Below are positions 1 to 42,519 of a stretch of 42,519 nt of DNA, piece by piece (within the stretch, counting starts at the first letter, position 1; every line of letters begins with the position of its first letter). The position numbers and the translations under genes were made by a program. The DNA lies in contig CANGHW010000032.1 of the NCBI GenBank assembly GCA_947453695.1, positions 1-42,519 on the forward strand. Reading direction: 5' to 3'. This DNA comes from Opitutia bacterium (GTDB lineage: Bacteria; Verrucomicrobiota; Verrucomicrobiia; Opitutales; Opitutaceae). The notes under the pieces were generated by a model. That model saw nothing but the letters and a program-made list of their open reading frames with translations. It ran no database searches and was not told the origin of the DNA.

Positions 1-100
1 CGCCTTCCAGCGCCAGCAGCATCGCCGCCAGTAGAACGATCAACGCGATACCGCTGCCGAGCACTTGAAACATGGCGCGAACTTGCCTCGTCGCCTCCAT
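1..100 (-). CDS. N-terminal fragment of a membrane protein (runs off the left edge)
   Basis: The reverse strand is open from an ATG at 98-100 to the window edge, giving 33 residues. They contain a hydrophobic stretch (FQVLGSGIALIVLLAAMLLA) that reads as a first membrane-spanning segment. The frame is also open upstream to a GTG at 128-130, so the start is uncertain. No family can be recognised from so short a piece. The downstream neighbour beyond the edge is unknown. Confidence 0.4.
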   Translation of the reverse strand, partial: MEATRQVRAMFQVLGSGIALIVLLAAMLLALEG

Positions 101-176
101 CGGGTCGAGCGCGACTTCATCGCCGCGCACTCCACCCGACTCTCCGCCTTGATCCCGGCTCGGCGCTCGCCGCGCA

Positions 177-758
177 GTTCAGTTCCTTGTCCCTTTCAAT
201 AATTCGTGCCCTGCAGCGTCGCCTGCTGCGCGATGCCGTTTTTCGTGATCTGAAACACTTCCGCGCCGGGCACCACGGTCTTCGCCGCCGCGACTGCCGC
301 ACCCTTGTCATCCGCCTTCGCGGCCGCGTCCGCCTGTCCGCTGAAGTCCCAGCCTTTCTCGATAAATGCCGCCAGCTTCTCTTTGTCGTGAAACACGAAC
401 ACCGCGCGAAAATCCTTCACACCCAGCCCGAGGCCAATGCCCGCCGAGCCCATCTTCATGGGCGTCTAAGTGTCGCTCAGCATTCCACTCTTCACCACTA
501 CGCCGTGTCCGCCCGCAAAGCTCGCGAAGATCACATTTATTCCTACGTTGGAAAACACCGCGTAGCCCGCCGCCTTCTTCACCTTCGCCTTGGCCTCCGG
601 ATGCATCTTGTAGAGTTCGGCCAGCACCGTGCGCGCATCGCACGAATCTCCTTCGTCTCCTTTTCCGGATCGGACTTCGCCATGGCAGGCGTAACGCCCA
701 GCCCCAAAACCAGCAGGAGCAACGGCCACGAGATCCAGAGGCGGGTAAAGGGTTTCAT
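177..758 (-). pseudogene. Degraded SYLF/YSC84-domain lipid-binding-like protein gene
   Basis: Read leftward from an ATG at 756-758, this begins with a signal peptide (MKPFTRLWISWPLLLLVLGL, cleaved near AMA). It continues as a SYLF domain with recognisable blocks KKAAGYAVFSNVG, MKMGSAGIGLGLGVKDF and FVFHDKEKLAAFIEKGW. Members are small exported proteins thought to bind lipids. The reading frame is broken four times. It shifts frame near 631-645, between the signal peptide and the domain. It meets an in-frame TAG at 466-468, in the middle of the domain. It meets a TGA at 196-198, where homologs have Trp before the tail KDKELN. The tail RDKELN then continues in another frame, consistent with an extra G near 190-193. 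The residual similarity on both sides of each lesion makes a decaying gene more likely than a chance ORF. Confidence 0.72.
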
Positions 759-873
759 GAAAAAACGATCGAGCATGAAATCAACGGGCCACTGTAGTCA
801 GACCCACGGCTCCGGGGCGCATCGAGCAGGCTAATCGAAAACGCTCATACGCGACGCGGGCGGATTCAGACCC

Positions 874-902
874 AAAAAAGCCGCACCCCGTGGGATGCGG
901 CT
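874..902 (-). terminator. Rho-independent terminator of the cysteine-rich protein gene
   Basis: On the minus strand a perfect 7-bp stem (AGCCGCA pairing with TGCGGCT, 9-nt loop) is followed directly by a run of T. It lies 30 bases beyond the stop codon of the small cysteine-rich gene, in the right orientation. Confidence 0.8.
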
Positions 903-932
903 CGGAAATTGGATTCGGACAGGAACGGGAGC

Positions 933-1172
933 TTACTTCTTAGCTTCGGCCTTCTTCTCGACCTTGCCCGCGCCGCCGCACTTCGTGCAGTTGTCGCCGC
1001 CCTTGGCCGCTTCAACGCAGCAGCCGTGGGAGCACGCTTTGCCATCAGCCTGAGCTTTGGCACAGCAGCCGGCGACTTTGGCCGCGGGGGCCTTGGTGTC
1101 GGCCGCGAAAGCGAGACCGACGGCGAGAACGGAAGCCGCCACGAGAGCAGCGAGGATCTTGGAGGATTTCAT
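933..1172 (-). CDS. Small exported cysteine-rich protein
   Basis: A 79-residue protein with a clear signal peptide (MKSSKILAALVAASVLAVGLAFA, cleaved after about residue 23). The mature part of about 55 residues has seven cysteines (36, 37, 47, 51, 52, 62, 65) spaced CC-x9-C-x3-CC-x9-C-x2-C, one nearby histidine and a lysine/alanine tail. The nearly repeated CC-x9-C spacing suggests metal binding or disulfide bonding in the periplasm. Similar small Cys-rich exported proteins occur in Verrucomicrobiota and Planctomycetes, but I do not recognise a named family. It is a single-gene unit with its own terminator just downstream. An AT-richer upstream region (about 1185-1260) probably holds its promoter, but I cannot place the boxes with certainty. 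Confidence 0.75.
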   Translation of the reverse strand: MKSSKILAALVAASVLAVGLAFAADTKAPAAKVAGCCAKAQADGKACSHGCCVEAAKGGDNCTKCGGAGKVEKKAEAKK

Positions 1173-1372
1173 AGGTGGGAGGGGTAGGTTAGATTTAAGT
1201 AAACCAACTCCACCCTACGGCTGGTCTACCTGATTTCCACTCTAAAATTAGGCGCCTCCCTTCGTGCGCGGGTCACCCGCGCACGCATTCCACCATTCGT
1301 CCGTCCCTCAACTTTTGCGGTCCGGTGCCGATGACAACTCCGCCACTCGCTCCGGCCTGCGGCCGTCTTCCC

Positions 1373-2152
1373 ATGAAATTTCCGCTCTTCACCCTTCCGG
1401 CCGGCCGGATTCTGGCCATTGCACTCTCAGCGATCTGCCTCTGGTCGCTTCGCGCTGAAACACCCGCTCCGAGCGTTCATGGTGATTCTGCGCCCGATGC
1501 CCACCCTGCACCTGCCGCCACCTCGTCCGCCCATGGGACGAGCGCCGGCCATGGCGCATCCACCAGCGAGACCCACCCCTCACCCGAGGTCGCACTCCAG
1601 CGCCTCTTGGACGGAAACGCCCGCTATGCCGCCGGCCATGCTGCGCATCCCAACCAAACTGTCGCCCGCCGCGTCGAAGTCGCCCGCGGCCAGACACCCT
1701 TTGCCGCGATCGTCACCTGCTCCGATTCCCGTGTCGCGCCCGAGCTCTACCTCGATCAGGGCCTCGGCGACCTCTTCGTAGTCCGCGATGCCGGCAACGT
1801 CATCAACGATCACGTGATCGGCAGCCTCGAATACGCCGTCGAGCACCTCCACGTTTCCCTCATCCTCGTCATCGGCCACGAAAAATGCGGCGCCGTTTCC
1901 GCTGCCGTCTCCGGCGGCCGCCCCGAAGGACGCATCGCCACCATCGTCGATTCCATCCGCCCTGCCGTGCAGGAAACGCGGCACCAGGCAGGCGACAAAG
2001 TCGACAACGCCATCCGCACCCACGCCCGCCGCGGCGCCGTCGCCCTCGCGTCCTATGGTCCAATTCTCGCCCCCGCGATCCGCTCCGGTGAGGTAAAGAT
2101 CTTCGCCGCCCGCTACGATCTCGCGAGCGGCCGCATCGAGCTGATCCCGTAA
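1373..2152 (+). CDS. Exported beta-class carbonic anhydrase
   Basis: Interconverts CO2 and bicarbonate. The protein has 259 residues from the ATG chosen here, which gives a good signal peptide (MKFPLFTLPAGRILAIALSA). An upstream in-frame ATG at 1325 would bury that signal. A His/Ala/Pro-rich linker (about 30-68) may help hold metal. The catalytic domain (about 70-259) has the zinc ligands of beta carbonic anhydrases: C116 and D118 in CSDSR, and H169 and C172 in GHEKCGAV. Beta enzymes are usually cytoplasmic, so the export signal points to a periplasmic role in CO2/bicarbonate handling. It stands alone between leftward genes. Identification is firm; the physiological role is inferred. Confidence 0.93.
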   Translation: MKFPLFTLPAGRILAIALSAICLWSLRAETPAPSVHGDSAPDAHPAPAATSSAHGTSAGHGASTSETHPSPEVALQRLLDGNARYAAGHAAHPNQTVARRVEVARGQTPFAAIVTCSDSRVAPELYLDQGLGDLFVVRDAGNVINDHVIGSLEYAVEHLHVSLILVIGHEKCGAVSAAVSGGRPEGRIATIVDSIRPAVQETRHQAGDKVDNAIRTHARRGAVALASYGPILAPAIRSGEVKIFAARYDLASGRIELIP

Positions 2153-2296
2153 GTTCGATCCCGCCGGCTACAGCTGCGGAGTAGCCGCCGCCCCTTCTCC
2201 GCACCACGCTCCTTGCGCCGGCCCTTGTTGGTTCCGACGCTGCTTTCGGTTGCGGTAGCCACACTAACCGCGTTCCACAGCCGCTACTGGTCTAGC

Positions 2297-3717
2297 TCAG
2301 GCCGCGACCAGTGAGCCAATATCTTCTTCCATACGCTCCGCCGCCGTCTCGATCTCGCGCGCGATGGCCGGCGTCTCGTTGGCGATGGTGTCGATCTGCC
2401 GCAGCGCTTCGCCGAAATCCGACAACTCGTGGTGGGTGCGTTCGATCTACTCCCGGATCTGTGCGAAAATATCAGCAAATCCCTCATGCCGCACCAGCCG
2501 CGTGCTCTCCACCACTCCGCTCAACTGGGCGACCTGCAGACTCAACATGTGACGCTCCAAATCCCGCGACGTGGAGCTCAGCCCATGCGCGCTGTTTTCC
2601 ATGTCGTGCAGCGCTTCGCTGGCCAAGCCCATCGTCCCGCTAAACGCCTCGTGCAAGGTGTGGATCAACCCACGTCGCTCCCGCCTTACCTCCGCCGTGG
2701 ACCGCTCGCTGATCAACTCATGCACAAAGGTCAGGACCATCTCGATTTGCAGCCGCGCTGCCGCGAGATTGAAAATCACCACGCGCAACCGACTCGAGAG
2801 CGTATTGATCCCCGTCACCAATCCGCTCACCGACTTGGCCACGTCACCCGATGTTTCTCCCATGTGCCGCGAGATCACCGAAAGTCCCAGCCCCTCGCCG
2901 CCGAGTCGGCTCGAAGCCAGCGCCACATTCATTGAGGCGAGGCTCAACTCCGCCGTCAGCGTGTTCACAAACGATGACTTCTTATCAAGCGCCTGGTTGA
3001 TCGCCACGAATTCATCGAGTCGGTGGTAAAGTTGATTCAGGTGGTCGTAGGCCCGGCAGCCATCGTCGTAGATCGCCGCGAGGTGCCCGATCACCGGGTC
3101 CTGTTTCAATCGCGTCGCGAGATCGCCACCCAGGCGCTGCACGATGATGCGCCGCTCTCGCACCAACGTCTCATCGCGGCTCTTCAACTCAGCCCCCAAC
3201 ATCGCCCGCATGAAGGCATCGTAGTCGCCAAAGCCCGCGGCGCGCAGTCCCTCCGCGAGCACCGCCGCGCCAGCATCCATGGCGGCCGCGAGTTCAGCTC
3301 CGCCCGATCGGGCCGCCTGCTCAGCAACCAGCATCCGGGCATTCAGCGGCTCAACGACGGCGAGGAAACCACCCGTCGGCTTGAACCGCACCGAGAGAAA
3401 TCCATTTCCCGCCGGCGCGATCAGCGCCACGACCCAGTAATAGCGCCCGTCCTTCGCCAGATTCTTGACCAGCGCCGCCACGATTTTTCCCGCGCGCAGA
3501 TGTTCCCACACGAGGCGAAACGCCGCCTGCGGCATGTCAGGATGCCGCACGTGCTGTGGGCTTTTCCCACCAACTCATCCGCTGAGTAGCCGCTGATTCG
3601 CACAAACACGTCATTGCCCGACGTGATCACCCCGCGCGCGTCAGTGGTGGAGAAGAAGATTTCATCAGCGGCGAACTCTCGCGGCTGATCACACAACGCG
3701 ATCGAGGTCTTTTTCAT
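2297..3717 (-). pseudogene. Broken PAS-domain, methyl-accepting-chemotaxis-like sensor gene
   Basis: Read leftward from ATG 3715-3717 (MKKTSIALCDQP). The N-terminus is an Aer-type PAS domain (FFSTTDARGVITSGNDVF, then GYSADELVGKAHST). The conserved continuation RHPDMPQAAFRLVWEHLRAG lies in a different frame, and the junction near 3545-3560 is explained by loss of one base. The second frame then runs through the rest of PAS and about 270 residues of long helices, including a weak MCP-signalling-tip-like segment (LASMNVALASSRLGGEGLG). It hits TAG at 2447-2449. Beyond that stop the same frame continues with good helical coding (IERTHHELSDFGEALRQID) to TGA at 2297-2299. Aer-like PAS proteins sense redox state or energy and signal to chemotaxis kinases, but the signalling tip here is degenerate. 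The intact HDOD gene immediately upstream may be a former partner. Sequencing error cannot be excluded. Confidence 0.75.
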
Positions 3718-3928
3718 CGCGCAAACAAAGAGGCTTCCTCCTTTGTCGGTTAACCCCGGCGGCAATTGACGAAAATTACTCACTAAAAACTCACCGCCAG
3801 AAAGCCCTCCTGCCAACCCGGCCGGTCTCTCCGCGCCGAAGGTCACTCGCAACTCCCAGTAGCCGCGATCGATTTCACCCGCTCAGACTTACCCTGACGC
3901 TCCATCCCACCGTTGACCGCAAAGCAAT

Positions 3929-4771
3929 TTACCCCGTCGCCGCGTGTAGCCGATCAAACGTCCGCTGCGCCCGCTCGCACGCTCGTTGAAATACGCGTTC
4001 ATCGAGCCCGGCCTTCACGAAATTATCCGGCGTGATTTTCAACAGGCCTTCTTCGCCCGGGAGACCGTGACACCGATCCTCGGCCGACGAAGCCGCCAGC
4101 TTCAGAAGGTGGATCACGGGATTGTGCTTTCCGAGCGTGTGGTAGTGATGGCGGATCGCGATCACCGTCTCGTGCGGCAGGCGCCAGTGCACCAAAATCT
4201 TCTCCGCCACCTCACAATTGCCGATCCCCCAGGTGCGCTTCTCCCAATCATCGAGATCGGTTTCCCCGCTTTCGGCAAAAGCCCGCACCATCGGGTCATT
4301 CTTCGCCAACAGTTCGAGCGCCATTTTTCCCACCGAACGCAGCAGGCCAACGGTGTAACAGCTCCGCGGCTCCTCCCCGCATTCCTCCGCCAGCTCTTCC
4401 ATCGTCACTGCCACAAATAGTGCGTTGATCCGCACCTGCCTACCATCGACGCCGTAAAGCCGCAGTTTTTGCTCACCCAGTTGGGTCGCTGCGACCGCGC
4501 CGACGAGCCGGTGCACTTCGCGAAACCCGATACTCGCCACTGCCTCCTCGATTGATCCCGCCGGCTCGGCCCGCGCATACGCCGGGCTGTTGGCCATGCG
4601 AAGAATCCGGGCCACGAGCGACGCATCCTGCCGCAGCAGCGCGATCACATCGGCCGCATCCACCCCGGGATTGCGGATGATTTGCCCCAGCTCGACGAGG
4701 AGACGCGGACCGGCCGGCAAGTCCTGCGCGACGCGGATAAGTTCTTCAGCGGAAAGTGTGGTTCGCACCAT
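3929..4771 (-). CDS. HDOD-domain protein
   Basis: A 280-residue cytoplasmic protein made almost wholly of an HDOD domain, the HD-related fold found in many bacterial signalling proteins. Recognisable blocks are LPAGPRLLVELGQIIRNPGV, DVIALLRQDASLVARILRMA, SIEEAVASIGFREVHRLVGA, YTVGLLRSVGKMALELLA and AIRHHYHTLG. HDOD domains generally lack the metal-binding HD pair and act as scaffolds or regulators in motility, chemotaxis and c-di-GMP pathways; the exact partner is unknown. It sits upstream of, and in the same direction as, the broken PAS/MCP-like gene, which suggests they once formed one signalling unit. The gene looks intact, and the start ATG at 4769-4771 agrees with the domain beginning close to the N-terminus. 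Confidence 0.88.
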   Translation of the reverse strand: MVRTTLSAEELIRVAQDLPAGPRLLVELGQIIRNPGVDAADVIALLRQDASLVARILRMANSPAYARAEPAGSIEEAVASIGFREVHRLVGAVAATQLGEQKLRLYGVDGRQVRINALFVAVTMEELAEECGEEPRSCYTVGLLRSVGKMALELLAKNDPMVRAFAESGETDLDDWEKRTWGIGNCEVAEKILVHWRLPHETVIAIRHHYHTLGKHNPVIHLLKLAASSAEDRCHGLPGEEGLLKITPDNFVKAGLDERVFQRACERAQRTFDRLHAATG

Positions 4772-4805
4772 ACTCCACGCTTATCGGCACAAACCCGCCC
4801 CGGGT

Positions 4806-5510
4806 TTAACGCGCGACCGGCCCGAAGAAATCCGCCGGCAGCTCGCGCCATTTCCCCGGCGCCAAGTCACCCAGGTCCAATTCGCCAAATTTCGCCCGAT
4901 GCAGCGTCAGCACCGTCCACCCGCAGGCGGCGAACATCCGCCGCACCTGATGATAGCGTCCCTCGGTCAGCGTCAGCTCGGCCTCGCGCGTTCCGACGAA
5001 CTTCAACTCCGCCGGTGCACACGCGTCCTTTTCTCCCTCCAGCAGCATCGTCCCTGCCGCAAAACGCTCCACCAGGTCCGGTGCCAAATCCCGGTCCACG
5101 GTCGCCCGGTAGACCTTCGGCACCTTGTGCTTCGGCGAGGTCAGCCGATGCACCAGCGGTGAGAGGTCCGTGAGCAAAATCAACCCGCTCGTCTCCTTAT
5201 CGAGCCGCCCTACACTCGTCACCGGCGGATTCCGCCGCTGCCAGCGCTCCGGTAGCAGCGAGTAAACATTCGGCCCTTCCCGCAACTCGTGCGAGCACAC
5301 CAGCCCGAGCGGCTTGTTCACGAGCAGCAGCAACCCATCAGGATGGTCCAGCGGCTCACCGTCGACTTGCACGTCCTCCGCCTTCACTCGCTCACCTACA
5401 TCGTCGGCCTCTTCGCCGCGCACCGTAATGGCACCGGCCTTCACCCAGTCGCGCGCCTCGCTACGACTGCAATATCCGAGACTGGCGAGAAGTTGATCGA
5501 GACGACGCAT
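4806..5510 (-). CDS. RsuA/RluB-family rRNA pseudouridine synthase
   Basis: Isomerises a specific uridine in ribosomal RNA to pseudouridine in the cytoplasm. The protein has 234 residues from ATG 5508-5510. It opens with an S4 RNA-binding domain (RLDQLLASLGYCSRSEARDW, residues 3-45). The catalytic domain follows, with the signature GRLDKETSGLILLT, in which the Asp of RLD is the nucleophile, and then YHQVRRMFAACGW. The short length, the HRLTSPKHKVPKVYRA block and the C-terminal APGKWRELP resemble RsuA (16S rRNA position 516) more than RluB/E/F, but I cannot fix the target. An in-frame ATG 39 bases upstream exists; the chosen start places S4 at the N-terminus as in the family. It ends 34 bases before the HDOD gene start. 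Confidence 0.9.
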   Translation of the reverse strand: MRRLDQLLASLGYCSRSEARDWVKAGAITVRGEEADDVGERVKAEDVQVDGEPLDHPDGLLLLVNKPLGLVCSHELREGPNVYSLLPERWQRRNPPVTSVGRLDKETSGLILLTDLSPLVHRLTSPKHKVPKVYRATVDRDLAPDLVERFAAGTMLLEGEKDACAPAELKFVGTREAELTLTEGRYHQVRRMFAACGWTVLTLHRAKFGELDLGDLAPGKWRELPADFFGPVAR

Positions 5511-5579
5511 AGGGAGGAGTGAGCAGAGACGAAGGCTCGTTTTGTGCATCCAAGTGCCTTTTTGTGGCGAACCAATTCC

Positions 5580-6719
5580 ATGGTCCGCTGGCTCCTCCTC
5601 GTCCTCGCCGTCTGTTTCGTCGCCCTCGGCTCCCTCACCGTGGTGCGGTCACCCGACTGGTCGCCCTCGTGGAAACTCGCCATCGCCGCCGGCGAATACG
5701 GCCACATCTTCGCCCTAATCCCCGTCGTGATCAGTCTCCTAGCCTGGCTCACGCGCGGCCCGGCACCCGCCCACGTTGCCGTCGCAACTACCCTGCTTTG
5801 CGCTCTCGCGTTCGGGCTTCTCACCCATCCCGTCCTCGAAGCCTGGAAACTCTCTCGTGCGCTTCCCGCCCAACTCACTCGCCAATTCGGTCCCGTCGCG
5901 CTCGACCACGCGCCATTCTCCATCCCGGCTCTCTTCGGCGCAGCTCCTAATTCAGCCCGCGTTGAGTCCCTCTCGGTCGCCGAGGGCCTCACCCTCGATT
6001 TCTATCGGGCCACGCGGGCGCAGGAATCGCCCGCACCCTGCGTCGTGCTGATCCATGGCGGCGGCTGGGACGGCGGCTCGCGCGACGAAATCGCCCACTT
6101 CAACCACTGGCTCGCGAGCCGCGGCTACGCCGTCGCCGCCGTCGACTACCGCCTCGCGCCAAAGCACGTCTGGCCCGCCCAACGCACCGATCTCGCTGCC
6201 GCGCTCGACTTTCTCAAGTCCCGCGCCTCCAGCCTCGGTCTCGACCCCGCGCGTTTCGTCCTGTGCGGCCGCAGCGCCGGCGGCAACATCGCCGAGGCCT
6301 ACGCCTACACGGCGGCCGATCCCGCGATTCGCGGCGTGATCGCCCTCTACGCCCCCGCCGATCTTCACTTCGCCTGGCAATACTCGCGCGAAGACGACGT
6401 CCTTAAGTCCCCGCAACTCCTTCGGCAATTCCTCGGCGGGCCGCCCGAGGTCGCCCGCGCCGCCTACGACAGCGCCAGCGCCTACCTGCACGTCGCCAAG
6501 ACGACACCTCCCACCCTCCTCCTTCACGGCCAACTCGACACTCTGGTTTGGCACCGCCAGAGCGAACGTCTCGCCGCGCGTCTCAAAGAACACGCCGTGC
6601 CCCACGCCTTCGTCTCGCTCCCCTGGGCAACGCACGCCTTCGAATACAATCTCAATGGTCCCGGTGGTCAGCTCACTCGTTTTTCGGTCGAATGGTTTCT
6701 CGGCGCCGTCACTCGCTGA
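5580..6719 (+). CDS. Membrane-anchored alpha/beta hydrolase (esterase/lipase type)
   Basis: A protein of 379 residues. The first about 90 residues contain three hydrophobic segments (WLLLVLAVCFVALGSL; IFALIPVVISLLAWL; VAVATTLLCALAFGLL). The catalytic alpha/beta-hydrolase domain follows, with the oxyanion-hole motif HGGGW (159-163), nucleophile S232 in GRSAGG, D320 in HGQLD and H352 in THAFE. This order matches the hormone-sensitive-lipase / BD-FAE-like esterases. The substrate is unknown; the membrane anchor suggests action on a lipid or exported ester. An in-frame ATG upstream at 5544 would put 12 polar residues before the first membrane helix, so the later start is preferred. It is followed after 121 bases by the DUF350 operon. 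Confidence 0.85.
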   Translation: MVRWLLLVLAVCFVALGSLTVVRSPDWSPSWKLAIAAGEYGHIFALIPVVISLLAWLTRGPAPAHVAVATTLLCALAFGLLTHPVLEAWKLSRALPAQLTRQFGPVALDHAPFSIPALFGAAPNSARVESLSVAEGLTLDFYRATRAQESPAPCVVLIHGGGWDGGSRDEIAHFNHWLASRGYAVAAVDYRLAPKHVWPAQRTDLAAALDFLKSRASSLGLDPARFVLCGRSAGGNIAEAYAYTAADPAIRGVIALYAPADLHFAWQYSREDDVLKSPQLLRQFLGGPPEVARAAYDSASAYLHVAKTTPPTLLLHGQLDTLVWHRQSERLAARLKEHAVPHAFVSLPWATHAFEYNLNGPGGQLTRFSVEWFLGAVTR

Positions 6720-6840
6720 CGCCCCTCCCCCTCGCCCGCCTTCGCCGCTCCCTTGGAGCAGGGGGAGATTTTTCCATGACGGTGTGTTTTGATTTACCCT
6801 CGGGTCCCGGTGCGCAGAGTCGTCGCGTCCTCCAACTTCC

Positions 6841-7107
6841 ATGCACTCGCTCCACGCCCTCCTCGCCCAAGCCACCCCGCCCGCCAACTGGCACGCCACG
6901 TCCCTCGGCGAAGCCTTGCTTAACGTCGCCATCTTTTCCGTCGCGGGCACCTTGCTGGCGATCGCCGGTTACAAGCTCTTCGACTTCTGCACCCCAGGCA
7001 ATCTGCACGAGGAAATCTTAAAGAACCGGAACCTGGCCGCCGCCGTCGTTGGCGGGGCGATCATCCTCGGCGTCTGCATCATCGTCGCAGCCGCCATCAT
7101 GGGATGA
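6841..7107 (+). CDS. DUF350 small membrane protein
   Basis: An 88-residue protein with two membrane helices (LLNVAIFSVAGTLLAIAGY and AAVVGGAIILGVCIIVAAAI) flanking a polar segment with FDFCTPGNLHEEILKNRN, typical of DUF350 (YjfL-like) proteins. Its molecular function is not established. The stop codon overlaps the start of the next gene in an ATGA, and that gene overlaps a YgiC-like gene the same way. DUF350, YgiB-like and YgiC-like genes are commonly found together, which supports the call. Confidence 0.85.
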   Translation: MHSLHALLAQATPPANWHATSLGEALLNVAIFSVAGTLLAIAGYKLFDFCTPGNLHEEILKNRNLAAAVVGGAIILGVCIIVAAAIMG

Positions 7108-7697
7108 ACTCATCCTTCCAGCGGCCCGCGCCCGCTGACTCCAGCCGGCGCAGCAAACAAGTCGCGCTCGTCCTGCTCGGCACCATGGGTGTCGTCGGCG
7201 GAGCCGTGGTCTGGGACGCGTGGCAACGCGCCCAGCCCGACGACCCGGCCACCACCGAGCAACCGTCACCGCCCGCATCGCCTGTCGCGGCCGACCGCAC
7301 CTACCAAAATAACGACTACGTCCCCGGCGTCGGTTATTACCACGCGCCCTACCGAGCATGGTTTCCGCACCCGTTTAATTTTCACGACCCCTCCCGCGGC
7401 TACTTCGCCGGCGGTCTTTGGCAAGCCGTGCCGTTCGTCGCCAACCTCCTCAGCTCGCAACCGAACCCGTCGGCCGTCCCGAGCGCCCTCGCCGCTCAAC
7501 AGCGCTACAAGGAACAGCAGCGCGCGCGCGATGCTCGGGCGGGCTTCTCCTCGCAAAGCCGCAGCACGCCCGCCAGCTCTTCGTTTACCTCGCGTCCGTC
7601 CAACTCGCCCTCGTCCACGCCCTCGAAGCCTACGATCCAGCGCGGTGGCTTCGGCTCCTCCGGCAAAGGTGCTAGCGGCTCCGGTTCCGGCTCATGA
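7104..7697 (+). CDS. YgiB-like membrane-anchored protein
   Basis: A 197-residue protein with one N-terminal membrane segment (VALVLLGTMGVVGGAVVW, about 20-38). An aromatic/Pro-rich exported middle follows (YVPGVGYYHAPYRAWFPHPF), and the C-terminal third is low-complexity Ser/Thr/Pro/Gly. The near-terminal motif TIQRGGFGSSGKG matches the RGGFG tail of YgiB (DUF1190) proteins; the rest is too diverged for a sure assignment. ATGA overlaps at both ends show that it is translated together with the DUF350 and YgiC-like genes. Its function is unknown; it probably acts at the outer face of the inner membrane with them. Confidence 0.7.
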   Translation: MNSSFQRPAPADSSRRSKQVALVLLGTMGVVGGAVVWDAWQRAQPDDPATTEQPSPPASPVAADRTYQNNDYVPGVGYYHAPYRAWFPHPFNFHDPSRGYFAGGLWQAVPFVANLLSSQPNPSAVPSALAAQQRYKEQQRARDARAGFSSQSRSTPASSSFTSRPSNSPSSTPSKPTIQRGGFGSSGKGASGSGSGS

Positions 7698-8818
7698 AAC
7701 GCGTGCAGCTCAACCCACGCCCCGACTGGCGCGAAAAAGCCGAGGCCCTCGGCTTCAGCTACCATACCCACGAGTCCGGCCCGTATTGGGACGAGAGTGC
7801 GCACTACGTTTTCTCGTCGCGCGAGATCGACGAACTCGAGGCTGCCGCCAATACCCTCCATCAGCTCTGCCTCGACGCCGCACAGGTTGTGATCGATCGC
7901 GGCTGGTGGTCTCGTCTCGGCCTTCCCGCGCACGCCGTGCCCGCCATTCTCGATTCATGGAACCGCGACGATCCGAGCCTCTACGGCCGCTTCGACCTCG
8001 CCTACGACGGCGCCTCCGCGCCGAAGCTCCTAGAATACAACGCCGACACCCCGACCGCCCTCATCGAAGCGGCCGTCGTGCAGTGGTATTGGCTGCAAGA
8101 GTGCTTCCCCTCGTCCGATCAGTTCAACTCCATCCACGAGCGCCTGATCGACGCGTGGCGCAACATCGGGGCCGGCCGCGTCCATTTCGCCGCGGTGCCC
8201 GATCTGCCCGAGGACACGCAAACGATCACCTACCTTATGGACACCTGCCAGCAGGCCGGTTTCCAGACGCATGCACTCGCCATCGAAGCGCTCGGTTGGG
8301 ATAGCAGCACCTCCGCCTTCGTCGACCAAACCGACGCCCCCATCAGCGCACTCTTCAAACTCTATCCGTGGGAGTGGCTCTGGCAGGAGTCCTTTGCCGA
8401 ACATATCCCTTGCGCCAAAAATCTCTTCATCGAGCCGCCCTGGAAACTCCTGCTGAGCAACAAGGGCCTGCTGCCAATCTTGTGGGAGCTGAATCCCGGC
8501 CACCCCAATCTCCTCCCGGCTTTCACCACCGCCGACGCGTCGCTCGGGGGTAACTACGCGCGCAAACCTCTGTTCAGCCGCGAGGGCGCCAACGTCACCC
8601 TTGTCGAGCGTGGCGCAACCGTGGAGGAAAACGGCGGCGACTACGGCGCCGAAGGATTCATCTACCAAGCACTCGCGCCCATTCCAAATTTCGACGGCCA
8701 CCGCCCCGTCTGCGGCGTCTGGATCGTAAACCACGAGGCCTGCGGCCTCGGGCTCCGCGAAGACACACGCCGCATCACCGGCAACCTCAGCCGCTTCGTC
8801 CCGCACCGGATGGCGTAA
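7694..8818 (+). CDS. Glutathionylspermidine-synthase-family ATP-grasp protein (YgiC-like)
   Basis: A 374-residue protein, close to the about 386 residues of E. coli YgiC. The family motifs are LLEYNADTPTALIEAAVVQW, ALFKLYPWEWLW, FIEPPWKLLLSNKGLLPILW, LPAFTTA and YARKPLFSREGANV, followed by the C-terminal YIYQ-type block (GFIYQALAP). The fold is the ATP-grasp synthetase domain of GspS without its amidase half. YgiC homologs do not reliably make glutathionylspermidine and their true substrates are not settled, so only an amide-bond-forming ATP-dependent ligase is inferred. It is the last gene of a coupled trio and faces msrQ convergently, with a palindrome between them. Confidence 0.88.
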   Translation: MKRVQLNPRPDWREKAEALGFSYHTHESGPYWDESAHYVFSSREIDELEAAANTLHQLCLDAAQVVIDRGWWSRLGLPAHAVPAILDSWNRDDPSLYGRFDLAYDGASAPKLLEYNADTPTALIEAAVVQWYWLQECFPSSDQFNSIHERLIDAWRNIGAGRVHFAAVPDLPEDTQTITYLMDTCQQAGFQTHALAIEALGWDSSTSAFVDQTDAPISALFKLYPWEWLWQESFAEHIPCAKNLFIEPPWKLLLSNKGLLPILWELNPGHPNLLPAFTTADASLGGNYARKPLFSREGANVTLVERGATVEENGGDYGAEGFIYQALAPIPNFDGHRPVCGVWIVNHEACGLGLREDTRRITGNLSRFVPHRMA

Positions 8819-8838
8819 CTGAACTCCGCGTCCTGTAA

Positions 8839-8857
8839 CGGCGGTCTATGACCGCCG
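8839..8857. repeat. Short palindrome between convergent genes
   Basis: Perfect 8-bp stem CGGCGGTC / GACCGCCG with a 3-base loop, lying between the convergent ends of the YgiC-like gene and msrQ. It could act as a terminator for either strand but lacks a T run. It resembles the dispersed palindromic repeats seen elsewhere in this window. Confidence 0.5.
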
Positions 8858-8867
8858 ATCTCCCTCC

Positions 8868-9512
8868 TTACGACGCTTTGGGGACCACGCGCCCCACCTG
8901 CCGCTGCTTCCACACCCGCGCAATTTCAAGCAACGCCAGCGGCACAAAAATCCACAACACCTGTAGCGGAAAAATCTTCCGCGCCGCAGCTTGGTGATAG
9001 GCCACCAAGCCAGCGGCCACGTAAGCGAGCCGGTGGAGGTTTTTCCACCGCTTGCCACCCAGCCACTTGATCGCCGCGTTCGGACTCGTCACCGCGAGTA
9101 AGAGCAAAATCGTAAACGCAATGAGCCCCGTGAGCTGAAACGGCTTGCTCACCACCGCACGGAAAATGTCCGGGATAAACGACACATCCAGCCCGCCTTC
9201 GTAGACAAAATGCGTCGTCACATGCAGCGCCGCGTAGACAAACGCCGCCACGCCCACGAGCCGCCGGTGACGGTTCACTGCCTGTGCCACACCCCACTTC
9301 GGCCACAGCACCCGCAGCGGCGTAAACGCCAGCACAACCGCCAACACCACACACGCCACGAAACCAAAATGGTGCAGCAGGTATTTCAGCGCATCAGCCG
9401 TCACACTCGGATCCGGCCGCACAAAGATCGGCCACAGCGGCCACAGCCCCGGCAGCACGAGCAGCGTCCAGACCGCCGCCTTCGAGCGAAGAATTTTTTC
9501 GAGGAAAAGCAT
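8868..9512 (-). CDS. msrQ: MsrQ, heme-binding membrane subunit of the MsrPQ methionine sulfoxide reductase
   Basis: A 214-residue inner-membrane protein of the ferric-reductase-like (YedZ) family. About six hydrophobic helices contain the conserved histidines of the family (HHFGFVACV, HRRLVGVAAFVYAALHVTTHF, HRLAYVAAGLVAYHQ), which hold b-type heme. In the MsrPQ system it passes electrons from the cytoplasm or quinone pool to MsrP in the periplasm, allowing repair of oxidised methionine in envelope proteins. It lies 59 bases downstream of msrP in the same direction, the standard order. The spacer between the two genes is filled with palindromes. Length and motifs are normal, so it is probably functional. 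Confidence 0.92.
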   Translation of the reverse strand: MLFLEKILRSKAAVWTLLVLPGLWPLWPIFVRPDPSVTADALKYLLHHFGFVACVVLAVVLAFTPLRVLWPKWGVAQAVNRHRRLVGVAAFVYAALHVTTHFVYEGGLDVSFIPDIFRAVVSKPFQLTGLIAFTILLLLAVTSPNAAIKWLGGKRWKNLHRLAYVAAGLVAYHQAAARKIFPLQVLWIFVPLALLEIARVWKQRQVGRVVPKAS

Positions 9513-9568
9513 GGGAGCGCGGGCCTTCGGCCCGCCATGGGGGAAGCGGGCGGGACGCCCGCGCTCCC
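9513..9568. repeat. Nested palindromic repeat between msrP and msrQ
   Basis: Two perfect 7-bp hairpins (GCGGGCC/GGCCCGC at 9519-9535 and GCGGGCG/CGCCCGC at 9546-9562) lie inside a larger perfect inverted repeat, GGGAGCGCGGGC pairing with GCCCGCGCTCCC (9513-9524 with 9557-9568). This is a REP-like element filling the spacer of the msrPQ operon, and it could lower msrQ expression relative to msrP. Confidence 0.75.
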
Positions 9569-9571
9569 GCC

Positions 9572-10531
9572 TCAGTAAAATTTCTTTAGATCCATCCCCG
9601 CATAGAGCGAGGCGACCTGCTTGTCGTAGCCGTTAAACATCAGCGTCCGCTGCCGGCCACCGAGTCCGCCGCCGATCACGCGCTCGCTCGCCTGCGACCA
9701 GCGCGGATGATCCACCGTCGGGTTTACATTCGCGTAGAAACCATACTCACGCGCCTGCATCGCTTCCCACGTGCCGCGCGGCTGCTTGGCCGTCAGCTCG
9801 ATCTTCACGATCGATTTGATGTTCTTGAAACCATACTTCCACGGCACCACAAGCCGCAGCGGCGCGCCGTTCTGATTCGGGATCGGTTTCCCATAAATTC
9901 CCGTCGCGATAAACGACAGCTCGTGCATCGCCTCGTCGAGCCGCAGACCCTCGACGTATGGATACTCGAGATTTCCTTCGCGCTGGCCCGGCGCGCTCTT
10001 CGGATCGTTGAACGTGTAAAACTTCACGAACTTCGCATCCGCCTTCGGTCCGGCCAGCGCGAGCAGTTTGGAGAGCTGAAAGCCGTCCCACGGAATCACC
10101 ATCGACCAGGCCTCGACGCAGCGGAATCGGTAAACGCGCTGCTCGATGCCGCCGACTTTTCCGATCATGTCGTTCACCTCGATTTTGATCGGCGTATCGA
10201 CCAAGCCGGAAATCTCCACCGTCCACGGATCGGTTTTCCATCCCCGATTCGCCAGCTCCCGCGGCTCGTCCTTACCAGTGCCAAATTCGTAGAAATTATT
10301 GTAGCTCGTGATCGCGTCGTAGGCCGTCGGCTTGAGCGCGGCATCGTGAAACGCCGGATTGAGCTTCGTCGGAAACCCTGCCGTCGCGCCCATCGCCTGA
10401 CGCGCCCCGAGGGCCACGGCCGTGATGCCGAGGGCCTTCAGGAAGTCGCGGCGTTTCGAGAGATGGTAGAGCGACTCGGAGGTGACAGCGGACTCGGGCA
10501 ATTCCCAGTCCTTGGGCGTGCGAATATGCAT
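9572..10531 (-). CDS. msrP: MsrP, molybdopterin catalytic subunit of periplasmic methionine sulfoxide reductase
   Basis: A 319-residue protein that reduces methionine sulfoxide in periplasmic proteins. It carries a twin-arginine signal (KRRDFLKALGITAVALG, residues 26-42), expected because the molybdenum cofactor is inserted before export. The sulfite-oxidase fold follows, with molybdenum-ligating C138 in YRFRCVEAWSMVIPW. Other family blocks are FVKFYTFND, YVEGLRLDEAMHEL, QNGAPLRLVVPWKYGFKNIK and FYANVNPTVDHPRWSQASER. Its redox partner MsrQ follows directly. A TonB receptor gene starts upstream in the same direction, leaving 87 bases between them, but no functional link is known. Confidence 0.95.
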   Translation of the reverse strand: MHIRTPKDWELPESAVTSESLYHLSKRRDFLKALGITAVALGARQAMGATAGFPTKLNPAFHDAALKPTAYDAITSYNNFYEFGTGKDEPRELANRGWKTDPWTVEISGLVDTPIKIEVNDMIGKVGGIEQRVYRFRCVEAWSMVIPWDGFQLSKLLALAGPKADAKFVKFYTFNDPKSAPGQREGNLEYPYVEGLRLDEAMHELSFIATGIYGKPIPNQNGAPLRLVVPWKYGFKNIKSIVKIELTAKQPRGTWEAMQAREYGFYANVNPTVDHPRWSQASERVIGGGLGGRQRTLMFNGYDKQVASLYAGMDLKKFY

Positions 10532-10618
10532 AGCGGTGTGGGGATAAGAGTGGGGACGCGACGAATTATTCCGACAACCGGCAAAAATGCGAGCGCAGGC
10601 GCAGGAGTTTCGGTCGCG

Positions 10619-12805
10619 TTACCACGCTCCCCGCAACCCGCCGAGCAATAGCCGCGGCGTCCCCACATTCACCACCCCATCCGCACTGCGCCCCGTCTCG
10701 ACGCGCGCATTTGTAAGATTTTCGAGTGTGAGAAACACCGTGAGATGCTTCGTTAGCGGCCTGGTCACGCCGAGATCGGCGACCACCACTTCGCCGAGCT
10801 TCAACAGATTTTCGTCGTCCTCGAACTGCCGCCCGATCCACCGCAGGCGCGGGGTAAATGTCACCTGACCCGGCACACGCCACGTCGCCCCAAGCGTCGC
10901 ACTGCGCCGCGGCACCTGCGCGACTTGCTTGCCGACCAGCGTGGGCGCCACCACTGCCCGGCGCACCGTCGCGTCGTTGAAGAGCGCTGCCGCATTGAAT
11001 GAAAACTCTGCTGACGCATTCCACGTCGCCGAGAGTTCGACGCCCTGCGTGCGCATGCGATCGAGATTGAGCCGCTGCCGCCCGAGCCCACCCGCTGCAA
11101 GCGCGCCCACAATCGGAAACGTGCCCGGCCCGCGCGCGATCGTCACGTTACCCACGGCATCGCGAAGGTCGTTCCAGAAGGCGGTCGCGCCGAAGGTGAG
11201 AAGGGGCTGCGACGCCTGCAGCGGGATTGATTGTAAGCGGATCGTCCCATCGGGGAGCGTAGTCTGGGGAATTACAAATGGCGGCCGAAAGAGTGCCACC
11301 CACTCCGCCCCTACCTCCCCCGTTGTCACCTTCTCGGTCCGTAGCTCCGCATTCGCCTCGGTGACATTCGCCCCCTGCCGAAACGGCCGGTAAAGTTCAT
11401 TCAGCGTCGGCCGCCGAAACGCTTGCTGTGCATTCGCGCGCACCCGCCACGCCATCGCCGGCGTCCACACGAGTCCCGCGCTGGGACTGAACGCCGTGCC
11501 GTCGCGGTTTGCATAGTGATCGTCGCGCGAAGCCACCCCAGTCGTGCGATCGGATTCGCGCCTGTGGCCGTCGGTCTCATCCCATGCGTTTACCCTCAAC
11601 CCTACCGTCCCGCGCACGCCATCCACCAGTCGAAGCTCGTGCAGTGCAAACACCCCGAGGTCCGCCTGTTTCCCGCCCGCGACGCGCAGCCGCGTGAAGT
11701 TTCCGGCCACCAAGGCAAAAAACTCCCGCGTCTCGCCCTGCGCCGTGCGCGCATCGGTTCCGACGCTCGTGCGCGCGCCGCCCGCATGCCGCCACGTCCC
11801 AGTCCACGCCGCGCCCAACGTCTTCGCCGGCACCGAAAACTGGTCGCTCGCCGGCGTCTCCGCCGTGCGCGTGGCGTTCACGCCGCTGAAGGTGCTCGAG
11901 AAGCCCTGATCCTGCGCGTAGCCCGTCGCCTTCCACGCGAATCCGTCCGTCGGTTGCCCCGCAAATTCCACCGCCAGCGCCCGCTCGCGCGTGCCGTTGC
12001 GCTGGTAGGGCGTCCCATTGCCACGCTGTTCCTCGTAGTTCCGAAATGCCGCACTCCACGCGAGCTTGTCTCCAAGGGATTGCCGCCAGCGGAGATTCAA
12101 CAAGGTGTGCCGGCTCCACGCCGCCACGTCGATCGGGCCGCGGCGCTCGGGCGCGACCAGCGCGAACCCGTCCGTCGCGAACACCTGCGCGCCCACATCA
12201 AAGGTTCCCAGCGTGCCCGGCTGCGTGTGCGCCACTTCCGCGCTACGTGTTCCGTAGTCACCGAGCGTCACATTGGCCGACGTGGTTTGCTTCGAGGGTT
12301 GCCGCGTGAGGATCTGCACGACGCCGCCCAGCGCGGCATTGCCCCAGGCGCTCGCGCCGCCACCGGGCACGACTTCGACGCGGGCCAGGTTTTCCCGCGC
12401 CACCTTGGTCCACGCCACCCAGCCGCCGAAGGAATCGTTGAGCGGCACGCCGTCGAGCAAGACCAACGACCGGCTCGCCCCGCTCGGACCTAGGCCGCGC
12501 AACGAGACGCCCTGCGCCGTGGGATTCGCCGAAAAACTGTCGCTGCGGCGAAACAGACTGAAGCCCGGCACAGCCCGCAGCGCCCCGTCGAGCGTCGCCG
12601 TGGGGGCGTTCCGCAGCATCTCGGCCTCAAAGCTCCGCACCGAAACCGCCACGTGTTCGGCCGGCTGCGGCGTGCGCGACGCCGTGATCACCTCCGTTGG
12701 CAACAAGGTCGCCTCACTTCCGGACAGCGCGGGCGCCACACCCACTGTCGCGCCGGCGACCGAGAGAGAGACCAGAGAAAGACAGGAAGAGAGGCGGTTG
12801 GTCAC
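10619..12805 (-). CDS. TonB-dependent outer-membrane receptor
   Basis: An outer-membrane beta-barrel importer of 728 residues from the GTG chosen here. The exported N-terminus is followed by a TonB-box-like LLPTEVITASRTPQ. The plug domain contains LDGALRAVPGFSLFRRSD, GVSLRGLGPSGASRSLVLLD, GVPLNDSFGGWV and VEVVPGGGASAWGNAALGG. The barrel contains FRRPTLNELYRPFRQG, and the C-terminal strand TPRLLLGGLRGAW ends in an aromatic as expected. The ligand is unknown; the general look resembles BtuB/siderophore-type receptors. The start is uncertain: an in-frame ATG at 12908-12910 would add 35 residues, but the segment after the GTG (VTNRLSSCLSLVSLSVAGAT) is a plausible signal peptide. It is divergent from the 646-residue repeat protein gene. 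Confidence 0.9.
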   Translation of the reverse strand: MTNRLSSCLSLVSLSVAGATVGVAPALSGSEATLLPTEVITASRTPQPAEHVAVSVRSFEAEMLRNAPTATLDGALRAVPGFSLFRRSDSFSANPTAQGVSLRGLGPSGASRSLVLLDGVPLNDSFGGWVAWTKVARENLARVEVVPGGGASAWGNAALGGVVQILTRQPSKQTTSANVTLGDYGTRSAEVAHTQPGTLGTFDVGAQVFATDGFALVAPERRGPIDVAAWSRHTLLNLRWRQSLGDKLAWSAAFRNYEEQRGNGTPYQRNGTRERALAVEFAGQPTDGFAWKATGYAQDQGFSSTFSGVNATRTAETPASDQFSVPAKTLGAAWTGTWRHAGGARTSVGTDARTAQGETREFFALVAGNFTRLRVAGGKQADLGVFALHELRLVDGVRGTVGLRVNAWDETDGHRRESDRTTGVASRDDHYANRDGTAFSPSAGLVWTPAMAWRVRANAQQAFRRPTLNELYRPFRQGANVTEANAELRTEKVTTGEVGAEWVALFRPPFVIPQTTLPDGTIRLQSIPLQASQPLLTFGATAFWNDLRDAVGNVTIARGPGTFPIVGALAAGGLGRQRLNLDRMRTQGVELSATWNASAEFSFNAAALFNDATVRRAVVAPTLVGKQVAQVPRRSATLGATWRVPGQVTFTPRLRWIGRQFEDDENLLKLGEVVVADLGVTRPLTKHLTVFLTLENLTNARVETGRSADGVVNVGTPRLLLGGLRGAW

Positions 12806-12985
12806 AGAGATGCAGAACGAGAGAGAGACGAACCTCCGAGGGCAAGGGAGCGCTGTTTTCCATGTTGCCCGGTCAACCCTCTCCACCCGCCTCCTGCCCC
12901 ACTCTGTCACCCTGCGCGATTTGGCTCGGCAACCGGGCGGGCATTTGGGATGGCTCTTCGCTCATCCCCTACCAAACCATTTTCT

Positions 12986-14926
12986 ATGTCACTCTGGGAA
13001 TATAAGGTCATCACCAGCGGGAAAGGTGGCTTCGCCACGCCCGCGATGCTGGAGAAATTTCTCAACGATCTCGGCCGCGACGAGTGGGAGATCATCGAAT
13101 ATCACTCCACGCCCGACAATCTCCTCGCGTTTACGGGCCTCGCCCGTCGCTCCACGCAGCGCGATTGGACGCTCGCCGACGCCGCCGCCGCCGCGGCCAA
13201 GGCCGAAGCCGAAAAACTCCGCGCCGAGTTTGCCGCCAAGTTCGAGTCCGCCACCCGCCCTGCGCCCGCGGCCGCCGAGGCCCCGCCGGCCAGCTTCCTT
13301 GAGGAAAAGGCCGCCCCCGAAGATGGCTTCCGCAAGCCTGTCGACACCTCCCGCGATGACGATCCCGAGTCGCACGAAGAACCGAAGGACGATTGGGACA
13401 AGCTGACCGCTTCCGAGGAAGAGGAACTTCCGGTTTTCTTCGACGCCATCAAGCCCCACCTGCGCCGCAATCAGCGTGGCGCCGGCATGAGTGTCGGCAC
13501 CGACTACCTCGCCAAGAAATGGGACCAGTCCGAAGACGACATCAAGGGCGCCCTCCTCGAGTGCGGTTTCGTGATGCCCGTCGACGAAGACTCCCGGCCC
13601 GAATACGTCGAATACGACGGCGATCTCTATTGGCTGAACATCAACCGCCGCGGCGAACTCTGGATCAACACCAAGGAAAAACCGCGCCCCGTCTTCCGCA
13701 ATGTGAAGGCCACGCGCGTCGAGCAACCCGCTGAAGAGCCCAAGCCCGAGCCAGCCGCCCCGGCCCCTGATGCGCCGCAGGCCAAACCGCACTTCGAGCC
13801 CCGCAGCCGCGCTGAGCGCGACGCTTCCGCCCCGGCCGCTCCCGCCGCCCAGGTCTCCGCCGACGCTCCCGCCAGCACGGATGCCGCGGCCTCCGACGCC
13901 TCAGTTGCTGCGTCCGCTCCGGCCGCGCCCGCCGCCCCGGCGGACACTTCCGGCGCCGCGCTCCCGCCCGGCATCGAACTCCTCGCCAAGATCCGCCCGC
14001 TCATGCGTCGCAACCGTCGCGGCCCCGGTGGCTCCGGCAGCGCCAGCTTCCTCGCCCGCGCCTTCAAGCGCCCCGAGGCCGAGCTGATCGCCGCCTTCGT
14101 CGCCCTCGGCCTCCCCTTGCCCGCGCGCCCCAATGACCGCCCCGCTCTCGTCGAACTCGACGGCGATATCTGGTGGATCAATCAGGACTCTCGTGGCGGC
14201 GTCTGGATCAACGGCCGCGAAAAGAAGCCCGGCGAAATCATTCCGCCGCTTGCGCCCGCCGACGCCTCCGCTGCTCCGGCAGCCCCGGCTCCCGCGAACG
14301 ATGCGACTATTGCCTCGTCCGTCGCACCCGCGACCGAAGCCGCTCCGGCCGCGCCCGCTACCGAAGCCGCCCCGGCCCCCACCTCGGATATTGCGCCCGC
14401 CACGGTTACCGAGGCTACACCCACGGCCCCTACACCAGCCGTCATTGAGACGCCCGCGCCCGTTGCCGCGGCCCCTGAGCCCGCTCAGGCCCCCGCACCG
14501 GTAGACCCGGCTCCTGTGATTGAAGCCACGCCCGAACCGGCCGCCGCACCCGCGCCGGCACCTGTCGCCGAAGCTCCCGCGTCGAATCCCGTCCTCGCCG
14601 CCGTCCGCCTCCTCCTGAAGGAAACGAAGACCGGTGCCGTCGCTGGCAAACTCGAGCGCGTCGCCGAAGAGTTGGGCAAGTCCCCCGAGGACTTCCTCGC
14701 CACCCTCGTCGCCGCCGGCCTCAAGATCCCCGACAAGTCTCGCGAAAAACCCGTCTTCGTTCCGCACGCCGGTGAGATCTTCTGGCTCAACCGCAACGCC
14801 AAGGACGAGCTCTGGCTCAACGCCAAGGCCTCGAAATTCGCTGATGGCGAGGACGAGGAAGATGACGACGCCGAAAAGAAATCCGGCAATCGCCGCGGCG
14901 GCCGTTCGCGTCGCAAGGGCGACTGA
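12986..14926 (+). CDS. Protein with three copies of an unrecognised helix-plus-WLN/LWIN domain joined by Ala/Pro linkers
   Basis: A 646-residue, probably cytoplasmic protein (no signal peptide or membrane segment). Residues 1-55 resemble a DUF4177-like alpha/beta unit (YKVIT, then LEKFLNDLGRDEWEIIEY). An Ala/Glu-rich helix follows. Three related domains lie at about 148-231, 330-414 and 534-617. Each has a helical first half, RRNQRG or RRNRRG in the first two copies, and ends with G(D/E)-x-(Y/W/F)W(L/I)N, about six residues, then (L/V)W(I/L)N. The linkers (about 245-328 and 420-532) are almost wholly Ala/Pro/Glu/Thr. The C-terminus is acidic and then basic (RRGGRSRRKGD), suggesting nucleic-acid contact. 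The domain looks like a small winged helix, but this is inference. The ATG chosen directly precedes the conserved-looking start, and a strong terminator follows. I do not recognise a named family. Confidence 0.85.
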   Translation: MSLWEYKVITSGKGGFATPAMLEKFLNDLGRDEWEIIEYHSTPDNLLAFTGLARRSTQRDWTLADAAAAAAKAEAEKLRAEFAAKFESATRPAPAAAEAPPASFLEEKAAPEDGFRKPVDTSRDDDPESHEEPKDDWDKLTASEEEELPVFFDAIKPHLRRNQRGAGMSVGTDYLAKKWDQSEDDIKGALLECGFVMPVDEDSRPEYVEYDGDLYWLNINRRGELWINTKEKPRPVFRNVKATRVEQPAEEPKPEPAAPAPDAPQAKPHFEPRSRAERDASAPAAPAAQVSADAPASTDAAASDASVAASAPAAPAAPADTSGAALPPGIELLAKIRPLMRRNRRGPGGSGSASFLARAFKRPEAELIAAFVALGLPLPARPNDRPALVELDGDIWWINQDSRGGVWINGREKKPGEIIPPLAPADASAAPAAPAPANDATIASSVAPATEAAPAAPATEAAPAPTSDIAPATVTEATPTAPTPAVIETPAPVAAAPEPAQAPAPVDPAPVIEATPEPAAAPAPAPVAEAPASNPVLAAVRLLLKETKTGAVAGKLERVAEELGKSPEDFLATLVAAGLKIPDKSREKPVFVPHAGEIFWLNRNAKDELWLNAKASKFADGEDEEDDDAEKKSGNRRGGRSRRKGD

Positions 14927-14952
14927 GGCGACCCCGGGCGTCTTATTTCCCC

Positions 14953-14980
14953 AAGGGCGGACTTAGGTCCGCCCTTTTTT
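14953..14980 (+). terminator. Strong Rho-independent terminator
   Basis: Perfect 10-bp stem AAGGGCGGAC / GTCCGCCCTT with a TTAG loop followed by a continuous T run, 26 bases after the stop codon of the triple-domain protein gene. Confidence 0.93.
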
Positions 14981-15384
14981 GCGCCCACTCCGCGAGTCAC
15001 GTCATTCGTCCACGCCGAATCCCGGACACCGCACAGGGCGATACCCGGGACTTGGGCAAAATCGAACAATCCATCACGATCGTTGATTTTTAGTTGGTTA
15101 GTTTGGCGCTTCGCCAGCCGCCCCGCTTCCACGGGAAAAAATTCAACAATGATCCTCCCACAGGGGCGACGGACGCGCCGCTCCCGCACCTGGGCGAGGC
15201 TGGCTGACTTCCTATCGTCTGCGGCAATCCTTTGCCGGGCGCAGAGCGCCGTAATTTTCATCCATGAAACCGAGGCAGCCGTCGCTGCGTGAGTTATTAA
15301 TCGGCCCCCCCTGAGCTCCGGTTGACTGTGGGTTTTACTCAATCGTCGGTGCACCCACGCGCCGCCCTCGCGCGTTCCATTCCC
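14981..15384. other. Gene-free stretch before the SDR gene
   Basis: About 400 bases without a convincing gene on either strand. Its base composition is more mixed than the coding neighbours (for example the AT-rich part at 15078-15108). A small hairpin TGGCG-CTT-CGCCA lies near 15109-15121. I looked for RNase P, tmRNA, SRP RNA and tRNA signatures and saw none. It presumably contains the promoter of the following gene; an undetected small RNA is possible. Confidence 0.4.
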
Positions 15385-16152
15385 ATGAGTCTCGCTCCCG
15401 CTTCTCCTTCTCCCGTGGTCTTGATCGCCGGCGTCACCGGCGGCCTCGGCTCCGACCTCGCCCGCCGCCTCACCGCCGCCGGCTGGCAAGTCGCCGGTTA
15501 CGCCCGCTCCACCGAGAAACTCGCCGCGCTGCGCGCCGAACTCCCCGCGCTCTTCACCGTCGAGTGCGACGCCACGCAGTTTGCCCAAGTCGATGCCGCC
15601 GTCGCCGCCACCGTCGCGCACTTCGGCCGCCTTGATGCCTACGTTCACTGCGTCGGCTCGATCTTCCTGAAGGCCGCCCACCTCACCAAACCCGAGGAGT
15701 GGCATCGCGTCCTCGACCTTAACTTAAACTCCGCCTTCTACGGCCTCCGTGCCGCCGTCGGTCCGATGCAGACCCAGGGCGGTGGCTCGATCGTGCTCCT
15801 CAGTTCCGTCGCCGCGCAAGCCGGCCTCCCCGGCCACGAAGCCATCGCCGCCGCCAAGAGCGGGATCAACGGCCTGGTCCTCTCCGCCGCCGCGAGCTAC
15901 GCTCCGCGCAACATCCGCATCAACGCCGTCGCCCCCGGCCTCGTCGACACGCCCCTCGCCGGGCCACTTCTTGCCTCCGAGCAATCGCGCGCGTTCTCGG
16001 AAAAAATGCACCCGCTCGGCCGCGTCGGTCGCCCGGCCAACATCACCAGCCTTCTCGCGTGGCTCCTCACGCCCGAGGCCGACTGGGTCACCGGCCAGAT
16101 CTGGTCTGTCGACGGCGGTCTCGCTCATCTCCGCCCGCGGCCGAAGGCGTAA
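15385..16152 (+). CDS. Short-chain dehydrogenase/reductase-like protein lacking the usual catalytic tyrosine
   Basis: A 255-residue Rossmann-fold protein. The nucleotide-binding motif GVTGGLG (16-22) is normal and suits NAD(P)H. The usual NNAG motif is replaced by HCVG (88-91). S141 in LLSSVAAQ fits the catalytic Ser and K158 in AAAK the catalytic Lys, but the Tyr of YxxxK is Ile154 (HEAIAAAKSG). The C-terminal NAVAPGLVDTP block is typical. A related SDR subgroup with the HEAIAAAK-type segment exists, so this is probably an inherited variant and not damage; reaction and substrate are unknown. The start was chosen because residues upstream of this ATG are not family-like. It converges on the phosphoribosyltransferase gene 23 bases downstream. 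Confidence 0.85.
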   Translation: MSLAPASPSPVVLIAGVTGGLGSDLARRLTAAGWQVAGYARSTEKLAALRAELPALFTVECDATQFAQVDAAVAATVAHFGRLDAYVHCVGSIFLKAAHLTKPEEWHRVLDLNLNSAFYGLRAAVGPMQTQGGGSIVLLSSVAAQAGLPGHEAIAAAKSGINGLVLSAAASYAPRNIRINAVAPGLVDTPLAGPLLASEQSRAFSEKMHPLGRVGRPANITSLLAWLLTPEADWVTGQIWSVDGGLAHLRPRPKA

Positions 16153-16175
16153 GATTTAGATTCTATCCGCTCAGC

Positions 16176-16727
16176 TCACACCTGCTCCGGCCATACGCCG
16201 TGGCAGCGATACTTCGCCCACAGCGACGCAGTCTTCTCATTTTTCCGGAACGCGATCGCCGCGATGCCCACGACGACCCCGCCCGCGCGCTCGATCAACT
16301 CCACCGCTGCGCGCGCCGTCGCCCCCGTCTCGATCCACTCGTCGGTGAGGAGCACCCGCGTGCCCGCCGGCCACGGATTCGCCCGCAGCTCGAAGGTTTT
16401 TTCCCCGCCCGAGTAGTCCGTGAAACTCGCGCTCTCTTTCTTCACCGGCAGTTTCCCGCCCTTGCGCACCGGCACAAACCCAACGCCCAGTTTCAACGCG
16501 ATCGCCGTGCCCACCACGAAGCCGAGCGCATCCGTGCCCACCACGCGGTCGATCTTTTCGTTCTTCCACGGCGCGATCATGTCCTCGACGAGCGCCGCAA
16601 ACGCCGCGGGCTCCGCGAAAATCGGCGTCACGTCGCTCCGTTTGTAGTGCAGCTTGCTCCGGTCGATCAGGCTCAGATAGTCCACCCTGCACGTTGAGCC
16701 GTCGCGCAGCCCGCGACGCAACGCCAA
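16176..16727 (-). CDS. Adenine-phosphoribosyltransferase-like protein
   Basis: A type I phosphoribosyltransferase of about 183 residues. It has the PRPP-binding loop VLLTDEWIETGATARAAVEL, the VVGTDALGFVVGTAIALKLG block and VPVRKGGKLP, which together resemble Apt (adenine + PRPP to AMP). In the PRPP loop the usual two acidic residues before x-x-x-T-G-x-T are DE, so binding should be possible. An alternative GTG start at 16683-16685 would remove 14 unremarkable residues. It is divergent from a nucleoside-hydrolase-like gene starting 26 bases away, suggesting a purine salvage unit in which the hydrolase frees a base and this enzyme recaptures it. The substrate preference is inferred. Confidence 0.82.
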   Translation of the reverse strand: MALRRGLRDGSTCRVDYLSLIDRSKLHYKRSDVTPIFAEPAAFAALVEDMIAPWKNEKIDRVVGTDALGFVVGTAIALKLGVGFVPVRKGGKLPVKKESASFTDYSGGEKTFELRANPWPAGTRVLLTDEWIETGATARAAVELIERAGGVVVGIAAIAFRKNEKTASLWAKYRCHGVWPEQV

Positions 16728-16753
16728 CTTTTCTCCCGCCTCCCGCCCGCTCC

Positions 16754-17746
16754 ATGCGCCGCAAAGTCATCATCGACCAAGACACGCTCGGCCCCGCCAC
16801 GAGTAACCTTCAGTCCATCGCGTTGCTCCTCCAGTCCCCTGACACCGAGGTCCTGGGCGTCTGTGTGCCCACCGGCGACCACTGGCGCGACCAACAAGTC
16901 CGCCACGCCCTCCGTTTCCTCGAGATCATCGGCCGCACAGATATCCCTGTCGTCCCCGGCGCCGAACACCCACTGGTCAACACGGCCGCCTCCACCACCG
17001 ACTGGGAAAAGCGCCACGGCAAACTCATCTACAAGGGCGCTTGGGATCTCGCCCGCCCCGGCAAGTGGGCCGACCCGCGCCACACCCCCGATCTCCCCGA
17101 GGGCAATCCCTCCACCGCTCCCGCCACCGAGTCCGCCGCCACCTTCATCGTCCGCTTGGCCCGCGCCCATCCCGGCGAGATCACGCTCTGGTGCGCCGGC
17201 CCGCTCACCGACATCGCCCTCGCCCTCTCACTCGAGCCCACGCTCCCCGCGCTCATCCGCGAACTCCACTTCATGGGCGGCGCCTTCAATCCCCACACCG
17301 AGGCCCGTGAGTTTCGCCACCACCCGCGTCGCGAATTCAATATCCGCTTCGACGCCGAGGCCGCCCACGCCGTCCTCCGCGCCCCGTGGGCCCGCGTCAC
17401 CTGTTCACCCATCGACATCTCGCAGGATGTGAAATCCACGCCCGAGATGTTCGCTGAGATCGCCCGCGCCGACACGCCCCTTGCCCGCTACCTCGACCGC
17501 TTCGGCCAACGCGCCCGCCCCATGTGGGACGAGGTCGCCGCCGCCACCTGGCTCGACGAATCCCTCGTCACGCGCCTCGACGACTACTTCATCGACGTGA
17601 ACCTCGCCCCCGGCGCGAACTACGGCGACATGCTCAGCTGGGACCCCGGCTGGGAACCCGGCCTCGGTGAGCGTCGCGCCCGGGTCCAAAAACGCCTCGC
17701 CGAATCCCGCTTCCGCGAAATGTTCGTAGCGCTCTGCTCCCGCTAG
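16754..17746 (+). CDS. Atypical inosine/uridine-preferring nucleoside-hydrolase-family protein
   Basis: A 330-residue protein with the overall layout of nucleoside N-ribohydrolases. These elements are present: the N-terminal IIDQD (D8, D10), GVCVPTGD, the block VPVVPGAEHPL, WCAGPLTDIALAL, LHFMGGAFNP, EFNIRFDAEAAHAVL, and a C-terminal WDEVAAATWLDE. The family motif is DxDxGxDD, whose last two Asp bind calcium. Here the region reads DQDTLGPATSN, so those Asp are absent and metal binding or chemistry may differ. No signal peptide is seen. The ATG chosen places the motif at residues 8-10, as in the family. It is divergent from a phosphoribosyltransferase-like gene, and a sulfatase gene follows after 48 bases in the same direction. 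Confidence 0.83.
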   Translation: MRRKVIIDQDTLGPATSNLQSIALLLQSPDTEVLGVCVPTGDHWRDQQVRHALRFLEIIGRTDIPVVPGAEHPLVNTAASTTDWEKRHGKLIYKGAWDLARPGKWADPRHTPDLPEGNPSTAPATESAATFIVRLARAHPGEITLWCAGPLTDIALALSLEPTLPALIRELHFMGGAFNPHTEAREFRHHPRREFNIRFDAEAAHAVLRAPWARVTCSPIDISQDVKSTPEMFAEIARADTPLARYLDRFGQRARPMWDEVAAATWLDESLVTRLDDYFIDVNLAPGANYGDMLSWDPGWEPGLGERRARVQKRLAESRFREMFVALCSR

Positions 17747-17794
17747 CGTCTTGCCCTCCGCTTAACCCCTACCGCGTCCACCCCTTCGCTCCCC

Positions 17795-19306
17795 ATGACC
17801 CGCCCTCGCTCCGTGTGTCTCGTTATCCGCGTCTTCCTCGCCCTCCTCCCCCTCGGCGCGCTCACTGCCTCCCTTCGCGCCGCCGCCCCCACCGCTAAGC
17901 CCAACATCCTCTTCGTCCTCTCCGACGACCACAGCTACCCGTTCCTCGGCACCTACGGCGACTCCAACGTCCGCACCCCCACCCTCGACCGCCTCGCCGC
18001 CGAGGGCATGAAGTTCCACCGCTTCTTCACCGTCGCGCCGCAGTGCGTGCCGTCCCGCGCCGGTTACCTCACCGGCCGCTCCGCCGTGGCCGCCCGCATC
18101 ACCCGTTTCTCCTCTCCGCTCCCGCGCGACGAAATCACCTTCCCTGAACTCCTCCGGGAGCAGGCCGGCTACTTCACCGGCATCTGCGGCCGCACTTACC
18201 ACCTCGACGGCTCCGCGGGCGCCAACGCCGGCCCCGGCGCCTCGAAACTCCTCGTCGATCACGGCCTGCGAACCTTCGCGCAACGCGTCGACTACCTCCG
18301 CACCGGCTCCGACGAACTCGCCATCGAACAGATGCGTGAGTTCCTCGACCAGAAGCCCGCCGACAAACCGTTCTGCCTTTGGCTCAACTTCAGCGATCCC
18401 CACCACCCGTGGACGCCCCCCGCCTCCGACCGCCCCGATCCCGCCTCGCTTAAACTCCCCGCCCACTGGCCCGACGTCCCCGGTCTCCGCGAGCAACTCG
18501 CCGACTACTGCGGCGAAGTAAACCGCGTCGACCGCAGTATGAAAGCCGTCCTCGACCTCCTCGCCGCGCGCGGTTTCGCCGCCAACACCCTCGTGGTCTT
18601 CGCCGGCGACAACGGCCTCGCCTTCCCCCACGGCAAGGGCTCCCTCTACGATCCCGGCTCCAACGTCCCGTTCGTCGTCCGCTGGCCCGGCGTGATCAAG
18701 CCCGGCACCGAGTCCCGCGCCATCCTCAGCGGCGAAGACCTCGCCCCCACCCTTCTCGCCGCCGCCGGCCTGAAGCCCGGCGCGAAAATGTCCGGTGTGA
18801 ACTTTCTCCCGCTCCTCCGCGGCGAATCCACCACGCCGCCCCGTCGCCATATCTTCATCGAGCGCGGCCCCCACGGCAGCGCGCCCGTGACCGTCGCCAT
18901 GAAGAGCAGCGGCTACGACCTCGGCCGCGCCGTCCGCAGCGACCGCTACAAACTCATCTACAACTGCACGCCGTGGATTCCCTACAGCCCCGTCGACTCC
19001 GCCGGCGGCCCCGGTTGGCGCGACATCACCGCCGCCAACGAAACGGGGAAACTCAGCGCCGGCCTCCGCGCGACCTACTTCACCACCCCGCGCCCCGTCT
19101 ACGAACTCTACGACCTCGAAGCCGACCCCTCCGAACTCACCAACCTCAGTGGCCAGCCTGAGCTCCGCACCGTCGAAGTCGCGCTCCGCACCGCCCTCGC
19201 CGAAAAGATGATCCTCGATTTCGACTACCTCCCCCTCCCCGACCTCCTCGACCGCGACGGCCCCGCCGCCAACGCGAAAAAAGGCGGCAAGAAAAAGTCC
19301 AAGTAA
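17795..19306 (+). CDS. Exported sulfatase 1 (formylglycine type)
   Basis: A 503-residue exported arylsulfatase-family enzyme that hydrolyses sulfate esters. A signal peptide covers about residues 1-30. The alkaline-phosphatase-like fold begins PNILFVLSDDHSYPFLGTYG with metal-binding D44 and D45. The maturation motif CVPSR (84-88) holds the Cys that is converted to formylglycine by a sulfatase-modifying enzyme not seen in this window. Further motifs are GRTYHLDG, WLNFSDPHHPW and FAGDNGLAFPHGKGSLYDPG. The C-terminus is a short Lys-rich tail. The second sulfatase gene follows 88 bases later with a palindrome between them. The substrate, perhaps a sulfated polysaccharide, cannot be told from sequence. 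Confidence 0.93.
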   Translation: MTRPRSVCLVIRVFLALLPLGALTASLRAAAPTAKPNILFVLSDDHSYPFLGTYGDSNVRTPTLDRLAAEGMKFHRFFTVAPQCVPSRAGYLTGRSAVAARITRFSSPLPRDEITFPELLREQAGYFTGICGRTYHLDGSAGANAGPGASKLLVDHGLRTFAQRVDYLRTGSDELAIEQMREFLDQKPADKPFCLWLNFSDPHHPWTPPASDRPDPASLKLPAHWPDVPGLREQLADYCGEVNRVDRSMKAVLDLLAARGFAANTLVVFAGDNGLAFPHGKGSLYDPGSNVPFVVRWPGVIKPGTESRAILSGEDLAPTLLAAAGLKPGAKMSGVNFLPLLRGESTTPPRRHIFIERGPHGSAPVTVAMKSSGYDLGRAVRSDRYKLIYNCTPWIPYSPVDSAGGPGWRDITAANETGKLSAGLRATYFTTPRPVYELYDLEADPSELTNLSGQPELRTVEVALRTALAEKMILDFDYLPLPDLLDRDGPAANAKKGGKKKSK

Positions 19307-19330
19307 CCCACGCCGTTACCCACCCCGCAG

Positions 19331-19350
19331 CCCGCCTCGTGAGAGGCGGG
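19331..19350. repeat. Short palindrome between sulfatase genes
   Basis: Perfect 8-bp stem CCCGCCTC / GAGGCGGG with loop GTGA in the spacer of the two sulfatase genes. No T run follows, so it is more like a dispersed REP-type unit than an intrinsic terminator. Confidence 0.55.
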
Positions 19351-19394
19351 ATCACTTCGGACTCCTCCCCCTCCGACTATTCTCTCCCCACCCC

Positions 19395-20930
19395 ATGCTC
19401 CCCCGCCTCCGCTTTCTCCCCGTCTCCCTGTCCCTCCTTCTCTCCGTCGTCGCCCTCGTCTCCGCGGCGTCCGCCGCGACAACCGAGCCCGCCCGCCCCA
19501 ATTTCATTCTGATCAACATCGACGATCTCGGCTACCACGAGATCGGCCCCTTCGGTTCCACCAACCGCACGCCTAACCTCGACCGCCTCGCCGCCGAGGG
19601 CCGCGTCCTCCGCAGCCACTACGCCGCCCCGGTCTGCTCCCCGTCCCGCGCCGCCCTCCTTACCGGCTGCTATCCAAAACGCGTCCTCCCCATCCCCCAC
19701 GTGCTGTTCCCCGCCGCCGCCGTCGGCCTCTCGCCCGAGGAGCACACCATCGCCGACGTCCTCCGCGCCGCCGGCTACGCCACCGCCTGCATCGGCAAAT
19801 GGCACCTCGGTGACCAACCCGCCTTCCTCCCGCGCCAGCAGGGCTTCGATTACTACTACGGCCTCCCCTATTCCAACGACATGGGCCCCGGCGACGATGG
19901 CACCAAGCGCGATTTCGGCGCCCCGCCCGCCGCCCCCAACGCCGCCGCCAAGGCGAAGAACAAAAACGCCGTCGCCAAAAAAGCCGCCACCCCGCCCGCC
20001 AACGACGAGACCGGCCTCCGCGCCCCCCAGCCCCCGCTCGCCCTCCTCGAAAACGACACCGTCATCGGCCGCGTCCGCATCGACGAGCAACTCGACCTCG
20101 TCCGCCGCTACACCGAAAAATCCCTCGCGTTCATCCGCGACGCGCAGGCGCGCCAACGCCCGTTCTTCCTCTACCTCGCCCACAACGCCGTGCATTTCCC
20201 GCGCTACCCGTCCGAAAAATTCCGCGGCTCCTCGCCGAACGGCCTCCTCGGCGACTGGGTGCAGGAAATCGACGCCAGTGTCGGCGAGCTCCTCACCGCT
20301 CTCCGCGAGCGCCAGCTCGACCGCAACACCGTCATCGTCTTCGTCTCCGACAACGGCGGCCCGGTCAACCAGGGCGCCACCAACACGCCCCTCCGCGGCA
20401 GCAAGGGTTCCACCCTCGAGGGCGGCATCCGCGTCCCCGCCCTCGCCTGGTGGCCTGGACACATCCCTGCCGGCACGTCCACCGACGCCATCACCACCAT
20501 GATGGATGTGCTCCCCACCTTTGCGCAGCTCGCCCGCGCCCCACTCGACCCCGCCCGCAAGATCGACGGCGTCGATCTTTGGCCCGTTCTCACCGGCGCC
20601 CCCGCCACGCCACCGCGCGACACGTTTCTCTACCACCGCGGCCTCGTCCTCGAAGCCATCCGCTCCGGCCCCTGGAAACTCCACCTCGAGAAAAAGGAAC
20701 TCTATAACCTCGCCACCGATATCGGCGAAGCCACCGACGTCGCCGCCCAACACCCCGACGTCGTCGCCCGCCTCGCCGCCCTCGCCGCCGCCTCCGACGC
20801 CGACCTCGGCGTCACTGGCGCCGGCCCCGGCGTGCGCGCCCTCGGCCGAGTTTCCCATCCCGTGCCGCTTATTGCCGCCGATGGCACCGTTTCACCCGCC
20901 GTCGCCGGCGCGCAGAAAAATTTCCCCTGA
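19395..20930 (+). CDS. Exported sulfatase 2 (formylglycine type)
   Basis: A 511-residue exported sulfatase, only distantly similar to its upstream neighbour. Signal peptide residues 1-28. PNFILINIDDLGYHEIGPFG carries metal-binding D43 and D44, CSPSR (81-85) is the formylglycine site, and IGKWHLGD and FVSDNGGPVNQGATNTPLRG are standard sulfatase blocks. An Ala/Lys-rich low-complexity insert (about residues 176-205) interrupts the fold between YGLPYSND and the next helix, probably as a surface loop. It is likely co-transcribed with the first sulfatase. A 108-base AT-richer gap follows before an unrelated membrane protein gene, which probably marks the operon end, although I see no clear terminator hairpin. 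Confidence 0.93.
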   Translation: MLPRLRFLPVSLSLLLSVVALVSAASAATTEPARPNFILINIDDLGYHEIGPFGSTNRTPNLDRLAAEGRVLRSHYAAPVCSPSRAALLTGCYPKRVLPIPHVLFPAAAVGLSPEEHTIADVLRAAGYATACIGKWHLGDQPAFLPRQQGFDYYYGLPYSNDMGPGDDGTKRDFGAPPAAPNAAAKAKNKNAVAKKAATPPANDETGLRAPQPPLALLENDTVIGRVRIDEQLDLVRRYTEKSLAFIRDAQARQRPFFLYLAHNAVHFPRYPSEKFRGSSPNGLLGDWVQEIDASVGELLTALRERQLDRNTVIVFVSDNGGPVNQGATNTPLRGSKGSTLEGGIRVPALAWWPGHIPAGTSTDAITTMMDVLPTFAQLARAPLDPARKIDGVDLWPVLTGAPATPPRDTFLYHRGLVLEAIRSGPWKLHLEKKELYNLATDIGEATDVAAQHPDVVARLAALAAASDADLGVTGAGPGVRALGRVSHPVPLIAADGTVSPAVAGAQKNFP

Positions 20931-21038
20931 TGAGTCTGCATTTTTCCGTCTTTAATGAGGACAAAAACTAGCCGCCTACCTAAAATCATGCGTGTTTTTA
21001 CCACTCGACCTTAGCCGGGCCATCTCTGGTTTCTACGT

Positions 21039-21671
21039 ATGGCGTCCCGTTGGATCCTCTTGATCGCGGCTGCGATCGCGCTCATCGCCCCTCTACCGGC
21101 TTTCTACAGCCGGAAGCGGCGCTTTCGCGCGCTGCGCGACCTCGATATCGAGCGACGCAATGGCAGCGTGTGGATGATGATGAAGCAGGTGCTCCGCTTT
21201 TGGGGCCACTGGATTGACCTCTTTCGTGGAGCGATCGCCGCCTATGGTGTGCTCGCCCTCATCGACGACCTCGGCACCCTTTCCACTTTCTACGCTGCGC
21301 ATGCCGCTTGGGCCCGCTACGTTTTGCCGCTCCTCTGCGCCACGCTCTGTGTCGTCTTGATCGGCCTCATTTTCCGGTATCCCGGCAAGGCCGTCGCCCC
21401 GATTCCCTTCGTCGCCGCCGTTCTGGTCGTGCTCGTGCCACCGGCTGTGTCCCTGCCTGCGCTGCTCTTGGGCGGATTTATCTCCTTTTCGCTGCGTTCG
21501 CTGCCCCTGTTTTTCGGGGTCGTCGCTCCCACGCTGGCCGTGCTCGGCTTTCTCCTCGACCGGCAACGCTGGCCTTCGTTCGCCGGAGCCCTGCTCGCCA
21601 TCACGCCCCTCGCGATCGCCTTCTTTCGCCATCAAGAGTTGGTCATCCCCGTCCGCCGCACCCACTCCTGA
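21039..21671 (+). CDS. Unknown multi-pass membrane protein
   Basis: A 210-residue protein with about five to six hydrophobic segments: MASRWILLIAAAIALIAPL, a helix near AAYGVLALID, YVLPLLCATLCVVLIGLIF, PFVAAVLVVLVPPAVSLPAL, FFGVVAPTLAVLGFLL and FAGALLAITPLAIAFF. A basic cytoplasmic-looking stretch, YSRKRRFRALRDLDIERRN, follows the first helix. I do not recognise a family. It has its own upstream AT-rich region (20935-21010), suggesting a separate promoter, and lies 73 bases before the redoxin/cytochrome/copper protein gene in the same direction. Confidence 0.7.
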   Translation: MASRWILLIAAAIALIAPLPAFYSRKRRFRALRDLDIERRNGSVWMMMKQVLRFWGHWIDLFRGAIAAYGVLALIDDLGTLSTFYAAHAAWARYVLPLLCATLCVVLIGLIFRYPGKAVAPIPFVAAVLVVLVPPAVSLPALLLGGFISFSLRSLPLFFGVVAPTLAVLGFLLDRQRWPSFAGALLAITPLAIAFFRHQELVIPVRRTHS

Positions 21672-21744
21672 GCCAGCCGGAGCGCTTCTGCCGCCTCGCC
21701 TCGGGGTCGTAACGGATTTAGGCAACCTGCGTCATTCCCAGCCC

Positions 21745-23568
21745 ATGCGTCTCGGTCGTCTCTTCTCCGTTCTCGTCTGCGCCTCGGCCTTGTCTGCCTC
21801 CGCCGCCGACCCCGCCCCCTCCCCCCGCCAAGGCCCCCGCGTCATCCGCGCCGCCGAGCACGGCGTTGGCCGGCTCGTGCCGGACGTAGCCTTCACTGAC
21901 CTCGACGACCGCCCCGGCCGTTTCTCCGATTTTCGTTCGTCGCGTCTCCTCGTCATCGCGTTCACCAGCACCTCCTGCCCCGTCACGCAGAAATACGCGC
22001 CCGCCCTCGCGCGTCTCGCCCACGAGTTTTCCGCCCGCGACGTCGCCTTCCTCTTCGTCGACCCGACTGCGTCCGACTCCGTCGCCGATCTCCGCGCCGT
22101 CATCCGCGAGACGTCCCGCCGCGGCCGCACCGTCCACGACCGCGACCAGCGCCTCGCCACCGCGCTCGGCGCTCAAACCACCGCCGAGGTCTTCGTCCTC
22201 GATGCCGCGCGGACGCTCCTTTACCGCGGCGCCCTCGATGACCAATACGGCCTCGGCTACGCACTCGACGCCCCCCGCACCACCTACCTGCGCGACGCCC
22301 TCACCGCCGCCCTCGCCGGCCAACCCGTTCCGATCGCCGCCACCGAGGCCCCCGGCTGCACGCTCGATCTTCCTGCTTCGCCGTCCGCCACCCCGTCCAA
22401 CGCGCCCGCGGCCATCACCTACCACAACCGCATCTCGCGCCTCATTCAGCAAAACTGCCTCGAATGCCACCGCGCCGGCGGCGTCGCTCCGTTCAGTCTC
22501 GCGACCTACGACGACGTCCGCTCGCACGCCGGCATGATGCGCAAACAGATCACCCGCGGCGCCATGCCGCCGTGGTTTGCCGCCCCGCCAGCCGCCGGTG
22601 AAACGTCTCACTGGAAAAACGACCGCTCCCTCGCCGCCGCCGACCACGCCGACTTCCTCGCGTGGCTCGCCGGCGACAAACCCCTCGGCGATCCCGCCGA
22701 TGCCCCCTTGCCCCGCGAGTTTCCCGACGGCTGGACCATCGGCCGGCCCGACGTCGTGCTCGAGTTTCCCCGCGCCGTCTCGATCCCCGCCGAGGGCGTC
22801 ATGCCCTATCAAACCATCCGCGTGGAAACGAAATTCACCGCGGATCAATGGATCCAAGCTTACGAGATCCACCCCGGCGTCCGCGCCGTCGTCCACCATG
22901 TGATCGTCCGCGTGCGCCCGCCCGGCGCGGGCAAGCGCGGCGAGAAAGACGACGAGCGCTCCGGCTTCTTTGCCGCCTATGTGCCCGGCAACAGCCACGC
23001 CACCTTCCCACCCGGCTTCGGCAAACTCATCCCCGCCGGCTCCACGCTCACGTTTCAGATGCACTACACGCCCAACGGGCGTGCCACCACCGATCGCACC
23101 CAGATCGCCCTCCGCTTCGCCTCCGCCCCGCCGCAGCACGCGATTCAGGTCATCGGCCTCGCCAATACCAAGATCAGCATTCCCCCCGGCGCCGCCCACC
23201 ATCCGGAGACGACGTCGATCACCCTGCCCGCCGCTGCCACGCTGCTCAGCTTCATCCCCCACATGCACGTGCGCGGCCAGGCTGCCCGCTACGAGGTCGT
23301 GCTCCCCGACGGCAACCGCCGCACACTGCTCGACGTGCCCGCCTACGATTTCAACTGGCAGCTCCAATACCAGTTCGCCGAGCCCCTCACCCTCCCGCGC
23401 GGCGCCCGCCTCATCTACACCGCGTGGTATGACAACAGCACCGCCAATCCCGCCAACCCCGACGCCACCAAGACCGTGCTCTGGGGCCCGCAGACGTTCG
23501 ACGAGATGATGCTCGGCTACGTAGAATACTACCTGCCCGACCGCCCGCTCGCCGCGGTAGTTCGCTAG
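21745..23568 (+). CDS. Exported redoxin - cytochrome c - copper monooxygenase-like fusion protein
   Basis: A 607-residue protein with signal peptide MRLGRLFSVLVCASALSASA. Three modules follow. Residues 45-195 are a thioredoxin-fold redoxin with a single-Cys active-site motif CPVT (C78). Residues about 225-310 carry one c-type heme site C238LECH242 within NRISRLIQQNCLECHRAGG, with MPPW as a possible distal Met. Residues about 330-607 resemble the two-domain copper core of peptidylglycine / dopamine monooxygenases. By position the copper ligands could be H384-H385 and H440 for one copper, and H506, H508 and M588/M589 for the other. Such three-part proteins occur in Planctomycetes and Verrucomicrobiota without a known substrate. 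The fused heme could feed electrons to copper in place of ascorbate, but that is inference. A sulfite-oxidase-family gene converges 17 bases away. Confidence 0.85.
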   Translation: MRLGRLFSVLVCASALSASAADPAPSPRQGPRVIRAAEHGVGRLVPDVAFTDLDDRPGRFSDFRSSRLLVIAFTSTSCPVTQKYAPALARLAHEFSARDVAFLFVDPTASDSVADLRAVIRETSRRGRTVHDRDQRLATALGAQTTAEVFVLDAARTLLYRGALDDQYGLGYALDAPRTTYLRDALTAALAGQPVPIAATEAPGCTLDLPASPSATPSNAPAAITYHNRISRLIQQNCLECHRAGGVAPFSLATYDDVRSHAGMMRKQITRGAMPPWFAAPPAAGETSHWKNDRSLAAADHADFLAWLAGDKPLGDPADAPLPREFPDGWTIGRPDVVLEFPRAVSIPAEGVMPYQTIRVETKFTADQWIQAYEIHPGVRAVVHHVIVRVRPPGAGKRGEKDDERSGFFAAYVPGNSHATFPPGFGKLIPAGSTLTFQMHYTPNGRATTDRTQIALRFASAPPQHAIQVIGLANTKISIPPGAAHHPETTSITLPAAATLLSFIPHMHVRGQAARYEVVLPDGNRRTLLDVPAYDFNWQLQYQFAEPLTLPRGARLIYTAWYDNSTANPANPDATKTVLWGPQTFDEMMLGYVEYYLPDRPLAAVVR

Positions 23569-23585
23569 CGGTCGGTCCTGCCCCG

Positions 23586-24755
23586 TCAGATCCCGTCACC
23601 CGAGGTCAACGCGAGCTCAAGATCGAGCGGTCGGCGCGCGTTTTCCTCCGCATAGGTCTCCATGAAGTCCGACCATGCCGGCGCGTCGGCAAACGTCACC
23701 CGCGTCGGTCGGCCCGCACTCACACTCACCCGGCGCCCGCGCACGGTGTTGATGATGTAGCCGAGATTATCCGGGTCGTAGTCAAACGGCTGCGCCTGAC
23801 CCGTCTCGGTGAAGGCCCGCACCATAATCACGTAGTCACCCGGCGCACTCACCGTCCAGCGGGTCTCCCACTGACACCAGCTGTAGGGCTGCGGCGTGCC
23901 CTGCAAATGCGCGGCCAGCCAGGTCCGTCCACCATCGGTCGACACATCCACCCGCGCCACCCGCTCTTCACCGCCCCACGCCAGTCCGGCGAAGTGATGC
24001 GTCCCGAGCCCGAGCTCGGCACCTTCCGTTGGCTGCAGCAGCTCGCTCTTCACCACCCCGGCGCCGATCGGTTCGGCCCGCTTTCCCTCCGGTCCGGGGC
24101 GGTTGACCGCATACTTCACCGTTTGGAAAAACCCCTGATATGCGTGATCGATCACTCGCATCGTGCGCAGCCACTTGACCGAGGCCACGCCATACCAGCC
24201 GGGCACAAACAGCCTCATCGGTGCCCCGTGGTTCGGCTCCAGCCACTCGCCATTCATCCGGAGCGCAATGATCGTATCCGGATGGAGCGCCTTCGCGACC
24301 GGCAGGCTCCGCGTAAAACTCATCGCGATTCCGTCCTCTTCCCCGCGGTCCGCTCCTTCAAAGACGATCTCCCGCGCCGCGCTCAACAATCCCGCCGGCT
24401 CCAAGAGGTCGCGCAGCCGCACTCCGGTCCACTCCGCATGCCCGATCGCGCCCGCGCCCCATTGCACCCCGGCCGCCCGTTCCTGCAGAAACGACCGCCC
24501 GTTGCCGGCGCACTCCACCGTCGCAAACACCGTGTGCTGCGGCATCGCCGCCAGCTGCGCCCAGGGCCACGTCGTCGGTCGCGCCACCAAGCCTTCCAAC
24601 GTGCAGGCCCACGTCGCCGCTTCGCCGACCGCCGGTGGCTCAAAATGATTGCGCACAAAGAACAGGCGGTTCGGCGTCACCCAGCCAGCCTGGTTCTCCA
24701 GCGGCGTCTCACTGTTTTCGGGCGATGAGGTTACGATTTTGCGGTGGGACTGCAT
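23586..24755 (-). CDS. Sulfite-oxidase-family molybdopterin oxidoreductase
   Basis: A 389-residue protein with the sulfite oxidase molybdenum domain: RLFFVRNHFEPP; the Mo-ligating C82 in VECAGNGRSF; WGAGAIGHAEWTGVRLRDLL; and LNGEW-type and NHGAPMRLFVPGWYGVASVK blocks. The Mo-co dimerisation domain follows (TDGGRTWLAA, WETRWTVSAPGDYVIMVRA). The usual role is oxidation of sulfite or related compounds at a molybdopterin centre. Unlike most bacterial periplasmic members it shows no Tat or Sec signal at this start, so it may act in the cytoplasm or the start may be wrong. No heme domain is fused. It converges on the redoxin/cytochrome/copper protein gene, and its 5' end faces the amidohydrolase gene across a 208-base divergent promoter region. 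Confidence 0.88.
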   Translation of the reverse strand: MQSHRKIVTSSPENSETPLENQAGWVTPNRLFFVRNHFEPPAVGEAATWACTLEGLVARPTTWPWAQLAAMPQHTVFATVECAGNGRSFLQERAAGVQWGAGAIGHAEWTGVRLRDLLEPAGLLSAAREIVFEGADRGEEDGIAMSFTRSLPVAKALHPDTIIALRMNGEWLEPNHGAPMRLFVPGWYGVASVKWLRTMRVIDHAYQGFFQTVKYAVNRPGPEGKRAEPIGAGVVKSELLQPTEGAELGLGTHHFAGLAWGGEERVARVDVSTDGGRTWLAAHLQGTPQPYSWCQWETRWTVSAPGDYVIMVRAFTETGQAQPFDYDPDNLGYIINTVRGRRVSVSAGRPTRVTFADAPAWSDFMETYAEENARRPLDLELALTSGDGI

Positions 24756-24963
24756 AAGAGGGGGCGCCCGAAAAACCCCGATCCCACCCCGAAACGCAAC
24801 GTCCGGGCGAACAAATCGCCGTGGTTCCGGTCTGGGGCGACCGGTTCCCTTCTATTTGTCGCGCGGCAGCAGCTAGGCTGAGTGCTTCTACCTGCTCGGC
24901 CTCCCTGTTTCCGCGCTTGGCTGGCACCACCGGTGCTCCATGGTCTCCCTTTCGCCTCTCTCC

Positions 24964-26367
24964 ATGACTCGTCCGTCGCACTTGCTCTCACTCCTCGCCG
25001 CTCTCCTCGGCGCGACGGCCGCGGCTGCCCAAACCCCTCCGCCCGCCCCCGCCGACTTGGTCATCACCCACGCCTATGTCGTGACGATGAACGACCGGAA
25101 GGACATCATCGAGGATGGCACGGTCGTCATTCGCGACTCCCGCATCATCGCCGTCGGCCCCGCCACCCTCGCCGCCCAGTTCACGGCCAAACAGACGATC
25201 AACGCCGGCGGCGACATCGTCCTGCCGGGCATGATCAACACCCACACCCACGCCGCGATGACCGTCTTCCGCGGCCTCGGTGACGATGTGCCCGACCGTC
25301 TCCGCCGCTTTATCTTTCCCCTCGAGAAAAACCTCCTCGACCGCGAGCTCGTCCACTGGGGCACCCTTCTCGGCCTCATGGAGATGATCGAGGGCGGCAC
25401 CACGACCTTCGTCGACATGTATTACTTCGAGGACGAGGTCGCCCGCGTCGCGAAACAGCTCGGCATGCGCGGCATCGTCGGCGAGACCGTCATCAATTTC
25501 CCCGCGCCCGATTCTCCCGCGCCCTACGGCGGCCTCGCCCTGGCCAAGAAGCTCGCCGCCGAGTTCCGCGACGATCCGCTCATCACCCCGGCCCTCGCCC
25601 CGCACGCCCCCTACACGCTCGACGCCGCCCATCTCCGCGAGATCGCCGCCGTCTCCGCCGAGCTCAATCTCCCCGTCCTCATGCACCTCGCCGAGATGAC
25701 CGAGGAAATGACCTCGCTCCGGAAGGACCACAACATGACGCCGGTCGAGTATCTCGACTCCCTCGGCCTCCTCAACCGCCGCCTCATCGCCGCGCATTGC
25801 ATCTTCGTCACCGACTCCGACCTCGCCCTCCTCAAGGCCCGCGACGTCGGCATCGCCCACAACATGGTCGCCAACATCAAGTCTGCCAAGGGCGTCGCCC
25901 CCGCGCTCAAGATGTTCGACGACGGCCTCCGCGTCGGCCTCGGCACCGACGGCCCCATGAGCGGCAACACCCTCGATGTCCTCGGCCAGCTCGGCTACGT
26001 CGCCAAGCTCCACAAGCTCGATCGCAAGGACCGCAACGTCATGCCCGCCATCAAGGTCGTCGAGATGGCCACGATGGGTGGCGCCCGCGCCATCCACCGC
26101 GAAGCCGACCTCGGCTCCCTCGAGCCCGGCAAACTCGCCGATGTGATCATCCTCGATCACAACGCCACCGCCCTCGTCCCGCTTTACGACGTTTACTCCG
26201 CCCTCGTCTACGCCGCCAGTCCCAAGGACGTCCGCACGACCATCATCCACGGCCGCGTCGTCATGCAGGACCGCCGTCTCCTCACCGTCGATGCTGCCGC
26301 CGTGAAGACGCAGCTGCGCGCCATCGCCCAGCGCATCAACACCGCCCTCGCCTCCGGGTTGAAATAG
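24964..26367 (+). CDS. Exported amidohydrolase of the MTA/SAH deaminase (Atz/Trz) type
   Basis: A 467-residue metal-dependent deaminase/hydrolase. The signal peptide MTRPSHLLSLLAALLGATAA with an AAAQ cleavage region is unusual because relatives (MtaD, guanine deaminase, AtzA/TrzN) are cytoplasmic. Metal ligands are H94 and H96 in NTHTHAAMTVFRGLGDD. Other sites are APHAPYTLD, VLMHLAEM, IAAHCIFVTDSD, and GTDGPMSGN with the metal Asp; ATMGGARAI and LEPGKLADVIILD complete the fold. The substrate is probably an aminopurine or triazine-like compound or a nucleoside, but it is not determined. An in-frame ATG 24 bases upstream would add 8 residues before the signal. A TonB receptor gene starts 55 bases downstream in the same direction, suggesting joint handling of the same compound. 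Confidence 0.9.
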   Translation: MTRPSHLLSLLAALLGATAAAAQTPPPAPADLVITHAYVVTMNDRKDIIEDGTVVIRDSRIIAVGPATLAAQFTAKQTINAGGDIVLPGMINTHTHAAMTVFRGLGDDVPDRLRRFIFPLEKNLLDRELVHWGTLLGLMEMIEGGTTTFVDMYYFEDEVARVAKQLGMRGIVGETVINFPAPDSPAPYGGLALAKKLAAEFRDDPLITPALAPHAPYTLDAAHLREIAAVSAELNLPVLMHLAEMTEEMTSLRKDHNMTPVEYLDSLGLLNRRLIAAHCIFVTDSDLALLKARDVGIAHNMVANIKSAKGVAPALKMFDDGLRVGLGTDGPMSGNTLDVLGQLGYVAKLHKLDRKDRNVMPAIKVVEMATMGGARAIHREADLGSLEPGKLADVIILDHNATALVPLYDVYSALVYAASPKDVRTTIIHGRVVMQDRRLLTVDAAAVKTQLRAIAQRINTALASGLK

Positions 26368-26422
26368 TCCGCCCCGCGACTCCCTTCCCCTTTAGTCCGT
26401 TAGTCTGACCACACCACCAACC

Positions 26423-29140
26423 ATGAACCTGAAAACGAAATCCGCCTACCTGGCCCTCGTCGCCGCCGCGCTCCCCGCGTTCGTCGCCGCTCAAACTCCC
26501 GCGCCCTCCGCGGCCGAATCCGCCGTGAAGCTCGAAGCCTTCACCGTGACCGGCTCCAATCTCCGCGCCGGTGAATCCGTCGGCGGCGCCAACCTCCGCG
26601 TCATCTCGACCGCCGAGGTCGAGCAGGCCGGCACCGGTAATCTCTACACGTTCTTCAAGAAGCTCCCCGAGGCCGGCGCCAATGGCTTCGGCGAAAACCG
26701 CGTCAACACCTCCTCGCCCGGCACCGCCTCCGTCTCCCTCCGCGGCCTCGGCGCCAATTCCACCCTTGTCCTCCTCAACGGCCGCCGCGTCACCAACGCC
26801 CCGTTCGCCCAGGGCGGCAGCGCTGCCTCGCTCGGGACCATCCAGTTCGTCGATTTGAACATGATCCCGATCGACGCCATCGCGCGCGTCGAAGTTCTCA
26901 AGGACGGCGCCTCCGCCGTCTACGGTGCCGACGCCGTTTCCGGCGTGGTGAACCTCATCCTCAAGGACAACGTCCAGGGCTCCACCGTCCGCGGCTACTA
27001 CGGTGACTTCCCCGGCGGCATCGCCGCCAACACCGTCAAGGGTTCCGTCTACACCGGCGCCACCGACGGCAAGATGAAGGTCTTCGCCCTCGCGAACTAC
27101 ATGCACCAGGCGAAGATCCAATACGGCGAACTCTCGCCCAAGCTCCTCTTCCTCTCCAACGGCAACAACCCCGGCACGTTCACCGTCCCGGTCGGCGGCA
27201 CCAACCCCATCACGGGCGCGGTCATCCCCGCCGGCACCGCCGCCGCGGCGCGCACATTCACGGTCGAGAATACCGCCGCGACTTTCCCGCCGAGCTTCAA
27301 CACCACTGCTGCCACCGCCACGCAGAATCGTTTCAACAGCAATGAGGCGCTCACGCCCCAACCGCGCGTCACGCGCTACGGTGCCCTCGCGACCGCCAGC
27401 TATGAGTTCGCCCCGTCGCTCATCGCCTACGGCGAGGTGAACTACCAGAAGAACACCAACCTCGAATATCTCTCCGCGAGCCCCATCACGAATCTCAACT
27501 TCGTCACACTCCCCGCCAACGCCGCCTACAACCCCTTCGGCGTCGCCGTCGTCAATGATCCCACCGCCGGCGCCACGCTCGTCTACCGCTTCACCGAAGC
27601 CGGCCCGCGCGTCACCGAGACCACCAATGAATTCAAGCGCGTCGTCGCCGGTTTCAAGGGCAAGGCCTCCAACACGTGGAGCTTCGACAGCTCGTTCCTC
27701 TACAACCGCTCGACCGCCCACAACGATCTCCCCTCCGGCTGGCTCTCGCAGGCCGCGGTCAATGCCGCCCTCGCCGACACCAACAAGACCACCGCGCTGA
27801 ATCTCTTCAGCAACGCCAAGATCGCGAACAACCCCGCCACCATCGCCAAGCTCGCCACCACCGGCACCCGCGACGCCTTCACCGAGCTCGTCTCCCTCGA
27901 CTTCAAGGCCACCGGCTCCGTCTACAAACTCCCGGCCGGCGACCTCGCTCTCGCCACCGGCGCCGAGTGGCGCGAAGAGAGCTTCCGCGATCACCGCACC
28001 CAGGACCAGCTCCTCAATCAGTCCACGCCCGTCCCGCAGTCCAAGGGCACGCGCCGCGTCTCATCCGCCTTCGTCGAGTTCAGCCTCCCGCTCGCCGCTC
28101 CCGCCCAGAAGATCCCCGGCCTCGCGACCCTCGAGCTCAACGCCGCCGGCCGCGCCGAACACTACAACGCCGATGGCTTCCGCAACACGTCCGTCCCGAA
28201 GCTCGGTCTCCGCTGGCAGCCCGTCGACAACCAGATCACGTTCCGCGCCTCCTGGGGCAAGGGCTACCGCGCCCCGTCGCTCGCTGAGCTCTATCAGCCA
28301 CAGTCCACGAGCATCGTGTTCAACCTCGCCGATCCGCTCCGCACCGGCAAACCCGGCTCCAACATCAACGATACCGGCACCGGCCAGCGCCAGATCGTCT
28401 CCGGCGGCAACCCGCTGCTGAGCCCGGAAAAATCCGAGTCCTACAACTACGGCGTCCTCTTCCAGCCCAAGGCCCTCGCCGGCCTCTCGCTCAGCGTCGA
28501 CTTCTACAAAGTGGATGTCACCGACCGTATCGGCTCTCCGGCCACGCCCGCGATCATCCTCGCCAACCCCGCGCTCTTCCCCGGCTTCGTGGACCGCGCC
28601 GCGCCCACCGCGAGCGACTCCGCCAACAACCTCCCCGGCGAACTCCTCCGCATCCGCACCGTCACCGGCAACTACGGCACCGCCGTCACTAAGGGCATGG
28701 ACCTCAGCGCCGAGTATCGCCTGACCACGAAGAACTACGGCCGCTTCACCGCCCGCGCCGCCGGCAGCACCACCTTCCACGCGATCATCAAGACCCGCCC
28801 CGACCTCGCGGCCGTCGAGACGCTCCGCACCTACGAAGTTCCGAACTTCCGCGGCAACACCAGCCTCACCTGGAACTACCAGAAGTTCGGCGCCGGCGTT
28901 ACCGCCGACTACATCGCCGGCTTCAACGACCTCGCCCCGAGCGTCGTCCGCGTGAAACAGCAGACCATCACCGGCCTGCAGCTCACCTACGACTTCCCCC
29001 GCGCCACCCGCGTGACCCTCGGTGCCAACAACGTGTTCGACAAGAACCCGCCCCTCACCGCCTCCACCACCGGCTACGCGGAAGCGACCAACTACTTCCT
29101 CCCGCGCTTCCTCTACCTGGACATCACGAAGAAGTTCTAA
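26423..29140 (+). CDS. TonB-dependent outer-membrane receptor paired with the amidohydrolase
   Basis: A 905-residue outer-membrane importer. Signal peptide MNLKTKSAYLALVAAALPAFVAAQ, then KLEAFTVTGSNLRAG as TonB-box region. The plug contains VSLRGLGANSTLVLLNGRRV, IDAIARVEVLKDGASAVYGA and DAVSGVVNLILKDN. The large beta barrel contains FRASWGKGYRAPSLAELYQP, and the last strand FLPRFLYLDITKKF ends in Phe as expected. There is no N-terminal signalling extension or carboxypeptidase-like domain. The ligand is unknown. The short spacing from the exported deaminase gene and the terminator right after this gene define a two-gene operon. I infer uptake of the deaminase product or substrate. Confidence 0.93.
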   Translation: MNLKTKSAYLALVAAALPAFVAAQTPAPSAAESAVKLEAFTVTGSNLRAGESVGGANLRVISTAEVEQAGTGNLYTFFKKLPEAGANGFGENRVNTSSPGTASVSLRGLGANSTLVLLNGRRVTNAPFAQGGSAASLGTIQFVDLNMIPIDAIARVEVLKDGASAVYGADAVSGVVNLILKDNVQGSTVRGYYGDFPGGIAANTVKGSVYTGATDGKMKVFALANYMHQAKIQYGELSPKLLFLSNGNNPGTFTVPVGGTNPITGAVIPAGTAAAARTFTVENTAATFPPSFNTTAATATQNRFNSNEALTPQPRVTRYGALATASYEFAPSLIAYGEVNYQKNTNLEYLSASPITNLNFVTLPANAAYNPFGVAVVNDPTAGATLVYRFTEAGPRVTETTNEFKRVVAGFKGKASNTWSFDSSFLYNRSTAHNDLPSGWLSQAAVNAALADTNKTTALNLFSNAKIANNPATIAKLATTGTRDAFTELVSLDFKATGSVYKLPAGDLALATGAEWREESFRDHRTQDQLLNQSTPVPQSKGTRRVSSAFVEFSLPLAAPAQKIPGLATLELNAAGRAEHYNADGFRNTSVPKLGLRWQPVDNQITFRASWGKGYRAPSLAELYQPQSTSIVFNLADPLRTGKPGSNINDTGTGQRQIVSGGNPLLSPEKSESYNYGVLFQPKALAGLSLSVDFYKVDVTDRIGSPATPAIILANPALFPGFVDRAAPTASDSANNLPGELLRIRTVTGNYGTAVTKGMDLSAEYRLTTKNYGRFTARAAGSTTFHAIIKTRPDLAAVETLRTYEVPNFRGNTSLTWNYQKFGAGVTADYIAGFNDLAPSVVRVKQQTITGLQLTYDFPRATRVTLGANNVFDKNPPLTASTTGYAEATNYFLPRFLYLDITKKF

Positions 29141-29153
29141 GCACCAACCTCAG

Positions 29154-29180
29154 GTAGGGACGGCTCTCCGAGCCGTCCGC
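29154..29180. repeat. REP-like palindrome (GTAGGGACG family)
   Basis: GGACGGCT / AGCCGTCC perfect 8-bp stem with loop CTCCG, preceded by GTAG. The same layout recurs twice at 36343-36434, once in the opposite orientation. It lies 14 bases after a TonB receptor stop codon and before that gene's terminator. Confidence 0.8.
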
Positions 29181-29199
29181 AAGTCTTTCGTCTTCCCCA

Positions 29200-29234
29200 C
29201 GCGCCACCTTCACCGGTGGCGCGTTTTTTATTTT
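29200..29234 (+). terminator. Rho-independent terminator of the TonB receptor gene
   Basis: Perfect 9-bp stem CGCGCCACC / GGTGGCGCG with a 6-base loop, followed by TTTTTTATTTT. It ends the amidohydrolase - TonB receptor operon. Confidence 0.92.
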
Positions 29235-29250
29235 ACCCGTCCGTCCTCCG

Positions 29251-29275
29251 GTAGCCGCACGCCTCAGCGTGCGGC
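29251..29275. repeat. REP-like palindrome (GTAGCCGCACG family)
   Basis: Perfect 9-bp stem GCCGCACGC / GCGTGCGGC with loop CTCA, preceded by GTA. The same family appears twice more at 33948-34020. Confidence 0.8.
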
Positions 29276-29316
29276 GGTTCGTCGTTCCCGCCGCCCGCTC
29301 CCCGGTCCGCGCCGCC

Positions 29317-30750
29317 TCACGGTGTATACTTCACCGTCCCGTTCGGATCGGTCTTATACCCCCACTTCGCGACATATTCCGGCCCGCGCAGAAACGCGTC
29401 GCCGTTCGCCTTCAGCTTCCGGTTCAGCCACGCGTCCAACTCCGCCTGCAGTTTCACGTGCGCCGGTTCGCTGCTGCCGACGAGATTCTTCAGCTGATAC
29501 GGATCGGTCTCGTTGTCGAAGAGCAGCCACGGTCCGTTCAGGTCGCGCACATACGTGTAGCGCGTCGTCCGGATTCCGCGGTATTCCTTGCCGCCCACGC
29601 GCCGCTCAAATTCCCCGAAGGGCGACACACACGTGAGCACCGTCGCGCCGTCGCCGGGATTTTTTCCACCGCGCGCATAGTCGCTGTAGTCGAGTCCCTC
29701 GACACTTGCCGGCACCTTCAAGCCCGCGAACCCGAGCAGCGTCGGCATCAAATCTTCCGAATTGATCGGCGCATCGAGCACGCGTCCTTTCTTCCCGAGC
29801 CCCGCCGGCCAGCGCACCAGCATCGGCACGCGCGCCGACTCATCATAGGGCTTCTGTTTCCGAATCATCCCGTGCGATCCAAGCATGTCGCCGTGGTCCG
29901 CGGTGAAGACAACGATCGTGTTGTCCTCGAGCCCGCTCTCGCGCAGCGCCGTCAGCAAATCGCCCACCGCATCGTCGAGTGCCGCCGCGTGCGCGTAATA
30001 GCCCGCGAGGTCCTTGCGTGTCGCCGCCGCAAACGCCTCCGGCACGTTGGGCCGCAGCTGCATCTTCGCCGGGTCGAAGCGCGCCCGGTATTTCTCCGGC
30101 GCCGTGCCGTAGGGATTATGCGGTGGACCCCACGCGAGCCAGAGGAGAAACGGCTTCGCTCCCTTCGCCCGCGTGCGCACGAACTCCACCGCCGCCTTCG
30201 TCTGGTCAAACGCATCGTAGCCGTCCCACTTCAACGGCTCCGGCGTGGCCCCGAAGTAGGGCGAGTTGTTGTAAGCATGCGTGCACTCGAGGACCTTCCA
30301 GTAATCAAAACCCTGCCGCCGTTCGCGCGGGATGAAGTTGCTCCGTCCGTGTCCATCGATGTGCCACTTGCCGATCGCGCCCGTATCGTAGCCCGCGCTC
30401 TGCAGGATTTTCGCGAGCGTTACCGCCTCGAGATTCAGCGTCACGTCGTTCAAAAAAATTCCGTGCGTCAGCGGCTTCTGCCCGGTCAGCAACGAGGCCC
30501 GCGTCGGCGAGCACACGGGCATGCCCGCGACCGCGTGCTTGAAATTCACGCTCTCGCCCGCGAGGCGGTCGATGATCGGCGTTTGTGCATTCGGATCACC
30601 CGCAAAGCCAAACGCCTGCGCCCGCCATTGATCGGCGAGCACGAAGAGGATGTTCGGCCGCGCACCGCGTTCCGCCGCAGCTCCGGCCGCCGCCACCAGC
30701 CAGCCGCACAACCATACCAACACACACCGACGCAGGGTATTCGTCATCAT
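29317..30750 (-). CDS. Exported sulfatase 3 (formylglycine type)
   Basis: A 477-residue exported sulfatase. The signal peptide reaches to about residue 27 (LVWLCGWLVAAAGAAA). The start RPNILFVLADQWRAQAFGF has DQ (D40, Q41) in place of the more common DD. The formylglycine site CSPTR (80-84) is a common variant of CxPSR. IGKWHIDGHGRSNFIPRERR and FTADHGDMLGSHGMIRKQKP are typical of choline-sulfatase/heparan-type branches. It is divergent from the large TonB receptor gene across 136 bases, so the two may share a control region and act on the same sulfated compound. The substrate is unknown and no glycoside hydrolase gene is nearby. Confidence 0.93.
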   Translation of the reverse strand: MMTNTLRRCVLVWLCGWLVAAAGAAAERGARPNILFVLADQWRAQAFGFAGDPNAQTPIIDRLAGESVNFKHAVAGMPVCSPTRASLLTGQKPLTHGIFLNDVTLNLEAVTLAKILQSAGYDTGAIGKWHIDGHGRSNFIPRERRQGFDYWKVLECTHAYNNSPYFGATPEPLKWDGYDAFDQTKAAVEFVRTRAKGAKPFLLWLAWGPPHNPYGTAPEKYRARFDPAKMQLRPNVPEAFAAATRKDLAGYYAHAAALDDAVGDLLTALRESGLEDNTIVVFTADHGDMLGSHGMIRKQKPYDESARVPMLVRWPAGLGKKGRVLDAPINSEDLMPTLLGFAGLKVPASVEGLDYSDYARGGKNPGDGATVLTCVSPFGEFERRVGGKEYRGIRTTRYTYVRDLNGPWLLFDNETDPYQLKNLVGSSEPAHVKLQAELDAWLNRKLKANGDAFLRGPEYVAKWGYKTDPNGTVKYTP

Positions 30751-30886
30751 AGAGGGGTGCGCGCAGTCTCCGCATCGCCACCGCCTTGAAAACCAAATTC
30801 CGCTGCTGGCACGCCAGTCGCTCTGCGCGGGACCACGCCTGACTTTCGTCTTTAATTCTCCAACCGGTTACCACTCACTCCCGCCC

Positions 30887-33800
30887 ATGCATTCCGCTGC
30901 CGCCCCGACCGGTCGCTCCTTCGTGCCCGTTTTCCTTACCGCCTGTCTCGGTCTCCTGCTCCCGCTCGCCGCCCTCGTCGCCGCCGAGTCCAATGCCGTC
31001 GTCACCGGCCGCATCACCAACATCGCCACCGGCGATGTCCTCACCAGCGTGGTCGTCACCGTCGATGGCACCGAACTCCGCGCCGTCACCGATCTCAACG
31101 GCTCCTACCGCCTCGCCGTCCCCGCCGGCACGCCGCGCCTCCTCGTCTCCTACCCGGGCCTCGACGACCAGCAGATCACCGTCCCCACCACCGCCGGCCA
31201 GACCGTCGTCCGCGACATCGCACTCACCTCCACCATCTACAAGGCCGAGAAATTCGTCGTGAAGGGTCTCCGCGAGGGCCAGGCCGCCGCCATCCAGGAG
31301 GAGCGCCAGTCCGCCAACGTCCGCACCGTCGCCGCCATCGATGCCTTCGGTAATCCCGGCGCCGCCATCGGCGAAATGCTCCAGCGCCTCCCCGGCGTCT
31401 CGGTCGATGGCTCCGGGGGCGAGGTCGGCGCAATCTACATCCGCGGCATGACCCAGGACTTCTCCTCGCTCCTCGTCGACGGTTCCCAGATCGCCGTCTC
31501 CGGCGGCACGTCGATTAGCAACGGCAACGTCTACTTCGGTCAGGTCAGCACCGGCACCCTCGCCTCCGCCGAGATCATCAAGTCACCCACGCCCGACATG
31601 GACGGTAACGCCATCGCCGGCTACATGAACCTCCGCACCAAGCGCGCCTACGACCGCACACCCGGCCGTCTCATCACCCTCACCGCCGGCACGTCGTGGG
31701 CCAATAGCTACGAGGACAAGAGCATCCCCTACCACGACCGCCCGGAGCTCGATCTTTTCAATCTCAGCTACTCCGACGTCTTCTCCGTCTTCGGCGGCAA
31801 AAACAACCTCGGCCTCGTCGGCACCTTCCAGCGCAACATCGGCAACGGCCTCATCTCCGAGGTCGGCCCGCGCCAGGCCTCCGCCGCCCAGACGTCCTTC
31901 TTCGTCGCCTCCGCCGCGCCCAATGAGCCGCTCCAGCGCGCTTACGGCGCCGGCCAGTGGGGTGCCATCGGCCACCAGTCGCCCTCGCTCAATCTCGGTC
32001 TCAACGCGGACTACAAGGTCACCGACGCCACCACGCTCTTCGTGAAGAGCACCTACAACCGCGTGAAGCGCCGCAGCGGCTCCTCGCCGTCCTACTTTCG
32101 GTGGAAACTCTTCAACACCGCCGCCGCCGCCAACTTCACTGCCGGCAGCACCTACGACAACCTCGAGGCCAGGAACGGCACCATCGATCTCGAGTCCGTC
32201 CTCTACATCCGCGAGAGCGAGAGCACCACGCTCTCCGGCGGCATCGAGCAGCGCCTCTTCGGCGGCAGCGGCAAGCTCACCGTCGAGCTCAACTACTCGA
32301 AGAACCGCACCCAGTATCCCCAGCTCAACCAGCTCTTCGCCCGCCTCTCCGGCGTCAGCTGGCGCCTCGACCGCCGCGGCCACGACGACTGGGACCCCGC
32401 CGTCATCCAGACCGGCGGCCCCGATTGGACCAATCCCGTCAACTACACCGTCCGCCCCGATTCGCAGTTGATCAGCTACTCCGCGCCCGCTCAGCGCTGG
32501 GGCGGCCGCGCCGATTTGGAAAACGTCTTCGCCACCGCCGTGCCGTTCACCCTCAAGGTCGGCGTCAAACAGGCCGGCTTCTACCAGAAGGCCAACCGCG
32601 ACCTCACCTACTACACTTACGCCGGCCGCCCCACCACCGTCGCCAATGGCGGCATCACTCCCTGGGTCGGTTACAACATGCGCATGTCCGGCGGCCGCTA
32701 CGGTCCTTTCCCTTTCTTGCAGCTCCCCCAAACCGGCCTCGCCAACGATGTCTGGGCTGACCCGAAAAACTGGACGCAATCCGCCTCCGATGTCTGGAAC
32801 ACCCTCTACAACTCCCGCCTCAACGACGCCGAGTTCGACGAGACCATCAACGCCGGCTACGCGCAGGGCAGCCTCAAGCTCCACCGCCTCCGCATCCTCA
32901 CCGGCCTCCGCTGGGAACAGACCGAAACCAACGGCTCCAACCTCATCCGCGTTTCCAACTCCACCAATACCAACCTCGCCACCGCCACCCCCGAGGTAAA
33001 CGCCGCCCGCGCGCTCAACAATTTCCGCGGCAAAGCCACCGCCGGCACTAAATACAACAACGCGTTCCCCGGCCTCCACTTTGTCTACGACGTCTCGCAG
33101 GACATCCAGGCCCGCGCCAGCTACTCGAAATCCATCACCCGCCCCGTCCCCACGAGCCTCCTGCCCACCCTCGTCCCCAACGAGCTCAGCCAGACCATCT
33201 CCGGCGGCAACCCCGACCTGAAGCCCTACACGTCCGACAACTTCGACGTCACCGTCGCCAAATACTTCACGGGCATCGGCCAGCTTTCCGCCGGCGTATT
33301 TCTGAAACAGATCACGAACTATTTCCGCTCCTTCCAATCCACCATCCCCGCGGGCGCCGACAACGGCTTCGGCGGCGACTACGCCGGCTGGACGCTCACC
33401 CAAAACCGCAACATCGGCTCCGCCCGCATCCGCGGCATCGAGCTCAACCACCAGCAGCAATACACGTTTCTCCCCGGCATCCTTCGCGGCCTCGGCTCCT
33501 TCGCCAACTTCACCTACCTCGATACCAAGGGCGACTTCGGCTCCGCGCAGACCACCACCCGCCTCCCGAATCTCACCCCCCGCAGCGCCAACGCCGGCCT
33601 CACCTGGCGCGGCCACGGCCTCGATCTGCGCATCATGATGAACTACCGCAGCGAGTTCTTCCGCAGCTCCACCTCCGGCACCTACGGCTCCGGCGCCGGC
33701 GTCCTCCCCGGCACCATGCTCTACGACGTCTTCCAACACGCCCGCACCCTCTGGGATTTCAAGGCCCAGTATAACTTCAGCCGCACTTACTCCCTCTACT

Positions 33801-33928
33801 TCGACGTCTACAATCTCACCAACGACTGGACGAACAACGACTACGTCCACGCCTTCGGCCGCGAGATCCCGTCCTACGCGTCCGGCGCCGGCACGAGCTT
33901 CAAGCTCGGCCTCACCGCGCGCCTCTAA
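30887..33928 (+). CDS. Large TonB-dependent receptor with N-terminal carboxypeptidase-regulatory-like domain
   Basis: A 1013-residue outer-membrane receptor. Signal peptide residues 1-33 (VFLTACLGLLLPLAALVAA). A small beta-sandwich domain follows (VVTGRITNIATGDVLTSVVV to RDIALT, about 38-115), as in SusC-like and many Verrucomicrobia receptors. The plug contains GEMLQRLPGVSVDGSGGEVG, IYIRGMTQDFSSLLVDGSQI and SAEIIKSPTPDMDGNAIAGY, and a long barrel ends GAGTSFKLGLTARL. Size and N-terminal domain suit uptake of oligosaccharides or other large ligands, but no SusD-like partner is present. The ATG chosen starts the signal peptide; upstream in-frame codons overlap the divergent sulfatase region. 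Expression is probably co-controlled with that sulfatase. Confidence 0.92.
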   Translation: MHSAAAPTGRSFVPVFLTACLGLLLPLAALVAAESNAVVTGRITNIATGDVLTSVVVTVDGTELRAVTDLNGSYRLAVPAGTPRLLVSYPGLDDQQITVPTTAGQTVVRDIALTSTIYKAEKFVVKGLREGQAAAIQEERQSANVRTVAAIDAFGNPGAAIGEMLQRLPGVSVDGSGGEVGAIYIRGMTQDFSSLLVDGSQIAVSGGTSISNGNVYFGQVSTGTLASAEIIKSPTPDMDGNAIAGYMNLRTKRAYDRTPGRLITLTAGTSWANSYEDKSIPYHDRPELDLFNLSYSDVFSVFGGKNNLGLVGTFQRNIGNGLISEVGPRQASAAQTSFFVASAAPNEPLQRAYGAGQWGAIGHQSPSLNLGLNADYKVTDATTLFVKSTYNRVKRRSGSSPSYFRWKLFNTAAAANFTAGSTYDNLEARNGTIDLESVLYIRESESTTLSGGIEQRLFGGSGKLTVELNYSKNRTQYPQLNQLFARLSGVSWRLDRRGHDDWDPAVIQTGGPDWTNPVNYTVRPDSQLISYSAPAQRWGGRADLENVFATAVPFTLKVGVKQAGFYQKANRDLTYYTYAGRPTTVANGGITPWVGYNMRMSGGRYGPFPFLQLPQTGLANDVWADPKNWTQSASDVWNTLYNSRLNDAEFDETINAGYAQGSLKLHRLRILTGLRWEQTETNGSNLIRVSNSTNTNLATATPEVNAARALNNFRGKATAGTKYNNAFPGLHFVYDVSQDIQARASYSKSITRPVPTSLLPTLVPNELSQTISGGNPDLKPYTSDNFDVTVAKYFTGIGQLSAGVFLKQITNYFRSFQSTIPAGADNGFGGDYAGWTLTQNRNIGSARIRGIELNHQQQYTFLPGILRGLGSFANFTYLDTKGDFGSAQTTTRLPNLTPRSANAGLTWRGHGLDLRIMMNYRSEFFRSSTSGTYGSGAGVLPGTMLYDVFQHARTLWDFKAQYNFSRTYSLYFDVYNLTNDWTNNDYVHAFGREIPSYASGAGTSFKLGLTARL

Positions 33929-33947
33929 GTCCACCGCTCGTAGCCCG

Positions 33948-34020
33948 TAGCCGCACGTGTTAACGTGCGGACGTCCCACCCAACGCCGCCTCTCGTAGCC
34001 GCACGTCTTAACGTGCGGCC
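33948..34020. repeat. Two direct REP-like palindromes (GTAGCCGCACG family) in a gene-free stretch
   Basis: First unit: CCGCACGT / ACGTGCGG (33951-33958 with 33963-33970, loop GTTA). Second unit: GCCGCACGT / ACGTGCGGC (33998-34006 with 34011-34019, loop CTTA). Both are preceded by GTA and lie in the same orientation. The whole stretch between the TonB receptor and histidine kinase genes is 313 bases. The remainder (34021-34241) is GC-rich, shows no convincing gene, and presumably holds the kinase promoter. Confidence 0.8.
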
Positions 34021-34241
34021 CTTTCCGCCCCGCCCCTTCGTCCCGCCCGACGCCTCACCCGTGCCTCGCACCCGCCGGCCCGCCGCCTGCGCGGAACCAC
34101 CCATTCCCCGGGCGTGGTCTCCACCCTCGCCTTTTCAGTTCCTCGCGCGCGATTGTCTCGGCGCATTTCCTGCGTGCGCGCCGCTCGGACCGTGCTTCCT
34201 TGCTCCTGCTTCGGGCGCCGCCACGTTCGCCCGGCTTTTTC

Positions 34242-36332
<2,091 letters not shown>

Positions 36333-36342
36333 CCGCAAACAG

Positions 36343-36434
36343 GTAGGGACGCCTCTCCGAGGCGTCCGCCCTCAGCGCGCAATCCCCCCTTCCCCTGTGC
36401 CCCCAACGGACGGCTGCGGAGAGCCGTCCCTACC
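36343..36434. repeat. Pair of inverted REP-like palindromes (REPIN-like)
   Basis: Left unit GTAGGGACGCCT-CTCCG-AGGCGTCC (36344-36367). Right unit GGACGGCT-GCGGAG-AGCCGTCCCTACC (36408-36434), which is the same family on the other strand. They lie between the convergent histidine kinase and response regulator genes and may end transcription from both sides. Confidence 0.8.
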
Positions 36435-36503
36435 CTTGGGCCCCCCACTCCCATCTCCCGTCTTCCAACTCCCATCTCCCATCCCCAATTTTCTAGTCCG
36501 CCG

Positions 36504-37166
36504 TCATTCCAACCCATTCCGCACGCACCAGCGGATGAAGCCCGATAAATCCCGCACGCCGATTTTCTCCATGATGTCGGCGCGTTCTTTTTCCACCGTG
36601 CGCGGACTCAGGCCGAGGCGCTCGGCGATCTCCTTCGAAATCAATCCCCCGGTCACGAGCCGCGCGATCTCGCGTTGCCGCTCCGAGAGCACACTCGGCG
36701 ACGGCCCCTCGGGCATTGGCCGCAAGGTGGCCAGGCCGGACGTCATCTGCGTGGAGAAATACATCCCGCCCGCCAGCACGCGCTCCACCGCCCGCTCCAC
36801 GTGTTCCGCCGGCGAGGCCTTGTCGACCAATCCGCTCACGCCCAGCGCCAGCAATTCCGCCGGCAGCGACGACGTGACGGTGCTCGTGAGCACAATGCAC
36901 CGCAGGCGGGGATGCCGAGCGCGCACGCGCCGGACGATTTCCCGCCCATCCACCCCGGGCAGGCGCAAATCGACGAGTAAGAGTTCCGGCGGATTCGCCA
37001 GGCACTGCTCCAGCGCCGCCGTGCCATCGCCAAACGTCCGTAGCGTGCGCGGGGCAAAGCGCGCCACGAGCGCCCGGGCCAGCAAGTCGCGCAGCAACAC
37101 ATCGTCTTCCACGAGCACAATGTGGTGATCGCCTGATTCAGGGAGGGTAAGTTCGGCCGCAGACAT
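36504..37166 (-). CDS. NarL/LuxR-family response regulator
   Basis: A 220-residue cytoplasmic DNA-binding regulator. The receiver domain (about 14-135) has acidic D21/D22, phosphoacceptor D66 in LLLVDLRLPGVDG, the Thr/Ser switch in LTSTVTSS, and K in VDKASPAEH. The LuxR-type helix-turn-helix (about 158-218) contains LSERQREIARLVTGGLISKEIAERLGLSPRTVEKERADIM, written here as one continuous block of the family. The chosen ATG begins the receiver domain; the frame upstream is derived from dispersed repeat DNA. It converges on the TPR histidine kinase gene, its probable kinase, with two palindromes between them. Target genes are unknown; the exported-protein operon to the right is one candidate. 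Confidence 0.92.
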   Translation of the reverse strand: MSAAELTLPESGDHHIVLVEDDVLLRDLLARALVARFAPRTLRTFGDGTAALEQCLANPPELLLVDLRLPGVDGREIVRRVRARHPRLRCIVLTSTVTSSLPAELLALGVSGLVDKASPAEHVERAVERVLAGGMYFSTQMTSGLATLRPMPEGPSPSVLSERQREIARLVTGGLISKEIAERLGLSPRTVEKERADIMEKIGVRDLSGFIRWCVRNGLE

Positions 37167-37565
37167 GCAACGAAATAGCAAATGAAGAAAGGTATACCCT
37201 CCATTCCGTGCAAGTTTTGTTCCGCATCGATGTGCGCCACCCCGGCAGGGACGCCTCGCCGCACCCCACCGCCCCAAGCGCCTTTTTGCGGCCACCTCCC
37301 TCCACGTCTTCCACCGCCCCTCCGTTTTAGTGTAGTTCGTGGCTCCCCCATTCGCCTCATTCGCGTGTTTCGCGGGCACCTCCGTCCTTCCGTGTTTTCC
37401 GTGTCTTCCGTGGGCCACCTCCGTCCTTCCGTGTTTTCCGTGTCTTCCGTGGGCCACCTCCGTCCCTTTCGTGTATTTCGTGTGTTTCGTGGTCTCCCTA
37501 TCCTCCATTCGCTCCACTCCATTTGCCTGATTCGCGGAAAAAAAACCGCCGCGAGGTCCGCCAAG
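37167..37565. other. Gene-free stretch upstream of the response regulator
   Basis: About 400 bases with no convincing gene. It holds a partial REP-like sequence (CAGGGACGCCTCGCCGC near 37246), fragments of the TTCGTG-type dispersed repeat (about 37334-37375), the 39-bp tandem duplication listed separately, and a run of A near 37539-37547. The part next to 37166 should contain the promoter of the leftward response-regulator gene. Confidence 0.5.
37379..37500. repeat. 39-bp tandem duplication of a TTCCGTG-rich dispersed repeat
   Basis: Two identical 39-base units (37379-37417 and 37418-37456) start CCTCCGTCCTTCCGTG and end TTCCGTGGGCCA. A third, diverged partial unit follows, with TTTCGTGTATTTCGTGTGTT. 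Inside each unit the 9-base motif TTCCGTGTN repeats three times. The arm TTCGTGTGTTTCGTGG of the element at 41997-42072 is related. Confidence 0.88.
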
Positions 37566-38257
37566 CCCGTTTCAGCCTCCTGAACGCCCATTCCCGATCC
37601 CCTGTTGCCCATTTTCGTTTCCGCGAATCCCCCTTCAATCCGCGCAACGGCCATTTCATTTCGCGCGAAGACCACTTCCGTTTCCTCGAAGCCCATTTCG
37701 ATTCACCCGGAGGCCATTTCGGTTTACCCGCAGGTCATTTCGATTTGCCAGAAGACCGTTTCGATACGCGCAGCGGCCATTTCCCATCACTTTTGGCCAT
37801 TTCCGATTACCCAAAGGCCATTTCATTTTCCGCAAAGGCCATTTCGATCCGCGCGAAGGCCAATCCAATTTACCGGACGGCCATTTCGATTTACCGAAAG
37901 GTCGTTTCGATCCGCGCAACGGGCATTCCCGTTCACTTTTCGGTCATTTCGAATCACCCAACGGCCATTCTGATTTCCCGGAAGCACGTTCCCTTTTCCC
38001 GGGAGCCCGTTTCGCTTCGCCCGCAGCCCATTTCCGTTCACCCGGCGCGCGTTCCCGTTTCCCGGAAGCCCATTTCCAAAACCGCCAAGCCCCCTTCACG
38101 GACCGCAATCACCGTTTCGCCCACCGCAAGCACCGCTTCGTCCGCCCCGAATCCCCCTTCGTCCAACACGAATACCGCTTCGCCGACTACGAATACCCGT
38201 TCGTCCACCCCGAATACCCCTTCGACCATTACAAATACCCCTTCGAGCGCCCCGAAT
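37566..38257. repeat. Degenerate 21-bp tandem repeat array, 33 units
   Basis: I could divide this stretch without gaps into 33 consecutive units, 32 of 21 bases and one of 20 (starting near 37776). Units vary around a pattern like GCCATTTCGATTCACCCGAAG: a CCRTTTC core at the start and a purine-rich end (AAG, GAG, ACG). The last seven units form a distinct subgroup, ACCGCTTCGTCCACCCCGAAT. Because 21 is a multiple of three, no stop arises and all frames are open for long distances on both strands, giving heptad-like translations such as GHFDLPE or AISIRAK. The 20-base unit shifts the frame inside the array, and no frame is better conserved than the DNA, so a protein-coding role is doubtful. It lies 288 bases upstream of an exported-protein operon. 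Confidence 0.85.
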
Positions 38258-38545
38258 TGGTCAACGACGATCTGTCTCCGACCGCTGCCCAGCGGTTCGG
38301 CTCGACCAAACGCCGCCGATTGGTCGCATCCGCTAGTGTTGATTCTCGGTGTGTCTGAGGAGTTGTCCTTAAAGCAATTATCTTGAGGAAATTCGCGGCA
38401 ATTTTTCTTGTTCAGCGAATAATACCTACTCTCGCCTGGTAGAATTTCCTATTTCGCCGACGCCTCCTTACCCCCTTTTCGGACGTTTCAGCGCTCTCTC
38501 CATACCTCCTGCAGGTCCGCTCTGCCTGCACTTCATTACTTTCCC
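38258..38545. promoter_or_regulatory. AT-rich leader region before the exported-fibre operon
   Basis: Between the tandem array and the fibre gene the composition changes to clearly AT-rich (38363-38460), including TAATAC at 38420-38425 as a possible -10 box. No matching -35 at normal spacing is evident. It probably contains the operon promoter and a 5' leader of about 100 bases; no hairpin or riboswitch was recognised. Confidence 0.35.
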
Positions 38546-41011
38546 ATGACTATGAATATGCTGCCCTCGTTGTCTCGTTGCGCCTCGGTCTTGTCTTGGC
38601 GACGCCGACTGCTCGCGTCCGTGTTGTCCCCGATCCTCGCGGTCGGTTTCCTGCTCGCCCCGGTGCACGCCCAGACAGCCACCAGCGCGGTCCCCGGTCT
38701 CTTTAATTTCCAGGGCAAAGTCGCCAACGCCAACGGTTCTCTGGTCGGCGCCAGCCCCAATCCCGTCAACCGCACCGTGATCTTCCGCATCTGGGATCAT
38801 GCCTCGGCAAGCACGGCGGCCAACCTCGTCTACTCCGAGCAGCAGGTCGTAACGATTTCAGATGGCGAGTTCAGCGTGCTGATCGGCCAGGGCTCGGCCG
38901 TGAGCACCACGCCGCTCGGCTACAGCGAGAGCTCGAAGGGCCCCGGCTCCCTCACGATTGCCTCCGCGTCGGTCTTCGGCGGCGCCACGCGCTTCCTCGG
39001 CATCACGATTGACGACGGCAATTCCGCCACCACCGACCCCGAAATCACGCCGCGTCAGCAGCTCGTCACTTCCGCCTACGCCTTCCGTGCGAAATATGCC
39101 GAGTCGGTCGGCTCCAACGGCACGAGTGTCCTCACGGTGCTCGACAGCGGCAACGTCGGCATCGGCGCGGCCAATCCCGGCGCCAAGCTCGAGGTGGCCG
39201 GCAACATCCGCGCCGGCGGTGCCAGCGTCGCCAATCCTTCGCTGCAACTGCTCGCCAATTCGGCCAGCAACGTGGCCTCCAGCGTGACTTATGCGGCCTC
39301 GGCGAGCCAGTTCAGCTCCGATGCCGCGGCGGGCGATACGGTCGTCCGCACCGACAATGGCGGCAGGCTGCTCCTCCAGTCCGGCGTGGGCGCCTCGGCC
39401 CTGGTGATCGATACCAACAACCGCGTCGGCATCGGCACCTCCACCCCGAATGCGGCGCTCGACGTCAATGGCGCGCTGATGCTCAAGGGCGCGCTCACCA
39501 ATTCATCGGGCCGGCCCGCGGTTGGCGCTAGCCGGGTGGCGGCGGAAATTAGCGGCTATGGCAGCGTCGGCGCGTTTAACGACGATGGGTTCCTGCGCCT
39601 GAGTGCCGGCGGCGGCACCACCGCCAGCGCCAAGAGCTTCATCGACCTGAGTGGGTTTTCCAATGCGGCGGACATGGACAAGACCCTGGTCTTCGGCACC
39701 GGCGGTGCGGAGCGGCTGCGGATCAGCAACACCGGCGCACTCATGCTGAAGGGCGGGCTTACCAATGCAAACGTCCGACCTGCCGTCGGCTCGACCCGCA
39801 TCACGTCGGAGATCCACGGTTACAGCGGGGGCGGAGTGTCCTTCGATGATGGATTTCTGCGGTTGAGCGCCGGCGGCGGCACCAACGCGAACACAAAATC
39901 TTTCATCGACTTGACCGGGTTTGCGACCACCACGGATATGAATATGAACTTGGTGTTCGGCACGGGGGGCGCTGAGCGCATGCGGATAAACGGCAGTGGC
40001 AACGTCGGCATCGCCAATAATAATCCCGCAGCGTTGCTACATATCGGAACGGGCGTAAATGCCGGTCCCGGCGGATTAATTGTCAATACGGGGTGGGTTA
40101 GCGCAACTGACCCCACCGAAAATCGTCCGCTGGATGTGCAGGTCCGCGGAACTTCTAGATTGGTGGTAAATACGAACGGAGCCGTCGGCATCGGCACGAC
40201 TAACCCGACGCAAGCACTGCTCGTAGTCAGCGGCTCGACCGGCACCGATAACGTAGGACCGCATGCCAACCTTACCACCGCGGGCGCTGGCAGCGGACCC
40301 AACGCATCCTACAGCTTCACCGACGTTTCAATCAAGGGCACCGGCGCCATTCATGCCCTCTACTTCCGCGCCGTGTCCGATCAGCGTATCAAGGTCACGA
40401 AGGGCGTTTCCGACGGGAAGAAGGACTTGGCGCTCCTCAGTCAGATTCAAATCACGGACTACACCTACCGCGACGAAAAGACCAACGGCGCCCGCCCGCA
40501 AAAAAAGGTCATTGGTCAGCAGGTCGAATCCGTTTTCCCCCAGGCTGTCGTGCGTGCGACGGATGTGGTGCCCGACATCTACCAGAAAGCCGCGGCCAGG
40601 GACGGTTGGGTGGCGTTGTCGACCGATCTGAAAGTTGGCGAGCGCGTCCGCCTCGTCGCCCCCAAGTCGGACTCCATCTACGAGGTGCTCGAGGTGCAGC
40701 CTGATCGCTTCCGCACGGGCTTTACCGAGGCGCTCGACGACCTGTTTGTTTACGGCCGCGAAGTGAAGGATTTCCGCGTCGTGGACTACGAGGCCATTTC
40801 CATGCTCAATGTCTCCGCCACGCAGGAACTCGCGCGGGAGAACGCCGCCCTTCGCGCCGCCAACGCCGCTCTCGAGCGCCGCCTCGCCGAGGTCGAGTCC
40901 AAGGACCGCGCGCGGGACGCGAAACTCGCCGCGATCGAAAAGCTCCTCCAGTCGGCCTCCACGGTGATGGCGCAGCCCGCCAAACCAGCCAACGCCTCCA
41001 CCCAGCAATAA
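38546..41011 (+). CDS. Exported fibre-like protein with C-terminal S74 intramolecular chaperone
   Basis: An 821-residue exported protein. The signal region (LLASVLSPILAVGFLLAPVHA, cleaved about residue 42) is followed by a beta-rich N-terminal domain (43-190). A shaft of short motifs follows, VGIGxxxPxxxLxVxG (at about 204, 294, 547), as in trimeric phage tail fibres. Residues 310-397 are repeated at 398-485. At the C-terminus SDQRIK (611-616) is the SDxRxK motif of Peptidase_S74 chaperones, followed by QIQITDYTYRDE and GQQVESVFPQAV. In characterised members the domain assembles trimers and cuts itself off just before this Ser. A leucine/alanine coiled coil (about 755-800) ends the protein. 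A surface appendage or adhesin is inferred. No phage genes are nearby. It begins a three-gene run; the next gene starts 31 bases on. Confidence 0.88.
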   Translation: MTMNMLPSLSRCASVLSWRRRLLASVLSPILAVGFLLAPVHAQTATSAVPGLFNFQGKVANANGSLVGASPNPVNRTVIFRIWDHASASTAANLVYSEQQVVTISDGEFSVLIGQGSAVSTTPLGYSESSKGPGSLTIASASVFGGATRFLGITIDDGNSATTDPEITPRQQLVTSAYAFRAKYAESVGSNGTSVLTVLDSGNVGIGAANPGAKLEVAGNIRAGGASVANPSLQLLANSASNVASSVTYAASASQFSSDAAAGDTVVRTDNGGRLLLQSGVGASALVIDTNNRVGIGTSTPNAALDVNGALMLKGALTNSSGRPAVGASRVAAEISGYGSVGAFNDDGFLRLSAGGGTTASAKSFIDLSGFSNAADMDKTLVFGTGGAERLRISNTGALMLKGGLTNANVRPAVGSTRITSEIHGYSGGGVSFDDGFLRLSAGGGTNANTKSFIDLTGFATTTDMNMNLVFGTGGAERMRINGSGNVGIANNNPAALLHIGTGVNAGPGGLIVNTGWVSATDPTENRPLDVQVRGTSRLVVNTNGAVGIGTTNPTQALLVVSGSTGTDNVGPHANLTTAGAGSGPNASYSFTDVSIKGTGAIHALYFRAVSDQRIKVTKGVSDGKKDLALLSQIQITDYTYRDEKTNGARPQKKVIGQQVESVFPQAVVRATDVVPDIYQKAAARDGWVALSTDLKVGERVRLVAPKSDSIYEVLEVQPDRFRTGFTEALDDLFVYGREVKDFRVVDYEAISMLNVSATQELARENAALRAANAALERRLAEVESKDRARDAKLAAIEKLLQSASTVMAQPAKPANASTQQ

Positions 41012-41041
41012 CCTCGCGCCCCGCCCAACCCACCGACCGCC

Positions 41042-41902
41042 ATGAACCCATTCCCGGTTCTCTGGAGGCGCGGCGCACTCGCCCTGCTCGGCACCCTCGT
41101 GCTGTGCGGTGCCGCGCTTCGCGCTTATCCGCCCGCGCCCAACTACACCATCTACGGTCTCGTGCGCGATCAGGTCGGCGCGACCCTCGCGGTGGACGGC
41201 GCTGAGATCATTCTGCTGAAGGACAATGTCGAGATCGGCCGGGCGCCGATCTTCAAAGATCTGCGGCTCGACTCCAACTACGAGCTGAGCATCCGCATCG
41301 ATCAAACCCGGGCCGCCACGCGAGTCTACTCCACCAAGGCCGTCGCTCCGCAGGGCATTTATTCGCTCAAGATCGTGATGAACGGCCAGAACTTCTTCCC
41401 GATCGAAGCCAACAATACGCTCCGCGTCGGCAACGGCGGCGAGCGCGTGCGCCTCGACCTCAGCCTTGGCGTCGATGCCAACAACGACGGCCTGCCCGAT
41501 GCGTGGCAGGAATGGGTGCTCTACCAAGCCGGCCGCCGGCCGGGCACCGCGGGTTGGGACATCAATCTTATCACCAAGAACGGTGACTTCGACGGCGATG
41601 GTATCAGCAACTTCCTCGAGTATATCGCCGGCACCTTCGCTGGCGATGCCACCGAGCGCTTCGAACTCCGCCTCACCGCCAAGACGGCAACCTCGGTCGG
41701 CTTCGAGTTCTATGCCATCACCGGCAAGGTCTACGGCATCGAGGAAAGCACCGACCTGAAGACGTGGGCGCCGGTGGCCTTTGCCACGACTGCCAATGGT
41801 TCCACCGCGAACCTCTATCGCTCTCCCGGCTCCGGCATCACCTCCGCCTTCGTCGCGGTGCAGGCCGGCCCCTCTCGTTTCTACCGACTCACCGTGCGAT
41901 GA
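41042..41902 (+). CDS. Exported protein with two EF-hand-like calcium loops
   Basis: A 286-residue protein with signal peptide (ALALLGTLVLCGAALRA, cleaved about residue 28). Residues 35-135 form a beta-sandwich-like domain (YTIYGLVRDQVGATLAVDG). Two Asp-rich calcium-binding-like loops follow: DANNDGLPDAWQEW (about 144-157) and NGDFDGDGISNFLEYIAG (about 176-193), the pattern of thrombospondin type 3/dockerin-like repeats common in exported Verrucomicrobiota proteins. The C-terminal part (about 200-286) ends with YGIEESTDLKTWAPV and FYRLTVR, a domain often found at the ends of such exported proteins. It lies between two other exported-protein genes in the same direction; its stop overlaps an ATG of the next frame (ATGA). 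The function is unknown, perhaps part of a surface structure with the fibre protein. Confidence 0.82.
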   Translation: MNPFPVLWRRGALALLGTLVLCGAALRAYPPAPNYTIYGLVRDQVGATLAVDGAEIILLKDNVEIGRAPIFKDLRLDSNYELSIRIDQTRAATRVYSTKAVAPQGIYSLKIVMNGQNFFPIEANNTLRVGNGGERVRLDLSLGVDANNDGLPDAWQEWVLYQAGRRPGTAGWDINLITKNGDFDGDGISNFLEYIAGTFAGDATERFELRLTAKTATSVGFEFYAITGKVYGIEESTDLKTWAPVAFATTANGSTANLYRSPGSGITSAFVAVQAGPSRFYRLTVR

Positions 41903-42519
41903 AAACTTTTCCCCACCACGCCGCCGCTTCTGGGTTCGGAGTGCCGCCTTCAGGCGGAATCACGCGTCTTCCCGCCCATCGAACCTCGAAATTTTTGCCC
42001 ACGAAACACACGAACCACCCGAAAGGCTCAGAGCTTCGTTCCTTTTTCGTGTGTTTGGTGTGTTTCGTGGGCCCTCTCCGGTCCTTGTTCGCCAGCTTAC
42101 TCAGTCGTTCGCGTCCCTTCGCGTCCCTCCGCGGTTCCCTAGGTCTTTTTCTTTTGGCCTCTGGTTTTGCGGTGACCTCCGCCCACGCCCAGTGGCAATC
42201 GACCACCTACACGCTCAAGGGCGGGTGGAACTCCATCTATCTCCACGGCGAAGCCACCTACACCACCATCGATGCGCTCTTCGCGTCCCGGCCCGAGATC
42301 GTCTCGATCTGGCGCTGGAATCCCAATCCCAGTCAGGTTCAGTTCAGCTCCTCTTCACTGGTGCCCACCAACGGCACGCCCGAGTGGAGCGTGTGGACCC
42401 GCGGCGGCTCCGCCAACACCCTGACCTCGCTCACCGGCCAAGCCGCCTACCTTGTTGAATGCACCGGTGCCGTGACCGACACCTACTCGGTGCCCATCTT
42501 GCAAAAGGTGGTGCCACCG
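41899..42519 (+). CDS. N-terminal part of an exported protein (runs off the right edge); start uncertain
   Basis: The frame is open from an ATG that overlaps the previous stop (ATGA) to the window edge. The first 80 or so codons cross a small hairpin and a 76-base MITE-like element, so they are probably not ancestral coding sequence. A signal-peptide-like segment follows (GSLGLFLLASGFAVTSAHAQ, about 42133-42192). The mature part starts QWQSTTYTLKGGWNSIYL and continues IVSIWRWNPNPSQVQFSSSS and GTPEWSVWTRGG. The likely true start is a GTG at 42067 or a nearby non-ATG codon, unless the element has been captured into the leader. I do not recognise the family; it is exported and follows two other exported-protein genes. 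Confidence 0.68.
   Translation, partial: MKTFPHHAAASGFGVPPSGGITRLPAHRTSKFLPTKHTNHPKGSELRSFFVCLVCFVGPLRSLFASLLSRSRPFASLRGSLGLFLLASGFAVTSAHAQWQSTTYTLKGGWNSIYLHGEATYTTIDALFASRPEIVSIWRWNPNPSQVQFSSSSLVPTNGTPEWSVWTRGGSANTLTSLTGQAAYLVECTGAVTDTYSVPILQKVVPP
41944..41957. repeat. Small palindrome after the EF-hand protein gene
   Basis: CCGCCT / AGGCGG perfect 6-bp stem with a 2-base loop, followed by AATCACGCG; similar in layout to the other REP-like units. No T run follows. Confidence 0.5.
41997..42072. mobile_element. MITE-like 76-bp element with 15-bp terminal inverted repeats
   Basis: GCCCACGAAACACAC (41997-42011) pairs perfectly with GTGTGTTTCGTGGGC (42058-42072). The centre is unrelated sequence of 46 bases. 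The right arm is related to the TTCGTGTGTTTCGTGG remnants near 37470-37495. No transposase is encoded, so it would be non-autonomous. It interrupts the upstream or leader region of the last gene without creating a stop in that frame. Confidence 0.65.

Follow-up and report, generated by a model that had tools for sequence, protein, structure and literature searches.

The genome from which the window (the whole 42,519-bp stretch of DNA analysed here) was taken carries many tandem arrays of 21-bp units. They are intergenic, share one period, have mostly unrelated consensus sequences and few off-register steps, are absent from the sampled congeners and have been copied between loci. We tentatively propose that the array in the window is a member of a lineage-specific, satellite-like class of non-coding DNA, in which two helical turns (21 bp) would set the period and the sequence would be nearly free, with the units held in phase for contact with a putative protein. 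Our confidence in this reading is less than even.

The window array and its family

The predicted 21-bp tandem array was confirmed by autocorrelation. Its lag-21 identity was 0.627, whereas 500 dinucleotide shuffles reached at most 0.357 at the best of lags 2–129, which excludes the lack of a significant period that had been named as the refuting outcome. The six highest lags were 21, 63, 42, 84, 105 and 126. Lag-21 identity in segments away from the array was 0.20–0.42, and TRF reported rows with periods of 21, 42 and 63 between 37649 and 38257. A cyclic 21-state profile placed the array at 37544–38256 (no strand assigned) and divided it into 34 units, all of 21 bp except for a short one of 20 bases. 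The original prediction had counted 33 units from 37566, and its single 20-base unit was found again. This is unit 12, located at 37775–37794 by counting; the single-base step was placed at 37791 in one profile fit and at 37795 in the other.

The left part of the array (37544–38109, bounds from unit counting, no strand) consists of GGCCATTTCGATTTACCGAAA-type units (A), the final two of which grade into the B type. The second subgroup foreseen at the right end was present as well: seven TACCCCTTCGTCCACCACGAA-type units at 38110–38256 (no strand) form the B zone, a type common to the arrays on contigs C12, C177, C42 and C68. The proposed core CCRTTTC holds for the A type; across 286 units of nine arrays, the columns of highest conservation were C3, T6, C15 and C8.

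The source genome has at least nine arrays related to the window array. A blastn search over the 6.38-Mb genome gave 18 matches on nine contigs including that of the window (C32, C12, C177, C42, C68, C135, C169, C63 and C5), and a four-unit sequence model added an array on C149. The order of subtypes is constant: A and B are followed by a third type, C, in C12, C177, C42 and C68, and the window array ends after B. The match between the C12 and C177 arrays is 82% along 457 query bases, and that between the C169 and C63 arrays is 96% along 476; hence arrays have been copied between loci in an unchanged order of units. A 126-bp higher-order unit was found in the C63, C169 and C5 arrays, of which C149 is a relative.

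The response regulator gene reported beside the array was verified by a domain match: it encodes a LuxR-type domain and lies at 36504–37166 on the minus strand, 378 bp left of the array, and a histidine kinase gene (domain match) is also among the neighbours in the window. The claim of a fibre gene on the other side stood in part. The gene at 38546–41011 on the plus strand (38621 is the start given by a simple gene caller) encodes a Peptidase_S74 (S74 chaperone) domain, and its product matches the mosaic adhesive trimer fibre N domain family NF053851 below the family cut-off. A role tied to either gene is unsupported, since four related arrays adjoin unrelated genes: MutS-family and DAHP synthase genes at C177, DUF2293 and rhodanese genes at C12, a Sua5 gene at C63 and an IS66 transposase gene at C135. 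The response regulator used as a query gave 92 matches in the source genome at E ≤0.001 and 9 to 83 in the congeners.

Other repeats were seen in the window. A second class lies beside the array at 37377–37492; its 39-bp unit is made of TTCCGTGTN-like 9-mers and is present in 2.9 copies with 92% matches. TTTCGTGTG-type 9-mers recur near 42.0 kb (42000–42133), and inspection by eye showed similar words next to the arrays of C12 and C42. At 14329–14496, inside a long ORF, an array of period 57 with a low coding score was gained at a looser cut.

Arrays of other sequence and their distribution

Sampling of the source genome covered 842.5 kb: the window and a further 800 kb, taken as 20-kb stretches (40 in all) on its 20 longest contigs. 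Intergenic stretches of at least 250 bp were submitted to a lag test that allowed periods of 8–60. A periodic array was found in 13 of 120 stretches, the window array counted; nine had a period of 21, three of 42 and one, at the threshold, of 60. Eight congeneric genomes (709 kb, some stretches of G004, G007 and G008 being a non-random draw) gave no 21-bp array in 114 stretches and one array of period 9. Three other members of the family (400 kb) gave no array in 65 stretches, and shuffled stretches gave none in the same test. This contrast, 12 of 120 stretches at period 21 or 42 against none of 114 and none of 65, favours the phase explanation. If the sample is typical, the 11 array-bearing stretches in the 800 kb outside the window correspond to some 90 genome-wide.

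The periods differed with the codon score. All 11 non-coding-like arrays of the source genome have a period of 21 or 42, which again favours a pitch kept for phase. The ten coding-like arrays have periods of 33 (four), 54 (two), 30, 12 and 21 (two), and the two of period 21 are the window array and L276, both barely above the cut. The consensus sequences of the arrays are mostly unrelated, yet the period is shared: in a comparison of consensus profiles, 5 of 136 pairs exceeded z 3, the top two being known relatives and the other three having z 3.1–3.7. Units within arrays differ at about 25–50% of sites. Further families are dispersed, the C16 family with matches on C67, C69, C47 and C59 and the C18 family with matches on C31, C211 and C271. 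In a 21-bp array at L231 14404–14823, some units are strongly palindromic, e.g. CGGATTTACAAATCCG; its dyad z of 4.8 sets it apart from the window family.

A search of related genomes for arrays with the same core had been recommended; such arrays were found in the source genome and none was confirmed in relatives among the candidates scored. With blastn over 57 genomes including the source (at most nine candidates per genome scored), array matches were obtained in the source and one 33-base match in another genome. The sequence model R1 gave matches in 6 of 95 genomes including the source (at most 47 candidates per genome scored), the other five being weak. TRF found no array at the six loci of these five genomes; its longest rows there were short, with 1.9 and 2.6 copies. 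G004 (83%) and G005 (76%) share the left flank of the C16 locus, and the match stops before the array. The mean column identity of the C16 units is 0.62, i.e. they are more diverged than the flank is between species; therefore, the arrays have diverged fast, have been lost elsewhere or have come from outside. At the L276 array, the right flank matches a gene and was unused as an empty site, so that the left flank alone is clean. The congener G004 has, past the shared left flank (L314 2480–3130), its own 10-bp-step repeats (AATCCGAGTA AATCCGACCA) within a repeat of about 300 bp (by eye).

A collection of species genomes and viral contigs was scanned for two GGCCATTTC words spaced 21 bp apart. 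At least 155 places were found; among the places listed, 126 had a best-flank lag-21 identity below 0.5, and the arrays at L094, L131, L120, L137 and L164 read by eye as coding heptads. Other arrays among the places listed belong to a Spartobacteria MAG (L069), two Tannerellaceae MAGs (L087 and L104) and a Chitinophagaceae MAG (L149). The L087 array has 14 matches on 12 contigs of its genome, several with their own 21-bp consensus. Samples of the Tannerella (L104) and Spartobacteria (L069) genomes contained further arrays of new sequence with a non-coding-like score, and this recurrence of the pitch is a point for the phase explanation; the Spartobacteria array L361 is single-copy. On the other side, the sample of the Tannerellaceae genome G095, which carries L087, contained three coding-like arrays of 21/42 bp and a non-coding-like one of period 41. 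Since the Tannerellaceae, Spartobacteria and Chitinophagaceae genomes were chosen for having one 21-bp array, these samples give no measure of the frequency of the trait. A degenerate non-coding-like array of the Chitinophagaceae MAG (G097; L358 11057–11260) has a period of 11, about one helical turn.

Register and the explanations of the pitch

Eleven off-register single-base steps occurred in 298 units of ten window-family arrays, some of them at the same site in relatives, and a profile fit over 17 array stretches found one step, that of the window array. Parsimony gave at least 782 substitutions in 15 stretches (197 units) of nearly the same set; the stretches were picked by eye where the layout holds, and array edges and C5b were excluded from the parsimony set. 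The C5b array loses register after L225:4800 (by eye). Gaps per mismatch in paralogous arrays were below those of a non-coding control by all three alignment schemes: 57/1505 versus 45/214 with blastn defaults, 240/3637 versus 21/124 with cheap gaps and 22/1856 versus 2/96 with dear gaps, the control being six congener pieces of 150 columns and the array pairs being non-independent. On this evidence, register appears to be kept 2 to 6 fold better than in ordinary non-coding DNA. Coding DNA had the same ratio as the arrays with blastn defaults (209/5828).

Column variation in 18 arrays was compared with a simulation of equal-rate duplication. It was above the simulated mean in 16 of the 18, and 16 of the 18 fitted at p >0.05; the remaining two, C20 (p 0.005) and C63 (p 0.003), had columns of greater unevenness than equal rates would give. 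Better conserved columns had lower substitution rates (rho −0.58, p 0.006), a drop that was weak or absent in young pairs. Thus, constraint is weak on the sequence and strong on the pitch.

In the explanation that we put forward, an array would start from a local 21-mer and would grow by in-register tandem duplication, also of blocks such as the 126-bp one, with divergence by substitution. Off-register indels would be purged, since the array would act as DNA in helical phase. Every unit would present the same face, so that a putative DNA-coating or bridging protein could bind one side, and the divergence of the units may also guard the array against recombinational loss. The rarity of steps and the low gap ratios are consistent with this scheme. 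Several observations speak against it. The family of a candidate binder, the histone fold PF00808, was absent from all nine congeneric genomes searched (the source and eight others). The indel control is small, its contrast is 2 to 6 fold, and the array ratio with blastn defaults equals that of coding DNA. The columns vary nearly as equal-rate duplication predicts, the A+T content of the source arrays shows no 10.5-bp harmonic, and the slip in C5b, the coding-like 21/42-bp arrays of G095 and the periods of 11 (G097) and 41 (G095) count against a pitch kept for phase. Among the three roles originally offered, the phased DNA array is nevertheless the best left standing, owing to the shared 21-bp pitch and the few off-register steps; phase as the cause is what we infer.

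After the like-for-like indel control, a neutral origin is about as likely. Functionless minisatellites would be produced by a duplication machine that measures two turns (e.g. by filling in nicks staggered by 21 bp) and would then diverge. The independence of the period from sequence and the near equal-rate columns are what such a machine would produce; its occurrence in one lineage and absence from the sampled congeners agree with it too, and the indel contrast with dear gaps is just about twofold. Against it, decay predicts 28 to 164 indels per 782 substitutions at ratios of 0.036 to 0.21, and 16 at 0.021, whereas one step was seen in the chosen stretches. Copying by a reverse transcriptase is an unlikely form of the machine, because PF00078 was not found in the source genome (93% complete); the family is present in six of the nine congeneric genomes.

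Heptad-repeat protein genes or their remnants are an unlikely source of the pitch, although 21 is divisible by 3 and 21 bp would make seven codons. Single arrays frequently have one open frame, and the C63, C169, C5 and C149 arrays are open throughout in the minus frame that reads NGLPVNGNGQKVFRNAQKV; the same frame has 5 stops in the window array and 9 in C12. In the sub-family with this open frame (L014, L015, L016 and L059), the frame extends over roughly 100–230 codons and its heptads are of the kind NGQKVFR NAQKVTQ NALSVNR. The window array had been described as open in nearly all frames; with the phase followed, this held for the plus frames (0, 1 and 1 stops) and failed for the minus frames (9, 5 and 5). 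Among the nine related arrays, stops occur in each of the six frames, so that none is open in all of them, contrary to the heptad protein suggested for the window array; an ordinary repeat protein, the alternative named beforehand, is thus not supported for the window array. The recommended comparison of synonymous and non-synonymous change between paralogous arrays gave a synonymous excess in frames +2 (z 4.7) and −1 (z 4.1), which share third positions. This excess and the coding-like gap ratio with blastn defaults count for a protein. The excess is spread over one frame per strand, however, with p 0.07 when columns are the unit, codon scores are low, and the non-coding-like arrays of the source genome keep to 21/42 bp, whereas the coding-like ones have 12, 30, 33 and 54 plus two of 21. 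A test of 3-periodicity gave no signal in the arrays, nor in the coding controls.

Sequence-specific operator arrays, each with a regulator of its own, are similarly improbable. The uneven columns of C20 and C63, the 16 arrays above the simulated mean and the drop in rate with conservation would suit them; the fit of 16 of 18 arrays to equal rates, the weak trend in young pairs and a consensus that varies by array argue against them. A transcribed repeat RNA, e.g. a protein sponge, has the long intergenic location in its favour and is very unlikely: folding of the two strands, compared with shuffles, gave z −1.60 and +1.29, an Rfam search of 36000–39000 gave no match at E ≤0.1, and a search of 37000–38700 for sigma-70-like promoters, the one type covered, found none. 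The structured RNA among the original candidates is therefore unsupported.

Other structural models were also examined. Palindromic sites for a dimer did not fit the window family, whose dyad z (−0.8 to 0.9) was no better than with permuted columns; dyad symmetry reached p ≤0.035 in the C11, T10, C5b and L104 arrays. As to curved DNA, the A+T share at 10.5 bp in the arrays of the source genome was 0.08, with no harmonic; the shares of AA/TT (0.17) and purine (0.16) were slightly raised (z 2.5), and six Tannerellaceae arrays had a strong 10.5-bp harmonic (WW share 0.33, z 8.2). A 7-bp A+T sub-period was not general, being strong in W_A, C135 and C63, which are one family, and weaker in W_B, C11 and C3 (p 0.017 to 0.034).

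Known repeat classes and the meaning of the pitch

Most known tandem repeats of bacteria are coding or form a single slippage-prone sequence family. CRISPR arrays also consist of many regular units, with unique spacers between the repeats; the present 21-bp units are contiguous, without unique spacers, so that CRISPR is not supported, as had been predicted. Plasmid iterons do not fit either: the neighbours are the response regulator and the fibre-like gene, and the units are not near-identical (lag-21 identity 0.63). GTAG/CGTC-tagged REP elements, reportedly short dispersed intergenic repeats with palindromic units, resemble the arrays in dispersal and intergenic location and differ from the window family, which has no significant dyad symmetry. 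The coding 21-bp heptad repeats of two Rhodocyclaceae MAGs (L094 and L131) have the same period and the same word, GGCCATTTC, and read as EMA heptads on one strand (by eye), whereas the relatives of the window array share no frame.

Among open PMC papers, we recognised no report of genome-wide non-coding arrays with one period and many sequences. The original statement that no known repeat class comes to mind was nearly right, the nearest published kind being BrickBuilt. In the part of its description available, this is a 23-nt minisatellite MITE of Porphyromonas gingivalis with 19 copies of one sequence family, many with a leader and a tail that bear small inverted-repeat ends, and with element-internal mismatches of 0–11% and indels of 0–6% (PMC4596501). 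As far as that text goes, the likeness lies in imperfect, spacer-free tandem units that are intergenic, dispersed in one species and composed of conserved and variable sites (PMC4596501). The dispersal of intergenic tandem arrays in one species, with the sampled congeners devoid of them, was found here as well. Unlike BrickBuilt, again as described there, the present arrays have 21-bp units and many unrelated sequences, with units differing at about 25–50% of sites instead of one 23-nt family (PMC4596501). A-tracts at about 10.5 bp have been proposed, in the portion of the source available, as a helically phased feature of the nucleoid (PMC3940949). The present arrays differ from the periodicity described there in that whole 21-bp sequences are repeated, with no 10.5-bp A+T harmonic in the source genome (PMC3940949).

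Both selection for helical phase and neutral duplication with a two-turn ruler make the pitch the key variable, the question being whether 21 bp matters when sequence does not. If the pattern is true, unrelated intergenic arrays with one exact pitch, visible at a unit divergence of 25–50% in a genome whose sampled congeners have none, would imply that the helix itself serves as a ruler or is selected. More broadly, and with similarly guarded confidence, we suggest a sequence-independent two-turn ruler: a machine or a DNA-coating protein that may write or maintain 21-bp non-coding arrays in roughly one in ten of the longer intergenic stretches. Such a ruler would be on in the source genome and, judging by small samples, in the Spartobacteria and Tannerella MAGs, and off in close relatives, and would possibly represent a bacterial analogue of satellite chromatin.
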